DNA of 64,000 nucleotides from positions 992,001 through 1,056,000 of the forward strand of contig NZ_AP022589.1 in assembly GCF_010731755.1 (NCBI RefSeq), in the 5' to 3' direction. Both the position numbers and the translations under genes were made by a program. This document shows, in pieces, positions 1-64,000 of this stretch. Origin of the DNA: Mycolicibacter minnesotensis. GTDB lineage: Bacteria; Actinomycetota; Actinomycetes; Mycobacteriales; Mycobacteriaceae. Position 1 is the stretch's first letter. Each line of letters starts with the position of its first letter. The notes below the pieces were generated by a model. The model was given only the letters and a program-made list of their open reading frames with translations. It had not been told where the DNA came from and ran no database searches.

Positions 1-904
1 CACCGCTGGCGCCGTCGACGTGCTCGGCCGTGCCGGCCGCGCCGGCCCCGCCGTTTCCGGCCGCGCCTCCTTCTCCACCGGCGCCGCCGTTGCCGAACAT
101 GTAGCCAGAGACCCCGCCATTGCCGCCGTTACCACCGAAGCCGGCGGTCCCACCGGCACCTGCGTTCGGGCCGTCGAACCTGCCGGCCGCACCGTCGGCG
201 CCCTTTCCGCCGGCGCCGCCGGCACCACCGTTGCCGAACAGCCAGGCCATCGCCGCACCGCCGTCGCCACCGTCGCCGCCCACAGCACCGCCGCCACTGA
301 CGGCATAGACCATGGCCGTGTCCCCGCCGGCCCCGCCGTCACCGCCGTGGCCCATCCAGACGCCGCCGATACCGCCGTTGCCGCCGGCAGCACCGGCACC
401 GCCGTCACCACCGTCACCACCATTGCCGAAGCCGATGGCGTTACCGCCGTTGCCGCCGGCCACCCCGTCCAGATCGCTGTTCCAGCCGGCGCCGCCGTCA
501 CCGAACCACAGGCCACCGGCGGTGCCATCAGGGTTGAGCTCGGTGCCGTCGGCACCGTTGCCGATCAGGAACTGCCCGGAGAGGCCGTTGATGGCACCGT
601 TCACCAGCTCACCGAGCGGGTTGGTGATCCAGAACTCGGTCAGCATGTGCATCGGGGTGTAGAACAGCTGGTCGAACAGCGTGGCCATGCTGAAGTCGCC
701 GAACTCGGCAGACATGTCACCGAAGGTGACGCCTTCGGCCGAGCCAGTGGTGTCGAGGGCGGCAGTCGGGGTCAGCCAGTCGAGACTGAACAGATCGTCG
801 AAGTCGGCCTGAGCCTGCGGTGTCGGCGCTAGGGGCGTCATGCCGATTGCCAGAAACGCCGCGACGGCGCTGCCGGTGCCGATCATCCGGGTGCGGTAAC
901 TCAT
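1..904 (-). CDS. PGRS repeat protein with exported-type leader, 3' part outside window
   Basis: The first 301 codons of a Gly/Ala/Asn-rich PGRS-type protein; the reading frame is still open at base 1. The start at 904 gives MSYRTRM followed by a hydrophobic stretch (about residues 8-25) and a small-residue region ending in ADFDDL, which looks like a Sec-type leader. There is no PE domain. A non-repetitive segment (about residues 35-105) is followed by GGNGG/GGAGG repeats. The leader and the ADFDDL junction resemble those of the 1658-residue protein at 45475-50451, so the two belong to one family. PGRS proteins are cell-envelope or surface proteins of mycobacteria; the role of this one is unknown. 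It is followed upstream by a GjpA-like exported protein on the same strand. Confidence 0.8.
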   Translation of the reverse strand, partial: MSYRTRMIGTGSAVAAFLAIGMTPLAPTPQAQADFDDLFSLDWLTPTAALDTTGSAEGVTFGDMSAEFGDFSMATLFDQLFYTPMHMLTEFWITNPLGELVNGAINGLSGQFLIGNGADGTELNPDGTAGGLWFGDGGAGWNSDLDGVAGGNGGNAIGFGNGGDGGDGGAGAAGGNGGIGGVWMGHGGDGGAGGDTAMVYAVSGGGAVGGDGGDGGAAMAWLFGNGGAGGAGGKGADGAAGRFDGPNAGAGGTAGFGGNGGNGGVSGYMFGNGGAGGEGGAAGNGGAGAAGTAEHVDGASG

Positions 905-974
905 GTGCGAATACCTCTCGTGCGAAAAGTCGGTTGGGGAAAACGAATTCGTGGGGATCGATGTCCGTCAGTGG

Positions 975-2102
975 TCACAGGCCCAGCAGGTCGGCGAACC
1001 AGTCACCGGCTGCCGCAGTACCGGCAGCGCCGTCATCGAGGTCGGGGACCAGTGGCAGGTCGGTGCCGGCCAGCGGCGGGGTCACCGGCACCGCGCCCTT
1101 GCCGTCCCAGCCCGAGCCCAACAGGGCACCGACGGTCTGGCCCCAGGCCTGCATCGCGGCGATCGGGCCGATCGCGTTGCTTTGGATATCGAGCGCGCCG
1201 AGCAACGGAATACCGTTGAGTGTCAACCCGACACTGTTCAAGATCGAGCCACCCACCGCGGGCGTCTCGGCCACCACCTCGCCACCGGCACCCAACACCT
1301 GATAGGGGTCGATGGCGACGTGGCCGGCACTGAGCCACCCACCGAACGCGATGTCGAGGTGGCCGATGGACGCGCCGGCCGGCAGGAAGTCACCGGCGAC
1401 CTCGTTGATCATCGGCAGCAGGCCGTCCAAGTTGAAGGTGGCGCCGTTGAGGGAGGCGCCAAAAACGTTTGCCAGGGTGTCGCCCAGGCTGTCGCCGTCG
1501 CCGATGCTGTTGAGCAGCGCCACACCGGGGGCGATCCAGGGGCCCAGCGAACCCATGATCAGCCCGCTCAGGGGCGAGGACAGCAGGTGGATGATCGGGA
1601 TCATCTCGGCCGGGAACATGCCGCCGGCGATCGCCGCCAACGGTCCGGCGAACAGGTCGTACCAGCCGAAGGTGAAGGTGTTCGCGTCACCGGCCGCCAG
1701 CGTGTGGCTCATGACCATTTCGAGGGTCTCTTGACTGGCCCCGGACAACGTGTAGCCGGTGAGGAATCCGTCGAGGTTGTGCCGGATCTGCTCGGTGACG
1801 GCGGTGATATTGGTCGGGTCGTCGAGGAGCTGCTGAGCGTAGTCGCTCTGGTTGGCGACGAGCTGCTGGAAGGCAATGCCCGGGGCCAGGTAGTAGTTGT
1901 TGAGCATCTGGGTGAGGTTCTGCGACGTGGTGTCGAACACCTCGTCCCACGCACTGGTCGCGGTCAGCGCGAAGTCGGGCGCGGAGTGGATTGCCGGCTG
2001 CGGCGTGGCCGCCGGGGTCGCCGCGATCAGGCCGGCGCCAGCAATGGCGACGCCGACTGTCGCGTAGGGGCGGATTGTTGCGCGCAAGAGAGGTCTCCTC
2101 AT
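975..2102 (-). CDS. Exported mycobacterial protein, GjpA/porin-like family
   Basis: A 375-residue protein. The start at 2102 (MRRPLLRATIRPYATVG) puts a hydrophobic leader at residues 10-30, followed by a Pro/Ala-rich stretch typical of a processed exported protein; a longer frame reaches 2171. The mature part has several Gly/Ala/Leu-rich amphipathic segments, an ALTATSAWDEVFDTT-type start and a low-complexity C-terminus. It resembles proteins annotated in mycobacteria as outer-membrane porin GjpA; this is recalled family resemblance, not a search. It is probably secreted to the cell envelope. It lies on the same strand as the PGRS gene, 70 bases upstream of it. No strong Shine-Dalgarno sequence precedes the chosen start. 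Confidence 0.65.
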   Translation of the reverse strand: MRRPLLRATIRPYATVGVAIAGAGLIAATPAATPQPAIHSAPDFALTATSAWDEVFDTTSQNLTQMLNNYYLAPGIAFQQLVANQSDYAQQLLDDPTNITAVTEQIRHNLDGFLTGYTLSGASQETLEMVMSHTLAAGDANTFTFGWYDLFAGPLAAIAGGMFPAEMIPIIHLLSSPLSGLIMGSLGPWIAPGVALLNSIGDGDSLGDTLANVFGASLNGATFNLDGLLPMINEVAGDFLPAGASIGHLDIAFGGWLSAGHVAIDPYQVLGAGGEVVAETPAVGGSILNSVGLTLNGIPLLGALDIQSNAIGPIAAMQAWGQTVGALLGSGWDGKGAVPVTPPLAGTDLPLVPDLDDGAAGTAAAGDWFADLLGL

Positions 2103-2322
2103 GGTTGTGGCGACTGCAAAGGGTGGGTGTTCCGTTAGCTGGAGTGCCGCGAGACAGGCGAGGCTTGCCATAGATTTTTCTCAGGCAGGTACAGGCATAC
2201 GTCATCGCCTGCGCTGGGGCTGATCACGAATCCACAGACATTGCAGGGCATCTCGTTCGGCACGGATCAAAGCTAACCGTCATTTATCTGTGAAGTAAGG
2301 ACGTTTTTTCGCAGGTTTGGAC

Positions 2323-2328
2323 TATCGT
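2323..2328 (+). promoter_or_regulatory. Candidate leaderless -10 element of the AraC gene
   Basis: TATCGT fits the mycobacterial TANNNT -10 consensus and ends 7 bases before the ATG at 2336, which places the transcription start on the A of ATG. No convincing -35 is seen. Inferred from spacing only. Confidence 0.4.
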
Positions 2329-2335
2329 CGGCGCC

Positions 2336-3196
2336 ATGCTTCCTACGGCCCGTTTGGTGCGCCAGCGCGCAGGGGTGAAGGTCTACGACTATCCGATGGA
2401 CCCACACCTGTCGCCGGTGGTGGTGGCCAGGGTGGGGCAGGAACGGCTGTCCCAGCACGGTCAGATCCATAACTTCCCGGCCATGTGGTGTGACCGGGCG
2501 ACCGGGATGGTTTACGTGGTCGCGCTGGGAGCCACTGTCGGCCCCGGGGGCGTGGAACGCACCGACGACGGCCTTACGGTGTTCTTCGACCCGAAGGCGA
2601 TCGGCGCCGACGGTGCATCGCCATGGCTGTCCTGGCGATCTCATCCCCTGCTGTGCCTGTTTCTGCACGAGCACGAGGACGGACTGCTGCGGGTGGAGCT
2701 GCCCGCGGCTGACCGTCAGGCCTTCTTCCGGATCCTCGACTCGATGAGATACGAACTCGCGCAACGACAAGACGGCGACCGCGAGGCGGTATCGGCGTTG
2801 CTGACCCTACTGCTGGTCAAGCTCAGCCGGCTTGCCGCCGACACCATTGGCGGCCTGCGCCACGACGACGAGCCCTTGCTGGCGCACGTGTTCGCCACCA
2901 TCGACCGGCGCTTCACCGAACCGCTGTCGCTGCGCGAGGTCGCGCGGGAGGTCTCGGTCTCGGCGGGCCACCTGACCACCGTCGTGCGCCGCCGCACCGG
3001 CCGCACCGTTCTGGAGTGGATCACCCAACGCCGGATGGGCGAAGCCCGCAGATTGCTGACCGATACGCGGCTGTCGATCACCGAAATCGGGCAGCGCGTG
3101 GGATTGCCGGACGCGGCCTATTTCACCAGGCAGTTCCGCCAAGCGCACGGTGTTTCACCCAGCCAGTGGCGAAAGGCGCCGCCACCGCCACTATGA
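2336..3196 (+). CDS. AraC-family transcriptional regulator
   Basis: A 286-residue regulator. The N-terminal half is a cupin-like sensor region. The C-terminal 95 residues form the double helix-turn-helix of AraC/XylS proteins, with LSLREVAREVSVSAGHLTTV as first helix pair and the conserved second half ITEIGQRVGLPDAAYFTRQF followed by GVSPSQWR. The ATG lies 7 bases after a TANNNT-type hexamer (TATCGT, 2323-2328), as expected for a leaderless mRNA. It converges on the ESX-4 gene that ends at 3216, in the place where esxU would be expected. Its target is unknown; the divergent GjpA-like gene is the nearest candidate. Confidence 0.88.
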   Translation: MLPTARLVRQRAGVKVYDYPMDPHLSPVVVARVGQERLSQHGQIHNFPAMWCDRATGMVYVVALGATVGPGGVERTDDGLTVFFDPKAIGADGASPWLSWRSHPLLCLFLHEHEDGLLRVELPAADRQAFFRILDSMRYELAQRQDGDREAVSALLTLLLVKLSRLAADTIGGLRHDDEPLLAHVFATIDRRFTEPLSLREVAREVSVSAGHLTTVVRRRTGRTVLEWITQRRMGEARRLLTDTRLSITEIGQRVGLPDAAYFTRQFRQAHGVSPSQWRKAPPPPL

Positions 3197-3215
3197 CGGT
3201 CGACGACACCCGCCC

Positions 3216-4391
3216 TCAGCGGATGGCGTGAGCCGACCGCACCGCCGCCTCACAAGCCGCCCGCAAGGCTGCCTCACCTCCGGGTTCGCTCTGGCACCCC
3301 ACGGCGATGCGTAGGCCACGATCGACCACAACCGTCCAGTCGACGCGACGGCCGTCGCGAACCTCCCGGTAGGTCACCGCGGGCCGCCCCGCGCTGATGC
3401 CGGCCGGATCGAAATCGACGAACACTCCGGGCATCTCGTCGTCGGCGCGTTCCAGGGCTCGCTGCAACGGCTCCGCGATGGCGGTCAAGGTGTCGGCGGC
3501 GGCCGGCGCTTGAGTGACAAGCAGCATAAGCCGCGGATCGTTGGGCGAGACCACCTCGACACGGGCAGACCCCGGCCCGCCAGTCACCCGCCGTGTCGTC
3601 CACTCTGCCGGAACCTGAACCGCCACATGATTTTCCACCAGGTAGGTCACCGCCGCCCCAGCATCCGGCCGTGCGCTGTGACGCGTCAGGAGGGCCAGCG
3701 CCAATACCAGCACACCGCCGACCACCCCGGCCGGCGCCAATGGCCGGCGATGATCGGGGTCGGCGGGTTCAGCCACGGGCGCATCAACCGTGCGGCGGGT
3801 CTTCGGCAACTGATCGACGGTGGTCGTCGGCACCGCGGGCCGCAGCCTCTCCTCGATCAGCGCAGAAAGAACCCCGGCCCCGCCGATGCCGGCCGGTGCG
3901 TCGATCACGACCGCACCGGGTTGGCACCGCAACGCCGCACGTATCCGCCCCGCCACCGCATCGGCGACCTCGTCGGGGGCACCGATGCGCGGCTCGGCGA
4001 CGACGTCAGCACTGGCAGAGGTGGTGACGGCCACCAGGCCGGTGGCGATCTCCACCACTACTGCGGCGGGTGACGCGGCGGCCAGCACCGCTGCTCGCGA
4101 TCGGGTGAGCACCTCGCGATCGGGCCCGCCCGCCGCCGCGGCAAGCAGCTGCACCCTTCGCGCCGGCCACCATGACGGGTGGATGAGTTCTACCGACTCA
4201 ACGGGCAACGGGCAGGCCAGTACGTCGCGGAGCAGCAGCGGCACCGAGACCGGTTGCTCGTCGAGCAATCCGACCGGGTCATCGATCCACTCCAGCGCCG
4301 CTGCGGCACGGGCTGATTCGGCGCTGACACAGCAGGTTCGGTAGATGGTCGCGGGACCGGCCTCGATCACCGCCCGATGCCTGAGGTTCAT
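3216..4391 (-). CDS. Type VII secretion-associated protein of ESX-4 (Rv3446c-like)
   Basis: A 391-residue protein. The start at 4391 overlaps the eccC4 stop as ATGA (4388-4391), which settles the start and shows translational coupling. The N-terminal part has the Ala-rich fold with repeated AAVVVEIATG-type strands seen in the T7SS-associated family. A single transmembrane segment (about residues 240-258, GVVGGVLVLALALL) precedes an extracytoplasmic domain of about 130 residues. In M. tuberculosis the gene after the Rv3446c position is esxU; here the next gene is a convergent AraC regulator, so the downstream ESX substrate pair is absent from this place. It probably acts as an accessory membrane component of ESX-4; the exact role is not known. 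Confidence 0.82.
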   Translation of the reverse strand: MNLRHRAVIEAGPATIYRTCCVSAESARAAAALEWIDDPVGLLDEQPVSVPLLLRDVLACPLPVESVELIHPSWWPARRVQLLAAAAGGPDREVLTRSRAAVLAAASPAAVVVEIATGLVAVTTSASADVVAEPRIGAPDEVADAVAGRIRAALRCQPGAVVIDAPAGIGGAGVLSALIEERLRPAVPTTTVDQLPKTRRTVDAPVAEPADPDHRRPLAPAGVVGGVLVLALALLTRHSARPDAGAAVTYLVENHVAVQVPAEWTTRRVTGGPGSARVEVVSPNDPRLMLLVTQAPAAADTLTAIAEPLQRALERADDEMPGVFVDFDPAGISAGRPAVTYREVRDGRRVDWTVVVDRGLRIAVGCQSEPGGEAALRAACEAAVRSAHAIR

Positions 4392-7300
4392 GGTTCCCAC
4401 GCCACCTGGATGAGTCGCTCGCCGTCGGCACGGGTGATCAGAGTCCCCCGACCGGGCGGCAGGACTACCGGTCGAACCGCACCCCACGGATTGTCCATGG
4501 TGCTGTCGGCCATGCCGCCCATCATCAGCGTCATCGCGCCCAGATCGCCCAGTGCGGTCAGCATCGGGTCGTACATCGACCGGGTCGCTCCACCGCCGCG
4601 GCAGGCGACGATCAGGTGCAGCCCGAGGTCTCCGGCGTGCGGCAGGTATTCCAGCAGTGATGTCAGCGGATTTCCGGTGCCGGCGGCCACCAGGTGATGG
4701 TCATCGACCACCACATAAAGTCGAGGCCCGGACCACCGTGCATGGGCACGCAACTGCTGAGGGTCGAGGTCGGCACCGGGCATCCGCTGGGCCAGCTGGT
4801 CGATCAGCCCGGGCAGCAGCCCGGCCAGCGCGGGCCGAGACACCGCGTGGCCGGCCGAATGTTCCCGCGGTACGACGCCCAACAGGCCGCGCCGGTAGTC
4901 GACCACCACCAGCTGATCCTGACCGGAAGGATGTGCCCGCACCAGCTCCCGGCACAGCGTTCGCAACACGGAGGTCTTGCCGCACTCGCTGTCGCCCAGG
5001 ACGAGCAGGTGCGGTTGGCGACCGAAATCGATTGCGACAGGCTTGAGGTCGCGCTCATCAACGCCCAGAATCGGCAGACCCGTGGGGGCAGGGACCAGAT
5101 CGGTCCGGTCGATGACGTTGGGCAGCAACCGGACCGGCGGCGCCACGGCGCCCTCCGGGTGACGCATGGGCTCCCAGCCGTCTGGACGAGCCAACAGCAT
5201 GTGCATACCGTCGTGGGTCAGGCCCCGGCCGGGCCGTCCCTGCGGCACTCGCTGCGCCTGACGACGGTCGAGTTCGGATTCGGAGGGATCGCCCAGCCTC
5301 AGCTCGATGCGGGTGCCGATCAGGTCCCGCAAGGCGGGCCGTATCTCGGCCCACCGCGACGCAGCGACCATCACGTGCATACGAAAGGACAGGCCACGTG
5401 CGGCTAGCGCGACAATCCTGGCCTCCACGTCGAACTCCCGGCAGAGAGCGGCCCATCCATCAATCACCAGGAAGACATCCGGTGTCGGGCCCGCGTCGTC
5501 CGCGACGCGGCTGGCACGCTGTGCTTCACGCCGTGCCACGATGCCCTCCATCTCGGCGATCACCCGCCGGACCAGGTCCAGTTGCCCGACGCCGGCGACG
5601 GCCCCGACCTGCGGCAGGGTGCGGGTGGCGGACAACTCCCCGCCACCGAAGTCCAAGCAGTAGAACGCGACCCGGGTCGCGTCGTGGGTTGCGCACAGCG
5701 CGGCCAGCAGGGCGTGTAGCGCGCTCGACTTGCCCGATTGCGGGGCGCCCACGACGGCGACATGTCCAGCGGCACCGTCCAACCGGAGCGCCAATGCGGT
5801 CCGGCGCTGCTCGAAGGGCCGATCGACTACTCCGATCTGAACTGTCAGATCCGCCTGGGCGTCATCGATGAGCGATCCCACCGTTGGGGAATCCCCCAGG
5901 GGTGGCAGCCATATCTGGTGCGCCGGGGCGCCGTGCCCGGACAATCGCTGCAGCACGGCCTGCAGCACGGTGCGCCCGCCCGGAGAGGCATCTTCTCGGA
6001 GGGGATCCCGTGACGTGGCCGCGAACGGGCTTACCGGGACGGGACGCGGCCCGGCCAGACGGTACACCCGGGAGACGTGGGCCGTCTGAAATCGCCGCAC
6101 CGTGCCGTCGGCGGTCTGCAACAACCCAACCCCGGGGGTGTTGGGCAATTCGTAGGCCTCGTTGCTGCCCAGCACAATCCGCGACTCGGCGGCCGACATC
6201 GTCTTGAGACACACCCGGTAGGATAGATGCGCTTCCAGTCCGCGGAGCCGGCCCTCCTCGAGACGCTGGCTGGCCAGTAGCAGATGTATTCCCAGCGAGC
6301 GGCCCAGCCGGCCGATGGCGACGAAGGTGTCGAGCAGATCGGGCTGCTGCTGGAGCAGTTCGGAGAATTCGTCGACGATCACCAGTAGTGCCGGTAACGA
6401 CTGCAGCTGTGGCTGGGCCGCGCGTGCCTGGCGGTATGCGGCAATGCTGGGCGCCCCCGCGTCGCGGAGTTGCTGCTGACGGCGGTGCATCTCGCCGGCC
6501 AGCGCGTCGCGCATCCGTTGCACCAGCGGGGCCTCCTGGTCGAGGTTGGTGATGACCGCACAGACATGGCTGGCCTGCTCGAAACCGAGAAAGGTTGCTC
6601 CGCCTTTGAAGTCGATCAACACCAGGTTCAGGTCCTCCGGGGAATGCCGGGCCGTCATGCCCAGCACCAGGGTCCGCAGGAATTCCGATTTGCCCGAGCC
6701 GGTGGCGCCGACGCACAGCCCGTGCGGCCCGCTACCCCGCTGCGCGGCCTCGTTGATGTTCAGCCGCACCGGGTCTCCTCGCGCGTCCGTGCCGATCGGT
6801 ACGCACAACCGCTGTCCGGACGCGGCCGCCCAGCAGGTCGGCGGATCGAAGTCGCCGATGTCGCCGATCTCCACCAGGTCCGACCAGCCACGTGCCGCCC
6901 CGTGCACGCCGACCTGCCGGTGGGCGGCCAGACGCCGCGCGCACACCACCGCGTCGGCTAGGGGCAGATAGTCCGGGCAGCCAAGCTCGCGATCGCCGTC
7001 ATGCAGCGCCCTAGCGCTCACCTGCAGGCGGCGATCCTCGCCTCGGGCGCCTAACTCCACCACCCGCAGGCCGGCGGCATCGTCGCAGATCACCACTGCC
7101 CGCTGGCCCGCAAGGCCCGCTTCTGCGGCGGCCAGGCCGGAATAGCTCAGCGGTAGCGGTCCGCCTGCGTCGGCGCTCGTTGGATGCTGATGGTGCGGGA
7201 GCCATTTCAACCAGTCCCAGTCGCCGGGATGCAGACTCTCCACGGCCGCGATCAGCAACACATCGGGGCCGTGCGACACGGCGAGCTGACAGATCAGTGC

Positions 7301-7987
7301 GCGCAACAGTCCACGCGCCCGCTCAGTGTCCCCGTCCAGCAAGAGCGGCGCCGGCCCCAGCACCGGCAGCGCGATGGGCACATCCGGCACCGCAGCATGG
7401 GAGTCCAGGAATCGGCGCAGCGCGATCTCGGTGACCGGGTCGACCCGGCGCATCGAATCGAGCGCGGGGGCCACCAGTCGGCTGGCCGGCAAGGCCGGCC
7501 CGATTCCGACCCGGCCCGAGCCGAAGTCGAGGTCGCCGACCCGGCGTTCCCACCTTCGGGAACCGTCGGCCAACACCCAGAGCACATCGGGATCTGGATG
7601 TGTCCATAGCGCGCATGCGCGCTGGGCCATTGCGCTGTCAGCGAGGGAGTTCCGCAATGCGGCCAGGTACGCCAGGTAGCTGTCGCGGTCATCGTCGATG
7701 CCGTTGCCGGGGCCGCGGTTTCGTCCGGCGAATACCGCAGCCAAGGCCGAGGCAAGCATGGTCAGCGGGAACAGTGCAAACAGCGGGCTACGTGCTGCCG
7801 GGGTACCCGAGCGGTAGGCGACGACAGTTACCGCAAGCATCCCCGCCGCCATGACTGCCGGCAGCAGCCGGGTGAGGACCATCCGCGCATCAGCGTCCGG
7901 CACCGATGGTGGTACAGCGACGGTGATGTCACTGACCACTGGCGGCATAGCCGGCTTCACGGTCGGCGCGGGGCCGGTCATCGGCAC
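4388..7987 (-). CDS. eccC4: ESX-4 FtsK/SpoIIIE-type ATPase EccC4
   Basis: A 1199-residue motor protein of the ESX-4 secretion system, close to the usual 1200-1240 residues. Two transmembrane segments lie near the N-terminus (about residues 38-57 and 70-88). Three FtsK/SpoIIIE ATPase domains follow, with P-loops GATGSGKSE (about residue 425), GAPQSGKSS (about 745) and GDSECGKTS (about 997). The first domain has a clear Walker B, LLVIVDEFSELL. In the EccC family the first domain drives transport and the C-terminal ones bind substrates. The start is GTG at 7987, with an in-frame ATG two codons later. It diverges from eccD4 and overlaps the downstream Rv3446c-like gene by four bases. Confidence 0.95.
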   Translation of the reverse strand: MPMTGPAPTVKPAMPPVVSDITVAVPPSVPDADARMVLTRLLPAVMAAGMLAVTVVAYRSGTPAARSPLFALFPLTMLASALAAVFAGRNRGPGNGIDDDRDSYLAYLAALRNSLADSAMAQRACALWTHPDPDVLWVLADGSRRWERRVGDLDFGSGRVGIGPALPASRLVAPALDSMRRVDPVTEIALRRFLDSHAAVPDVPIALPVLGPAPLLLDGDTERARGLLRALICQLAVSHGPDVLLIAAVESLHPGDWDWLKWLPHHQHPTSADAGGPLPLSYSGLAAAEAGLAGQRAVVICDDAAGLRVVELGARGEDRRLQVSARALHDGDRELGCPDYLPLADAVVCARRLAAHRQVGVHGAARGWSDLVEIGDIGDFDPPTCWAAASGQRLCVPIGTDARGDPVRLNINEAAQRGSGPHGLCVGATGSGKSEFLRTLVLGMTARHSPEDLNLVLIDFKGGATFLGFEQASHVCAVITNLDQEAPLVQRMRDALAGEMHRRQQQLRDAGAPSIAAYRQARAAQPQLQSLPALLVIVDEFSELLQQQPDLLDTFVAIGRLGRSLGIHLLLASQRLEEGRLRGLEAHLSYRVCLKTMSAAESRIVLGSNEAYELPNTPGVGLLQTADGTVRRFQTAHVSRVYRLAGPRPVPVSPFAATSRDPLREDASPGGRTVLQAVLQRLSGHGAPAHQIWLPPLGDSPTVGSLIDDAQADLTVQIGVVDRPFEQRRTALALRLDGAAGHVAVVGAPQSGKSSALHALLAALCATHDATRVAFYCLDFGGGELSATRTLPQVGAVAGVGQLDLVRRVIAEMEGIVARREAQRASRVADDAGPTPDVFLVIDGWAALCREFDVEARIVALAARGLSFRMHVMVAASRWAEIRPALRDLIGTRIELRLGDPSESELDRRQAQRVPQGRPGRGLTHDGMHMLLARPDGWEPMRHPEGAVAPPVRLLPNVIDRTDLVPAPTGLPILGVDERDLKPVAIDFGRQPHLLVLGDSECGKTSVLRTLCRELVRAHPSGQDQLVVVDYRRGLLGVVPREHSAGHAVSRPALAGLLPGLIDQLAQRMPGADLDPQQLRAHARWSGPRLYVVVDDHHLVAAGTGNPLTSLLEYLPHAGDLGLHLIVACRGGGATRSMYDPMLTALGDLGAMTLMMGGMADSTMDNPWGAVRPVVLPPGRGTLITRADGERLIQVAWEP

Positions 7988-8095
7988 ACCGTAGGCAGCG
8001 ACGATTCCACCGGCAAGTCAGCTGTGGATAGCCGAAAACCTCTCGCCCGCTGGGTCGGTAGCGTGCGACCGACGAGGCCGAAAGGGGGCAGTGAC

Positions 8096-9250
8096 GTGCC
8101 GAGTGAAGATTCCGGCCTATGCCGGGTTGCCATACACGCCGGCACGACACACGCTGATCTGACGTTGCCATCCGACGTTCCGATCGCCGACCTGATCCCG
8201 GCCGTGCTCGATCTGATACCGCGCCAGGAAGGCCCGGAATCGCTGCGGCCCTATCGCCTTGCCGTGCCGGGCAGACCGGCACTGGACGGCGGAAAAACAC
8301 TGTCGCAACAAGGTATCCGGGATGGCTCCACCCTGCTGTTGAACCATGCCGAGTGCCCGGCGCCGCGGGTGGTATTCGATGACCCGGCCGAACAGGTTGC
8401 GGCTGCGGTGCAGACTATCGCCTGCCCGTGGACTCCCGCGGCACGACGGCTCAGCGCCGCGCTGAGTGCGTCCGGGCTGGCCGGTGCGGCAGGATTCGTG
8501 GCGATACCCGGCGGTCCCGGCGCCCCGAGCGCGCTGATGGCGGTCGCGGCAGCCGGCGCCGTTGCGTTGATGACCGTGCCGGCATGTGGCTGCACCGGAC
8601 TGGTGCGCACGGTGGTGTGTTGCCTGGCTGGGCTGGCGGTGCTGAGCGCGATCGCGGGCATGGCCCTCGCAGCGACGGGTATCGCACCATCACGGGTGGG
8701 CGCCGCGGCGGTTGTCGCCGGGGTCGGCATGATCCGCATCGCCGGCCGAGTCGCGGCTGGGGTCACCGGGTTGTCCCATCGAGCGGCGTCGCAGGTGGCA
8801 AGAGCGCACGATCTGCTGACGGGCTTGGTGACGGCCGCTACCGCGGTGGTGGTTCTGGGCGCCGCCACGGTGGTCGCCGGGGCCGGATCGACCGGGGCGC
8901 CACAGCTGGTCTGCGCGGTGTTCGCTGCGACTTCCGGGATGGCGGTGGCACTGCGAGCCCGCTCGCACGCCGACGGCGTCCAGATCGCGTCATTGATCGC
9001 CGGCGGCGTCACCACGTTGGCCATCGGGCTGCTCGGCGTGGCGAGCAAGACGACCGGCCAGTGGTCGGCGGCGCTGACCGTGGTGATGGTCGCGGCCGCC
9101 CTCGGTCTGGGCTTCGCCGATCCGAGCGAGCTCCCAGTGATCCGGCGCGGCGCCGAGGTCGTGGAGGGCCTGGCGCTCGGCTCCCTGGTGCCGCTGGTGT
9201 GCTGGCTGTGCGGGTGGTACGGCGCTGCCCGCGGGCTGAGTCTGGGCTGA
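8096..9250 (+). CDS. eccD4: ESX-4 membrane channel protein EccD4
   Basis: A 384-residue integral membrane component of ESX-4. The GTG at 8096 has AAAGGGGG upstream at good spacing; an upstream extension of 24 codons to 8024 is possible. The N-terminal 90 residues form the ubiquitin-like domain typical of EccD. By eye I count about nine transmembrane segments; the family has eleven and M. tuberculosis EccD4 is near 467 residues, so this one looks short. The protein would form the inner-membrane scaffold around EccC and EccB. It is followed four bases later by mycP4, so the two are one transcription unit. Confidence 0.87.
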   Translation: MPSEDSGLCRVAIHAGTTHADLTLPSDVPIADLIPAVLDLIPRQEGPESLRPYRLAVPGRPALDGGKTLSQQGIRDGSTLLLNHAECPAPRVVFDDPAEQVAAAVQTIACPWTPAARRLSAALSASGLAGAAGFVAIPGGPGAPSALMAVAAAGAVALMTVPACGCTGLVRTVVCCLAGLAVLSAIAGMALAATGIAPSRVGAAAVVAGVGMIRIAGRVAAGVTGLSHRAASQVARAHDLLTGLVTAATAVVVLGAATVVAGAGSTGAPQLVCAVFAATSGMAVALRARSHADGVQIASLIAGGVTTLAIGLLGVASKTTGQWSAALTVVMVAAALGLGFADPSELPVIRRGAEVVEGLALGSLVPLVCWLCGWYGAARGLSLG

Positions 9251-9254
9251 CGCC

Positions 9255-10562
9255 GTGCAGCGCACCCGGATTGCTCGGCTGGTGGCGGTCGCGGCGGTCG
9301 TGGCCGCAATGGGCGCACCGCCGGCCAACGCGGTAGCACCGCCGCCCATCGACAGCCGACTGTTGCCCGCGCCGGCGCCGGCTGCGCCGGCACGCCCCAC
9401 GGTGCAGCGCACGGTGTGCACGGTCGGCTCGTTGAGTCCGGACAGCTCGCCGACCCAGCTCGACGACCTGGACCTGGCCGCCGTCTGGGCGCTGACCCGT
9501 GGCGCCGGCCAACGGGTCGCGGTGATCGACACCGGTGTTGCGGCGCACCGACGGCTGCCCGGCCTGATCGGCGGCGGCGACTATGTTTCCACCGGCGACG
9601 GCACCCGCGATTGCGACGGACACGGCACCATGGTCGCCGGAATCATCGCGGCTGCAACCGATCCCGCATCGGATCGATTCAGCGGGGTGGCGCCGCTGGC
9701 CACCGTGATCGGCATCCGGGCATCCAGTGCACAATTCGCCGCATTCGGCGATGCTCCCGGCATCGGCGATGTCGACACCCTGGCCCGGGCGGTACGTACC
9801 GCAGCCGACCTGGGTGCGTCGGTGATCAACATCTCCTCGGTGGCCTGCCGGCCGGCACGTTCCGGACTCGACGACCGGCCGCTGGGGGCCGCCCTGGCAT
9901 ATGCGGTAGAGGTCAAGAACAGCGTCGTCGTGGCGGCAGCTGGCAATTCCGACGAAGGCTGTGACGCTGGGGAACCCATGATCGTCAGCCCGGCCTGGTA
10001 CGACGACTACGTGCTCACCGTCGCCTCGATGGATCCCCACGGCGTCGCGTCGGCGTTCACCCTTCCCGGGCCGTGGGTGGACGTGGCCGCTCCCGGCGAA
10101 ACAGTGCTCTCGTTGAGCACCGTCGGCGACGCGATGGCCAACCGCCTCGACGGCTCAGTGTTACGCGGCACCAGTTTCGCTGCGCCGGTGGTGAGCGGTC
10201 TGGCGGCGCTGATCCGCTCGCGGTTCCCCCAGTGGACGCCGCGGCAGGTGATGGACCGCATCAAGGCGACCGCCCACCACCCACCGGGCGGCCGCGATGA
10301 TGTGGTCGGCGCTGGTGCGGTGGATCCATTGGCGGCGCTCACCTTTGAGTCGGCCACGTCCCACGATCCGCTCCGGTCGGCCCCACCTCAGCCCGGCCCC
10401 GCGCCGGAGCGCGATCGTGCGGCTGCTGGCGCGCCCGCCGGGCTGCCCACCGCGATCGTCGGCACGGCGGTGCTGCTGGCGTTGCTCCTGGCAGCCGTCA
10501 CGGGCCGGGCAGTGCTGGGCCGGGGGCGCCGCCGAGACCTTGTAGCGCCTGGTCCCGACTGA
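9255..10562 (+). CDS. mycP4: Mycosin MycP4, subtilisin-like serine protease of ESX-4
   Basis: A 435-residue S8-family protease. A signal peptide covers about residues 6-28 (AVAAVVAAMGAPPANA). The catalytic triad is visible: Asp92 in VAVIDTG, His123 in DGHGTMVAGI and Ser307 in GTSFAAPV. A C-terminal transmembrane helix (about residues 395-417) anchors it to the cytoplasmic membrane facing outward, as in other mycosins. Mycosins process ESX substrates and stabilise the secretion complex. The start is a GTG four bases after eccD4. Its last 65 bases overlap, on the opposite strand, the end of eccB4. Confidence 0.94.
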   Translation: MQRTRIARLVAVAAVVAAMGAPPANAVAPPPIDSRLLPAPAPAAPARPTVQRTVCTVGSLSPDSSPTQLDDLDLAAVWALTRGAGQRVAVIDTGVAAHRRLPGLIGGGDYVSTGDGTRDCDGHGTMVAGIIAAATDPASDRFSGVAPLATVIGIRASSAQFAAFGDAPGIGDVDTLARAVRTAADLGASVINISSVACRPARSGLDDRPLGAALAYAVEVKNSVVVAAAGNSDEGCDAGEPMIVSPAWYDDYVLTVASMDPHGVASAFTLPGPWVDVAAPGETVLSLSTVGDAMANRLDGSVLRGTSFAAPVVSGLAALIRSRFPQWTPRQVMDRIKATAHHPPGGRDDVVGAGAVDPLAALTFESATSHDPLRSAPPQPGPAPERDRAAAGAPAGLPTAIVGTAVLLALLLAAVTGRAVLGRGRRRDLVAPGPD

Positions 10563-11604
10563 GCCGCGGGCCGGCCGGCAATCCAGCCAGCATCGGCCAC
10601 GGCACCCCAGCCGCCACCGCGGGCAGCCCCAGACTGCGCGCCGCGCCGGCGTCGTCAACGGTGAACCGCACCCCGATGTCGGTGATCAGATAGCCGCTGC
10701 CGCTGGGGTGGCCGGCTGTGTCGACCGCACGCACGTAGGCGATGTGTCCGGCAGGCAGATAGATCCCGTCCAGGGCGGGGCCCGATCCGTCTGCCCCGGC
10801 CAGCGCTGTCGGCGTCTCCCCCGCCGGCAGGCGCACCCCGCTGGACAAGGTGATGCCGGCCGGGTCGTCGGCACGCCAGTGTGCGCACAGGGTGGCCGGG
10901 GTTAAGCCCACCTCGTGACGGTCCGCCGGATCCTCCGATACCGCCGGCGGGACTTCGGGGATCACGTTGAGCAGTAGGGCGGTGACGGGTCGGGGCACGC
11001 TGGAGTCCAGCAGTGGGTCGGTCCCACCGACGGCAGCGCGGCGTCCGTTGCGGAGCAGATAGGTTGACCCGGATTCGGAGCTGACCAGGATCGGCTGCCG
11101 GGGGTCGAGGCGGGCCGATTGCGGTGGTTCGACGCCGACGATGAGGGTGACGCCGTGCGAGTCCTCACATAGCGACCACGTGACGGCGGCCGGCAGTGCC
11201 ACCCCGATCCCGCCCGGCGCACCGGGAATCCCCAACGGCGGCCCTCGCCGAGCCCGGCCGACCGCGGCGCCGTCCACCGGTCGCGGATCGGCTGCACCGG
11301 CGATCAGCCGGGCCGAGGCGAGGTTATAGACCGGATACAGGGTGTCGCCGATCCGGGCATAGAGCGCGCCGGTCGCGCGATCGAGCACGATGGGCGCGTC
11401 GCCCAGCCCCGGCTGCGGTTGTAGGACGGCCAGCACCACCATGCCTGCGCCCAGGAGCGTGCTCAGAAGCGAACCCAGGCTCAGGGCCGCTCGACCGGGG
11501 ACGGGGGCGCCCATGACCAGTCCGCACCGCAGCGCCCGCTCCATCCGGCGGGCCAGGAAGCGGTGCGCGCTGAGCTGAAGCTGCGTCGACGATCGCCCGG
11601 GCAT
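10498..11604 (-). CDS. eccB4: ESX-4 protein EccB4, shortened
   Basis: A 368-residue membrane-anchored component. The N-terminal cytoplasmic part ([15 protein letters not shown]), a transmembrane segment (about residues 43-62) and the [20 protein letters not shown] start of the periplasmic domain are all present. The C-terminal part, with [10 protein letters not shown] and the Pro-rich end, is also intact. M. tuberculosis EccB4 is about 470 residues; the segment between [11 protein letters not shown] (about residue 200) and the LCAHW region is contracted by roughly 90-100 residues. The frame stays open, so this looks like an in-frame loss within the periplasmic repeat domain and not a pseudogene. 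It diverges from the first cutinase and its 3' end overlaps mycP4 antisense. Confidence 0.88.
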
Positions 11605-11679
11605 ATCGGCCCTACGTTATTGGGCAGACCGGCGCGGCCGTATTCGGCCATCCACAGGCCAGACGGTATCGAAAACGTC

Positions 11680-11692
11680 TTTCGGTACCATC
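11680..11692 (+). promoter_or_regulatory. Motif TTTCGGTACCATC upstream of the first cutinase
   Basis: A 13-base motif six bases before the ATG at 11699. The same motif with one change (TTTCGGTACTATC) sits seven bases before the second cutinase. It includes a TANNNT hexamer and may be a shared near-leaderless promoter or operator. Confidence 0.4.
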
Positions 11693-11698
11693 TCGGGT

Positions 11699-12403
11699 AT
11701 GCGTTTTGTTCAGGTGAGCAGCATCTTTTCCGCGGCCTTGATGGCAAGCGCACTGCTGGCGCTCCCGGCCGTGTCTCCATCTGCCCCGAGCGTCACCCCG
11801 GTGGCGTCGGCCTACGACTGCCCGGACGTCGAGGTGATCTTCGCCCGCGGCACCAGCGAGCCACCCGGCGTCGGACGGGTCGGCCGGGCGCTCATCGACT
11901 CACTGCGCCAGCAGACGTCCAAGAAGGTCGACGAGTACGCGGTCAACTACCCGGCCGGCCGGTTGCAGCTGGGGGGCGGCGACGGAGCCAATGACGTGAT
12001 CAAGCGGGTCAAGGCCGCGGCCGACGTCTGCCCCAACACCCAACTGGTGCTGGGCGGCTATTCGCAGGGCGCGTCGGTCATCGACATCGTCACCGGTACG
12101 CAGGTGGGTGGCATCAGCTGGGGCAACCAATTGCCCGCGCAGTATGCCGACCAGATCGTGGCGGTGACCACTTTCGGCAATCCAGCCGATCGCACCGGCG
12201 GGCCGATCAGCGTGCAAAGCGCCTTGTTCGGTTCCAAGGCGCTGGACCTGTGCAATCCGGGGGATCCGATCTGCCATGAGGGCCCCGGCAATGAATGGAC
12301 CGATCACACTGACGGCTACATTCCTGCCCTGACCAGCCAGGCGGCGAACTTCATCGCAGGCCGACTGCGGACCCCCGGACCAGAGCTCACGCTGGCACCG
12401 TGA
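11699..12403 (+). CDS. cut3: Secreted cutinase-family esterase (cut3-like)
   Basis: A 234-residue alpha/beta hydrolase of the cutinase (Culp) family. A signal peptide ends near residue 38 (ASA before YDCPDVEV). The [15 protein letters not shown] segment is a cutinase signature, the nucleophile is in GGYSQGAS, the acid in LCNPGDPIC, and the His in TDHTDGYIP. Four cysteines are placed for the two family disulfides. These enzymes hydrolyse ester lipids outside the cell. The position next to eccB4 matches Rv3451 in M. tuberculosis, which is the basis for the symbol. A second cutinase follows 59 bases later with a related promoter motif. Confidence 0.92.
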
Positions 12404-12442
12404 CGGGCCCCACCCGGGTTTAGTTAGCTCATCAAGGTTTAG

Positions 12443-12455
12443 TTTCGGTACTATC
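12443..12455 (+). promoter_or_regulatory. Motif TTTCGGTACTATC upstream of the second cutinase
   Basis: Matches the motif before the first cutinase (12 of 13 bases) at nearly the same distance from the start. Just upstream the 9-mer GGTTTAGTT occurs twice (12417-12425 and 12436-12444), 19 bases apart, on one helix face. Confidence 0.4.
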
Positions 12456-12462
12456 GTTCACT

Positions 12463-13098
12463 ATGAAGGCAACCCGCATCCTGGCGGCCGGAGCCGCTGT
12501 CGTAGCGCTGCTGATCGATCCCCACGCTTCCGGGATGCCGACGGCTTCAGCCGACGGTTGCCCCGACGTCGAGGTGGTGTTCGCTCGAGGCACCAGTGAG
12601 CCGCCGGGCCTCGGTCGGGTCGGCGAGGGATTGGTGAACTCACTGCGGGGGCAGACGTCCCGTTCGGTGGGGTCCTATGCGGTCAACTACCCGGCCAGCT
12701 ATGACTTCGGTCGGGCCGCCGACGGCGCCAACGACGCCAGCGGTCATGTCATGTGGATGGTCGAGAACTGCCCCGGTACCCGCCTGGTCCTCGGCGGCTA
12801 CTCGCAGGGCGCGGCGATCATCGACATCGTGGCCGCGGCACCGGTGCCCGGTTTCGGTTTCACCGCACCACTACCGCCTGAGGCCGCCGATCACGTCGCG
12901 GCGATCGCGGTGTTCGGCAACCCCTCCAGCAAGATCGGGCAACCGCTGACCAACAGTCCGGTCTACGGGTTCAAGACCATCGACCTGTGCACCGACGGCG
13001 ACCCCATCTGCTCCCCCGGCCGCCTGTTCTCGGCGCACTCCGGCTACACTCCCGGAATGACCAATCAGGCCGCATCGTTCGTCGCCGGCCTGCTGTAG
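12463..13098 (+). CDS. cut4: Secreted cutinase-family esterase (cut4-like)
   Basis: A 211-residue cutinase paralogue of the upstream gene. A signal peptide ends near residue 31 (TASADGCPDVEV). Motifs: [14 protein letters not shown], nucleophile GGYSQGAA, acid LCTDGDPIC, His in FSAHSGYTPG. The strong similarity of both proteins and of their upstream motifs suggests tandem duplication, and the position fits Rv3452. In M. tuberculosis two further genes (Rv3453, Rv3454) separate this from truA; here truA follows directly in convergent orientation, with a short hairpin at the junction. Confidence 0.91.
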   Translation: MKATRILAAGAAVVALLIDPHASGMPTASADGCPDVEVVFARGTSEPPGLGRVGEGLVNSLRGQTSRSVGSYAVNYPASYDFGRAADGANDASGHVMWMVENCPGTRLVLGGYSQGAAIIDIVAAAPVPGFGFTAPLPPEAADHVAAIAVFGNPSSKIGQPLTNSPVYGFKTIDLCTDGDPICSPGRLFSAHSGYTPGMTNQAASFVAGLL

Positions 13099-13106
13099 GA
13101 CGATTT

Positions 13107-13122
13107 CGCGCTGCTCAGCGCG
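13107..13122. terminator. Short hairpin at the cutinase/truA convergence
   Basis: Arms CGCGCT and AGCGCG with a 4-base loop, between the convergent stop codons and overlapping the truA stop. Six pairs only and no T-tract, so it is a weak candidate for a bidirectional terminator. Confidence 0.35.
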
Positions 13123-13990
13123 TGCGCAGATCCCGGGTGATCAGGGTGCGCGCCCCCAATTGATCGTCCGGCGGGTAGTCGACCCCGACCAGGGCCAGAC
13201 CGCGTGCCGGCGCGGCGGTGAAGTCGCTGGACCGGCGCTGCGCGTTCAGCAGGTCAGCGCACCACGCGGCATCGCGCCGGTGCTCACCGACCGCCAGCAC
13301 CGCACCCACCAGGGAGCGCACCATCGACCAGCAGAACGCGTCGGCACTGACGTGCGCGGTCACCAGGTCACCGTCACGCACCCAGTCCAGGCGCTGCAGG
13401 TCGCGAATCGTGGTCGCGCCCTCGCGGTGCCGGCAGAAGGCCGCGAAGTCGTGCAGGCCCACCAGGTTCTTGGACGCCTCCGTCATCGCGTCGACGTCAA
13501 GCGGTCGCGACCACGCGGTCACATAGCGAGCGTCCTGCGGCGCCACCCCGTAGGGGGCGGTAGACAGTCGGTAGGCGTAGTGCCGGCGTAGCGCCGAAAA
13601 CCGAGCATCGAATTCCGGCACCGTGCGACGTATGCTCAGCACCCGTACGTCGACCGGCAAGAACCGCGCCAATCGCCTTGTCAGCGAAAGGAATTCCGGC
13701 TCGCCGTCACGACGCGTCCGCGAATACCCATGGTGCAGTTCCGAAGCCGGAACGTCCAGGTGGGCCACCTGGCCGGTGGCGTGCACGCCGGTGTCGGTTC
13801 GTCCGGCCGCGAACACCCGCACCGGAACGCGGAACACGGTCGTCAGAGTCTCGTCGAGAACTCCGGCGACCGTGCGTTGTCCCGCTTGAACCGCCCATCC
13901 GGCGAATTCTGTTCCGTCGTAGGCGATATCGAGCCGAAGCCGAACGGCTTCGGCGTTGCCGTCAGGATTCGTCGGTGCCTTCGGCAGCAT
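13115..13990 (-). CDS. truA: tRNA pseudouridine(38-40) synthase TruA
   Basis: A 291-residue enzyme that converts uridines 38-40 of tRNA anticodon arms to pseudouridine. The catalytic Asp is in [12 protein letters not shown] (residue 66 from the chosen start). [16 protein letters not shown] near the N-terminus and [15 protein letters not shown] in the middle are family hallmarks. The start at 13990 overlaps the end of rplQ by 29 bases; the frame stays open to 14059 inside the rplQ tail, but that extension is only Pro/Arg-rich read-through of the tail repeats. It is the last gene of the alpha operon, as in M. tuberculosis. Confidence 0.94.
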
Positions 13991-14510
13991 CGGTGGCCTC
14001 TGCGGCTTCGGTGGCCTCAGCGGCCTCGGTGGCCTCTTCGACCTTGTCCTCGGCCTCAACCTCGGCAGCCTTCTCGGCCTCCTCGGTCTTGGGGGCAGCC
14101 TTCTCCGCCTTGGCCGCGGCGCGACGGGCGCGGTCGGCCTCCGACGTCACGGTCCGCTCGCGAACCAACTCGATCACAGCCATCGGGGCGTTGTCACCCT
14201 GACGCGGCTCGACCTTGATGATGCGGGTGTAGCCACCGTTGCGGTCCGCGAAGTGCGGGGCGATCTCGGCGAACAGCGAGTGCACCACATCCTTGTCACG
14301 GATCTTCTTGAGAACCTCACGCCGGTTGTGCAGCGTGCCCTTCTTGGCATGCGTGATCAGCTTCTCGGCGTACGGCCGCAGTGCCCGCGCCTTCGGCTCG
14401 GTCGTCTTGATCCGTCCGTGCGTGAACAGCGACGTGGCCAGGTTGGCCAGCAGCGCCTTCTGGTGCGAGGACTTTCCGCCGAGGCGGGGACCCTTAGTGG
14501 GCTTGGGCAT
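13962..14510 (-). CDS. rplQ: 50S ribosomal protein L17 with acidic tail
   Basis: Residues 1-118 are a complete L17 ([19 protein letters not shown] start, [19 protein letters not shown] in the core). A further 60 residues form a Glu/Ala tail with repeats of EATEAAEAT type, giving 182 residues against about 120 in most bacteria. Long acidic L17 tails are known in mycobacteria. L17 lines the peptide exit tunnel side of the large subunit. It is cotranscribed with rpoA, 75 bases downstream of it. The tail overlaps the truA start. Confidence 0.97.
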
Positions 14511-14585
14511 TGCGACTTCTCCTCAATGGGGCCGGCCCCCGTATCAGGTAGGGCCGGGACGGCTCTCTTTTCGAGAGGTTGGGCG

Positions 14586-16741
<2,156 letters not shown>

Positions 16742-16746
16742 GACGA

Positions 16747-17121
16747 TTACCTGGCCTTCTTCTTACCGGCGATGGTGCGCTTGGGTCCCTTGCGGGTGCG
16801 CGCGTTGGTCTTGGTCCGCTGGCCGCGCACCGGCAGACCGCGACGGTGCCGCAGGCCCTGGTAGCAGCCGATCTCGATCTTTCGACGGATGTCAGCCTGC
16901 ACCTCGCGGCGCAAGTCGCCCTCAACCTTCAGGTTGCGCTCGATGTAGTCACGCAACTGGGTGAGCTGGTCGTCGGTCAGGTCCTTGCTGCGCTGGTCCT
17001 TGTCGATACCGGTCGCAGCCAGGATTTCGTTGGAACGAGTACGGCCGATGCCGTAGATATAGGTCAGCGCGATCTCCATGCGCTTATCGCGCGGCAGGTC
17101 GACGCCTACAAGTCGAGCCAT
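16747..17121 (-). CDS. rpsM: 30S ribosomal protein S13
   Basis: A 124-residue S13 starting [14 protein letters not shown]. An upstream in-frame ATG (17130) is only two bases from the AAAGGGGC Shine-Dalgarno, so the start at 17121 is preferred. The central [16 protein letters not shown] helix segment and the basic C-terminal tail [17 protein letters not shown], which reaches the P-site tRNA, are present. It follows rpmJ after a spacer of about 200 bases containing a strong small hairpin. Confidence 0.97.
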
Positions 17122-17289
17122 GGGGGGCATGCCCCTTTCATCTTCGTTGCGGAGGTTGTGATCCCAGCCCGTTCCCGGCCTACTGCTCCGGGGCCCGGCC
17201 TCCGATCCGGGCGTGGGTGAGCCGGCCCATCTCTAAAGATGCCAGCCAGCTCACTGGTACTGGGAGGTCTGCATTCAGTTGTGGCGGGT

Positions 17290-17306
17290 GCCCGGCTACG
17301 CCGGGC
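17290..17306 (-). promoter_or_regulatory. Hairpin in the rpmJ-rpsM spacer
   Basis: Perfect 7-bp arms GCCCGGC and GCCGGGC with a 3-base loop, 15 bases after the rpmJ stop and about 170 bases before rpsM. Possible partial terminator or processing site. The spacer is unusually long for this operon. Confidence 0.45.
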
Positions 17307-17321
17307 CCGCGATCTGTGTCG

Positions 17322-17435
17322 CTAGCCCTGACGCTGCTTGTGGCGCGGGTCCGCGCAGATCACCATGACCCGGCCGTGCCGACGAATCACCCTGCATTTG
17401 TCGCAGATCGGCTTGACGCTGGGGTTCACCTTCAC
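17322..17435 (-). CDS. rpmJ: 50S ribosomal protein L36
   Basis: A 37-residue L36 starting with [22 protein letters not shown], ending in [10 protein letters not shown]. The zinc ligands Cys11, Cys14, Cys27 and His32 are all present, so this is the zinc-binding (C+) form. It is the smallest protein of the large subunit. It lies 56 bases downstream of infA, in the standard infA-rpmJ-rpsM order. Confidence 0.96.
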
Positions 17436-17491
17436 GGCTGCTGTGGTCCTGTTCTAATCGCTGGTTGACGTTCTTCGACGGCGGTGGGGAG

Positions 17492-17713
17492 CTACTTGTA
17501 CCGGTAGACGATGCGTCCGCGGGAAAGGTCATAGGGCGACAGCTCCACAACCACCCGGTCTTCCGGCAGGATACGGATGTAGTGCTGCCGCATCTTGCCG
17601 CTGATGTGGGCGAGCACCTTGTGACCGTTCTCCAGCTCAATGCGAAACATCGCATTGGGCAGGGGTTCGACCACTCGACCCTCGACCTCGATTGCACCGT
17701 CTTTTTTGGCCAT
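17492..17713 (-). CDS. infA: Translation initiation factor IF-1
   Basis: A 73-residue S1-like OB-fold protein ([56 protein letters not shown]), nearly identical to what I recall of mycobacterial IF-1. It binds the ribosomal A site during initiation. It is the first gene of the alpha operon; the promoter must lie in the 330-base divergent region upstream. A longer frame upstream (to 17854) has no support. Confidence 0.97.
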
Positions 17714-18043
17714 TACTCTCCGGCGATCCTCCGTGTCTGACTTACTTTTCGCGTGTGCATGCGCCCGCCACAGCGCAGCACCGACTACGACTGCAAAACG
17801 TGGGCCGGTGGCAGGAAATTCCAGGTAGAACCCGAAGAATCTCAGACTGGGCACGCAAAGAGTCGACGCGGACGCCGCACCGTCGACCTACGATACCCGC
17901 TTGGGCCGCCCACGCCAAAATGCCCGGTTCATGCGACGGTCCCAGCTTCGCGCCTCGCCCGCCGAGCCTCGCCAAACCGCAGAATTCCCACGCTGAAGAG
18001 GCATGCAAGGATGAACCTGACAATCGAGCTCAGAGGAGGCCTG
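17714..18043. other. Divergent intergenic region between infA and the NfeD-like gene
   Basis: About 330 bases. On the minus strand it must hold the alpha operon promoter. A GGAG-type Shine-Dalgarno for infA is present near 17723-17726. The middle holds a dispersed repeat (17926-17978) shared with 29882-29996. An AGGAGG Shine-Dalgarno lies at 18034-18039. Open frames crossing it have no recognisable product. Confidence 0.6.
17926..17978. repeat. Dispersed intergenic repeat, copy 1
   Basis: Two blocks: 17926-17951 (GGTTCAT...CAGCTTCGC) and 17963-17978 (CGAGCCTCGCCAAACC). Both occur in the same order and orientation near 29882-29996, with few changes. Read on the minus strand the repeat encodes an AKLGP-type peptide that lengthens spurious frames. 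The family is not recognised. Confidence 0.65.
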
Positions 18044-18538
18044 GTGACGGTTGCGTATCTGGCGGCGTTCGCCGTCGGCGCTATCGCCCTGCTCACCGCC
18101 TTGCTGCTGACCGATATCGGCCACGACGGACTGCCGTTTCTGAGCCTGACCGGCTTGTCTGCCGCGCTGGTCGGAACGGGTGCCGGCGGCCTGGTGGGGA
18201 CCTGGGCCGGGTTCGGCGCGCTGCCGGCAGCCGGCCTGGGGATCGGGAGCGGAGTGGCGCTGTCCACCCTCCTGCACGGCGTAGTGCTGCCCTACCTGCG
18301 GCGACAGGAATCCAACTCCCAGCATGGCCGTACTGCCTACATCGGCCTGCTGGGCACCGTGACCATCGATGTTCCGCCGGGCGGGTGGGGCGAGATCGCC
18401 TTCATCGACCCGGACGGGAACCGGGTCCGATCCCGCGCAGTCAGCCCGGAGTCGCAGAGCCTCGCCAAAACAACCCGCGTCTACATCGCCGATGTCGACG
18501 CCGACTACGTGCACGTCGTCGCAGTACCCGCCCAGTAA
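18044..18538 (+). CDS. NfeD-like membrane protein, flotillin partner
   Basis: A 164-residue protein. The GTG at 18044 has an AGGAGG just upstream and puts the first membrane segment at the N-terminus; an ATG at 18011 is the alternative start. Three hydrophobic segments fill residues 1-90 (AYLAAFAVGAIALLTALLL, then two Gly/Ala-rich ones). A C-terminal OB-fold of NfeD type follows (LLGTVTIDVPPGGWGEIAFI). NfeD proteins are encoded next to flotillins and are thought to work with them in membrane microdomains. The flotillin gene follows after 22 bases. Confidence 0.75.
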   Translation: MTVAYLAAFAVGAIALLTALLLTDIGHDGLPFLSLTGLSAALVGTGAGGLVGTWAGFGALPAAGLGIGSGVALSTLLHGVVLPYLRRQESNSQHGRTAYIGLLGTVTIDVPPGGWGEIAFIDPDGNRVRSRAVSPESQSLAKTTRVYIADVDADYVHVVAVPAQ

Positions 18539-18560
18539 CTCAGCCGGAGAGGCCGTAACC

Positions 18561-20018
18561 GTGTCGCTTGTCTTGATCGTGACCGTCAGCATCCTGGCAG
18601 CGCTGCTGCTGCTGGTCGTGTTGCCGATGATCTACGTCCAGAACTACATCAAGGTCCCGCCCAATGAGGTCGCGGTGTTCACCGGTCGCGGTCAGCCGAA
18701 GGTGGTACGCGGTGGAGCCAGGTTCCGGATGCCGGGCATCGAACGGGTCGACATCATGAGCCTCGAGCCGTTCAACGTCAGCATCAACCTGCAGAACGCG
18801 CTGTCCAACAACGGGGTACCGGTCAACGTCGAGGCCGTCGGGTTGGTGCGGATCGGTTCGGCCGACGATGCCGTGCAGACGGCGGTGCAGCGCTTCCTGA
18901 CCTCCGACCTCGATGATCTGCAGCGCCAGATCAACGACATCCTCGCCGGCAGCCTGCGTGGCATCACCGCGACAATGACCGTCGAGGACCTCAACTCCAA
19001 CCGCGACACCCTAGCCCGCAGCGTGGTCGAGGAGGCCGGCACCGACCTGTCCCGCATCGGCATGGAAGTCGACGTTCTCAAGATCGCCGGTATCTCCGAC
19101 CGCAACGGCTATCTCGAGTCGCTGGGTCAGCGTCGTATCGCCGAGGTGAAACGGGACGCCACGGTCGGCACCGCCGAAGCCGAGCGGGACGCGCAGATCC
19201 AGTCGGCGAAGGCCCGTCAGGCGGGTTCGGTCGCCCAGGCCGAAGCCGATACCGCGATCGCGACCGCCAATCAGAGGCGCGACGTCGAACTGGCTCGGCT
19301 GCGCGCTCAGACCGAGGCCGAGAACGCGCAAGCCGACCAGGCCGGTCCGCTGGCGCACGCCCGCGCCGAGAAGGACGTCGGCATCGCGGTCGAGCAGGCC
19401 GAGGCCGCCCGGGTTCAGGCCCGCATCGAGGTGGAGCAGCGGCGCGCCGAGCAGGCCCAGGCCGCCCTACAGGCGGACGTGATCGCCCCCGCCGAGGCGC
19501 AGCGCCAAGCCGACGTGGCCCGCGCCGAGGGACAACGGCAGGCAGCAATCCTGGCGGCGCAGGCCCAGGCGGAGGCGGCCCGCCAGGCCGGCCAGGCCCA
19601 AGCCGATGCGCGTAAGGCGGCCGCCGAAGCGCTGCGGGTGGAACGTCAGGCCGAGGCCGACGGCGCCAAAGCCAAACTGCTCGCCGAAGCCGAGGGCAAG
19701 AAGGAGATCGCCCACGCGCTGAACAGCTACAGCGCGGAAGCGGCCCGAATGCTGCTGCTGCCCGACGTGCTGGCCTCGGTGGTGCAGGCCACCCAGGCGG
19801 CCGCCGCGCCGCTGTCGGACATCGAGCGACTGTCGATCATCGGCGGTGCCGGCGACGCCCAGGATGCGATCAGCGGTCTGCTGGGTATCAGTCCCCTGGG
19901 CATCGCCAAGGTGCTGGAGACCCTCAAGGCGTCGGGAGTGGACGTGGCGGCCATGCTGCGCCCGCGTTCTGCCGAGCCACCGCCGGTCGCCGACACCGGT
20001 CCGTTGCCCACCGAGTGA
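18561..20018 (+). CDS. Flotillin-family SPFH protein
   Basis: A 485-residue protein starting at GTG 18561 with GGAGAGG upstream. One N-terminal membrane segment (residues 2-25) leads into an SPFH/band-7 domain (about residues 30-200: YIKVPPNEVAVFTGRG, VNVEAVGLVRIGSADDAVQT). Residues 215-400 form a long Ala/Glu/Gln-rich coiled coil with many QAEA repeats, as in flotillins of YqiK type. The C-terminal part is hydrophobic-patch rich (GISPLGIAKVLETL). Flotillins oligomerise in the membrane and organise microdomains. It is coupled to the upstream NfeD-like gene, and the next gene starts 14 bases later. Confidence 0.9.
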   Translation: MSLVLIVTVSILAALLLLVVLPMIYVQNYIKVPPNEVAVFTGRGQPKVVRGGARFRMPGIERVDIMSLEPFNVSINLQNALSNNGVPVNVEAVGLVRIGSADDAVQTAVQRFLTSDLDDLQRQINDILAGSLRGITATMTVEDLNSNRDTLARSVVEEAGTDLSRIGMEVDVLKIAGISDRNGYLESLGQRRIAEVKRDATVGTAEAERDAQIQSAKARQAGSVAQAEADTAIATANQRRDVELARLRAQTEAENAQADQAGPLAHARAEKDVGIAVEQAEAARVQARIEVEQRRAEQAQAALQADVIAPAEAQRQADVARAEGQRQAAILAAQAQAEAARQAGQAQADARKAAAEALRVERQAEADGAKAKLLAEAEGKKEIAHALNSYSAEAARMLLLPDVLASVVQATQAAAAPLSDIERLSIIGGAGDAQDAISGLLGISPLGIAKVLETLKASGVDVAAMLRPRSAEPPPVADTGPLPTE

Positions 20019-20032
20019 CTGGAGGAGCCACG

Positions 20033-20890
20033 ATGTCGGACACGTTCGCACTCAAGCCCGAGCTGGGCCGCTACGCGGCCTGGACATTCGGATCCCCCAC
20101 CCCAGAGCAGGCTGCCGAGATCGAACGTCTGGGGTACGGCGCGATCTGGGTGGGCGGCTCCCCCGCCGCAGATCTTGCGTTTGTCGAACCGCTGCTCGCG
20201 GCCACGTCGTCCCTGCAGGTGGCCACCGGGATCGTCAACGTCTGGTCGGCCCCGGCCCACCAGGTCGCCGAGTCCTACCACCGCATCGAAGCGGCCTACC
20301 CGGACCGGTTCGTGCTCGGCATCGGTGTTGGCCACCCCGAGGCCACCGCCGAGTACCGCAGCCCGTATGCCGCCCTGACCGACTACCTGGACGTGCTCGA
20401 TGAGGCCGGCGTGCCGACCAGCCGCCGGGTGCTGGCGGCGCTGGGCCCCAAGGTGCTGAAGTTGGCGGCGGAGCGCAGCGCCGGTGCGCACCCGTACTTG
20501 ACCACCCCGGAGCACACCGCGAGCGCCCGCGAGCTGGTCGGACCGTCGGTGTACCTGGCGCCCGAGCACAAAGTGGTGCTCTCGACGGACGCCGCCGCGG
20601 CGCGTGACACCGGGCGCGAGGCGGTCGGTTTCTACCTGCGGCTGTCCAACTACGTCAACAACTGGCACCGGCTGGGCTTTGACGACAATGACGTCCACGC
20701 GCCCGGCAGCGATCGGTTGATCGATGCGGTCGTGGCCCACGGCACCGCCGATCAGATCGCCGCCCGGTTGGACGAACACCTCCAGGCCGGCGCGGACCAG
20801 GTGACGATCCAGGTACTGGGCGGCTGGAAGAACATTCTGCCGACGCTGACGGCGCTGGCCGGTCCGTTGGGGCTCACCCCGCGCGACTGA
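20033..20890 (+). CDS. LLM-class F420-dependent oxidoreductase (Rv3463-like)
   Basis: A 285-residue luciferase-like TIM-barrel protein. ATG 20033 has GGAGGAG upstream; the in-frame start at 20015 would overlap the flotillin stop and lacks such a site. The barrel segments EIERLGYGAIWVGGSP, LQVATGIVNVW, DRFVLGIGVGHPE and the C-terminal ADQVTIQVLGGW are typical of the family. It lies between the infA region and rmlB as Rv3463 does in M. tuberculosis, except for the inserted NfeD/flotillin pair. The substrate is unknown. Confidence 0.88.
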   Translation: MSDTFALKPELGRYAAWTFGSPTPEQAAEIERLGYGAIWVGGSPAADLAFVEPLLAATSSLQVATGIVNVWSAPAHQVAESYHRIEAAYPDRFVLGIGVGHPEATAEYRSPYAALTDYLDVLDEAGVPTSRRVLAALGPKVLKLAAERSAGAHPYLTTPEHTASARELVGPSVYLAPEHKVVLSTDAAAARDTGREAVGFYLRLSNYVNNWHRLGFDDNDVHAPGSDRLIDAVVAHGTADQIAARLDEHLQAGADQVTIQVLGGWKNILPTLTALAGPLGLTPRD

Positions 20891-20910
20891 GCGGTCGCAC
20901 CACGGTGGAG

Positions 20911-21342
20911 CTAGGCCGGTGCGGCGGGCCGGGCAAGCGTCACCGCCGGATAGTGCTCGACATACCTCCCGCCGGGGGCGCCGAGGTAGGTACAGGTGCG
21001 CTCAATCGTGTCGACCTCGTAGCCGACCACACCGGCCGTCCAGCAGCGACGGAGGAACTCCGGGAAGGTGATCTCGCCGGCCTTGTCGGCGTCGATCGCT
21101 GCAACCAGGGCGTGTTGATCGAACTCCGCCACCTCAACGGACTCCTCGTGCAACGGGTTGCCCGGTTGATGGACCACCCCGCCGTCCATGACGTAGAGCG
21201 CACCGCCGGAGGCGACATCGAAGCGGATCAGCCGCACGCCCGCCAGGCGCAGGGCCTCGGCCAGGTGGGGGAATCCGTGCGTTTCGGGCCGGACGCGCAT
21301 CCCGTGATGCTGCGCCTGGGCCAGCCTTTCGACGCTGTTCAT
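20911..21342 (-). CDS. DUF1398 family protein
   Basis: A 143-residue protein (start MNSVERLAQAQHHGMR; an upstream in-frame GTG at 21360 is less likely). The pattern GFPHLAEALRLAGVRLIRFDV, the F-D-A-L middle motif, FPEFLRRCWTAGVVGYEVD and TYLGAPGGRYVEHYPAV match the DUF1398 family, whose function is unknown. It is transcribed divergently from a MarR regulator across two tandem palindromes, so it is probably that regulator's target. Confidence 0.8.
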   Translation of the reverse strand: MNSVERLAQAQHHGMRVRPETHGFPHLAEALRLAGVRLIRFDVASGGALYVMDGGVVHQPGNPLHEESVEVAEFDQHALVAAIDADKAGEITFPEFLRRCWTAGVVGYEVDTIERTCTYLGAPGGRYVEHYPAVTLARPAAPA

Positions 21343-21381
21343 GTTCGCTCCTCGCCACACCGATCCAAGGTGACTAGATAG

Positions 21382-21394
21382 TGTCAGTATGACA
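21382..21394. promoter_or_regulatory. Palindromic operator, site 1
   Basis: TGTCA-GTA-TGACA, a perfect inverted repeat with 5-base arms, in the divergent region between the DUF1398 and MarR genes. Probably bound by the MarR protein. Confidence 0.6.
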
Positions 21395-21400
21395 TTATGC

Positions 21401-21413
21401 TGTCAAAATGACG
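21401..21413. promoter_or_regulatory. Palindromic operator, site 2
   Basis: TGTCA-AAA-TGACG, one mismatch from the same inverted repeat, centred 19 bases from site 1, about two helical turns. The pair would allow cooperative binding of two dimers. Confidence 0.6.
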
Positions 21414-21437
21414 GACAGCTGACCGCCAGGAGGCTCC

Positions 21438-22930
<1,493 letters not shown>

Positions 22931-22931
22931 G

Positions 22932-23504
22932 GTGGACGCACGCGAGCTGACCATCCCCGGAGCCTGGGAGCTCACCCCGGCCCAGCATGCCGACGCCCGC
23001 GGACTGTTCTTCGAATGGTTCACCGACCACGATTTCACCGGGTTCGCCGGGCACCGTTTCGATCTCCGCCAGGCCAACTGCTCGGTGTCCAGCGCCGGCG
23101 TGCTGCGGGGTCTGCACTTTGCTGAAGTGCCACCGGGACAGGCCAAATACGTTACCTGCGTGTCGGGTTCGGTCTTCGACGTCGTCGTCGACATCCGGGT
23201 CGGCTCGCCGAGCTATGGACACTGGGACGCCGTGGTACTGGACGCCAAGGACCGGCGGTCGGTGTACCTGGCCGCCGGACTGGCGCATGGGTTCCTTGCC
23301 CTGCAAGATAATTCGACCGTCATGTACCTCTGCTCAGCGGAGTACGACCCCCAGCGTGAACACACCATCTGCCCCACCGACCCGGCGATCGGTATCGACT
23401 GGCCGGGCGATCACCCGCCGCTGCTCTCCGAGCGGGACGCGGGCGCGCCGTTGTTGGCGCAGGTGCGCGCCGCCGGGCTACTGCCTACCTGGGACCCGAG
23501 CTAG
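22932..23504 (+). CDS. rmlC: dTDP-4-dehydrorhamnose 3,5-epimerase RmlC
   Basis: A 190-residue cupin enzyme, third step of dTDP-L-rhamnose synthesis. The catalytic base His62 is in RGLHF and Tyr132 in MYLCSAEYDP, the same numbering I recall for M. tuberculosis RmlC. The start is GTG one base after the rmlB stop, so the two are translationally coupled. dTDP-rhamnose is essential for the mycobacterial cell wall. Confidence 0.96.
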   Translation: MDARELTIPGAWELTPAQHADARGLFFEWFTDHDFTGFAGHRFDLRQANCSVSSAGVLRGLHFAEVPPGQAKYVTCVSGSVFDVVVDIRVGSPSYGHWDAVVLDAKDRRSVYLAAGLAHGFLALQDNSTVMYLCSAEYDPQREHTICPTDPAIGIDWPGDHPPLLSERDAGAPLLAQVRAAGLLPTWDPS

Positions 23505-23595
23505 AACCGCCCAGCTCGCCGACTGTGCGCTGCGGTAGGCCAAACCGCGGCGCGCCCCCACAAATTCGCCCACTCGCGGATCACCCTCTCGCATT

Positions 23596-23613
23596 TACTA
23601 GGATGTCCTAGTA
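23596..23613. promoter_or_regulatory. Palindromic operator upstream of mmsA
   Basis: TACTAGGATGTCCTAGTA: 8-base perfect arms around a 2-base centre. It overlaps the start of the TATTCT hexamer, so a bound repressor would block the promoter. The geometry suits a TetR- or GntR-type regulator, not encoded next to it. Confidence 0.65.
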
Positions 23614-23617
23614 TTCT
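23612..23617 (+). promoter_or_regulatory. Leaderless -10 element of the mmsA operon
   Basis: TATTCT ends 7 bases before the ATG at 23625, so transcription would start on the start codon. There is no Shine-Dalgarno sequence before mmsA, in keeping with a leaderless message. Confidence 0.55.
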
Positions 23618-23624
23618 GGCCGTC

Positions 23625-25145
23625 ATGACCCGCCAGATTCCGCACTACATCGACGGCCGTCGAATCTCCGGCACCTCGCAGCGCACCACGGACGTGTTCG
23701 ACCCGAATACCGGCGAGGTACAGGCAACCCTGCCGCTGGCCAACGCCGCCGACGTCGACGCCGCGGTGACCTCGGCAGCTGTCGCCCAGCGCGATTGGGC
23801 CGCCTACAACCCGCAGCGCCGCGCCCGGGTCATGATGCGCTTCATCGACCTGGTCAACAGCCACGTCGACGAGCTGGCCGAGCTGCTCTCCCGCGAACAC
23901 GGCAAAACCCTTGAGGACGCCCGCGGCGACATCCAGCGTGGCATCGAGGTGATCGAGTTCTGCGTCGGCATCCCGCACCTGCTCAAAGGCGAGCACACCG
24001 AGAGCGCCGGCCCGGGCATCGACGTGTTCTCGCTGCGTCAGCCGCTGGGCGTGGTCGCCGGGATCACCCCGTTCAACTTCCCCGCGATGATCCCACTGTG
24101 GCAGGCCGGACCGGCCCTGGCCTGTGGCAACGCGTTCATCCTCAAGCCTTCCGAGCGAGACCCGTCGGTGCCGGTGCGCCTCGCGGAGCTGTTCGTCGAG
24201 GCCGGGTTGCCGCCGGGAGTGCTGCAGGTGGTGCATGGCGATAAGGAGGCGGTCGACGCCCTGCTGCACCACCCCGGCATTGCCGCGGTCGGCTTCGTCG
24301 GCAGCTCCGATATTGCGCAGTACATCTACTCGACGGCAACGGCCAACGGCAAGCGCGCCCAGTGTTTCGGCGGCGCCAAGAACCACATGATCGTGATGCC
24401 CGACGCCGATCTGGATCAGGCCGTCGACGCGCTGATCGGCGCCGGCTACGGCAGTGCCGGCGAGCGTTGCATGGCGATCTCGGTGGCGGTGCCCGTCGGC
24501 GAGCAGACCGCCGAACGGCTGCGGTCCCGGCTGGTCGAACGCATCAACAGTCTGCGGGTCGGCCACAGCCTGGACCCCAAAGCCGACTACGGCCCGCTGG
24601 TCACCCGGGCCGCTCTGGACCGGGTCAACGGCTACATCGCCCAAGGCGTGTACGCCGGCGCCGACCTGGTGATCGATGGCCGCGACCGGGCCAGTGACGA
24701 CACCCAATTCGGCGACGCCGATCTGACCGGCGGCTTCTTCGCCGGACCGTCGCTGTTCGACCATGTCAGCACCGACATGTCGATCTATACCGACGAGATC
24801 TTCGGTCCGGTGCTGTGCATCGTCCGCGCGCACGACTATGAAGAGGCGCTGCGGCTGCCGAGCGAGCACGAGTACGGCAACGGAGTGGCGATCTTCACCC
24901 GCGATGGCGACACCGCCCGCGACTTCACGTCGCGCGTGCAGGTCGGCATGGTCGGGGTGAACGTGCCGATTCCGGTGCCGGTGGCGTACCACACCTTCGG
25001 CGGCTGGAAGCGATCCGGCTTCGGCGACCTCAACCAGCATGGTCCGGCCGCCATCACCTTCTACACGAAGGTGAAGACCGTTACGCAGCGCTGGCCCTCG
25101 GGCATCAAGGACGGCGCTGAGTTCCACATCCCCACAATGGAATAG
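23625..25145 (+). CDS. mmsA: Methylmalonate-semialdehyde dehydrogenase (CoA acylating)
   Basis: A 506-residue aldehyde dehydrogenase that converts (methyl)malonate semialdehyde to propionyl-CoA or acetyl-CoA with NAD, late in valine and thymine breakdown. The N-terminus has IPHYIDGRRI. ITPFNFPAMIPLW and KPSERDPSVP belong to the NAD site, and Cys282 in GERCMAIS is the nucleophile. It heads an operon with an acyl-CoA dehydrogenase and a hydroxyisobutyrate dehydrogenase, the same set as Rv0753c-Rv0751c. A palindromic operator overlaps its promoter, so the pathway is probably induced by an intermediate. Confidence 0.95.
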   Translation: MTRQIPHYIDGRRISGTSQRTTDVFDPNTGEVQATLPLANAADVDAAVTSAAVAQRDWAAYNPQRRARVMMRFIDLVNSHVDELAELLSREHGKTLEDARGDIQRGIEVIEFCVGIPHLLKGEHTESAGPGIDVFSLRQPLGVVAGITPFNFPAMIPLWQAGPALACGNAFILKPSERDPSVPVRLAELFVEAGLPPGVLQVVHGDKEAVDALLHHPGIAAVGFVGSSDIAQYIYSTATANGKRAQCFGGAKNHMIVMPDADLDQAVDALIGAGYGSAGERCMAISVAVPVGEQTAERLRSRLVERINSLRVGHSLDPKADYGPLVTRAALDRVNGYIAQGVYAGADLVIDGRDRASDDTQFGDADLTGGFFAGPSLFDHVSTDMSIYTDEIFGPVLCIVRAHDYEEALRLPSEHEYGNGVAIFTRDGDTARDFTSRVQVGMVGVNVPIPVPVAYHTFGGWKRSGFGDLNQHGPAAITFYTKVKTVTQRWPSGIKDGAEFHIPTME

Positions 25146-25155
25146 GGCCGCTGCC

Positions 25156-26319
25156 ATGAACTTGACCTTGGATGACGAAGAACGGGTGATCGTCGACACC
25201 GCAGCGGCTTTCGCCGCCAAGCGCCTGGCGCCGTACGCCCTGGAATGGGATGCCACCCACCACTTTCCGGTCGACGTGATGCGGGAGGCGGCCGAGCTGG
25301 GGATGGCGGCGATCTACTGCCGCGAGGACGTCGGCGGCTCCGGACTGCGCCGGCTGGACGGCGTACGCATTTTCGAGCAGCTCGCGATCGCCGACCCGGT
25401 GATCGCCGCCTATCTGTCCATTCACAACATGTGCTCCTGGATGATCGACACCTACGGCACCGAGGAACAGCGCAAGAGCTGGATTCCCCGGCTGGCCTCG
25501 ATGGAGACCGTCGCCAGCTACTGCCTCACCGAACCCGGTGCGGGATCGGACGCCAGCGCCTTGAGCACCCGCGCGGTGCGCTCGGGTGACGACTACGTGC
25601 TCGACGGCGTCAAGCAGTTCATCTCCGGCGCCGGGGTCTCAGATGTCTATGTGGTGATGGCCCGAACCGGCGCGGAAGGCCCCCGGGGAATCTCGACATT
25701 CATCGTCGAAAAAGACACGCCCGGAATGGGTTTCGGAGTCGCGGAGCAGAAGATGGGCTGGAACTCCCAGCCCACCGCACAGGTCATCTTCGACGGCGTC
25801 CGGGTGCCCGCCGAGGCGATGCTCGGCGGTTCCGAGGGTGACGGGAACGGGTTCAACATCGCCATGAACGGCCTCAACGGCGGCCGGATCAACATCGCCG
25901 CCTGCTCAATGGGAGGCGGCCAGGCGGCATTCGACAAGACCGGCAGCTATCTGGCCAACCGCACGGCGTTCGGCAAGGCATTGCTGGACGAACCGACGAT
26001 CCGGTTCACCCTCGCCGACATGGCCACCGCCCTGGAGACCTCACGCCTGCTGCTGTGGCGCGCGGCCACCGCGCTGGACAACAACGCCCCCGACAAGGTC
26101 GAGTTGTGCGCGATGGCCAAGCGCTACGTCACCGACGCCTGCTTCGGTGTCGCCGACCAGGCTTTGCAACTGCACGGCGGGTATGGATATCTGCGCGAAT
26201 ACGGTCTGGAGAAAATCGTCCGGGATCTTCGGGTGCACCGCATCCTGGAGGGCACCAACGAGATCATGCGGTTGGTGATCGGTAGGGCCGAAGCGGCTCG
26301 CGTCCGCGCCGGCCAGTAG
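25156..26319 (+). CDS. fadE9: Acyl-CoA dehydrogenase, probable isobutyryl-CoA dehydrogenase
   Basis: A 387-residue FAD enzyme. Signatures: CLTEPGAGSDASALSTRA, the FISGAGVSDVYVVMART strand, and the catalytic base Glu365 in HRILEGTNEIMR. In this operon it would oxidise isobutyryl-CoA to methacrylyl-CoA in valine catabolism. It begins 10 bases after mmsA. The symbol follows the equivalent operon position in M. tuberculosis (Rv0752c); other branched-chain acyl-CoA substrates are possible. Confidence 0.92.
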   Translation: MNLTLDDEERVIVDTAAAFAAKRLAPYALEWDATHHFPVDVMREAAELGMAAIYCREDVGGSGLRRLDGVRIFEQLAIADPVIAAYLSIHNMCSWMIDTYGTEEQRKSWIPRLASMETVASYCLTEPGAGSDASALSTRAVRSGDDYVLDGVKQFISGAGVSDVYVVMARTGAEGPRGISTFIVEKDTPGMGFGVAEQKMGWNSQPTAQVIFDGVRVPAEAMLGGSEGDGNGFNIAMNGLNGGRINIAACSMGGGQAAFDKTGSYLANRTAFGKALLDEPTIRFTLADMATALETSRLLLWRAATALDNNAPDKVELCAMAKRYVTDACFGVADQALQLHGGYGYLREYGLEKIVRDLRVHRILEGTNEIMRLVIGRAEAARVRAGQ

Positions 26320-26358
26320 CCGCCTCACCCGGAGAACCTGGGCCACTTAGGAGCACAT

Positions 26359-27234
26359 ATGGCAATCGTCGCGTTTCTCGGCCTGGGCCACATGGGTGGG
26401 CCGATGTCGGCCAACCTGGTGGCCGCCGGGCACACCGTGCGCGGCTTCGACCCGGTTCCGGCCGCCACCGCGGCCGCACAGCAGCACGGCGTGAACATCC
26501 ACGCCAGCGCCGCCGAGGCGGTCGCCGGGGCCGACGCGGTGGTCACCATGCTGCCGCACGGGGACGCGGTGAAGAGCTGCTATGCCGAGATACTGCCGGC
26601 AGCCGGGCCGGACACGTTGTTCATCGACAGCTCGACGATCTCGGTCGCCGACGCCCGAGAAGTACACGCCCTCGCCGCGTCCCAGGGGCTGGCCCAACTC
26701 GACGCGCCGGTCTCCGGCGGGGTGGCCGGTGCGGTCGCCGGGCGGCTGGCGTTCATGGTCGGCGGCGAGGACGCTGCGGTGGTACGAGCCACCCCAGTGC
26801 TGGAGCCGATGGCCGCCAAGATCATCCACTGCGGCGCGGCGGGCGCCGGACAGGCCGCCAAGGTCTGCAACAACATGGTGCTGGCCGTGCAGCAGGTGGC
26901 AGTCGCCGAGGCGTTCGTGCTGGCCGAAAAGCTGGGCCTGGCCGATCAGGCGCTATTCGACGTGATGACCGGTGCCACCGGGAACTGCTGGGCACTGCAC
27001 ACCAACTGTCCGGTCCCGGGACCGGTTCCCACCTCGCCGGCAAACCGGAACTTCGAGCCGGGTTTCGCCACCGCGCTGATGAACAAGGACCTGGGCTTGG
27101 CGATGGACGCGGTCGCTGCGACCGGGTCGGCTGCCCCGCTCGGTAGCCACGCCGCAGCGATCTATCGCGACTTCGCCGCCGAGCACAGCGGGCAGGACTT
27201 CAGCGCGGTGATCAACCTGCTGCGCGGCAGCTGA
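26359..27234 (+). CDS. mmsB: 3-hydroxyisobutyrate dehydrogenase
   Basis: A 291-residue enzyme oxidising 3-hydroxyisobutyrate to methylmalonate semialdehyde, the substrate of MmsA. The Rossmann motif is VAFLGLGHMGGPMSANL. The substrate motif DAPVSGGVAGA and the catalytic Lys168 in GAGQAAKVCNN are present. A TAGGAG Shine-Dalgarno precedes the ATG. It closes the mmsA-fadE9-mmsB valine operon. Confidence 0.95.
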   Translation: MAIVAFLGLGHMGGPMSANLVAAGHTVRGFDPVPAATAAAQQHGVNIHASAAEAVAGADAVVTMLPHGDAVKSCYAEILPAAGPDTLFIDSSTISVADAREVHALAASQGLAQLDAPVSGGVAGAVAGRLAFMVGGEDAAVVRATPVLEPMAAKIIHCGAAGAGQAAKVCNNMVLAVQQVAVAEAFVLAEKLGLADQALFDVMTGATGNCWALHTNCPVPGPVPTSPANRNFEPGFATALMNKDLGLAMDAVAATGSAAPLGSHAAAIYRDFAAEHSGQDFSAVINLLRGS

Positions 27235-27305
27235 ACGCGCCGTCGGCCTGAACGATCACGATCAGGCCGCCCAGAATTGTCAGACCCCGGTGCCATGCTC
27301 ATGTC

Positions 27306-28556
27306 ATGTCTCCGGACACACCCCCAGCCAGCGCCGAAGCGCGTTGCGGCACACGCCTTGAGGTGCTCTTCGACGAGCTCGCCGAGTTGTCGGGTCAGCG
27401 CAACGCGATCGATGGACGCATCGTCGAGATTGCCGCTGAGATCGCACGCGACGAACTGTGGGGCGCCACCGGTGCCCGGTCGGTCGCGGCGCTGGTGGCC
27501 TGGAAGACCGGCACCTCACCCAGCAATGCGCACACGATCGCGACCGTGGCACACCGGCTGGAGGAGTTCCCCCGTTGCGCCCGCGGCATGCGCGAGGGTC
27601 GCCTGTCACTAGACCAGGTCGGGGTGATCGCCGAGCGCGCCGGCGCGGGATCCGACGAGCACTACGCGCAGCTGGCCGGTGTTGCCACGGTCGGCCAGCT
27701 GCGCACCGCAGTCAAGATGGAACCGCGGCCCGAACCCGGGCCGCGGCCCGACCCGCGGCCCGCGATCACTCGGAGCTCCAACGCCGAACTCGACGTCTGG
27801 CGCATCGCCCTGCCACAGACCGAATCAGCGATGTTCGACGCCGCGCTGCAGTCGCATCTCGATGCCCTGATCGCCGAGTGGAGCCACGACCGCGACAGCA
27901 ACAGCGCCACGCCCGACAACCCTCCCCCGATGCCGACACAGCTCGACGCGTTCCTGTCGCTGGTAGAAGCCGGCTGGGACAGCGAGGCGCAACGACGACC
28001 GCACGGTCAGCGCACCACACTGGTGGTACATCTCGATGTTGAACAGCAGATCGGCGCACTGCACCTGGGTCCGTTACTGCGTGAGTCTGAGCGGCAATAC
28101 CTCACCTGTGACGCCACCTGCGAAGTGTGGTTCGAGCGTGCGGGCGAAGTGATCGGGTGCGGTCGGTCGACCCGCACCATCAGCCGTCGGCTGCGCCGCG
28201 CCCTTGAACACCGCGACCACTGCTGCGTGGTTCCCGGCTGTGGCGCGACCCGGGCGCTACATGCCCATCACATCCGGCACTGGGAGGACGGCGGCGCCAC
28301 CGAGCTGGCCAACCTGGCGCTGCTCTGCCCCTTCCACCACCGGCTGCATCACCGAGGCATCATCACCATCACTGGGCCGGCCGGCCGGCTCCTCGTCACC
28401 GACCACGAGGGCCGGACTCTGCATACCGGATCACTGGCCCGTCCACCGCGGACCTCGCCACCCGCAGTCCCGCCCTGCCCAGGGCCGACCGGTGAACGCG
28501 CCGACTGGTGGTGGTATCAGCCCTTCCAACCCCAGGCGCCACCGAGCACCAACTGA
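27306..28556 (+). CDS. DUF222 / HNH-endonuclease-like 13E12 family protein
   Basis: A 416-residue member of the mycobacterial 13E12 repeat family. The N-terminal DUF222 domain spans about residues 15-250 (VEIAAEIARDELWGATGARS, GMREGRLSLDQVGVIAERAG). A C-terminal HNH-type zinc region has CCVVPGCGATRALHAHHI and LALLCPFHHRLHH. A Pro/Arg-rich linker of PRPEPGPRPDPRP type lies near residue 145. These genes occur in many copies and are often at sites of rearrangement; their function is unknown. This copy stands alone between the valine operon and a convergent YkuD gene. Confidence 0.9.
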   Translation: MSPDTPPASAEARCGTRLEVLFDELAELSGQRNAIDGRIVEIAAEIARDELWGATGARSVAALVAWKTGTSPSNAHTIATVAHRLEEFPRCARGMREGRLSLDQVGVIAERAGAGSDEHYAQLAGVATVGQLRTAVKMEPRPEPGPRPDPRPAITRSSNAELDVWRIALPQTESAMFDAALQSHLDALIAEWSHDRDSNSATPDNPPPMPTQLDAFLSLVEAGWDSEAQRRPHGQRTTLVVHLDVEQQIGALHLGPLLRESERQYLTCDATCEVWFERAGEVIGCGRSTRTISRRLRRALEHRDHCCVVPGCGATRALHAHHIRHWEDGGATELANLALLCPFHHRLHHRGIITITGPAGRLLVTDHEGRTLHTGSLARPPRTSPPAVPPCPGPTGERADWWWYQPFQPQAPPSTN

Positions 28557-28569
28557 GCGCAGCCGCGGG

Positions 28570-29229
28570 CTACTTCGCGATCGCCATCACCGCGCCCGGC
28601 CGCAACCAGGCGATGATCTTCACCAGCGTGGCGTCATCGATGGCCACGCAGCCCGCCGTCGGGCCGCCGTCGGTGGTGTGGAAGAAGTAGGCGGAGCCGT
28701 CTCCGGGGGTACGGGATTTGTTGACACCGATGACCACAGCGTGCCGATACTGCGGGATGTTGAGGTTCTCACTGGCCGCCGTGCTGAACGGGCACTGGGC
28801 TCTTTTGCAGACCTGCATGGTGTTGTAGGTCGGGCTGTTCGAGTCGCTGTCCCACCAGTGGTCGGATCCGACTTGCACATACGGCAGGCCGCCGCCGGGG
28901 TTCGGCGCGGTGCCAAACGCCGAGTCCAGCGTGTAGAACCCCATCGGGGTCGACGGCTCACCTTCTTTGGTCTGCGGCGTGATGCCCGCCGAGCCGACGT
29001 GTGCCGGGATCCCGGCCGCGACCGCCTCCCAGCCGGCGGGAGTCCGCTGATAGACATCGATTTTTGCCGTCGAATGACCTACTCCGACAACCGATACCAC
29101 CTGGGTAGCATTGCCGACCGCATCCCCGAACCACGGCTCGACGGTCGCCGCGGCCAGAGGCGTCGTAGCCGACGTCACGCCCAGCGCAAACCACGCTGCA
29201 CACAGCAGGACCACCAGTCGACGCACCAC
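28570..29229 (-). CDS. YkuD (L,D-transpeptidase-fold) secreted protein
   Basis: About 219 residues from a GTG at 29229; a longer frame to 29295 would overlap the next gene. A signal peptide covers about residues 5-28 (LVVLLCAAWFALGVTSATT). The YkuD catalytic segment is FHTTDGGPTAGCVAIDD, with the Cys nucleophile, and the TPMGFYTLDSAFG and AVVIGVNKS strands are typical. It is related to the actinobacterial YkuD proteins that lack an Ig-like domain, so it may crosslink or modify peptidoglycan, but the substrate is not certain. It converges with the DUF222 gene. Confidence 0.82.
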   Translation of the reverse strand: MVRRLVVLLCAAWFALGVTSATTPLAAATVEPWFGDAVGNATQVVSVVGVGHSTAKIDVYQRTPAGWEAVAAGIPAHVGSAGITPQTKEGEPSTPMGFYTLDSAFGTAPNPGGGLPYVQVGSDHWWDSDSNSPTYNTMQVCKRAQCPFSTAASENLNIPQYRHAVVIGVNKSRTPGDGSAYFFHTTDGGPTAGCVAIDDATLVKIIAWLRPGAVMAIAK

Positions 29230-29281
29230 ATCATCGTCGATGAGCAGTGGCGCCAGCGTCAAATATCGCCGGCCCCCAGGA

Positions 29282-29815
29282 TCAGCCGGCGGCACGCGAG
29301 CTGAAGCGGGCGACCACCCGCTGCGCCTGCAACTCCCGGCATCCGTTGGCCAGCAGCCCGTCGTAACGGCTGGAACCCGCGTAGATCGCCGGCAGGCCGA
29401 TAGCAGCCGCAGTGCGGGCCCCGGACTCGTAACCGGCGATCACCAGCGCCTCCCCCGCGACGATGCCCAGCTCCCACAGCGCCAGCCGGTAGAGCTCGGC
29501 GTCACCCGCAGGACCGGTCAGGTCATCGGCACTGATCACGGTCTCGGCCATGCCGTCGCCGATCAGTTCCCGCACCCGCGCCTGGACCCAGCTGCGCGGG
29601 CCGGCACCCACCACCGCCACCCAGATGCCGGTGGCGAACAGGCTCAACACCAGGTCCACCACGCCTGAGCGCGGTTCACCATCGGCGTCGGCAAGGGCGT
29701 CCACATCGAAGACCACTGCCTGCAGGGGGTAAACCTCGGCATCCGGGTGCACCTGTTCCCACCGGAACGGGCGGCCAGGACCGGTCCATGTCGCAAGTTC
29801 GGTTGTGATCTGCAT
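29282..29815 (-). CDS. HAD-like hydrolase family protein
   Basis: A 177-residue protein starting MQITTELATWTGPG. AVVFDVDALADADGE resembles HAD motif I but has FDVDAL where active HAD phosphatases have DxDx[TV], so catalytic activity is uncertain. GIWVAVVGAG, an AETVISADDL segment, and VAGEALVIAGYESGARTAAA correspond to motifs II to IV. The frame continues upstream to 29977 only because it crosses the dispersed repeat at 29882-29996. The role is unknown. Confidence 0.68.
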   Translation of the reverse strand: MQITTELATWTGPGRPFRWEQVHPDAEVYPLQAVVFDVDALADADGEPRSGVVDLVLSLFATGIWVAVVGAGPRSWVQARVRELIGDGMAETVISADDLTGPAGDAELYRLALWELGIVAGEALVIAGYESGARTAAAIGLPAIYAGSSRYDGLLANGCRELQAQRVVARFSSRAAG

Positions 29816-29881
29816 AACAGCCACTGTCCTGGAAACCGGCTCGGGTGTCCTCCCCCATTGGGGGGATCCGGGCGGGGTAAT

Positions 29882-29996
29882 CGAACCACCGGCTTCATTC
29901 GGCGGTCCCAGCTTCGCCTCTCCTCCGCCGTCCCTACGGGCCGACTCCGTCGAGCCTCGCCGAACCACCGGGTTCATTCGGCGGTCCCAGCTTCGC
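29882..29996. repeat. Dispersed intergenic repeat, copies 2 and 3
   Basis: A 36-base unit occurs twice (29882-29917 and 29961-29996), identical except for one base, 79 bases apart. Between them is the CGAGCCTCGCCGAACC block (29951-29966) also found at 17963-17978. Copies lie in intergenic sequence next to a response-regulator gene. The family is not recognised. Confidence 0.75.
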
Positions 29997-30015
29997 AGGG
30001 CCCTATTGTCGTGCT

Positions 30016-30666
30016 ATGCCCGTGCGCCTGGTCCTCGTCGACGACCACGAGATGGTGATCGAGGGCCTGCGCGCCATGCTGACCGCGTTCGCTGACCGGG
30101 TCGACGTGGTGGGACAGGCGATCAACGCCGCGCAGGCCTTGGAGGTGATCGCGCAGACCGATCCCGACATCGTGCTGTGCGACGTGCGAATGCGCGGAGA
30201 AAGCGGCCTGGACCTCTGCCTGGCGCTGCGGGAGCGTGAGCCGGAGCGCAAGGTCGTGATGCTCTCGGTCTACGACGACGAGCAGTACCTGTTCGAGGCA
30301 CTGCGGGTGGGTGCCAGCGGCTACCTGCTCAAGAGCATCAGCAGCGACGACCTGGTGCATCAGATCGAGTTGGCACACCGCGGCGAGACGGTGATCGACC
30401 CCGGCCTGGCGGCGCGGGCCGCCGGTACCGCCGCGCGGCTGCAACGCGATGAGTTCTGGCCCGGCGCACGACAGGGGCTGACCCAGCGCGAAAGTGAGAT
30501 CCTGGCCTACATGGTCAGCGGGCTGTCCAACCGCGGGATCGCCACCAAGCTGGTGATCGGCGATGAGACCGTCAAGAGCCACCTCCGCTCGATCTACCGC
30601 AAGCTCGGGGTGTCCGACCGCACCGGCGCGGTCGCCACCGCATTACGCGAAGGCATCTACCGGTGA
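30016..30666 (+). CDS. NarL/LuxR-type response regulator
   Basis: A 216-residue regulator. The receiver domain (residues 1-120) has the phospho-acceptor Asp56 in VLCDVRMRG and Lys near GYLLKSI. The C-terminal LuxR helix-turn-helix (about residues 152-212) reads LTQRESEILAYMVSGLSNRG with the ETVKSHLRSIYRKLGVSDRT recognition part. It overlaps the following histidine kinase gene by four bases (GTGA), so the two form a two-component system. The target genes cannot be read from the sequence. Confidence 0.94.
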   Translation: MPVRLVLVDDHEMVIEGLRAMLTAFADRVDVVGQAINAAQALEVIAQTDPDIVLCDVRMRGESGLDLCLALREREPERKVVMLSVYDDEQYLFEALRVGASGYLLKSISSDDLVHQIELAHRGETVIDPGLAARAAGTAARLQRDEFWPGARQGLTQRESEILAYMVSGLSNRGIATKLVIGDETVKSHLRSIYRKLGVSDRTGAVATALREGIYR

Positions 30667-31922
30667 GTTCCACCGGCCCGAACCGGCCACGCACCCGCAA
30701 ACCCAACGCGGTGCGGGACTTCGTCGATGCCAACCATGAACTGGCCCTGCTGCGAGAACTCATCCAGGCCGCCTCCAGCGGCCCGGGAGTCGAACCGCTG
30801 GCCGCCGCCGCGACCCGGATGATCACCGCGGCCACCGGCACCGACGTCTGCTTCGTGCACGTCCTCGACGACACCGAGCGCTCGCTGACCCTGACCGGGG
30901 CGACCCCACCCTTCGACACCGAGGTGGGCAAGATCCGGCTGCCGCTGGGTTCGGGGGTGTCGGGCTGGGTGGCCCGTCACCGCGAGCCGGTGGTGATCAG
31001 CCATGACAAAGAGGCCGATCCGCGGTACCTGCCGATCGAATCGCTGCGCGGACGTGACTTCACGTCGATGGTGTCGGTGCCCATGGAGACCGATCCGGGC
31101 GGGCTAGTGGGTGTGCTCAACGTGCACACCGTGGCGCGGCGCGACTTCACTCCGGGCGACGTCGAGCTGCTGCGGGTCATCGGTCGATTGATCGCCGGGG
31201 CCATGCACCAGGCCCGCCTGCACCGGCAGCTGGTCGCGAGGGAGCGTGCCCACGAGCTGTTCGTCGAGCAGGTGATCGAGGCCCAGGAGATCGAGCGCCG
31301 CCGGCTGGCCGGTGATATCCACGACGGCATCTCGCAGCGCCTGGTGACGTTGTCCTACCGGCTCGACGCCGCGGCCCGCGCGGTCGGCAACGACCCCGAC
31401 GAGGCGTCGACGCAACTCGAAGCCGCCCGGGAGCTCGCCGGGCTGACCCTGCAGGAGACCCGCGTAGCGATCAGCGGGCTGCGGCCACCGGTACTCGACG
31501 ACCTGGGCCTGTCCGGTGGGCTGGCCAGCCTTGCCCGGTCGATCCCCCAACTGACCATCGAGCTGGATCTGGCCGAGACCCGGCTGCCCGAGCACATCGA
31601 GCTGGCGCTGTACCGGATAGCGCAGGAGGGCCTGCAGAACGTGGTCAAACACGCGGCCGCTACGACGGTGCGGCTGGGCTACGCGGTGATCGCCTCTCCC
31701 GACACCGCTCGGCTGGAGATCGTCGACGACGGCGTGGGATTCGACACCTTCGAGCACCCGGTGGGCGGCGATGAGATGGGTGGTTATGGCGTGCTGTCGA
31801 TGGCCGAACGCGCCGAGCTGGTCGGTGGCCGGCTCAACATCCGGTCGCGCCCGGGGGCAGGCACCACCGTCACCGCCACCATCCCGATACCGTCGCCCGC
31901 TCCGCGCGACTCCGACGGCTAA
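30663..31922 (+). CDS. GAF-domain sensor histidine kinase (NarX-type)
   Basis: A 419-residue cytoplasmic kinase, with no membrane segment. A GAF domain covers about residues 40-190. The HisKA_3 dimerisation segment carries His220 in RRRLAGDIHDGISQRL, and the ATPase domain (about 315-410) has LQNVVKHAAATTVRL and VDDGVGFDTF. The start is a GTG overlapping the response regulator stop. GAF kinases of this type sense a small ligand, redox state or a gas in mycobacteria; the ligand here is unknown. Confidence 0.92.
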   Translation: MSSTGPNRPRTRKPNAVRDFVDANHELALLRELIQAASSGPGVEPLAAAATRMITAATGTDVCFVHVLDDTERSLTLTGATPPFDTEVGKIRLPLGSGVSGWVARHREPVVISHDKEADPRYLPIESLRGRDFTSMVSVPMETDPGGLVGVLNVHTVARRDFTPGDVELLRVIGRLIAGAMHQARLHRQLVARERAHELFVEQVIEAQEIERRRLAGDIHDGISQRLVTLSYRLDAAARAVGNDPDEASTQLEAARELAGLTLQETRVAISGLRPPVLDDLGLSGGLASLARSIPQLTIELDLAETRLPEHIELALYRIAQEGLQNVVKHAAATTVRLGYAVIASPDTARLEIVDDGVGFDTFEHPVGGDEMGGYGVLSMAERAELVGGRLNIRSRPGAGTTVTATIPIPSPAPRDSDG

Positions 31923-31934
31923 GGCGCCCGGGAA

Positions 31935-32444
31935 CTAGAAATCCCCGGCGTTGCGTCGCAACGTCTCAATCGCCGAAGACAGCGCCCGGGATTCCTGTTC
32001 CGACATACCGACATCGGCGAACACCTCGCGATTGAGGCTGTCCGTCGCGGCAGACACCGTCGAGCGGCCCAGCTCGGTGATGGACACCAAGGTGGTTCGG
32101 CCGTCAGTGGGATGCGGCAGCCGCTCAACCAGGCCGGCGGCCTCCAGCCGACGGATCGCATGCGTGACGCTGGTGACGTGGACCTGCAGCCGGTCGGACG
32201 CCTTGGTGATCGGCAGCGCTCCGGAGCGACTGAACGCCAGCAGCCTCAGCAGCTCGAACCGGGAGAAGCTCAGGTCGTAGGCCCGCAGTGTCGCCTCCAC
32301 CCGGGCCAGCAGGATCTGATGGGCGCGCATCACCGACGTCACCGCCACCATGCCGTCGGCCACGTCACTCCAACCAGCCCGCTCCCAGTTGGCGCGGGCC
32401 AGCGCGATCGGGTCGGAGTCGCCGGAGGGACGAGAAACTGCCAC
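31935..32444 (-). CDS. MarR-family transcriptional regulator
   Basis: A 169-residue winged-helix regulator. The helix-turn-helix is GALPITKASDRLQVHVTSVT followed by AIRRLEAAGLVERL, and the wing is PHPTDGRTTLVSITELGRS. It is transcribed divergently from the type III polyketide synthase, 123 bases away, so it is the probable regulator of that operon; phenolic ligands are common for this family. No clear palindrome was found in the spacer. Confidence 0.88.
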   Translation of the reverse strand: MAVSRPSGDSDPIALARANWERAGWSDVADGMVAVTSVMRAHQILLARVEATLRAYDLSFSRFELLRLLAFSRSGALPITKASDRLQVHVTSVTHAIRRLEAAGLVERLPHPTDGRTTLVSITELGRSTVSAATDSLNREVFADVGMSEQESRALSSAIETLRRNAGDF

Positions 32445-32567
32445 GCTCCTTTTCTTACCGCACCGGAGGCCGTGGACCGCTCAGCAGTGCGTGAACGGCC
32501 GCATTTTCACGACATCACGGCATAGAGTGCAATTGAACCCTTGAGCATTCGGAAACGTGACCCCGAC

Positions 32568-33611
32568 ATGACCCTCAGAACACCGTCACTCGCCGCGGTA
32601 GCCATTGAATTCCCGGCTCACCGCTACAGCCAGGCGGAATCGGCCGAGGCGCTGGGCGATTTCGCCGGCCCGGAATTTCGGCGGTTCTTCGACGCCAGCG
32701 GCGTAGCTTCCCGCCATCTGGCATTGCCGCTGTCACGGTATGCCGAACTGACCGGTTTCAGCGAGGCCAACGACATCTTCATCGATGTCGCACTCGACCT
32801 CGCCGAGCAGGCGCTGCTGCGGTCTTTGGACGCCGCGAAACTCAAGCCTGCCGATGTCGACGTCGTGTTCTCGACGACGGTGACTGGTCTGGCCGTGCCC
32901 ACACTGGATGCCCGACTGGCGGCCAGAGTCGGGTTGCGGCCCGACGTCAAGCGGGTGCCGCTCTTCGGGTTGGGCTGCGTCGCCGGCGCTGCCGGGGTGG
33001 CGCGGATGTATGACTACCTGCGTGCCTACCCCGACCAGGTGGCGGCACTGGTCGCGGTGGAACTGTGCTCGCTGACCATCCAGCGCGACGACCGCTCGAT
33101 GGCAAATTTCGTGGCAGCCAGCCTCTTCGGCGACGGCGCCGGTGCCGTGATCGCGACCGGGGCGAACCGCCATCCGGCCGGTCCCAGGGTTCTGGCGACC
33201 CGCAGCCGGCTCTACCCCGACACCCAGGACGTGATGGGCTGGGACATCGGTACCAACGGCTTCCGGATCAAGCTGTCTGTCGAAGTCGCCACCGTCGTCG
33301 AGAAATACCTGGCCGAAGATGTGCGCAACTTTCTGGCCGACTGCGGGCTGTCCCCCGATGATGTGACCACCTACGTCAGCCATCCCGGCGGACCGAAGGT
33401 CATCGAGGCGGTCCAGAACGTGCTTGATCTGCCCGCGAATGCGCTGGACCGAACCCGGAAATCGCTGCGCGAGAACGGAAATCTCTCCTCGGTCTCGGTA
33501 CTCGACGTACTGCGGGCCACCATGGCCGAGCCACCGCCCCCCGGCTCACTCGGCCTGATGGTCGCTATGGGTCCGGGATTCTGCTGCGAACTCGTGCTGC
33601 TGAGCTGGTAG
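32568..33611 (+). CDS. Type III polyketide synthase (chalcone/stilbene synthase family)
   Basis: A 347-residue thiolase-fold synthase. The catalytic triad is complete: Cys137 in LFGLGCVAGAAG, His272 in YVSHPGGPKV and Asn305 in ENGNLSS; the spacing is close to that of mycobacterial PKS18. The GDGAGAVI loop is present. ATG 32568 is preferred over the TTG nine codons upstream. Enzymes of this type in actinobacteria make alkyl-pyrones or alkylresorcinols from acyl-CoA starters and malonyl-CoA. It heads a coupled operon with an ICMT-like methyltransferase, an ABC ATPase and a permease. Confidence 0.95.
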   Translation: MTLRTPSLAAVAIEFPAHRYSQAESAEALGDFAGPEFRRFFDASGVASRHLALPLSRYAELTGFSEANDIFIDVALDLAEQALLRSLDAAKLKPADVDVVFSTTVTGLAVPTLDARLAARVGLRPDVKRVPLFGLGCVAGAAGVARMYDYLRAYPDQVAALVAVELCSLTIQRDDRSMANFVAASLFGDGAGAVIATGANRHPAGPRVLATRSRLYPDTQDVMGWDIGTNGFRIKLSVEVATVVEKYLAEDVRNFLADCGLSPDDVTTYVSHPGGPKVIEAVQNVLDLPANALDRTRKSLRENGNLSSVSVLDVLRATMAEPPPPGSLGLMVAMGPGFCCELVLLSW

Positions 33612-33615
33612 CTGC

Positions 33616-34116
33616 ATGTACTACCTGTTGATTCTGGCCGTCGGACTTGAACGCCTGGTGGAGTTGGTCGTGTCCAACTCCAACGCCAAATGGGCCTTTG
33701 CGCGCGGCGGCAAGGAGTTCGGCCGCGGGCACTATCCCGTCATGGTCATCCTGCACAGCGGATTTCTGATCGCCTGCGCGGCCGAGGTATGGCTGTTACA
33801 CCGCCCATTCCTGGGCTGGCTGGGGTGGCCGATGTTGGCCCTGACAGTGTTGAGTCAGGTGTTGCGCTGGTGGTGTGTGCGGACTTTGGGGCGGCGCTGG
33901 AACACTCGGGTGATCGTGCTGCGCGACACCCCCTTGGTGGTGCGGGGCCCCTATCGCTGGCTGCGGCATCCCAACTACGTGGCGGTGGTGATCGAGGGCG
34001 TGGCACTGCCGCTGGTGCACACCGCATGGCTCACCGCTGCGGTGTTCACGCTGGCCAACGCCGCACTGCTGCGGGTTCGGATCCGGCTGGAGAACTCAGC
34101 TCTGGGCTACACGTGA
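33616..34116 (+). CDS. ICMT-like membrane methyltransferase
   Basis: A 166-residue integral membrane protein of the isoprenylcysteine carboxyl methyltransferase family, with about four membrane segments. The signature RGPYRWLRHPNYVAVVIEG lies at about residues 112-130. In actinobacterial type III polyketide clusters (the Streptomyces srs locus is the example I know) such an enzyme methylates the phenolic lipid. It starts 4 bases after the synthase and overlaps the ABC ATPase start as GTGA. Confidence 0.87.
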   Translation: MYYLLILAVGLERLVELVVSNSNAKWAFARGGKEFGRGHYPVMVILHSGFLIACAAEVWLLHRPFLGWLGWPMLALTVLSQVLRWWCVRTLGRRWNTRVIVLRDTPLVVRGPYRWLRHPNYVAVVIEGVALPLVHTAWLTAAVFTLANAALLRVRIRLENSALGYT

Positions 34117-34859
34117 GCGGAGCACGCCCGCGGGAGCTGACCATCGAACTGCGCGACGTCGTGCGCGAGTATCACATCGGTGGCCAACGCGTGCGTGCTC
34201 TCGATCGAATCAACCTGCAGCTCAACGGCGGACGGTTCGTATCTGTCGTCGGGCCGTCCGGAGCGGGCAAGAGCACACTGCTGCACCTGCTGGGCGCACT
34301 GGACTCCCCCGACAGCGGTTCGGTGATCTTCGACGGCACCGAGATCGGACGTCTCTCAGACGAGCAGGCGTCGGCGTTTCGCCGTCACCGGGTGGGGTTC
34401 GTCTTTCAGTTCTTCAACCTGCTTCCGACACTGTCGGCGTGGGAGAACGTGGCGGTCCCCAAACTCCTCGACGGCAGCCGGCTGGACCGGGTCAGAGATG
34501 ACGCGATAAATCTGTTGGGGCGGGTCGGTCTCGGCAACCGGATCGAGCATCGACCCGCAGAACTCTCGGGTGGGCAATTGCAACGCGTCGCGATAGCACG
34601 CGCGCTGATGATGGATCCGTCGTTGATCCTCGCCGATGAACCCACCGGCAACCTGGATTCGGCAACGGGCGCTTCGATATTGCGGCTACTGGCCGAGGTG
34701 GCGCACGAAGGCGGCCGATCCCGGTTGGTGGTGATGGTGACTCACGATCGCGATGCCGCGCAGGCTACCGACCGGGTGATCAGCTTGCAGGACGGCCGAG
34801 TCGGTTCTGACCACGGCGATCGACTGCGCAACGATGAACGGGCTGCGGTCCGGCGATGA
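34113..34859 (+). CDS. ABC transporter ATP-binding protein (MacB/LolD type)
   Basis: A 248-residue ATPase. GTG 34113 overlaps the previous stop. Walker A is GPSGAGKST, the Q-loop is [12 protein letters not shown], the signature is [15 protein letters not shown], Walker B is [13 protein letters not shown], and the switch His is in VMVTHD. The sequence is of the LolD/MacB group that pairs with FtsX-type permeases; such transporters extrude lipids, lipoproteins or small toxic products. The permease follows with an ATGA overlap. Confidence 0.94.
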
Positions 34860-37354
34860 CGGGGGCGTTAGCCGCCACCGCGAGCCGCCTGCGGCTATTA
34901 AGTCTGCGCGAACTTCTAGTCCACCGGCGGCGCACTCTCGCCGCGATCACCGTCATGGCGGTGTCCTCGATGTACCTCGTTGCGGTGTTGGGCATCTTCG
35001 GGTCGATCACCGGATCGGTGACCCGGCTCTCCGATGGAATAGCCGGGATCGCCAGTCTCGAGGTGTCCGGCGTCACCGACGCCGGATTCCCGGCCTCGGT
35101 GGCAGTCGACGTGGTGGCCGTCCCCGGCGTCGCGACCGCCGCACCGCTGATTCGGACCGCGATGTCCACGCCTACCGGAACCATGCTGTTGTTCGGCGCA
35201 GATGCGAGCAGCGTCGAGCTGGCCGGGGCCTTGGCAGACGCCCTCGCCCATCCTCCGGGCGGATCGGCAAAGACACCGGGCGGCGTGCAGGTCGGGCCGA
35301 GTGTCGGTCATGCCAGGGGCGACGGGTTCCGGCTGGGCACGACCTGGGTCACGGTGTCGCAGGTACTCACCGGAAAGCATCTGGCGGACCTCAACGGCGG
35401 CAACTACATCCTGGCGCCACTTGCCTTGGCGCAGAACATCACCGGGCGGACAGGTCAGCTCGATTCGATCCTGATCACCACCAAGCCGGGGACAGACCTC
35501 GCCGCGGTGCGTACCGCGGTGGCCGCGGCGGTCGACGGGCGCGCGGTTGTCGCCGAGCCACGGATGCGCGCGACTCGGGCCGGCGACGGCGTCCGCCTGA
35601 TGAACTACATGGCATTGATGGGCGCCGCAGTTGCCTTGGTGGTCGGGGCATTCCTGGTCTACACCACGATGACCATGGCGATCACCCAACGCCGCCCGGT
35701 CATCTCGACACTGCGCGCTATCGGCGGCCGCAGGGCCACCATAGTCGCTGACCTGATCGGTGAGGCCGCGGTCCTCGGTGTGCTCGGTGGCGCGCTCGGA
35801 GCGGCCTTGGGAATATTTCTGGGCCACCTGGCAATTCGCCGACTGCCGCCGGCCATCACCCAAGGGCTCGAAGCGCGGGTCGAATACTGGCTGCCCGGCT
35901 ACGCCCTGCCTGTCGCGGTCGCCGCCACGGTGCTGGCCAGCGTCACCGCGGCGGCCATGGCGGCGCGGCAGGTTTACAAGGTGTCGCCGATCGAGGCATT
36001 GGCTCCGGTCGGCGCCTCTGCGGCCGACGCCGTACCGCGCCGACTGCGGATAGTCAGTGGGATCGCTGCGGTGGTAGTGATCGCGGTGTCGCTGGCGATC
36101 GTCGTCGCCCATCGCGGCACCACGTCACTGGCGGCGATGATGGCGGTGTTCTGCGCCGAGATCACGCTCGGATTCGCGCTCACCGCTGCTCTGGTAACCG
36201 CCGCGGCCGCAGCTGCCCGGGTTTTCGGCACAGCCGGCGCGGTCGGGGCGGCCACCATCGAACGCGCGCCGCGGCGGGTCTGGGCGACCCTGATGACCGT
36301 GCTGATCGCCGTGGTCACCACGGTGGTGATCACCGGGACCAACAACGACATGATCGCCTCGGCGCGCACCATCTTCGCCCCCGTCGCCGAGGTAGACATC
36401 TGGGTCAGCGCGAATGCCCCCGACAGCTTTGCCACCGACGCGTTGCCACAGGGCCTGCAGGAGCAGGTCGCCGGGGTGCCTGGCGTGGCGCAGGTCAGCC
36501 CGGGCGCCCACGGTTTCGCGGTGATCGGCGGCACTCGGGTGATGCTCGACGGGTTCTCCCCCGGATCGGCCGACCCGCTGTTCCGGGCACTCGACGACCC
36601 AACACGCCGCGACGTGCTCGCCGGGCGGGGCGTGGTGCTGTCGCAGAACCTGGGTGCGACGCTGGACGTGCGGGTCGGCGACAAACTGCACCTCCAGACG
36701 CCACGCGGCCCACGCCAGGCTGAGGTGCTCGCATTGGTGCCCTACTTCTCCACGGTCATCGGGACAGTCGGGATCGGGCTGGACCAACTCCGTTCCTGGT
36801 TTGATCGCCCGGCCGTGACGACGCTGCAGGTGAGCGCCGCAGACGGGGTCGATCACACGCGGCTGATGGCCGACATTCGCCACGTGGTCCCCGAACCGAA
36901 CTACGTCTACGACGGTCGTGCCGCACTGGCCGGTCTCGAAGCTCCGCTGCGTCAGAGCATGGTGATCGCCAACGCGGTGTTGCTCATCGTGGTGTTCGTG
37001 GCCGCGGTGGCGTTGTTCACCACGCTGACGCTGTCGGTGCTTGAGCGGCGCCGCGAGATCGGAGTGCTGCGGGCGATCGGCGCGAACCGCCGCTTCACCA
37101 TGCAGATGGTGCTGGCCGAAGCAGCGGGCATCGGCGTGGTCGGCGGCCTATTGGGGCTGGTGATCGGACTCACCGATCAGTGGCTCTACAGCCTGGTCAG
37201 TGCCGAGATCATGAATTTCACCGTCACGTTCCATCCGACCCCGGTGGCTCCGGCCTATGCCCTCGGCGCGGTGGCGATCAGCCTGCTCGGTTCGGTGCCG
37301 CCCGCGCGGCGAGCGGCCCGCCTGAACATCATCGACGCGGTCGCCTCGGAATAG
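34856..37354 (+). CDS. FtsX-type ABC transporter permease, double domain
   Basis: An 832-residue permease starting with an ATG that overlaps the ATPase stop. There is an N-terminal membrane segment (about residues 23-42), then a first periplasmic part and a first FtsX block (about 250-380). A second periplasmic domain (about 480-690) and a second FtsX block (about 700-832, ending PARRAARLNIIDAVASE) follow. ERRREIGVLRAIGANRRFTM is the typical cytoplasmic loop of the C-terminal FtsX domain. With the ATPase and the polyketide genes it probably exports the product or places it in the outer envelope. Confidence 0.92.
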   Translation: MTGALAATASRLRLLSLRELLVHRRRTLAAITVMAVSSMYLVAVLGIFGSITGSVTRLSDGIAGIASLEVSGVTDAGFPASVAVDVVAVPGVATAAPLIRTAMSTPTGTMLLFGADASSVELAGALADALAHPPGGSAKTPGGVQVGPSVGHARGDGFRLGTTWVTVSQVLTGKHLADLNGGNYILAPLALAQNITGRTGQLDSILITTKPGTDLAAVRTAVAAAVDGRAVVAEPRMRATRAGDGVRLMNYMALMGAAVALVVGAFLVYTTMTMAITQRRPVISTLRAIGGRRATIVADLIGEAAVLGVLGGALGAALGIFLGHLAIRRLPPAITQGLEARVEYWLPGYALPVAVAATVLASVTAAAMAARQVYKVSPIEALAPVGASAADAVPRRLRIVSGIAAVVVIAVSLAIVVAHRGTTSLAAMMAVFCAEITLGFALTAALVTAAAAAARVFGTAGAVGAATIERAPRRVWATLMTVLIAVVTTVVITGTNNDMIASARTIFAPVAEVDIWVSANAPDSFATDALPQGLQEQVAGVPGVAQVSPGAHGFAVIGGTRVMLDGFSPGSADPLFRALDDPTRRDVLAGRGVVLSQNLGATLDVRVGDKLHLQTPRGPRQAEVLALVPYFSTVIGTVGIGLDQLRSWFDRPAVTTLQVSAADGVDHTRLMADIRHVVPEPNYVYDGRAALAGLEAPLRQSMVIANAVLLIVVFVAAVALFTTLTLSVLERRREIGVLRAIGANRRFTMQMVLAEAAGIGVVGGLLGLVIGLTDQWLYSLVSAEIMNFTVTFHPTPVAPAYALGAVAISLLGSVPPARRAARLNIIDAVASE

Positions 37355-37366
37355 CTTGGTTCCGCA

Positions 37367-37387
37367 GGCGTCCGAACGTCGGATGCC
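37367..37387. terminator. Hairpin between the convergent permease and orphan gene
   Basis: Arms GGCGTCCGA and TCGGATGCC (one G-T pair) around a 3-base loop, directly before the stop of the orphan gene. Without a T-tract, but well placed to end both transcripts. Confidence 0.5.
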
Positions 37388-37879
37388 TCAGACGAGTCCA
37401 AGCTGGATCAGGTCGGTGAACAGCTCGGCGAACGGGTCGGTGAACGGCAGCGCGAACGTACTGTCCAGGTCCGGGCAACCCGGGACGATGAAGGTGTTGA
37501 CCGTCTCCCCGGCGACCCCGATACTGGCGGCCCCGAATCCAAGGTTGTCCTCCGGGTCGGTTCCCGACGTCAGGATGTCGGTGAACCACGCAGTTTGCAG
37601 AACCACTGCGACGTAGTTGTCGTCGTCGGGGTCGGCCGCCGACGTCAGGGTGAACAGACCGAAATCGGTGGTGCGACTGATGAAATCCGGATCATCGACC
37701 GAACCGAACAGCGCAGCTCCGAGATCACCGGCGTCGCTGACGAACCAGGAGTCGGGGCCGGCGGTGCGACCACCACCCTCGGCGTGGACCGGCGCGCCGA
37801 GCGCCGTGGAGGCCAGCCCGAGGGTGACCGCCAGGCCGACCAGGCCGACTCGACGTTGTGTAGCAACAGTTTTACTCAT
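37388..37879 (-). CDS. Small secreted acidic protein, no recognised family
   Basis: A 163-residue protein with a signal peptide (residues 1-33, VGLVGLAVTLGLASTALG then APVHA). The mature part is acidic and rich in Asp, Phe and Thr, with two Cys-free halves and one Cys near the C-terminus (VPGCPDLD), and ends in a hydrophobic FAELFTDLIQLGLV. I do not recognise a family. Its ATG overlaps the stop of the upstream methyltransferase by four bases, so it is translationally coupled to the tailoring set and may carry or hold the product outside the cell; that is inference. Confidence 0.75.
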   Translation of the reverse strand: MSKTVATQRRVGLVGLAVTLGLASTALGAPVHAEGGGRTAGPDSWFVSDAGDLGAALFGSVDDPDFISRTTDFGLFTLTSAADPDDDNYVAVVLQTAWFTDILTSGTDPEDNLGFGAASIGVAGETVNTFIVPGCPDLDSTFALPFTDPFAELFTDLIQLGLV

Positions 37880-38559
37880 GATGGGAACTCCGATCTCTCG
37901 CCGTTACCTGATTCACTTCCACCCCCGAGCGGCGGCTGCGGCAGCACGGTGGCGAACCCCTGAAGTTGTGGCGTACACGGCGGCGGCACCGGGCTGCGCC
38001 GGATGCTGGACAGGCCAGCGGTGTCGAATCCCGCTGCGGCGATGGCATCCAGCGTGCGACGGTTGGGCCGGCAGCCCGACGACAGCCACGCCCACGGTTG
38101 CGCGATCAGGTCCTGAAAACGGCCCATTGCGCCCTCGCCGCGGACGTGCTCGAGCACCACCAGCCGGCCGCCGGGGGCCAGCACCCGGCGGATCTCACCC
38201 AGGGTGGCAGCGACATCATCGACCGAACACAGCACGAGGCCCACATGCACTGAGTCGAAGCTGTTGTCCGGAAAAGGAATCGACTCACCGACCGCGTCGA
38301 CGATGTCCACCGCGATACCGCGGCGGCGCGCCAGGGCCGTCGCCATCCGGCGCATCGCCGGCTCCGGCTCGACGGCGGCGACCGTCGTCACCGCAGCGGG
38401 AAGAAACATCAGGTCGGCGCCGGGCCCCAATCCGATCATCAACAGCCGGCCGGTGGCTGCGCTCATCGCAGTTCGGCGGTAGCGGCGATAGAACAATCGA
38501 TCGAAGAACGGCATTCCGAACCGATACACATACGGGAACAACGGGTTACGCCGCGCCAT
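37876..38559 (-). CDS. Class I SAM-dependent methyltransferase
   Basis: A 227-residue methyltransferase (start MARRNPLFPYVYRF at 38559; a longer frame to 38610 overlaps the next gene further). The SAM site is LLMIGLGPGADLMFLP, followed by VAAVEPEPAMRRM, SFDSVHVGLVLCSVDD and VLAPGGRLVVLEHV. The overall look is of the UbiE/COQ5 group that methylates phenolic or quinone lipids. It sits between the DUF4389 gene (14-base overlap) and the secreted orphan (ATGA overlap) in a compact operon with the FAD monooxygenase. Confidence 0.88.
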   Translation of the reverse strand: MARRNPLFPYVYRFGMPFFDRLFYRRYRRTAMSAATGRLLMIGLGPGADLMFLPAAVTTVAAVEPEPAMRRMATALARRRGIAVDIVDAVGESIPFPDNSFDSVHVGLVLCSVDDVAATLGEIRRVLAPGGRLVVLEHVRGEGAMGRFQDLIAQPWAWLSSGCRPNRRTLDAIAAAGFDTAGLSSIRRSPVPPPCTPQLQGFATVLPQPPLGGGSESGNGERSEFPS

Positions 38560-39205
38560 CGGTCGCCCACCGCTCGCCTTGATCCAACCGGAACGGCGGG
38601 TACTCGTCACGCATCAACGAGACGTAGACCGCCACCCGATAGCGCCAGCGAACGATCCCCAGCAACAGATCGGACATGCCGGCGGGGATGGTTCCGGTGA
38701 TCAACAACGTCAACGCCGTGATGACGCACAACAACTGCAGCACCGGCTCCAAGGCCCAGCACATCAGGACCTGCGGCAAACCCAACAACCACGACTTGAC
38801 CAACACCGTCCGATTGTCCAGCCGGTCGGGATAGTCGACCTGCAGATCGGCCGGATAGTCGGGCCGCGAAGCCAGGGTGAACGGCGGGTACCGGTCGGTG
38901 CTGTTCATCGGAAACCGGTAGTTCATGACGCGCCAGGACCAGCGCAGCACGCCCACATTGAAGTCGAATAGCGGGCGCGGATAGCGCCCGGAGATAAGTA
39001 TCGCGACGCCGGCGATCACAGTAAGCGGCAGATAGACCAGATACAGGACCAACAGGATCGGATAGTGCGGCGTGGCCAGCACACACCATTTGATCAGCCA
39101 CAGCCAGCGCGATGGACTGTCGAACGCGCCGCGTACCCGCACCGGATCGGCCGGCGGCCGCTCGCCGGGGCCGGGGGCCGGATCGTCAGGTGCGGGAAGC
39201 GACAT
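38546..39205 (-). CDS. DUF4389 membrane protein
   Basis: A 219-residue protein with two hydrophobic regions (about residues 40-68 and 140-170). Two repeated halves each contain a LLGIVRWRYRVAVYVSLMRD-like motif followed by YPPF (LRWSWRVMNYRF ... RYPPF in the first, RWRYRVAVYVSL ... EYPPF in the second), the hallmark of DUF4389. A Pro/Asp-rich cytoplasmic N-terminus precedes it. The function is unknown. It lies between the FAD monooxygenase and the methyltransferase with overlaps or short gaps, so it is probably a membrane partner of that pathway. Confidence 0.83.
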   Translation of the reverse strand: MSLPAPDDPAPGPGERPPADPVRVRGAFDSPSRWLWLIKWCVLATPHYPILLVLYLVYLPLTVIAGVAILISGRYPRPLFDFNVGVLRWSWRVMNYRFPMNSTDRYPPFTLASRPDYPADLQVDYPDRLDNRTVLVKSWLLGLPQVLMCWALEPVLQLLCVITALTLLITGTIPAGMSDLLLGIVRWRYRVAVYVSLMRDEYPPFRLDQGERWATDGAA

Positions 39206-39217
39206 CGTCGACCCTCC

Positions 39218-40462
39218 TCAGTGGCGGCGGTCGGTTGTCCGGCCGGCGGGTTGGCCCGCGCCGGCCAGTCCGAGGCTACGGTTGATCTCGCTCGCCATCC
39301 GGCGATGACTGACCGAGCGCAGAAACAGGGTCAGCCCCCAGGTGTGCAGTCGGTCCGGGATCCAGGCCGCGGGCCGCAGCACCATCTCACTGTGGGACAA
39401 CTGCAGCGCGGTCATCCGCGACACCGCTGCCACCTTGCGGCGACGGGCCTGCTCGTAGCGGCGCAGCGCGCGCGACAGCTCCACTCCCGACGTTGTGCGC
39501 AGCCTCGCCAGTGTCCTGCACAGCACCATGGTGTCCAGCAGCGCCTGGTTGGTGCCCTGCGCCATCGTGGGCGGCATCGTGTGTGCGGCGTCGCCGACCA
39601 GAGTGAGTGCACCACGGCCCGCTCCGGGTATCGGGTGACGAAAGTGCGGGTAGGGCGAACCAGCGAGGTCGGCATCGGTCAAAACGGCCAGCATCTGGTC
39701 GACGGGATCGGACCAGCCCTCAAACCGTGCCCGGATCAGGTCGATCGGGCATGGCGGCCGGACGAAATCCGGCGACCAGGGCAGGTCGAACCACCACTGC
39801 AACTCGGATCCGCCCGCCGGCCAGAGTCCGAGGTTGCCCTGCCGGCCCACGATCATCAGCGCCGCCCGCGGGTCCTCGACCGGGCGCGGCAGGCTGACCA
39901 ATCCCTGCCAGCTGCACCAGCCCGTGGACTCGGCCGGTGGAGCGCCCACGTGCTCTCGCACCATGGAGTGCAGACCGTCCGCGCCGATCAGCAGGTCGCC
40001 GTCGATGCAACTGCCGTCGGCGAAGTCGATCCGGGCCGCGCTGTCGGTACCGCTGACGCCCACCACCTGCGCGTCGTACCTGATGCGCTCGGCCGGGAGA
40101 TCCTCCACCAGGCGTTGCAGCAGGACCCGGCGCGGCACCATCCGGACGGGCGCGCCCAGCCCCTGCGCCATTGCGGCCACGTCGAGCGTGGCGAGCCGGC
40201 GACCGGTGGACGTCATGACCCGCACCGCCGACAATTCCTGTCCGGCTCCGGCCATGTCCACGCCCAGTTGGTCCAGCACCGTCGCACCGTTGGGCCAGAT
40301 GGTCACGGCGCCGCCGCCGGACTGCAGGTGGGGCCGTTGTTCAAAGACTGTGACGTCGTGGCCGTCGCGCAGCATGCCGCGGGCAAGGGCGAGCCCGGCC
40401 ACGCCCGCGCCGACCACCAGGACACGCAAAACTGGTGGCGGGGTCTCGGCTCGCACCCTCAC
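39218..40462 (-). CDS. FAD-dependent aromatic monooxygenase
   Basis: About 414 residues from a GTG at 40462; upstream in-frame sequence to 40627 is inside the map gene and unsupported. The FAD site is VLVVGAGVAGLALARGM, LLIGADGLHSMVR is the DG motif, and LVGDAAHTMPPTMAQGTNQA is the second FAD motif, all of the PHBH/UbiH flavoprotein class. In the Streptomyces srs locus such an enzyme hydroxylates the alkylresorcinol made by the type III synthase. Its start lies 47 bases after the map stop, so it may be partly cotranscribed with secY-adk-map. Confidence 0.9.
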   Translation of the reverse strand: MRVRAETPPPVLRVLVVGAGVAGLALARGMLRDGHDVTVFEQRPHLQSGGGAVTIWPNGATVLDQLGVDMAGAGQELSAVRVMTSTGRRLATLDVAAMAQGLGAPVRMVPRRVLLQRLVEDLPAERIRYDAQVVGVSGTDSAARIDFADGSCIDGDLLIGADGLHSMVREHVGAPPAESTGWCSWQGLVSLPRPVEDPRAALMIVGRQGNLGLWPAGGSELQWWFDLPWSPDFVRPPCPIDLIRARFEGWSDPVDQMLAVLTDADLAGSPYPHFRHPIPGAGRGALTLVGDAAHTMPPTMAQGTNQALLDTMVLCRTLARLRTTSGVELSRALRRYEQARRRKVAAVSRMTALQLSHSEMVLRPAAWIPDRLHTWGLTLFLRSVSHRRMASEINRSLGLAGAGQPAGRTTDRRH

Positions 40463-40509
40463 CGTGGTGACACGGTTGAACCGGAGGAATGGTTCACCGC
40501 GCCGCGAAA

Positions 40510-41325
40510 TCAGCTCGCGGCGGGCACCTCGGGGGAGATCGTCAGTATTCGAGGACCGTCCTCGGTCACCGCAACGCTGTGCTCCCAGTGCGCGGCGCGT
40601 GAGCCGTCGGCGGTCACGACCGTCCACTCATCCTCCAGGATGACGGTCTGGTCGGTTCCCAGGGTCAGCATCGGCTCGATAGCCAGCACCGAGCCGGCCA
40701 CCAGCAGCGGTCCGCGGCCCGGCGATCCCTCGTTGGGCAGGAAGGGGTCCATGTGCATCTGCCGGCCGATGCCGTGTCCGCCGTAACCGGCGACGATGCC
40801 GAAGGAGCGCTTGAACTGAGCCGACGCGGCCCGGGCGCCCATCTCGATGGCGTGCGAGACGTCGCTGAGTCGGTTGCCCACCACCATCGCCGCGATTCCG
40901 GCCTCCATCGCCTGCCGGGTGGCCGCGGACAGGTTTTCGTCGGCGGCACTGAGCGTCTCGATCCCGAAGGTGACCGCGGCGTCGCCGTGCCAGCCGTCCA
41001 GGATCGCGCCGCAGTCAATCGACACCAGATCGCCCGCCACCAGAACGTCGGTCGCCGTCGGGATTCCGTGCACCACCCGGTCGTTGACCGAGCTGCAGAT
41101 CGACGCCGGGAATCCGTGGTAGCCCAGAAATGACGGCGTCGCGCCGGCGTCCCGGATCACCGCTTCGGCGATCTCGTCCAGTTGCAGGGTCGAGACGCCC
41201 ACGGCCGCCGCTTCGCGCACTGCGGCGAGGGCGGCGGCGACGACGGCGCCGGCCGCGGCCATCGCGTCGAGCTCACCGGGGCTGCGATGCGGCACCGCTT
41301 TGCGCCGCTTCGCCCACCCGACCAC
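40510..41325 (-). CDS. map: Type I methionine aminopeptidase
   Basis: A 271-residue enzyme that removes N-terminal methionine from nascent proteins. Metal ligands are visible in [19 protein letters not shown] (two Asp), GYGGHGIG (His), AIEPMLTL (Glu) and HWEHSVAV (Glu). The GTG start follows the adk stop without a gap. This is the mapA type (Rv0734) from the secY-adk-map unit. In M. tuberculosis sigL comes next; here a FAD monooxygenase does. Confidence 0.96.
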
Positions 41326-41877
41326 CTATTGCCCCAGTGCGCTGAGTGCGCGGGCGAACACCTCGTCAAGCGTGCCGAGTGCATCCACCACGTGCAGGTC
41401 GTGTTCGTCCTGGTAGTAGTCCAGCAGTGGCGTGGTCTCTTCGCGGTAGATCATCATGCGGTTGTGGATGACGTCGGCGGTGTCGTCGGCGCGACCACGT
41501 TCCTTGAGTCGCTTGAGCAGTTCGCTCTCGGTGACCCGGAACTCCAGCACCGCATCCAGCTGGGTCTGACGGCGCTCCAGCATGGCGTGCAGCGCCTCGG
41601 CCTGCTCCACCGAGCGGGGGTAGCCGTCCAGGATGAATCCTTCTGCGGCATCGGGCTGGTCGAGCCGGTCTTCGACGAGTGCATTGGTCAGCTCGGGCGG
41701 CACCAAGTCGCCGGCGTCGAGGTACTGCTTGGCCTGCTTGCCCAGTTCGGTGCCCTCGGCGATGTTGTGGCGGAACAGGTCACCGGTGGAGATCTGTGGG
41801 ACGCCCAGCTTCTCCGAGAGCTTCACCGCCTGGGTGCCCTTGCCTGCCCCCGGCGGTCCCAGAAGTACGACTCTCAC
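41326..41877 (-). CDS. adk: Adenylate kinase
   Basis: A 183-residue enzyme interconverting ATP, ADP and AMP. P-loop [10 protein letters not shown] (residues 7-16), the AMP-binding STGDLFRHN and [10 protein letters not shown], and a short LID ([21 protein letters not shown]) without zinc cysteines, as in the 181-residue M. tuberculosis enzyme. The GTG start overlaps the secY stop as GTGA (41874-41877). The open frame upstream to 42291 is read-through of secY. Confidence 0.97.
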
Positions 41878-43205
41878 TTGAGGAACCCTTCGTAGTTGCG
41901 CTGCATGAGCTGGCTCTCGATCTGCTTCACCGTGTCCAGGCCGACGCCGATCATGATCAGTACCGCGGTGCCGCCGAACGGCAGGTTCTGAACGGTGCCC
42001 GAGCTTCCCATGTGCAGGAACAGGTTGGGCAGCACCGAGATGACGCCGAGGTAGATCGAGCCCGGCAGGGTGATCCGGCTGAGCACGTAGCGCAGGTAGT
42101 CCGCGGTCGGGCGGCCCGGCCGGATGCCGGGAATGAAGCCACCGAACTTCTTCATCTCGTCGGCACGCTCGTCGGGGTTGAACGTGATCGACACGTAGAA
42201 GTACGTGAAGAAGATGATCAGACCGAAGTACAGGGCGATATAGACGAAGTTCGACGGATCGGACAGGTAGGTGCTGACGAACTTGTCCCACCAGCTGTTA
42301 CCGGGGTTGGCGCTGCCGCTGTGAACCAATTGGGTGATCAGCTGCGGAATGTAGATCAGCGACGAGGCGAAGATGACCGGGATAACGCCGGCCTGGTTGA
42401 CCTTCAGCGGCAGGTAGGTCGAGGTACCGCCGTACATCCGCCGGCCCACCATGCGCTTGGCGTATTGCACGGGGATACGACGCTGGCCCTGCTCCACGAA
42501 GACCACGCCGACCACGATGGCCAGGGCTGCCAGCAGGACCATCGTGAACACCACGGCGCCGCGGGCGTCGAGGATGGTCTTGCCCTCGATCGGGATGCGG
42601 GCGGCGATGCCGACGAAGATCAGCAGCGACATACCGTTGCCGATGCCGCGCTCGGTGATGAGCTCACCGAGCCACATCACCAGCACCGCGCCGGAGGTCA
42701 TCACCAGCACGATGACCATCAGGGTGAAGATGCTGTGGTCGGCGATGATGTCGTGGCGCAGGCTGCAGGTCTGCAGCAGGCCGCCGTTGGCGGCCAGCGC
42801 CACGATGCTGGTGGCCTGCAGAACGGCCAGCGCAACGGTCAGGTACCGGGTGTACTGCGTCATCTTGTTCTGGCCGGACTGGCCTTCTTTACGCAGCTCT
42901 TCGAAACGCGGGATCACCACGGTGAGCAGCTGCACGATGATGCTGGCGGTGATGTAGGGCATCACGCCGATCGCGAACACTGTCAACTGAAGCAGCGCGC
43001 CGCCGGAGAACAGGTTGATCAGCGAGTACACCTGCGCGGCGTCGCCACCGCTGACTTCCTTGATGCACTGCTGCACGTTCTGGTAGTCGACCCCGGGCGA
43101 CGGGATGGCCGCACCCAGCCGGTAGATCACGATGATGCCCAGCGCAAAAAGGATCTTGCGCCTCAGGTCAACCGTCCGCAGCGCTGAGATGAAAGCCGAG
43201 AACAC
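41874..43205 (-). CDS. secY: Preprotein translocase subunit SecY
   Basis: A 443-residue, ten-helix channel protein of the Sec translocon, the usual length. The N-terminus is [19 protein letters not shown] with a GTG at 43205 and AGGAGGAG upstream. The plug region [19 protein letters not shown], the conserved cytoplasmic [17 protein letters not shown] loop and the C-terminal QRNYEGFLK are present. It heads the secY-adk-map unit and is separated from the rest of the spc operon by about 11 kb. Confidence 0.97.
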
Positions 43206-43540
43206 TCTTCTCCTCCTGCGCAGCCGAGGTCCGGTCGCGGCGTTCCAATGGGCTGTTGGTGTCCCAGCCCCGGTTAGTCCTGGGTTAGTCCTGCGTTGTC
43301 GCGTCCACGTGCCAGCCGATGACGACGAGGCCACGCGTGTCTTGAGGCGCGTCAGCAGTCTACGAGAGTAACAGCTACGCACCGCGGGCCGGGCCGCCGT
43401 CGGTGGCACTCCCAGCCCGCGATCAGCCTGGCGGCGTACAGTCGCCGACAGCTCGTTAAATGCACTAACTAACTGCTCGGGCGTTTGTTTGCCCGGACGA
43501 CATGAGACAGCGAAGCGACAGAGAGAATGGAGTACGCAGC
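43206..43540. other. Intergenic region between secY and the methyltransferase pair
   Basis: About 335 bases between divergent genes. It contains a GTTAGTCCTG direct repeat (in tandem near 43271-43295), and a GCCCG hairpin with arms CGGGC and GCCCG around GTTTGTTT near 43480-43497, just before the methyltransferase. No coding frame is supported. Confidence 0.5.
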
Positions 43541-44464
43541 ATGGCACGTACTGACAACGACAGCTGGGACCTGGCCTCTAGCGTGGGCATCACTGCCACC
43601 GGCGTCGCCGTGGGCCGTGCGATCGCCAGCCGGGCCGAGCGCCCCCTGATCAACGACCCGTTCGCCGAGCCGTTGGTGCGCGCGGTCGGCCTGGACCTGT
43701 TCAGCAGGTTGGCCAGCGGCGAACTCGCGCCCGAAGACCTCGGCGACGAGGGACCGATGAACATGGCCCGGATGGCCGACAACATGGCGGTGCGCACCCG
43801 GTTCTTCGACGATTTCTTCACCGAATCCACCGCCGCCGGGATTCACCAGGTGGTCATCCTGGCCTCGGGACTGGACTCGCGGGCCTACCGGCTCAACTGG
43901 CCGGCCGGCACCGTCGTCTATGAGGTGGACCAGCCCGAGGTGATCGCATTCAAGACGAGAGTGCTGGCGCAGCAGGGGGCGGAGCCGACCGCAGACCGGC
44001 GAACCGTGGCTGTCGACCTGCGTCAGGATTGGCCGGCAGCGCTGCGGGCAGCGGGCTTCCACGCGGCACAGCCGACCGCCTGGAGCGCCGAGGGACTGCT
44101 CGCCTACCTGCCCCCGGATGCGCAGGACCGCCTCCTGGACACCGTCACCGCATTGAGCGCACCAGGTAGCCGTATGGCCACCGAGAGCACCCCTGGCCTG
44201 GACACCGACAGCCAAGCGCAGGCGCGCCTGCGCATGCAGGAGTCCGCCGAGCGGATGCGACGGCACGGGGTCGACATCGACATGGCCGAACTGCTCTATT
44301 TCGGGGATCGCAATGAAGCCGGCAGGTATCTGGCCGGACACAACTGGCGGGTGGACAGCCACGACGTCGTCGAACTTTTCGCCGAGTACGGCGTGCCGCC
44401 ACTTGCGGACGACGCCGACTCCGTGTTCGGCAGACTGGCCTACATCAGCGCGGTCCGGGGGTGA
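43541..44464 (+). CDS. TIGR00027 family SAM-dependent methyltransferase (1)
   Basis: A 307-residue member of the mycobacterial LCMT-like (leucine carboxyl methyltransferase fold) family. Start [16 protein letters not shown] at 43541, with GAGAATGGAG upstream. [34 protein letters not shown] and [12 protein letters not shown] are the family landmarks. Substrates are unknown; mycobacteria carry many copies. A closely related paralogue follows with a GTGA overlap. Confidence 0.9.
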
Positions 44465-45390
44465 CGGAGATGGAGAACACCGGCACACGATTCTCCGGCG
44501 ACACCTGGGACCTGGCCTCCAGTGTGGGCACCACCGCCACCATGGTGGCCGCGGCGCGCGCGATGGCCACCGACGAAGCCCAGCCGATCATCTCCGATCC
44601 CTTCGCGGCACCGCTGGTACGGGCGGTCGGCATCGACTTCTTCACCAAGCTGATCGACGGCACGCTGGAGCCGGCGGTGGCCGCCGAGGCCGAGACCGCC
44701 GCCGGGCCGATGACCGCGGTCATGGCGGTCCGCACCCGGTTCTTCGACGACTTCTTCCTGCAGGCAGCGGCGGCGGGCATCCGGCAGGCCGTCATCCTGG
44801 CCGCCGGCCTGGACTCGCGGGCCTACCGGCTGGGCTGGGCCCAGGGCAGCACGGTTTACGAGATCGACCAGCCGGAGGTGATCGAGTTCAAGACTCGAAC
44901 GCTGGCCGATCTGGGGGCCCAGCCGACCGCTCGTCGCCGCACCGTGGCCGTCGATCTCCGCGATGACTGGCCGGCGGCCCTGCGCGACAGCGGTTTTGAC
45001 CAGACACAGCCCACCGCATGGAGCGCGGAAGGCCTCCTCATCTATCTTCCGCCGGAGGCGCAGGACCGACTGTTCGACAACATCACCGCACTGAGTGCCC
45101 CAGGCAGCCGGCTGGCTACCGAATACCACCCCGACGGTGCCGCCGCTCTCGGCGACGCAAACCAGTCGTTGGGTCAGCGTTTCGCCTCCCAGGGCCTTGA
45201 TCTCGACATCGCCAACCTGGTGTACGCCGGCGAACGCCACCCCGTCGGGGCGTACCTGAATGAGCGGGGCTGGCAGGTCGGCGAACGCACCCGGGAAGCG
45301 GTCTTCGCCGGCTACGGCCGCAGCTTCCCCGACGGCGACATCGTGGCACGCATGCGCAATTCGGTGGCGATCGAGGCGGTTCGCACCTAG
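44461..45390 (+). CDS. TIGR00027 family SAM-dependent methyltransferase (2)
   Basis: A 309-residue paralogue of the preceding gene. Landmarks: [45 protein letters not shown] and [18 protein letters not shown]. The GTG start overlaps the previous stop by four bases. The two proteins share long blocks, which points to tandem duplication. The equivalent genes Rv0725c and Rv0726c also lie beside the spc region. It ends just before a long perfect hairpin. Confidence 0.9.
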
Positions 45391-45416
45391 CGAGCGCTCA
45401 ACCCCGAGAAACCGCT

Positions 45417-45450
45417 GATGGCCGCCGGTCCCGAGGGACCGGCGGCCATC
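45417..45450. terminator. Long perfect hairpin between convergent genes
   Basis: Arms GATGGCCGCCGGTCCC and GGGACCGGCGGCCATC, 16 bases each, a perfect inverted repeat with a two-base centre. It lies between the methyltransferase stop and the PGRS stop. Very stable; it can act in both directions although no T-tract follows. Confidence 0.8.
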
Positions 45451-45474
45451 GTCGTCGCGCGGCAGCCCTGGCTA

Positions 45475-48400
45475 TCAGCCGGGAGGAATGACCCCGCCGC
45501 CCTTGCCGCCCTCGCCCGGCTGTCCGGGCGGGCCGGCCTGCCCCTCGGGGCTGCCCGCCGCGCCACCGGCGCCCGCACCGCCACCAGGCCCCGCCTTTCC
45601 GGGGTCACCCGGCCGGCCGTTGGCACCGTTGGCGCCGTCGCTGCCGGTTTGGCCGTTGGGGTTGTTGGCCGCACCGCCCTTGCCGCCGTAGTTGCCGCCG
45701 GCCGCGTTGCCACCGTCGCCGCCGTCGCCACCCTTGCCACCGTTGCCGCCGGCGCCGCCGTTGGGGTTGGTCACACTGCCGGCGCCGCCGCTGGCGCCGT
45801 TACCGCCGGCGCCGCCGTCGCCGCCATTGCTGCCGTTCCCGCCGTCACCGCCCTTCCCGCCGCTACCACCGTTACCGGAGTTGCTGCCACCGAGGCCGCC
45901 GTCGCCACCCCTACCGCCATAGCCACCATCGGCACCGCTGGAGCCGTTGCCGCCGGTGCCGCCGGTGCCGCCGGTGCCCGCCGCCTGGCCGGGCACGTCG
46001 CCCGCGTTCGCGCCGGTGCCGCCGTTGCCGCCGGTGCCGCCCTTACCGGCGATCCCGGTGCCGGAGCCGCCGGTACCACCGTTGCCGCCATTGGGGTTGC
46101 CGCCCTGCGTGCCGCCTTCACCGGCTGATCCCGCGCCTCCGGCCTTGCCGGAGTTCGTGGGGGCATTGGCACCCTTGCCGGCGTCTCCGCCGTTGCCACC
46201 GTTGCCGTCGGCGCCGGCGTTGCCGCCCTTGCCGCCGTTTCCGCCCCACTGGCCGGTGCTGGTCGCATTGGCACCGTTACCGCCGTTGCCGCCATCGCCG
46301 CCAGTGCCGGTCGATCCGGCAGTGCCGTTCGCGGCTTGAGTTCCGCTACCACCGATGCCGCCAGTCCCGACAGTTCCCGCGGTGCCGCGGTCGCCACCGT
46401 TGCCACCGTTGCCGCCGTGGCCGCCGTGTGCACCGGATCCGGTGGTGTTCGTCTGGATCCCGTTGCCGCCGTTGCCGCCGTTGCCGGCATTGCCGGCGTT
46501 GCCGGCATTGCCGCCCTTACCACCGGCTCCCGCGGTGCCGCTGCCGCTGGCACCGGTGCCGGCTACGCCGCCGTTACCGCCGGTGGCGCCGTTGCCGCCG
46601 TCACCACCGCTGCTGGCGTTGCCGCCGGCGGAACCATCCGGGTTCCCGGCGGTACCGTTGCCACCGATGGTGCCGTTGCTGCCGTGGCCGCCGTTACCGC
46701 CGTTGCCGCCCGCACCGCCGGCGCCGCCGTTGCCGCCGACACCGGTGTTGGTGCCGCCGAGGCCGCCTGCACCACCGTTGCCGCCCGCGGTGCCGTTGCC
46801 TCCATCGGTGCCGTCAACCGCAGGGTTGGTGGAGTTGGTGCCGTTGGCGCCGTTGAATCCGTTGCCACCCGCACCGCCGTTGCCGCCGCGGCCGTCGGGG
46901 CCGGCGTTGCCGCCCACACCACCGTTGCCGCCGGTCTGGCTGGAGCTGGTCGCCGCGCCGCCCTTGCCGCCGGCGCCACCATCACCGCCGGTCGCGTTGG
47001 CACCCGCGGAGCCGCTGGCCGCCTGAGTGGTTCCATCACCGCTGGTGCCACCCTGCCCACCGGCTCCGGCCGTGCCGCGCACGCCGCCGTCGCCACCGTC
47101 GCCGCCGTTTCCGGCTGCCGCACCAGCACCGCCGCCCAAACCGGCACCACCGACGCCGCCGTTGCCCGCGTTGCCGGCGTTGCCGCCCGCGCCACCGATA
47201 CCGCCGTCGCCGGCCTGTCCGGCGTTGCCGTTGGTGGCAGTGCCGCCGACACCGCCATTACCGCCACCGCCGCCGGTGCCGCCGACGCCGCCGTTACCGG
47301 CATCGCCACCGGCCGTGCCGCTACCGCCTGCAACCGTCGCGTCGACTCCGGCGGTGCCGTTGGCACCGCTTCCGCCGACACCACCGACACCACCGGCCCC
47401 GCCGACACCACCGTTGCCGGCGTCGCCGGAGGTAGTGCCGCCGGCACCACCGGCGCCACCGCTGCCGCCTTGGCCGCCGTCACCGCCGAGGGTGCCGTTG
47501 CCGTTGCCGTCGGTCACGCCCGCGAGGCCGTTGGCGCCCTTACCTCCGGCGCCACCGTCACCACCGATTCCGATGGCTCCGGCGTTGCCGCCGGCACCAC
47601 CATTGCCACCGTCGGTTCCTGGATCGGTGGCGTCAAAGCCTCGACCGCCATTACCGCCGTTGCCACCCGCGGTGGCCTCGGCACCGGCTGCGCCGTCGCT
47701 TCCGGACGCACCGCCACTGCCACCGGTTCCAGCCCCGGCACCGGTGCCGCCCAGGCCGACCTCGCCACGATTACCGCCGTCACCACCCTTACCGCCGTCG
47801 GGGTTGAGGGCGTCACCCGCGGCGCCGGTTCCACCGTTGCCGGCATTGCCGGCGTTGCCGCCGTCACCGGCGTTGCCGCCGTCACCGTTGGTGCCGCCGT
47901 TGCCGTTGGCCGCGGTACCGGCATTTCCGCCCACGCCACCGTTGCCGCCCGCGCCGCCGCTACCGCCGTCGCCGGCGTTGCCGCCCGCGCCGTCGTCCAC
48001 GCCGGCCACCCCGGTGGCACCGTCTTGGCCCGTACCGCCGATTCCACCTGTCGCGCCGTTGCCGCCGTTGCCACCGTTGCCGGCGTCACCGGCCTGCGCG
48101 CCACCGTTGCCGCCGGCGCCGCCGGCGCCGCCGGCGCCGCCCGCACCACCTGTTCCCCCGGATGCACCGGGCACGTCGCCGTCGGCGCCCACCAGACCCA
48201 GCGCGCCACTGCCGCCGGCCGCGCCGTCGCCGCCGTTGCCGATCAAGCCACCATTGCCACCGGCACCACCGGCACCGCCGTCGGCGCCCGGCACTGCGTC
48301 CGGGTCACTCGACGCGTCGTACCCTGCGCCGCCGTTGCCGCCATTGCCGTGGATGCCCGAGACACCCGTGCCGGCGACGCCATCAAGACCATTCACACCG

Positions 48401-50451
48401 CTGGCCGGGTTGCCCCCGGTGCCATGCACGCCGGCGACACCGGCATTGCCCGCCGTGCCGGGGTTGCCGCCGTCGCCACCGCGGCCACCGTCGGGGTTCT
48501 CCGCGTCTCCGGCAGCACCGTTGCCGCCGTTGCCCGGCGTGTTGGCGTTTCCGCCGTTGCCGGCGTCGCCGCCGTTGCCATTGAGCCCGACCACCCCGTT
48601 GTAGACCACGCCCGCATTGCCGCCGTTACCACCGGCGCCACCGTCACCGCCGCTGCCGCCGTGGCCGCCGTCCTGGCCGTCCTGGCCGGCGAAGACGGCG
48701 TCGGCACCGTGGGCCCCGGCGCCACCGTCACCGCCGTCGGCTCCGTTGCCGCCATTGCCGCCGTTGCCGGAGTTGCCGGCGTCGCGTCCGCCGTCACCAC
48801 CGTTGCCACCCTGGCCGCCGTAGCCGCCGACCTTGCCGTCCACACCGGCATCGCCCGGGTTGCCCCCGTCTGCACCGGCGGCGCTGTCGCCGCCGTTGCC
48901 GCCATTACCGCCGTTGCCGCCATCACCGATCCGGCCCCCGGCACCGCCGTCTCCGGCAGCGCCACCGTTCTGGCCCTGGCCATCGGCGAGGAGGCCACCG
49001 TTACCACCGTTACCGCCGTGACCACCGTTGCCACCGCTGATCGCCACCGCGCCGTCCGCGCCGGTGGCGGCGCGGCTGCCGTCACTGTTCAAGCCGCCCA
49101 GTCCCGCGACGCCGACGAGGCCGCGGTCGCCGCCGGCTCCGCCGTTGCCGCCGTCACCGGCCGACAGACCCGTCCCGTTGTTGCCACCATTGCCGCCATT
49201 GCCGCCGTTACCGGCGTTGCCCGCGTCTCCAGCACTGCCGCCCGCCCCGGCGGCGCCGGAAGCACCCGCCGGGTGGACGCCGAGGAATCCGCCTGCGCCG
49301 CCCTTGCCGGCGTTACCGCCGGTGCCGCCGTTGCCGCCATTGCCGCCATTGCCGGCGTCCATGCCGTCCTGACCGGCCAGGCCGCTGCTGGCACCCGCGC
49401 CGCCGGCGTTGGTGCCGTGCAGGCCGTTCTGCCCGTCGCCGCCGGCACCACCGTTGCCTCCGATACCGCCGTCGCCACCATTGCCCGCGGCGCCGAACAG
49501 CAGGCCCGCCCGGCCGCCGACACCACCGTTGCCGCCAAAACCGCCAAAGCCGCCGTTCTCACCGCTGGCCCCGAAGGTGGCGCCGTCGGCACCGTCGCCG
49601 CCGAAGCCACCCGCACCACCGGCACCACCGGCCGCGCCATTGCCGATGAAGATCGCCGCGCCGCCGGCGCCACCGAAACCACCGGCACCACCGCCGATTC
49701 CACCGATGCCACCTGCACCACCCAGGCCGCCGTTGCCCAGCAGCCAGCCGCCGACACCGCCGTCGCCACCGTTGCCGCCATCGCCACCGGCGAGGCCGTC
49801 GAACCCGGCGCCGCCGGCGCCACCATTGCCGATCAGGCCGGCCGCACCGCCGAACCCACCGTCGATGTTGAGGTCGCTACCGGCGAGACCGGCGCCCCCA
49901 TCACCGAACAGGAACCCACCGTCGCCGAGGTTGCCGAACAGGCCCGAGCTACCCAGCAGTGAGTCGTTGACACCGTCGAAGCCGTCGATGCCGTTTCCGA
50001 TCAACACGCGGCCGAACAGGTCGACGAACGGCTGATTGACCACGTTGAGCAATGGCTCTGCGTAGCCCATCAGGTCCTGACTGATGGCGTACAACGGCAG
50101 GTAGACGTAATTCTGGAAGCCGGAATAGAGCAGCTGGTCCAGCTCAGCGACCCACGGGCCCAGCGGTTGGGTGGGGTCGAAGGCGAAGACGCTGGAGTCA
50201 AACGCGGCGCCGGCGAACAGGTCGTCGGTGGATCCGGTGAACCACGTGGACGTGTCGACCGACCACGAGTCGAACATCTCGAGGATCGGCTCCATGATCA
50301 GGTCGTCGAAGTCGGCGTTGGCGGACGGGGCGCCCGCGACCGGGCCCACGCCGAACGCCAGAAATGCGCCGACCGCGCTGCCTGCCCCGGCCACCCGGCG
50401 GCCGAAGCCACGCGAACGACCACCCAGACGACTCTCACGACTCTGTTCCAT
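45475..50451 (-). CDS. Large PGRS repeat protein with exported-type leader
   Basis: A 1658-residue protein starting MEQSRESRLGGRSRG at 50451 with GAGG upstream; in-frame TTG and GTG codons upstream are alternatives. A leader with a hydrophobic core (GAGSAVGAFLAFGVGPVAG) ends in ADFDDL. Residues 50-170 are non-repetitive (a Phe/Leu-rich region with NYVYLPLYAISQDLMGYAEP and DGFDGVNDSLLGSSGLFGNL). About 1450 residues of GGAGG/GGNGG PGRS repeats follow, and the end is Pro/Gly-rich (GGVIPPG). There is no PE domain. It is likely exposed at the cell surface; function unknown. Confidence 0.88.
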   Translation of the reverse strand: MEQSRESRLGGRSRGFGRRVAGAGSAVGAFLAFGVGPVAGAPSANADFDDLIMEPILEMFDSWSVDTSTWFTGSTDDLFAGAAFDSSVFAFDPTQPLGPWVAELDQLLYSGFQNYVYLPLYAISQDLMGYAEPLLNVVNQPFVDLFGRVLIGNGIDGFDGVNDSLLGSSGLFGNLGDGGFLFGDGGAGLAGSDLNIDGGFGGAAGLIGNGGAGGAGFDGLAGGDGGNGGDGGVGGWLLGNGGLGGAGGIGGIGGGAGGFGGAGGAAIFIGNGAAGGAGGAGGFGGDGADGATFGASGENGGFGGFGGNGGVGGRAGLLFGAAGNGGDGGIGGNGGAGGDGQNGLHGTNAGGAGASSGLAGQDGMDAGNGGNGGNGGTGGNAGKGGAGGFLGVHPAGASGAAGAGGSAGDAGNAGNGGNGGNGGNNGTGLSAGDGGNGGAGGDRGLVGVAGLGGLNSDGSRAATGADGAVAISGGNGGHGGNGGNGGLLADGQGQNGGAAGDGGAGGRIGDGGNGGNGGNGGDSAAGADGGNPGDAGVDGKVGGYGGQGGNGGDGGRDAGNSGNGGNGGNGADGGDGGAGAHGADAVFAGQDGQDGGHGGSGGDGGAGGNGGNAGVVYNGVVGLNGNGGDAGNGGNANTPGNGGNGAAGDAENPDGGRGGDGGNPGTAGNAGVAGVHGTGGNPASGVNGLDGVAGTGVSGIHGNGGNGGAGYDASSDPDAVPGADGGAGGAGGNGGLIGNGGDGAAGGSGALGLVGADGDVPGASGGTGGAGGAGGAGGAGGNGGAQAGDAGNGGNGGNGATGGIGGTGQDGATGVAGVDDGAGGNAGDGGSGGAGGNGGVGGNAGTAANGNGGTNGDGGNAGDGGNAGNAGNGGTGAAGDALNPDGGKGGDGGNRGEVGLGGTGAGAGTGGSGGASGSDGAAGAEATAGGNGGNGGRGFDATDPGTDGGNGGAGGNAGAIGIGGDGGAGGKGANGLAGVTDGNGNGTLGGDGGQGGSGGAGGAGGTTSGDAGNGGVGGAGGVGGVGGSGANGTAGVDATVAGGSGTAGGDAGNGGVGGTGGGGGNGGVGGTATNGNAGQAGDGGIGGAGGNAGNAGNGGVGGAGLGGGAGAAAGNGGDGGDGGVRGTAGAGGQGGTSGDGTTQAASGSAGANATGGDGGAGGKGGAATSSSQTGGNGGVGGNAGPDGRGGNGGAGGNGFNGANGTNSTNPAVDGTDGGNGTAGGNGGAGGLGGTNTGVGGNGGAGGAGGNGGNGGHGSNGTIGGNGTAGNPDGSAGGNASSGGDGGNGATGGNGGVAGTGASGSGTAGAGGKGGNAGNAGNAGNGGNGGNGIQTNTTGSGAHGGHGGNGGNGGDRGTAGTVGTGGIGGSGTQAANGTAGSTGTGGDGGNGGNGANATSTGQWGGNGGKGGNAGADGNGGNGGDAGKGANAPTNSGKAGGAGSAGEGGTQGGNPNGGNGGTGGSGTGIAGKGGTGGNGGTGANAGDVPGQAAGTGGTGGTGGNGSSGADGGYGGRGGDGGLGGSNSGNGGSGGKGGDGGNGSNGGDGGAGGNGASGGAGSVTNPNGGAGGNGGKGGDGGDGGNAAGGNYGGKGGAANNPNGQTGSDGANGANGRPGDPGKAGPGGGAGAGGAAGSPEGQAGPPGQPGEGGKGGGVIPPG

Positions 50452-50880
50452 GCCGAATGCCTCAATTTCCGAATTCACGCCCAATTAACCGTCCACTCAG
50501 CTGATTTGGAGGACGCGTTATAAGTTGGCTCACCCGCGCTGCAAGCTAGCCGACATTGGCAACACCCACGAATTGAAATTTCGGTTCACATATCGCCTCG
50601 TGGGGCGATAAACCATGCTTTACCTGGGAAGTCGCTGAAATTGAGAGATGGACCATATGGGATACATCATGCTTTACCGGCACATGTGACCGTTGCCACA
50701 AATAGGTAATCTTGCGTACATACCAACCCCACTATTTGCCAATACGAGGCCCCCAGAGATAATCTGCGCGCGCCCTCTTGCGGGATCCCGCAGCGGTGCC
50801 GCCCCGGTCCGGGCGACGCCGCCGGGCCGGCTTTCGTCATTCGCCGATGGCAGGTCGGCGGTACCGGTATAACCACACCA
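50452..50880. other. Intergenic region upstream of the large PGRS gene
   Basis: About 430 bases and visibly less GC-rich than the rest. It contains the direct repeat CATGCTTTACC at 50614-50624 and 50668-50678. It should hold the PGRS promoter on the minus strand and possibly that of the serine hydrolase on the plus strand. No supported frame. Confidence 0.6.
50614..50678. repeat. Direct repeat CATGCTTTACC upstream of the PGRS gene
   Basis: Two identical 11-mers start 54 bases apart (50614-50624 and 50668-50678) in the AT-richer leader region, 163 to 227 bases before the PGRS start. Possible regulator-binding sites. Confidence 0.5.
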
Positions 50881-52113
50881 ATGGTGCTCAGGGTCAAGGT
50901 TCCGCAGGACCTGATCGGCGGCGACGTCGATGAGGGATATGGCAGGGTCGCCGACGCGTTTCGCGCGAACTTCACGGCGGGGCGTGAGGTCGGCGCTGCG
51001 GTCGCGGTGTACCGCGACGGTGTCAAAGTCGTCGACCTGTGGGGCGGCTACCGTGACGGGCTGGCACGCACCCCATGGGAGCAGGGCACCATGGTCAACG
51101 TCTTCTCCAGCACCAAGGGCGTGGCAGCGCTGGCCGTAGCGCTGGCGGTGTCCCGCGGACTCTTCGGCTATGACGACACGGTCGCCACCCACTGGCCGGA
51201 ATTCGCGCAGGCCGGCAAGGGCGACGTGACGATCCGCCAACTGCTGGGCCACCAGGCCGGCCTCAGCGCACTGAAGCCCGCGCCCACCCTGGCCGACGTC
51301 GCGGACCCGGACCGACTTGCACCCATGCTCGCCGCTCAGAAGCCACTCTGGGCGCCGGGCACCCGGCACGGCTATCACGCGGTCACGTTGGGCTGGTACG
51401 AATCCGAACTCATCCGGCGCACCGACCCGGCAGGCCGCACGTTGGGCCGCTTCTTCGCCCAAGAGATCGCCGCTCCGCTGGGCCTGGATCTGCATATCGG
51501 ACTGCCGAAGTCGGTATCGCGCGACCAGGTGGCGCTGCTGCACCAGTGGAAGCGCGCCGAAGCGCTGCTGCACCTCACCGTGATGCCGCCGGCGCTGGTG
51601 GCAGCTTCCTTCAATCCGTTTGGCCTGCTGGGGCGGGCGAGCTCGCTGCCCAGCGATATCAGTCCCTGGGACGGCGACTACAACCGCGACGATGTGCGTG
51701 CAGTCGAGATTCCGTCGGCCAACGGAATCGGTTCCGCCTCGGCGATCGCACGCCTCTACGGGGCCGCGGCTACCGCGGATCCGGTGTTGCCGCTGAGTCC
51801 AGACGTGCACCGTGAACTCGCGGCAACCCCGGCGGCACCTTCCTGCGGCGAACGCGACAAGGTCCTGGGCGTCGAGCTGGTCTTCTCGCTGGGGCTGTCC
51901 AAACCGGCCTTCACCGCCGGCTTCGGCTCGTCGGATAAGGCATACGGCACGCCGGGCTTCGGCGGCTCGTTCGGGTTCGCCGATCCTGACACCGGCGTCG
52001 GCTATTCCTATGTGATGAACCGCTTGGGCTTTCATCTCCACAGCGATCCGCGCGAACTCGCGCTACGCCAGGCGTTGTTCCGCGACGTGCTGGCTGCCCG
52101 GCCGCAGGCTTAA
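50881..52113 (+). CDS. Beta-lactamase-family serine hydrolase (EstB-like)
   Basis: A 410-residue serine hydrolase. The SxxK nucleophile motif is FSSTKG (about residue 78), with the Tyr of HGYHAVTLGW as the second motif (about residue 164) and a GGSFGFADPDTGVGY motif (residues 361-375) near the C-terminus in place of KTG. No signal peptide is seen. These enzymes are esterases and not beta-lactamases in mycobacteria (LipL/LipD group). It stands alone, convergent with a DUF732 gene. Confidence 0.87.
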   Translation: MVLRVKVPQDLIGGDVDEGYGRVADAFRANFTAGREVGAAVAVYRDGVKVVDLWGGYRDGLARTPWEQGTMVNVFSSTKGVAALAVALAVSRGLFGYDDTVATHWPEFAQAGKGDVTIRQLLGHQAGLSALKPAPTLADVADPDRLAPMLAAQKPLWAPGTRHGYHAVTLGWYESELIRRTDPAGRTLGRFFAQEIAAPLGLDLHIGLPKSVSRDQVALLHQWKRAEALLHLTVMPPALVAASFNPFGLLGRASSLPSDISPWDGDYNRDDVRAVEIPSANGIGSASAIARLYGAAATADPVLPLSPDVHRELAATPAAPSCGERDKVLGVELVFSLGLSKPAFTAGFGSSDKAYGTPGFGGSFGFADPDTGVGYSYVMNRLGFHLHSDPRELALRQALFRDVLAARPQA

Positions 52114-52138
52114 CACGCCGCTATCGCCGCGACGGGCC

Positions 52139-52444
52139 CTACATGTACTGGGGGCAGTAGTGCGCTGTCGAGATCGCCGCGAACTGCGCGGCCGTGTGAA
52201 TGGTGAAGCCGGGATTGGTGGTCTGAACCGCCACGACCGTGTCCATGGGCGACAGGCCCGCGTCCATCAGCTGACACACCGCGTGGCCCGCGGACACGGT
52301 GGCCTGATCACTGCCGCTGTGACTCAATCCGGCACCGGTCAGGGTGGTCAGGAACTGCCCATCGACACCCGCGGGCGCGGCCTGGGCGGGCGCGGCCAGG
52401 CCGACCATGGCGCACAGACCAGCCAGCAGCAGTAACCGTTTCAT
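52139..52444 (-). CDS. DUF732 small secreted protein
   Basis: A 101-residue protein starting MKRLLLLAG at 52444. A signal peptide covers residues 1-22 (AMVGLAAPAQA). The mature part has the DUF732 pattern: a Cys in AGHAVCQLMDAG and another in AHYCPQYM that would form a disulfide, with the helical FLTTLTGAGLSHSG start. Function unknown; members are abundant in mycobacteria. Confidence 0.85.
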   Translation of the reverse strand: MKRLLLLAGLCAMVGLAAPAQAAPAGVDGQFLTTLTGAGLSHSGSDQATVSAGHAVCQLMDAGLSPMDTVVAVQTTNPGFTIHTAAQFAAISTAHYCPQYM

Positions 52445-52531
52445 GCCACCCAGCATGGGCTCCGCCCGTTAAAGACGTGTTACCAAACGCTTTCAGCCGC
52501 AAAGAGAATTGTTGACTCGGCGTAACGCGCT

Positions 52532-54304
52532 CTACCAGCGCGACGCCCCCATCCACAACACCTGCGCACCGTTGACCGAACGCTCGACCTGCTCGACGAG
52601 CCCGACCACAGACCGGATCACCAGGTTTCCGACCGCGTCGGACAGCGCCGCCGCCGGCTGTGACGACGCGCGCGGACGAACGAAGTCCCACATCGACGAA
52701 CCGGGGTAGGACACGATCCGCGCCCGGGCGTCGGAGTCGAGCCCGGCCAACTCCTTGGCACGCCGCACCGCAGTGCGCAGCCCGCCCAACTCGTCGACCA
52801 ACCCGCGTTCGGCCGCGTCCGCGCCGGTCCAGACCCGCCCTCGAGCCACCGCGTCCACCGCCTCGACCGACAGCTTGCGGCCCTGCGCCACCCGCGCCAC
52901 AAAGTCGTCATAGAAGAGGTCGGCCTCGGTCTCGACCTGCCCCTGCTGTTCAGGGGTGAACGGTGCGTCGGAGGACCAGGCGTCGGCATTGGCACCGGTC
53001 CGTACCGAATCGGAGCCCACGCCGAGGCGTTCTTTGAGCCGGCGTGCGACCAACTTGCCGGTCACCACACCGATAGAGCCGGTGATGGTCCCGGGGTTGG
53101 CCACGATCGTGTCGGCGCCCGCCGAGATGTAGTACCCACCGGAGGCGGCGACCGCGCCCATCGAGGCCACCACCGGCTTACCGGCGGCGCGGGCCTGCTC
53201 GACGGCTCGCCAGATAGTTTCCGAACCGGTGACCGAGCCGCCCGGACTGTCCACCCGCAACACGATCGCGGCGACGTCGTCATCCGCCGCCGCTTCACGC
53301 AGCGCCGCGGCAATCGTGTCCCCACCGACGCTGCGGTTACCCAGTGGCGAGAGCTGTGGCCCACCCGAGCCGCTGACGATCGCACCGGCCACCGTCACCA
53401 CCGCGATCGCCGGCTTCGGCTTACGTCCGGGCAGCCCCTGACGCGCTCCCTCGGCGGTGGCATGGGCATAACGGGACAGATACAGGCGCGGCGGTGCGTC
53501 TTCGCCGTCAGCCCCGGCCCGCAGGTCAGCCCCGGCCAACTCGGCGATTCGGTTGTAGGCCTCGTCACGGAATCCGATGCGATCGATCAGGCCGGACTGC
53601 ACGGCGTCGTCGCGCAACAGCGGCGCCCGGTCGGCCACAGCGTCGACGACGTCGGCCTCGAGGTGTCGCGATTCGGCGACGGCCGCGCGCACCTGAGCAT
53701 GCAGGCTCTCCACCAGCGCGGTGTCGGCCTCGCGGTGCGCCTCGGTGTAGGAGTCCTGGGTGAACATATTGGCCGCCGACTTGTACTCGCCGCGAGCGAC
53801 GAACTGCGCCTCAATGCCGGCCTTGTCCAGGGCATTGCGCAGGAAGGTCGCATTAGTGGCGAAGCCGATCAGCCCGACGGTGCCCGACGGCTGCATCCAC
53901 ACCTCACCGAACGCCGACGCCAGGTAGTAGGACAGCGTGCCAGGGTAAGTCTCGGCCCACGCCAGCGACGGCTTGGCGGCGGCGAACTCGGCGACCGCGG
54001 CCCGCAACTCCTGCACCGGCCCGGCGGCCGCCGCGGAGAGCTGCACCCGGGCGATCAAGCCCGCTACTCGGGGATCATGCGTCGCGCGGTGAAGGGCGGC
54101 CACCACGTCGCGCAGCATCGCCGGCCGGCCACCGGAGCGGATCAGCGCCAGCGGGTCAAATGATCCCGTCTCGTGCGGAAGCTCCTGCAGGTCGAGTTCC
54201 AGGATGACGCCCTGGGGCACGCCATGGTGCCGGGCTGTATCGATGCGACGGACCACGCCGCGCAAGTCGTCCATCCCGGGAACGCCGGGCAACAGAGAGA
54301 ACAT
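52532..54304 (-). CDS. sppA: Signal peptide peptidase SppA (protease IV, 67K type)
   Basis: A 590-residue membrane-associated serine protease that degrades cleaved signal peptides. The long form has a Lys general base in the N-terminal half and the Ser nucleophile in the C-terminal half: Lys175 in ARGEYKSAANMF and Ser388 in AVAASGGYYISAGAD. It lies downstream of rplO on the same strand, separated by a strong hairpin, in the place of Rv0724. Confidence 0.94.
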   Translation of the reverse strand: MFSLLPGVPGMDDLRGVVRRIDTARHHGVPQGVILELDLQELPHETGSFDPLALIRSGGRPAMLRDVVAALHRATHDPRVAGLIARVQLSAAAAGPVQELRAAVAEFAAAKPSLAWAETYPGTLSYYLASAFGEVWMQPSGTVGLIGFATNATFLRNALDKAGIEAQFVARGEYKSAANMFTQDSYTEAHREADTALVESLHAQVRAAVAESRHLEADVVDAVADRAPLLRDDAVQSGLIDRIGFRDEAYNRIAELAGADLRAGADGEDAPPRLYLSRYAHATAEGARQGLPGRKPKPAIAVVTVAGAIVSGSGGPQLSPLGNRSVGGDTIAAALREAAADDDVAAIVLRVDSPGGSVTGSETIWRAVEQARAAGKPVVASMGAVAASGGYYISAGADTIVANPGTITGSIGVVTGKLVARRLKERLGVGSDSVRTGANADAWSSDAPFTPEQQGQVETEADLFYDDFVARVAQGRKLSVEAVDAVARGRVWTGADAAERGLVDELGGLRTAVRRAKELAGLDSDARARIVSYPGSSMWDFVRPRASSQPAAALSDAVGNLVIRSVVGLVEQVERSVNGAQVLWMGASRW

Positions 54305-54345
54305 GTGGCGAGCCTACCGGCGCCACGGGAGATGCCCACCAGACG

Positions 54346-54383
54346 CAGAATCGCACCCCACCAGGCGGTGGAGTGCGATTCTG
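54346..54383 (-). terminator. Long hairpin after rplO, end of the spc ribosomal operon
   Basis: Arms CAGAATCGCAC / GTGCGATTCTG (11 pairs), one mismatch, then CCACC / GGTGG (5 pairs) around a 4-base loop. It starts 23 bases after the rplO stop and lies before sppA. No T-tract; strong stem. Likely terminator. Confidence 0.8.
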
Positions 54384-54405
54384 TGGCGTCGCGCGGGGTC
54401 GGACC

Positions 54406-54846
54406 CTACAGCTCGGTGGCGGAGCCTCCGGCTGCGGTGATCTTGTCCTTGGCGCTACCGCTGAACTTGTGGGCCGTGACGTCCACCTTGACAGCAAGCT
54501 TGCCGTCGCCGAGCACCTTGACCAGCGTGTTCTTCCGGACGGCACCCTTGGCGACCAGCTCGTCGAGACCGACGGTGCCCCCCTCGGGGAACAGCCGGCC
54601 CAAGTCGCCGACGTTCACGACGTCGTACTCGGTGCGGAACCGGTTGCGGAAGCCCTTGAGCTTGGGCAGCCGCATGTGGATCGGCATCTGCCCACCCTCG
54701 AACCGGACCGGCACGTTCTTGCGGGCCTTGGTGCCCTTGGTGCCACGTCCCGCGGTCTTACCCTTGGAACCCTCACCACGCCCGACGCGGGTCTTCTTAG
54801 TGTTCGACCCGGGCGCTGGGCGCAGGTCGTGCAGCTTGATCGTCAT
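54406..54846 (-). CDS. rplO: 50S ribosomal protein L15
   Basis: A 146-residue L15. N-terminal [20 protein letters not shown] with a Gly/Arg/Lys-rich tail that threads into 23S rRNA ([20 protein letters not shown]) and a C-terminal globular domain ([20 protein letters not shown], then KVLGDGKL). Overlaps the rpmD stop by four bases (54843-54846). Last gene of this spc transcription unit. Confidence 0.98.
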
Positions 54847-55025
54847 TCTGCTTCCTCCACTACCACGAGGTGGTGAACAACCCGGATCAGCCCACGGGTC
54901 TGCGGGTTGTCCTCACGCACCACCGACTGGCGGATCTTGCGCAGGCCCAGGGTGCGCAGGCTCTCGCGCTGCTTCCAACGGGCACCGATGGTGCCGCGGA
55001 CCTGGGTGATCTTCAGGTTTGCCAT
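54843..55025 (-). CDS. rpmD: 50S ribosomal protein L30
   Basis: A 60-residue L30, [20 protein letters not shown] to [12 protein letters not shown]. The start at 55025 follows rpsE by two bases; a longer frame to 55259 lies inside rpsE and is not real. Length and sequence are typical. The gene order rpsE-rpmD-rplO is universal. Confidence 0.97.
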
Positions 55026-55027
55026 GG

Positions 55028-55735
55028 TTATGCAGAACCTTCCCGCTCGGCACGTGCAGCGCTGAGCGCGAGTGCCTCGCTCTCCCGGCGCGCCTTGAGC
55101 ATCGCGGCCGGAGCCACATCTTCGATGGGCAGGCCACGACGGGCCGCCACCTCTTCGGGACGCTGGATCATCTTCAGCGCGGCCACGGTGGCGTGCACCA
55201 CGTTGATCGCGTTGTCGCTGCCCAGCGACTTGGACAGGATGTCGTGAACCCCGGCGCATTCCAGCACGGCGCGCACGGCGCCACCGGCGATCACACCGGT
55301 ACCCGGGCTGGCCGGGCGCAGGAACACCACACCGGCGGCGGCTTCGCCCTGCACCGGGTGGACGATGGTGCCACCGATCAGCGGAACCCGGAAGAAGCCC
55401 TTGCGGGCCTCCTCGACACCCTTGGCGATCGCGGCGGGGACTTCCTTGGCCTTGCCGTAACCGACACCCACCAATCCGTTGCCGTCGCCGACGATCACCA
55501 GTGCGGTGAAGCTGAACCGGCGACCACCCTTGACCACCTTGGACACCCGGTTGATCGCGACCACGCGCTCCAGGTAGTTGCTCTTGTCGCCGTCGCGGTT
55601 GTCGCGGCCACCACGGCCACCGTCGCGGCCGCCACGGCCACCCCGGTTGTCACGGTTGTCGCGCCCGTCATTGCGGTGGGCACTGCCCGTGTCGGGACCT
55701 GCCGAGGAGGCCCCTGTCGGCTGCTCCGCCATCAT
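55028..55735 (-). CDS. rpsE: 30S ribosomal protein S5 with RG-rich N-terminus
   Basis: A 235-residue S5 (or 234 from the second ATG). Residues 1-50 are a Gly/Arg/Asp-rich extension with [13 protein letters not shown] repeats absent from most S5 proteins; the core starts at [20 protein letters not shown] and contains [10 protein letters not shown] and [11 protein letters not shown]5 acts in decoding fidelity. RG-rich N-termini occur in mycobacterial S5. Between rplR and rpmD. Confidence 0.97.
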
Positions 55736-55766
55736 GCGGTCCTTCCAGTCATCTTCACGTCAGTCA

Positions 55767-56174
55767 TCAGAAGTTCAATCCGCCCTCGCGCGCCGCGTCG
55801 GCCAGCGCCGCGATACGGCCGCCGTAGGTGTAGCCACCGCGGTCGAACACGACGTCCTGCACGCCGGCTGCCTTGGCACGCTCGGCGATCAGCTGTCCGA
55901 CCCGCACGCTGTGGGCCTTCTTGTCGCCGTCCACTGCCCGCACGTCGGCCTCGATCGACGATGCGGCCGCCACGGTGTGGCCGGCGAGGTCGTCCACCAG
56001 CTGCACGTGGATGTGCCGCGAGGAGCGGTGCACGACCAAGCGAGGACGCTCGGCGGTGCCGGCGACCTTCTTGCGCAACCGGGCGTGCCGGCGGATGCGG
56101 TGAGTGCGCCGAACCTCGGAGATGTTCTGCCCGACGGGCTTGCGGACCGTGGGGGTCGCCTGTGATTGCGCCAT
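55767..56174 (-). CDS. rplR: 50S ribosomal protein L18
   Basis: A 135-residue L18, 5S rRNA-binding. The core is [20 protein letters not shown] and [20 protein letters not shown], and the end is [20 protein letters not shown]. It lies two bases after rplF. Confidence 0.97.
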
Positions 56175-56176
56175 GA

Positions 56177-56716
56177 CTACTTACCTGTCTTTCCGACCTT
56201 GCGGCGTACCTGCTCACCCTCATAGCGCACGCCCTTGCCCTTGTAGGGGTCGGGGCGGCGCAGGCGGCGGATGTTCGCCGAGATCTGGCCGACCTTCTGC
56301 TTGTCGATGCCCGAGACCGAGAACTTGGTGGGCGTCTCCACCGCGAAGGTGATGCCTTCCGGAGCCTTGATCAGGACCGGGTGGCTGTAGCCCAGCGCGA
56401 ACTCCAGGTCGCTGCCCTTGAGCGCGACGCGGTAGCCGACGCCGAAGATCTCCATCTTGCGGACGTAGCCCTCCGACACACCGGTGACCAGGTTGGCCAG
56501 CAGGGTGCGGCTCAGGCCGTGCAATGACCGGTTGTGCCGGTCGTCGTCGGGCCGTGTCACCACGAGGGCGCCGTCATCGTTGCGGGCAACGTTGATCGGC
56601 TCCGCCACGGAGAGCTCCAAGGTGCCCTTGGGTCCCTTGACCGATACGTTCTGACCATCAATGGTCACGTCGACCCCGGTGGGAACCGGGACCGGCTGCT
56701 TACCAATACGCGACAT
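56177..56716 (-). CDS. rplF: 50S ribosomal protein L6
   Basis: A 179-residue L6 ([20 protein letters not shown]). The two duplicated domains and the C-terminal [16 protein letters not shown] motif are intact. It binds near the sarcin-ricin loop. It follows rpsH after 13 bases. Confidence 0.98.
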
Positions 56717-56729
56717 GTCTGCTACTCCC

Positions 56730-57128
56730 TCACCACACGTACGCGAGGACTTCGCCGCCCACGCCCTGCCTGGCCGCCTGACGGTCGGTGAGCAGACCCG
56801 AGGACGTGGAGATGATCGCCACGCCCAGGCCGCCGAGCACCCGTGGCAGGTTGGTCGACTTTGCGTAGACCCGCAGGCCTGGCTTGGACACCCGGCGCAG
56901 ACCGGCGAGACTGCGCTCCCGGTTCGGGCCGTACTTGAGGTTGACCACCAGCGCCTTGCCCACCCGGGCGTCTTCGACGTGGTAGTCGGTGATGTAACCC
57001 TCGCGCTTGAGGATCTCGGCGATGTTCGCCTTGATCTTCGAGTGCGGCAGGGTCACCTCGTCGTGGAACGCCGAGTTGGCGTTACGCAGACGGGTCAGGA
57101 AGTCCGCGATGGGATCCGTCATAGTCAT
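56730..57128 (-). CDS. rpsH: 30S ribosomal protein S8
   Basis: A 132-residue S8, [20 protein letters not shown] start and [10 protein letters not shown] end; the [20 protein letters not shown] signature is complete. It binds 16S helix 21, and in E. coli represses the spc operon. It lies 19 bases after rpsN. Confidence 0.98.
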
Positions 57129-57147
57129 TTAGGCTGCTCCTCCACCC

Positions 57148-57333
57148 TCACCAGCTGCTTTTCTGCACACCGGGCAGCTCGCCGGCGTGCGCCATTTCGC
57201 GCAGGCAAATTCGGCACAGGCCGAATTTGCGAAGCACCGCGCGCGGGCGGCCGCACTTGTTGCAGCGGGTGTAGGCGCGCACCGCGAACTTGGGCTTGCG
57301 GGCCGCCTTGATAACCAAAGCCTTCTTAGCCAT
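57148..57333 (-). CDS. rpsN: 30S ribosomal protein S14, zinc type
   Basis: A 61-residue type Z S14 ([19 protein letters not shown]). The four zinc cysteines are in CNKCGRPR and CRICLREMA. The zinc form is the one used under zinc-replete conditions in mycobacteria; a zinc-free paralogue usually sits elsewhere. It starts four bases after rplE. Confidence 0.97.
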
Positions 57334-57337
57334 GTGG

Positions 57338-57901
57338 TCAGTTCTCCTTGAACGGAAAGCCGAGAGCCCGCAGTAGCGCTCGACCTTCGTCGTCGTTGGT
57401 CGCCGAGGTGACGACGGTGATGTTCATCCCCCGCGGGCGGTCGATGGAGTCCACGTCGATCTCGTGGAACATCGACTGCTCGGCCAGCCCGAAGGTGTAG
57501 TTGCCGGAACCGTCGAACTGCTTGGGCGACAATCCACGGAAGTCGCGGATACGCGGCAGTGCGATCGAGGTGAGCCGGTCGAGGAACTCCCACATCCGGT
57601 CACCGCGCAGGGTGACCCGGGCGCCGATCGGCATCCCTTCGCGGAGCTTGAACTGCGCGATGGACAGGCGGGCCTTGCGGATCTCCGGCTTCTGGCCGGT
57701 GATCGCGGCCAGGTCGGTGACCGCGTTGTTGATCAGCTTGGCGTCCCGGGCGGCTTCACCGACGCCCATGTTCACCACGACCTTCACCACGCCCGGGATC
57801 TGCATCACGTTGGCGTAGTTGAACTCTTTGTTCAGCGCGTCCCGGATCTCTTCGCGGTAGCGCAGCTTCAGCCGGGGCTGGATTTTCTCTGCAGTCGTCA
57901 T
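57338..57901 (-). CDS. rplE: 50S ribosomal protein L5
   Basis: A 187-residue L5 ([20 protein letters not shown]). It contacts 5S rRNA and the P-site tRNA. Conserved [15 protein letters not shown] and [17 protein letters not shown] are present. Two bases after rplX. Confidence 0.98.
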
Positions 57902-57903
57902 CT

Positions 57904-58221
57904 CTAGATGTCCTTGCCGTTGCGCTTGGAGACGCGAACCTTCTTGCCGGACTCGGCGTCCACCCGGTAGCCGATCCGGGTGGCCTGTCCGTCGGAGTCG
58001 ACGACCATCACGTTGGAGACGTGGATCGGGGCCTCTTGCGTGACGATGCCACCCGAGGACGCGCCGGCCTGGTTGGCCGAGTTCGCCACGTGCTTCTTGA
58101 TCCGGTTGACACCCTGGACCAGCACCCGGTTGCGGGTGGGGAATGCCTGCAGGACCTTGCCCTTGGCGCCCTTGTCCTTACCGGCGATGATCAGGACGGT
58201 GTCGCCCTTGTGAACCTTCAT
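57904..58221 (-). CDS. rplX: 50S ribosomal protein L24
   Basis: A 105-residue L24 ([20 protein letters not shown]), with the KOW motif in the first 30 residues and [20 protein letters not shown] at the end. It initiates large-subunit assembly. Directly after rplN without a gap. Confidence 0.97.
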
Positions 58222-58590
58222 CTACAACACCTCCGGTGCCAGCGAGACGATCTTCATGAACTTCTTCTCGCGCAGCTCGCGACCAACCGGCCCGAAGATG
58301 CGGGTACCGCGCGGGTCGTTGTCGGCCTTGATGATCACGGCCGCGTTCTCGTCGAACTTGATGTAGCTGCCGTCCGCGCGTCGACGCTCCTTGACGGTGC
58401 GCACCACGACGGCCTTGACGACGTCGCCCCGCTTGACGTTGCCGCCGGGGATGGCGTCTTTGACGGTTGCGACGATGACATCACCGATGCCGGCGTATCG
58501 CCGCGACGAGCCACCGAGCACCCGGATGCACAAGATCTCCTTGGCGCCGGTGTTGTCGGCGACCTTCAACCGCGATTCCTGCTGAATCAC
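58222..58590 (-). CDS. rplN: 50S ribosomal protein L14
   Basis: A 122-residue L14 ([40 protein letters not shown], and a C-terminal [14 protein letters not shown]). First gene of the spc operon in this window; the promoter should lie in the 236 bases before it, since the upstream S10 operon is not adjacent. Confidence 0.98.
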
Positions 58591-58826
58591 CAGATCTCCT
58601 CAATAATCGGGACATTGCCCGGCACGCCAAGTGGCATGCGGGATTATCCCCGGTCGTGCTTGGTCTTCTTTATTGCCTAAGTGCACTCAGGGCCAACTTG
58701 CGCTGGCCGAGGTCTGCTGACGGCAACCCCTAGAGCTTAGGCGACGGATCCCTCAACGCCAAATTGCAGGCCAAGGCGTGCGGAGACGGGCCGCCGAAGC
58801 GGTCGGCCGGTCCGCGTTTCGTGACC

Positions 58827-59753
58827 TCAGTCGTCGCCTTGCCGCACCCAGGCGTAGATGAACAACCCCATCGCCGCCGCGAGCGCGATCAGCACCCACT
58901 GGACGATTGCCTGGTCAATCCAGGATCCCGGTGGCGGGGCACCCGGAAGGATGTTGCGCAGCGGAATGATGGCGAACAGGTTTGCGGCATACCAAGTGGC
59001 GAATGGCGGCAGAAACTTGCGCCTGCCCATAGCCATCGGGACCGCCACCACCAGCGCCAGGGTCGGCAGGCTGATCAGCACCAGACAGATCCCAAGATCG
59101 AAGATCAGGGGCCCCCTGGCGCGCTGGATCTTCACCATCACCGCGGCATCGGCGTCGCCTCGCTGGTTTCGGGTTCTGCTGGCGTCATGGACGCGTGCGA
59201 CGCTGGCATCCCACCCGTCCAGCGCTCCGGTGACCTCCACTCGCGCCGGGATTCGTTTGCGGGTCTCCCCCGTGCCGACAAACACGTCGGCCGACAGCTC
59301 CTCGGTGGTGTAGGAGTCGAACGGCCAGTTCCCGGGCGCGCCGTACGCCTCGATTGTCGTGCTGACCCGCGCCGGCGCATCCCCGGCAGGGAAGTGAAAA
59401 TCGCCTAGGTCATTCGGGGGGTACAGCCGGACCGCGAGCTCGGTGTTGAGCACATCGAACCGCTTGTCGTACAACGACTCTCCGGGATGGACGAGGATGT
59501 CTACCGCGAGCCGATTCGCGACCGGGTTCAGCTCGTGCAGGCGCACCTGCACGATGGTGTCCTCCGGGTTCACCGCGCTCAGGTCGAGCGGCGGCAGCGG
59601 ACTGTCCGATCTCTGCAGCGTGTGGACGCCGAACAGCGATGACGCGTAGGCAGCCACGATCGCGGCCAGGATGAGCGCGCTCGTCAGATAACGCGGCCGC
59701 CGGCGGCGCTTCGCGGCCGCGCCAGCGGTGTCCGATCGAGTCTCTGTGATCAT
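58827..59753 (-). CDS. DUF4436 membrane protein (Rv0713-like)
   Basis: A 308-residue protein with a basic N-terminus, one membrane segment (about residues 22-42) and a DUF4436 extracytoplasmic domain (about 60-200), then three C-terminal membrane segments. The place between rplN and the sulfatase genes matches Rv0713. Function unknown. It diverges from the PstS-like gene. Confidence 0.85.
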   Translation of the reverse strand: MITETRSDTAGAAAKRRRRPRYLTSALILAAIVAAYASSLFGVHTLQRSDSPLPPLDLSAVNPEDTIVQVRLHELNPVANRLAVDILVHPGESLYDKRFDVLNTELAVRLYPPNDLGDFHFPAGDAPARVSTTIEAYGAPGNWPFDSYTTEELSADVFVGTGETRKRIPARVEVTGALDGWDASVARVHDASRTRNQRGDADAAVMVKIQRARGPLIFDLGICLVLISLPTLALVVAVPMAMGRRKFLPPFATWYAANLFAIIPLRNILPGAPPPGSWIDQAIVQWVLIALAAAMGLFIYAWVRQGDD

Positions 59754-59917
59754 CGGCAGTCAGAGTAGCGAACACCGGCGCCGGCCGCGGCGTGCCTGAG
59801 ATTCCGCGAAACTCGCTGGCCGGCAAGCGCATCGGAATCCGAGCTTTCTTGCCCAGACGTCATTCTCCGACCACGCGCCGTTCACCTTGTGTTCGACCAG
59901 GTGCGAGTTTGGGTTGT

Positions 59918-59923
59918 TATACA
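59918..59923 (+). promoter_or_regulatory. Extended -10 element of the pstS-like gene
   Basis: TATACA with a TG one base before it (TGTTATACA), ending 7 bases before the ATG at 59931, so the message is probably leaderless. No Shine-Dalgarno is seen. Confidence 0.5.
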
Positions 59924-59930
59924 CACGGCC

Positions 59931-61043
59931 ATGAATCGTTTTCGGGCTGCGAGGCCGGTTGTGGCTGCCGGAATCCTGCTGACCGCGGGCGCGCCGGCCC
60001 TATCGGCGTGCACCGTCCCCCATATGACGCTGGCCTACGCCAGTGAGCTCGTGACCTGCGGCGGCAAGACAGAACTGAAGGCCAGTGGTTCGACCGCGCA
60101 GGCGCACGCGATGGTGGAGTTCGCCGACGTCTACCGCAGCGCCTGCGTCGATCGCACAGTCGACTACTCGGCCAACGGTTCCGGCGCCGGTATCGCCGAC
60201 TTCCTCGCCGGGGAAACCGATTTCGCCGCCTCCGACTCGCCCCTGAACGCCGAGCAACGGGCACGGGCCAAACAACGGTGCGGGGGTTCCGACGCCTGGC
60301 ATCTGCCCATAGTGTTCGGGCCGATGGCCATCACCTACAACTTGCCCGACGTCGACTCGTTGGTTCTCGACGCCCCCACTATTGCCAAGATCTTCAGCGG
60401 CAACATCAGTCGCTGGGACGACCCGGACCTGGTCGCATTGAACGGACCCCTGCCTGACCAGGAGATCCGCGTCGTCTATCGCAGCGATCTATCCGGCAGC
60501 ACCGAGAACTTCCAGGCCTACCTGCACGCCGCATCCGGCGGCGTCTGGGACAAAGAAGCGGACAAGACGTTCAACGGTGGCGTCGGCGTGGGCGCCAAGG
60601 GCAACGAGGGCACCGCGGCACTGGTGCGCACCACCGAGGGTGCGATCAGCTACAACGAGTTGGCCTTTGCCATGGACCAGGGACTTTTCGCCGCGGAGAT
60701 AAAAACCCCGGCCAGCCGCAAATCCAAACGTCCGGTGCGTATCGGCACCGATTCGGTCGGCAAGACCATCGCCGGCGCGAAGATCACCGGAACCGGAAAC
60801 GATCTGGTGGTCGATATCTCGTCGTTCTACAACCCGACGGAGGGCGACGTGTATCCGATCGTCTTGGCCGGCTATGAGATCGTCTGCTCGAAGTATCCCG
60901 ACCCTGTCGTGGGCCAGGCGGTCAAGGGCTTTCTGCAGGCGGCGGCCGGTCTGGGCCAGGCCAGCCTCAACAAGCAGGGCTATATCCCGCTGCCACCCGA
61001 CTTTCAATCGCGCGTCTGGACTGCGATCGAGGCCATCGCCTAG
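59931..61043 (+). CDS. Phosphate-binding lipoprotein PstS-like
   Basis: A 370-residue solute-binding lipoprotein. The signal peptide ends in the lipobox LSAC (Cys27). The PstS family signatures are GSTAQAHAMVEFADVY, ANGSGAGIADFLAGETDFAA, IFSGNISRWDDP, and VVYRSDLSGSTENF, the residues that bind phosphate. Neighbouring pstC, pstA or pstB genes are absent, so it is a solitary binding protein. It is not found at this position in M. tuberculosis (between the Rv0713 and Rv0712 equivalents), which suggests insertion. It ends at a small hairpin. Confidence 0.9.
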   Translation: MNRFRAARPVVAAGILLTAGAPALSACTVPHMTLAYASELVTCGGKTELKASGSTAQAHAMVEFADVYRSACVDRTVDYSANGSGAGIADFLAGETDFAASDSPLNAEQRARAKQRCGGSDAWHLPIVFGPMAITYNLPDVDSLVLDAPTIAKIFSGNISRWDDPDLVALNGPLPDQEIRVVYRSDLSGSTENFQAYLHAASGGVWDKEADKTFNGGVGVGAKGNEGTAALVRTTEGAISYNELAFAMDQGLFAAEIKTPASRKSKRPVRIGTDSVGKTIAGAKITGTGNDLVVDISSFYNPTEGDVYPIVLAGYEIVCSKYPDPVVGQAVKGFLQAAAGLGQASLNKQGYIPLPPDFQSRVWTAIEAIA

Positions 61044-61054
61044 GGCGTTCCTTC

Positions 61055-61073
61055 ACCCGCGCGCTACGCGGGT
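61055..61073. terminator. Hairpin between the PstS-like gene and the FGE gene
   Basis: Arms ACCCGCG and CGCGGGT around a 5-base loop. It overlaps the stop codon of the minus-strand gene and lies 12 bases after the plus-strand stop; a short bidirectional terminator candidate. Confidence 0.5.
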
Positions 61074-61942
61074 TCACCCAGATCGCTCGCGCAACGAAAT
61101 CCGATATGGCTGGTGGCCGTGTCCTGGGACTGCGGAGAGCGGGCCGCCGGCCGATAGCGGTGGCAGTACTGCGGTGCACACAGGTGCGAGCCGCCTTTGA
61201 GGGTTTGACTGACATCCGGGTCGGCGGGGCCGGCCGGCGCGCAGCAGGCCTTCGGCGCCTCGTTGAGCCGGTGGTGGGCCGCGAATTCGGTGCCGGTCCA
61301 TTCCCAGACGTTGCCGATCATGTCGACCAACCCCCAGCCGTTCGGCGGGAACACCCCCACCGGAGACGTCCCGGCCCAGCCCAGCGCGCCGAGGTTGCGG
61401 TAAGGAAAGTCGCCCTGCCAGGTGTTGGCCATCAGAGTGTTGCCGGGACGCTCCTCCTCACCCCAGGCATAGGTGCTCGTGCCCGCGGCTCGGGCGGCGT
61501 ACTCCCACTCGGCTTCGGTGGGTAGCCGTCGGCCCGCCCACCGGGCATAGGCGGTCGCGTCGGGGTAGGCCACCTGGACCACCGGATGATCCGGCTTGTC
61601 CGCAACGGTGCTGTCCGGTCCGAAAGGCCGTCGCCAGCTGGCACCGGGGACCCATCGCCACCACTGCCGCCAGTCGCGCAGATCGACCGGACCCTGGGTC
61701 GGGGTGAAGACCAACGCCCCAGGTTCAGCGTCGCCGTAGCGCGCCGCGTCGAGCTCTTGTTCAGCGAGTGTCACATAGCCTGTGGCGGCGACGAACTCGG
61801 CGAACTGCACATTGGTTACCGGATGTCGTTCCAGCGCGAACGGCGCGACCGCCACGCTGTGAATGGGCGCCTCTTCGGGATAGAAACTCGTCGAGCCCAT
61901 CCGGAACACCCCGGCGGGGATGTCGACGAGTTCCGTCAGCAC
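61064..61942 (-). CDS. Formylglycine-generating enzyme (Rv0712-like)
   Basis: A 292-residue copper-dependent oxidase that converts a Cys in sulfatases to formylglycine. The active-site pair is in GGSHLCAPQYCHRYRPAARS (Cys255 and Cys260). DMIGNVWEWTGTEF, RRLPTEAEWEYAARAAGT and GFRCASDLGEPA are family landmarks. The GTG start at 61942 follows the arylsulfatase stop by four bases, so the enzyme and its likely substrate are coexpressed, as with Rv0712 and atsA. Confidence 0.94.
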   Translation of the reverse strand: MLTELVDIPAGVFRMGSTSFYPEEAPIHSVAVAPFALERHPVTNVQFAEFVAATGYVTLAEQELDAARYGDAEPGALVFTPTQGPVDLRDWRQWWRWVPGASWRRPFGPDSTVADKPDHPVVQVAYPDATAYARWAGRRLPTEAEWEYAARAAGTSTYAWGEEERPGNTLMANTWQGDFPYRNLGALGWAGTSPVGVFPPNGWGLVDMIGNVWEWTGTEFAAHHRLNEAPKACCAPAGPADPDVSQTLKGGSHLCAPQYCHRYRPAARSPQSQDTATSHIGFRCASDLGEPA

Positions 61943-61946
61943 GGCA

Positions 61947-64000
61947 TCAGTCCCGTGAAAATGCCGCCGCAAGAGACATTTTGACATCCAGATACGGCTC
62001 GCCGCTGATATCGACGGAAACGTCCGCGATGGTCCCTCCGGTGAAGGTGAAGGGTGCACGGTAGGCCGACGAGACCGCCTGCCCGGTGTTGCGCCCCACG
62101 CTGACCCCGCCGCCGGCCAACGCGAAGGCCCCAGGCTGGGCCACCATATCCGGCAGGGTCGCCACCACGGCGTCGTCGATGTACAACGATGCTTTGCCCA
62201 GCGGCGTGTGACTACCCTCGACGGTCCCGGTGCGGTCGAATCGAACACCAAAGATGTGGTCCCCCACGGGTATGGGATCCGGCGAAGACAGCCACTGCTC
62301 TCGCTCGCCCAGGAAGTTGTAGACGTAGTGCAGCCTGCCGCCCTGCACGAACAGCGCGTGACCGCCATGCCGGGCACCCTGCTTGAACAGCACGCCCTCG
62401 GCATCAGCGGCGTCCACCGTGACGCGGGCCAACACCGAGAATGACCGGCCGCGAAGGTCCACGCATGCACCCAAAGGCACCTCCGCGGTGTGCGGATAGT
62501 AGGTGTAATTGGTGCGGTCGCCGGCAAGGTAAGGCCGTTCGCGGGTCGTCATCTCCAAGATGTTGAGGTCGGCCAGCGGCAGACCCGCGTACTTGTCGGC
62601 CTCGGCGAACCACATCGCCTTGAGCTCTTCGAGTTTGTCGGGATACTCAGCTGCCAGATCGTGGCATTGACTGCGGTCCTCGGCCAGGTTGTAAAGCTCC
62701 CAGCGGTCCTCATCGAAGTGACTCCAGCCCGAGGGCGTAGCCGCGTGCACGGTATTGGCGAACCAGCCCCGATGCCAGATCCCACGGGTGCCCAGCATGG
62801 TGTAGAACTGGGTGCCCTTTCCGGTCTCTGCGGCTGGATCTGTCAGAGCTGCTTTGAAACTCACGCCTTCCAGCGGTCGTTGGGCGACGCCGCGCACGGT
62901 GGCTGGGGGTTCGATGCCGATCAGGTCGTAGACCGTGGGCGTCACGTCGCACACATTCACATAGGTGTCGCGCACCTCGCCGCGGGCGGGGATTCCCTTG
63001 GGCCAGCTGACGATCGCCGGATCCGCGATGCCACCCTCGTGCGAGGCATAGCGCTTGTAGAGCTTGTAGGGGGTGTTGAACGCCATCGCCCACCCGACCG
63101 GGTAGTGGTTGTAGGTCTCCGGGCTGCCCAGCTCGTCGAAGAGCTTCATCGCCTCTTCGACCGAGTCGATGTAGCCGTTGAAGAACTTGTTCTCGTTGGG
63201 CGATCCGTTCGGACCGCCCTCACCGCTGGCTCCGTTGTCCGAGATCACCACGACGATGGTGTTGTCGAGTTGCCCGGACTCCTCCAGGTAGTCCAGGATC
63301 CGGCCGATCTGTGCGTCGGTGTAGCTCTGGAATCCGGCGAACACTTCGGCCATCCGCGCGAACAGTCGCTTCTCGGAGTCGTCCAGGCTGTCCCAGGGAC
63401 GAACCATGTCCAAGAACGGCCACGGTTGACCGTCGGCGCTGGTGACACCCGCGTAGGGGTTGACCTCGGAGAGATCGGTGTCGGGTGGCACCAGGCCCAG
63501 CTTCTTCTGGTTCTCCAGCACGACCTCGCGGTACAGCTCATAGCCCATGTCGAAGCGGCCCGCGTAGCGGTCGGCCCACTCGGTGAAAACATGGTGCGGT
63601 GCGTGCCCAGCACCCGGGCAGACGTAGCCGAACCAGGGCTTGCCGGGCGCTATCGTCTGCGCATCCCGGATGAACTCAATGGTCTTGTCGGCGATGTCCT
63701 TAGACAGGTGGTAGCCGTCCTCGGGAGTGGCAGGCGGGGCCACCGGGTGGTTGTCATAAACCAGGTCGGGGTACCACTGGTTGGTCTCGCCGCCCATGAA
63801 GCCATAGAACCGGTCGAAGCCCCGCTGAGTGGGCCAGTGCCGCCGGGTGGCGGCCAGGTTGGACTCCTCCAACGGGGTCAGGTGCCACTTGCCGACGCAG
63901 AAGGTGCTCCAGCCCTGCTCGGCCAGGACCTCGCTGAGCATGGCGGTTTCGAACGGAATCCGGCCGCTGCAGTTCGGGAAGCCGTCGGTGAACTCTTCGA
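61947..64000 (-). CDS. atsA: Arylsulfatase AtsA, 5' end outside window
   Basis: The C-terminal 684 codons of a large sulfatase; the frame is open at the window edge, so the N-terminus with the CxPSR formylglycine motif is not seen. Visible motifs are GKWHLTP (active-site Lys and His), GAGHAPHH, and VVISDNGASGEGG (metal-binding Asp and Asn). A C-terminal region of about 180 residues follows the catalytic part. It would hydrolyse sulfate esters and matches Rv0711. It is activated by the formylglycine-generating enzyme encoded next to it. Confidence 0.92.
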   Translation of the reverse strand, partial: EEFTDGFPNCSGRIPFETAMLSEVLAEQGWSTFCVGKWHLTPLEESNLAATRRHWPTQRGFDRFYGFMGGETNQWYPDLVYDNHPVAPPATPEDGYHLSKDIADKTIEFIRDAQTIAPGKPWFGYVCPGAGHAPHHVFTEWADRYAGRFDMGYELYREVVLENQKKLGLVPPDTDLSEVNPYAGVTSADGQPWPFLDMVRPWDSLDDSEKRLFARMAEVFAGFQSYTDAQIGRILDYLEESGQLDNTIVVVISDNGASGEGGPNGSPNENKFFNGYIDSVEEAMKLFDELGSPETYNHYPVGWAMAFNTPYKLYKRYASHEGGIADPAIVSWPKGIPARGEVRDTYVNVCDVTPTVYDLIGIEPPATVRGVAQRPLEGVSFKAALTDPAAETGKGTQFYTMLGTRGIWHRGWFANTVHAATPSGWSHFDEDRWELYNLAEDRSQCHDLAAEYPDKLEELKAMWFAEADKYAGLPLADLNILEMTTRERPYLAGDRTNYTYYPHTAEVPLGACVDLRGRSFSVLARVTVDAADAEGVLFKQGARHGGHALFVQGGRLHYVYNFLGEREQWLSSPDPIPVGDHIFGVRFDRTGTVEGSHTPLGKASLYIDDAVVATLPDMVAQPGAFALAGGGVSVGRNTGQAVSSAYRAPFTFTGGTIADVSVDISGEPYLDVKMSLAAAFSRD

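Follow-up and report, generated by a model that had tools for sequence, protein, structure and literature searches.

The locus at positions 31935 to 40462 of the window, by which we mean the complete 64,000-nucleotide stretch of Mycolicibacter minnesotensis DNA analyzed here, is in our view best regarded as two joined systems, a pkqAB polyketide-quinone pathway and an independent module consisting of a putative ABC-FtsX exporter and the FMO-DUF4389-methyltransferase operon that faces it (Table 1). We hold it to be rather probable that both are switched on via the same SigL-type promoter element. All genes of the locus are open and arranged in the order first described (ORF check of the window); open frames and coordinates likewise confirm the 4-base gap between pks and icmt and the 4-base overlaps at icmt/abcA, abcA/ftsX and orphan/MT. 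The locus is flanked by map-adk-secY on one side and by a response regulator/histidine kinase (rr/hk) pair on the other.

Table 1. Genes and predicted promoter elements of the locus (window coordinates).
Feature	Position	Strand	Remarks
marR, MarR regulator	31935..32444	-	PF01047/PF12802
SigL-type element TGAACC-N16-CGTGAC	32534..32561	+	6 nt before synthase ATG
pks, type III polyketide synthase, PkqA type	32568..33611	+	Assigned by triad and tree; closest relative among solved structures is Pks11
icmt, ICMT-type membrane methyltransferase, PkqB type	33616..34116	+	PF04140; adjoins pks in many loci
abcA, ABC ATPase (LolD/MacB/FtsE group), module	34113..34859	+	
ftsX, 832-aa permease with two FtsX stretches, module	34856..37354	+	PF02687
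"Orphan", predicted Sec-like signal peptide plus C-terminal domain of PPE/PE proteins	37388..37879	-	
MT, class I SAM methyltransferase, module	37876..38610	-	PF08241; true start perhaps 38559
DUF4389 protein, predicted helical, module	38546..39205	-	PF14333; two matched stretches
FMO, FAD monooxygenase of PF01494 type, module	39218..40462	-	Not PkqC
SigL-type element TGAACC-N16-CGTGTC	40469..40496	-	6 nt before monooxygenase GTG

The synthase carries an intact C137/H272/N305 triad, as annotated before, when numbered from the ATG at 32568. It is the sole match to Chal_sti_synt_C in a profile search of the whole genome, and a genome search with the synthase sequence itself yields one additional, weaker match. 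In a tree built with treekit, whose long-branch warning concerned other parts of the tree, it groups with mycobacterial synthases from pks-icmt loci, and the gene for the ICMT-type methyltransferase follows immediately 3'. Judged by sequence, the two proteins represent PkqA and PkqB in the known srsABC-type pathway for polyketide quinones; the srsAB-type pair recognized initially is thus borne out by triad, tree, PF04140 and adjacency. A recent pks duplication between the two Mycolicibacter loci was rejected, as the map-locus and sigL-locus copies fall into different supported clades; the sigL-locus copies join the first of the tandem copies in M. shimoidei.

The FAD monooxygenase had been taken for the third srsABC enzyme. 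This assignment had to be abandoned: FMO and PkqC have just a 16-residue match in common (E 3e-4), and the real PkqC ortholog (69% match) is encoded at G000:C1:2447223-2448224, 1.42 Mb from the window and 4.5 kb from rslA-sigL, so that no FAD hydroxylase of the PkqC/SrsC type lies in the same operon as the synthase. At the pkqC locus near rslA-sigL, pks and most of icmt are deleted while their promoter is retained; in the loci L206, L207 and L210, which have lost these same genes, the former pks element now stands upstream of pkqC. The pkqC gene is present in 7/7 Mycolicibacter-type genomes, and all seven retain one or more copies of each of pks, icmt and pkqC, distributed differently over two loci.

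The ABC-FtsX and FMO-DUF4389-methyltransferase genes form a separate conserved mycobacterial module. With an ftsX permease at 68% identity or more as its marker, the module occurs in 38/148 genomes (interrupted in one, G076) and sits at many unrelated sites across mycobacteria. A synthase adjoins it in 4 of these 38 genomes and in 0/33 of the module loci fetched outside Mycolicibacter, and five module genomes contain no pkq-type pks-icmt pair (G013, G050, G088, G092 and, by elimination, G147). Conversely, M. arupensis possesses a synthase with 95% identity and lacks the module; no module adjoins the synthase in L002 (M. arupensis), L005 (UM_WGJ), L008 (M. engbaekii), G073 and G016, and none was found anywhere in the genomes G078, G073 and G016. 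Since module and synthase each occur without the other, we rejected a dedicated exporter as the default reading, and with it, by the refuting condition that the initial annotation itself had set, its "dedicated transporter"; by descent, the module is not a dedicated polyketide exporter. The co-occurrence in relatives that had been anticipated for the entire locus does exist for exporter and tailoring set, but as a module of its own. ATPase and permease are encoded separately and not as a MacB-type fusion. For the DUF4389 protein, a helical model was predicted (mean pLDDT 57), and a literature search on DUF4389 returned nothing related.

A single dedicated pathway, in which the neighboring FMO and methyltransferase oxidize and methylate the synthase product and ABC-FtsX exports it, consequently appears unlikely to us. 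The fusion of pks-icmt-abcA-ftsX into one operon would suit it, as would the same promoter element on both arms and the above-chance co-occurrence of module and close pkqA (19/43 versus 19/105 in the 148 genomes, P=0.0017, uncorrected for kinship and confounded by it), an excess that would be compatible with a shared role. Outside Mycolicibacter, moreover, the element is found in 14/14 module loci from genomes with a close pkqA versus 7/19 others. Against this stand the presence of pkqC elsewhere in all seven Mycolicibacter-type genomes, the tiny likeness of FMO to PkqC, and the existence of synthases without an adjoining module and of modules without pkq genes.

What may connect the two systems is the -35/-10 element TGAACC-N16-CGT, which precedes pks and fmo in the window and is likewise situated upstream of sigL and of pkqC, whose own site ends in CGTGAT. 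Its presence on both convergent arms makes one regulon plausible; of the extended locus originally proposed, the srsAB-type pair stands, while the role of the FMO as PkqC and the unity of module and synthase do not. In the Mycolicibacter group, the element precedes pks in 14/16, abcA in 7/7 and fmo in 7/7 cases, and sigL in 8/8 loci of a set that includes one from another lineage (15/15 sigL loci overall); resampled sequence gives a chance expectation of 0.20 or less per gene in this group. Control genes carry it rarely (marR 0/14, map 0/14, secY 0/12, hk 0/14, rr 0/13, ftsX 0/7, MT 0/7, DUF4389 0/7, adk 1/14, icmt 1/11, rslA 1/8), apart from the orphan (3/7), and it is found at 0/59 non-mycobacterial pks loci. 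The 6-nt distance between element and start recurs in 17/23 of the relatives' pks entries; uniform leaderless promoters were not borne out, a 6-7 nt spacing being present in part of the genes only. No element precedes pks in L008 (M. engbaekii), L215 (G073) and L014 (best copy). In the window, abcA lacks an individual copy, and the exporter genes there continue the synthase operon.

Across the genome, the strict pattern hardly exceeds its reversed control (31 versus 25 sites), and the narrower form N16 + CGT[GA][TA]C, which was chosen after the sites had been seen and misses pkqC's own site, yields 7 sites, 5 of them within this system; the two remaining ones are not oriented toward the start of any gene that a simple gene call predicts. 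We take TGAACC..CGT to be the SigL consensus; this consensus and the SigL regulon of M. tuberculosis were reportedly described by Hahn in 2005, and our literature search brought up no usable statement of the consensus. That another ECF sigma factor reads the element is improbable in our assessment, even though each genome has 5-7 SigL-like matches and the 12/33 module loci away from pks that lack the element all belong to genomes with a SigL homolog (12/12); the element before sigL itself at all 15 loci, the usual mark of autoregulation, speaks for SigL. Quite improbable is a mere neighborhood of module and pkqAB at a rearranged secY-adk-map/sigL site, with position as their sole common property: the many unrelated sites of the module, the separability of the two systems and sigL scraps pointing to an earlier rearrangement fit it, whereas the distribution of the element does not: it stands before both arms in 7/7 module loci of Mycolicibacter and at abcA or fmo in 21/33 module loci distant from pks.

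The protein previously described as a secreted orphan retains its predicted Sec-like signal peptide, noted by inspection, but it is no orphan: its last ~100 residues can be aligned to the C-terminal end of PE proteins and of PPE proteins of ~287 aa, so that by alignment it is a C-terminal domain of PPE/PE proteins that here follows a Sec-like signal peptide. All genomes with a match (13/13) carry this domain beside ftsX or MT. The N-terminal PPE domain (PF00823) was not detected in the protein, which has no Pfam match at all. In its predicted fold (mean pLDDT 63.6), residues about 60-163 are beta-rich, and a Foldseek search with the model produced no hit with an E-value of 0.001 or below. Nor is there support for the view that the Sec form arose because the PPE machinery was lost: the genome itself has 39 PPE-domain matches. 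Among the papers listed by a literature search on Sec-routed PPE domains, none was relevant.

The window marR is 87% identical to that of L213, which has the same hk-rr neighbors, and is probably the ortholog of the marR gene that other mycobacteria have beyond secY-adk-map-sigL-rslA (Rv0737/Ms_1492 type, the identity with Rv0737 being deduced from gene order). According to the accessible parts of the respective reports, Rv0737 binds the sigL-rslA promoter (PMC13002591) and RslA is redox-sensitive (PMC2877774). The common promoter type may tie pkqAB, pkqC and the module together, and the element may be redox-controlled. In the two-system model that we favor, the synthase would extend a fatty acyl starter into a core of the alkylresorcinol type, which PkqB would methylate, and the hydroxylase PkqC, encoded far away near sigL-rslA, would complete a polyketide quinone, probably a backup respiratory quinone. 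The module probably synthesizes or alters a small molecule of the envelope and exports it, and some lineages would add the exported PPE/PE-type C-terminal domain to it. Pathway and module are probably induced through TGAACC-N16-CGT, which would place both under the redox-sensing RslA/SigL pair with its MarR regulator; the exporter in this genome, having no element of its own, would be read through from the synthase. Bolder, and for now doubtful, is the idea of a redox-gated envelope quinone system, in which RslA/SigL and MarR jointly induce pathway and module, the element makes one unit of a pathway split over two loci, and the PPE/PE C-terminal domain serves as envelope partner, delivered by ESX (PPE/PE) or, as here, by Sec.

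Polyketide quinones serve as electron carriers in mycobacterial biofilms that are poor in oxygen, and the trigger of their synthesis is not named in the accessible text of that study (PMC9927152); our literature search for a polyketide quinone in connection with sigL found none. Several mycobacterial lineages have the SigL-type element before pkqA, and it is retained upstream of pkqC after the intervening deletion; whether the redox-sensing RslA/SigL pair is directly involved thereby becomes testable. At the same time, our analysis delineates an uncharacterized exporter module as well as a passenger domain of PPE/PE proteins with a changing secretion route, from which the function of such C-terminal domains in the absence of the ESX part could become apparent.

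A related operon is srsABC of Streptomyces griseus, and the third pkq gene of M. smegmatis is, we presume, MSMEG_0810. The srsABC operon is cited in PMC9927152, and the M. smegmatis pkqABC operon (MSMEG_0808, 0809; Anand et al. 2015) is covered by PMC9927152, PMC8730385 and PMC5916927; the initial view that no mycobacterial locus of this kind had been described is thereby corrected, although the accessible portions of these papers mention no such module. Like the M. smegmatis operon, the locus has a type III synthase directly followed by an ICMT-type methyltransferase, with PkqC in the genome; it differs in that pkqC lies outside the operon and exporter genes are fused on. Among the matches listed, most Streptomyces loci read pks-icmt-d1 (d1 being the PkqC cluster), without such an element before pks and with no module seen beside it. 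With MacB/LolCDE/FtsEX-type transporters the exporter has in common a LolD-like ATPase and an FtsX-domain permease, but here two FtsX stretches share one chain apart from the ATPase, and all NCBIfam transporter models among the matches listed score below their cut-offs. In contrast to PPE/PE proteins, the orphan has a Sec-like signal peptide in place of the PPE/PE domain. With the SigL/RslA regulon of M. tuberculosis (pks7, pks10), as outlined in the accessible parts of PMC13002591 and PMC2877774, the locus would share a MarR-SigL-RslA circuit with polyketide targets, to which the putative regulon described here would add the ABC-FtsX/FMO module and pkqC.

The nine genes claimed for this region by the initial annotation are real and lie where it had placed them, and the synthase triad C137/H272/N305 is correct when the ATG at 32568 is taken as the start. 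In a search of the 4.22-Mb genome this synthase was the sole match to Chal_sti_synt_C. Its nearest named relative, in a comparison set that may omit records very near the own genome, is that of Mycolicibacter arupensis (95% identical); M. tuberculosis Pks11 is its best solved relative. In a set made up of 80 named loci and the window, the ICMT-type methyltransferase cluster is present in 62, as is the FAD-oxidoreductase cluster d1, the window not being among the latter; the usual order in the 56 loci with order listed is pks-icmt-d1 (exceptions include L023, L030 and L063). This arrangement is that of pkqABC/srsABC. The srsABC pattern previously read into the window stands for the synthase/ICMT pair, but the third gene, pkqC, is missing there.

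A search with M. celatum PkqC returned a match in 12 of 12 genomes; that of the own genome (G000; 69% identical to the query) lies 1.42 Mb from the window genes. We took the pkqC regions from seven genomes for comparison with the map loci, where pks stands beside map-adk-secY; the seven are classed as Mycolicibacter from the locus and a synthase identity of 82-100%. At the pkqC site, the second or sigL locus, the order is MmpL - [pks - icmt] - pkqC - aminotransferase - KASIII-like - 221-aa protein - TPP enzyme - rslA - sigL, with the aminotransferase-to-TPP block absent from G016. The map and sigL loci hold, respectively, pks+icmt and pkqC only in G000, G022 and G078; pks only and pks, icmt, pkqC in G069 and G130; pks+icmt and pks, icmt, pkqC in G073; and pks only and icmt+pkqC in G016, so that at least one each of pks, icmt and pkqC is kept in all seven. 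Relative to L208, the sigL locus L206 has lost about 1.4 kb: the two align over the promoter and about 15 pks codons, and then from the final part of icmt through pkqC. In a tree of 52 synthases, all nine map copies group together (99/98). The three sigL-locus copies fall in a separate clade (100/99), which also holds the first of the tandem copies of M. shimoidei; the two synthases are therefore old paralogs, and these separate clades rule out recent copying of pks between the loci. M. shimoidei carries both paralog types side by side. Scraps of sigL region 4 between pks/icmt and the neighbouring genes at the map locus of some Mycolicibacter are the trace of a former sigL copy.

Coordinates of features (window positions unless a locus or genome is named)
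Feature	Position	Remark
pkqC of the own genome	G000:C1:2447223-2448224	
Small gene of the convergent operon	37388-37879(-)	
sigL region 4 scraps	L146:6265-6480(-); G069:C1:3873852-3874037	between pks/icmt and module
Tandem or doubled pkqA copies	L012:8771-11032; L014	
Two adjacent paralogous SAM-dependent methyltransferases	43541-45390	beside secY; recur in relatives (cluster c1)
HNH-nuclease-like protein	27306-28556	presumably resembles the mycobacterial 13E12 repeat family
RslA-like/carotenoid oxygenase (RPE65) fusion	L206:14072-15691(-); G000:C1 ~2454071-2455690	orthologs in L207-L212
TPP enzyme, 221-aa protein, KASIII-like, class I/II aminotransferase	L206:8116-12693(-)	four-gene operon near sigL-rslA

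Five further genes of the region form a module: an ABC ATPase (abcA) and a double-FtsX permease (ftsX) facing an FAD monooxygenase (fmo), a DUF4389 protein and a class I methyltransferase (MT). Of 148 genomes, 38 have the permease with at least 68% identity (interrupted in G076), and 39, all 38 among them, have the DUF4389 protein with at least 69%; six further genomes with only a weaker DUF4389 match (45-64%) and permease matches below 60% were left uncounted. Across 40 fetched loci and the window the genes mostly keep the same convergent order, with abcA in 39, ftsX in 38, fmo in 36, DUF4389 in 35 and MT in 34 of the 41; the ABC pair is absent from L180, L181 has an interruption, the simple gene caller overlooked some genes, and the modules of G015 and G059 are not among the fetched loci. 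Excluded from the module count were L182-L185, whose ftsX paralogs belong to other double-FtsX lineages (36-48% to the window permease) and have no DUF4389 partner. The synthase adjoins the module in Mycolicibacter loci only and in none of the 33 other module loci (L149-L181, one of them, in G074, without the permease). It stands beside map, with icmt present or absent and no module there, in L002 (M. arupensis), L005 (UM_WGJ), L008 (M. engbaekii), G073 and G016; in G078, G073 and G016 such a permease is absent from the whole genome, and in five module genomes (G013, G050, G088, G092, G147) no pkq-type synthase-ICMT pair was found. Close pkqA (at least 66%, 43 genomes) and module (38) are positively associated, with 19 genomes shared (P=0.0017, kinship uncorrected). 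The proposal of one extended locus, its genes confirmed, is partly supported; exporter and tailoring genes do travel together, but the synthase joins them only in Mycolicibacter. Our literature search found no description of the module.

The sequence leading into the synthase gene is TGAACC-N16-CGTGAC-N6-ATG and that leading into the monooxygenase gene TGAACC-N16-CGTGTC-N6-GTG, each ending in the start codon. A looser pattern gave four matches in the window (1.58 expected), a number reached in 5 of 100 shuffles, so that the evidence from the window alone is weak. Across loci we counted TGAAC-N17-CGT, a pattern picked after the pks and sigL sites had been seen, from -350 to +75 of the start, with resampled sequence of the same neighbour frequencies as control. 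Because it precedes sigL in 15 of 15 cases, and in view of the published SigL consensus, TGAACC..CGT, we call the element SigL-type. It counts against this that, genome-wide, the strict pattern has 31 sites versus 25 for the reversed control.

Genes preceded by TGAAC-N17-CGT
Loci	Counts
Mycolicibacter group (21 loci, including repeats such as L002/L214 and L003/L148, and L213 from another lineage)	pks 14/16, abcA 7/7, fmo 7/7, sigL 8/8, TPP operon 6/7, MmpL 7/7; pkqC 3/7 (exactly L206, L207, L210, where pks is deleted)
Same group, few	adk 1/14, icmt 1/11, rslA 1/8, orphan 3/7
Same group, zero	marR 0/14, map 0/14, secY 0/12, hk 0/14, rr 0/13; within the module ftsX 0/7, MT 0/7, DUF4389 0/7
pks loci of other mycobacteria	pks 9/10, MmpL 5/6
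Loci outside the mycobacteria	pks 0/59, icmt 1/52, pkqC 1/49
Additional module loci (37, incl. L182-L185)	abcA 17/35, fmo 11/32, sigL 7/7, TPP operon 8/8; ftsX 0/35, MT 0/32, DUF4389 0/33, c5 1/8, orphan 1/6

Between the element and the first in-frame start, 17 of 23 pks rows have a gap of 6 nt and the remaining six one of 23-32 nt. For fmo the gap is 6-7 nt in 12 of 18 rows, for abcA 6 nt in 8 of 24, and for the TPP operon 6-7 nt in 7 rows out of 14. Such short gaps suggest leaderless transcripts for those rows; sigL is preceded by a leader that contains an AGGAGG- or GGAGG-like stretch. The abcA gene has an element in L003, L004, L006 and L007; that of the own genome has none and overlaps icmt by four bases, which points to an operon fusion. 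At the module the element is present in 14 of 14 loci from genomes with close pkqA versus 7 of 19 others (P=0.00016), a contrast that probably follows kinship, perhaps (a guess) the divide between slow and fast growers, and is not independent evidence. A point against is that 12 of 33 module loci are without element; each of the 12 lies in a genome that lacks close pkqA and encodes a SigL homolog.

The small gene had been called a secreted orphan. Its N-terminus does look, on inspection, like a Sec signal peptide ending VHA, but it is no orphan, as its C-terminus is shared with PPE/PE proteins. All 13 genomes with a match (E 1e-5) have it at the module. The genes read at that place outside Mycolicibacter encode PPE proteins of 286-290 aa, which match over their final 100 residues; PF00823 was found in the one tested. 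Among 120 matches listed of 190 C-terminus relatives, counted by eye, 95 carry PF00823, 21 PF00934 (PE) and four neither; in an alignment of 36 sequences, invariant residues occur from D63 to G161 of the window protein. One C-terminal domain is thus delivered as PPE, as PE or, in the window, apparently by Sec.

Two further sets of genes are of note. The four-gene TPP operon, which has a SigL-type element, also occurs in L163, L168, L171, L173, L177 and L213, and a relative of its 221-aa protein had no Pfam match. The carotenoid oxygenase fusion adjoins a 76-100-aa protein consisting of sigma-70 region 4 only. The N-terminus of the fusion is 61% identical to RslA over 49 residues, with a Pfam zinc-finger match slightly under the cut-off, and a SigL-type element lies upstream in six of seven loci; the fusion is possibly an apocarotenoid-sensing anti-sigma factor.

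RslA is described as a zinc anti-sigma factor whose affinity for SigL is lowered by oxidation (PMC2877774), and Rv0737, an M. tuberculosis MarR encoded close to sigL-rslA, as well as Ms_1492, as binding the sigL-rslA promoter and raising its expression (PMC13002591). The window marR, back to back with pkqA, is 87% identical to the marR of G060 (L213), about 8.6 kb from sigL there, and is taken as its ortholog on account of the shared hk and rr neighbours. From family knowledge and the element, we propose a testable common regulator for pathway and module: oxidation of RslA would release SigL, which would transcribe pkqA-pkqB-abcA-ftsX and fmo-DUF4389-MT-orphan in the window and pkqC at the second locus, whereupon PkqA, PkqB and PkqC would yield a quinone. 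Going by family names, the module might make or modify a different envelope compound and export it, with the PPE-type domain perhaps as its outside partner. The pkqABC/srsABC genes have been described as a polyketide-quinone operon in M. smegmatis and Streptomyces (PMC9927152, PMC8730385, PMC5916927); what the window holds is this known pathway in a split arrangement.
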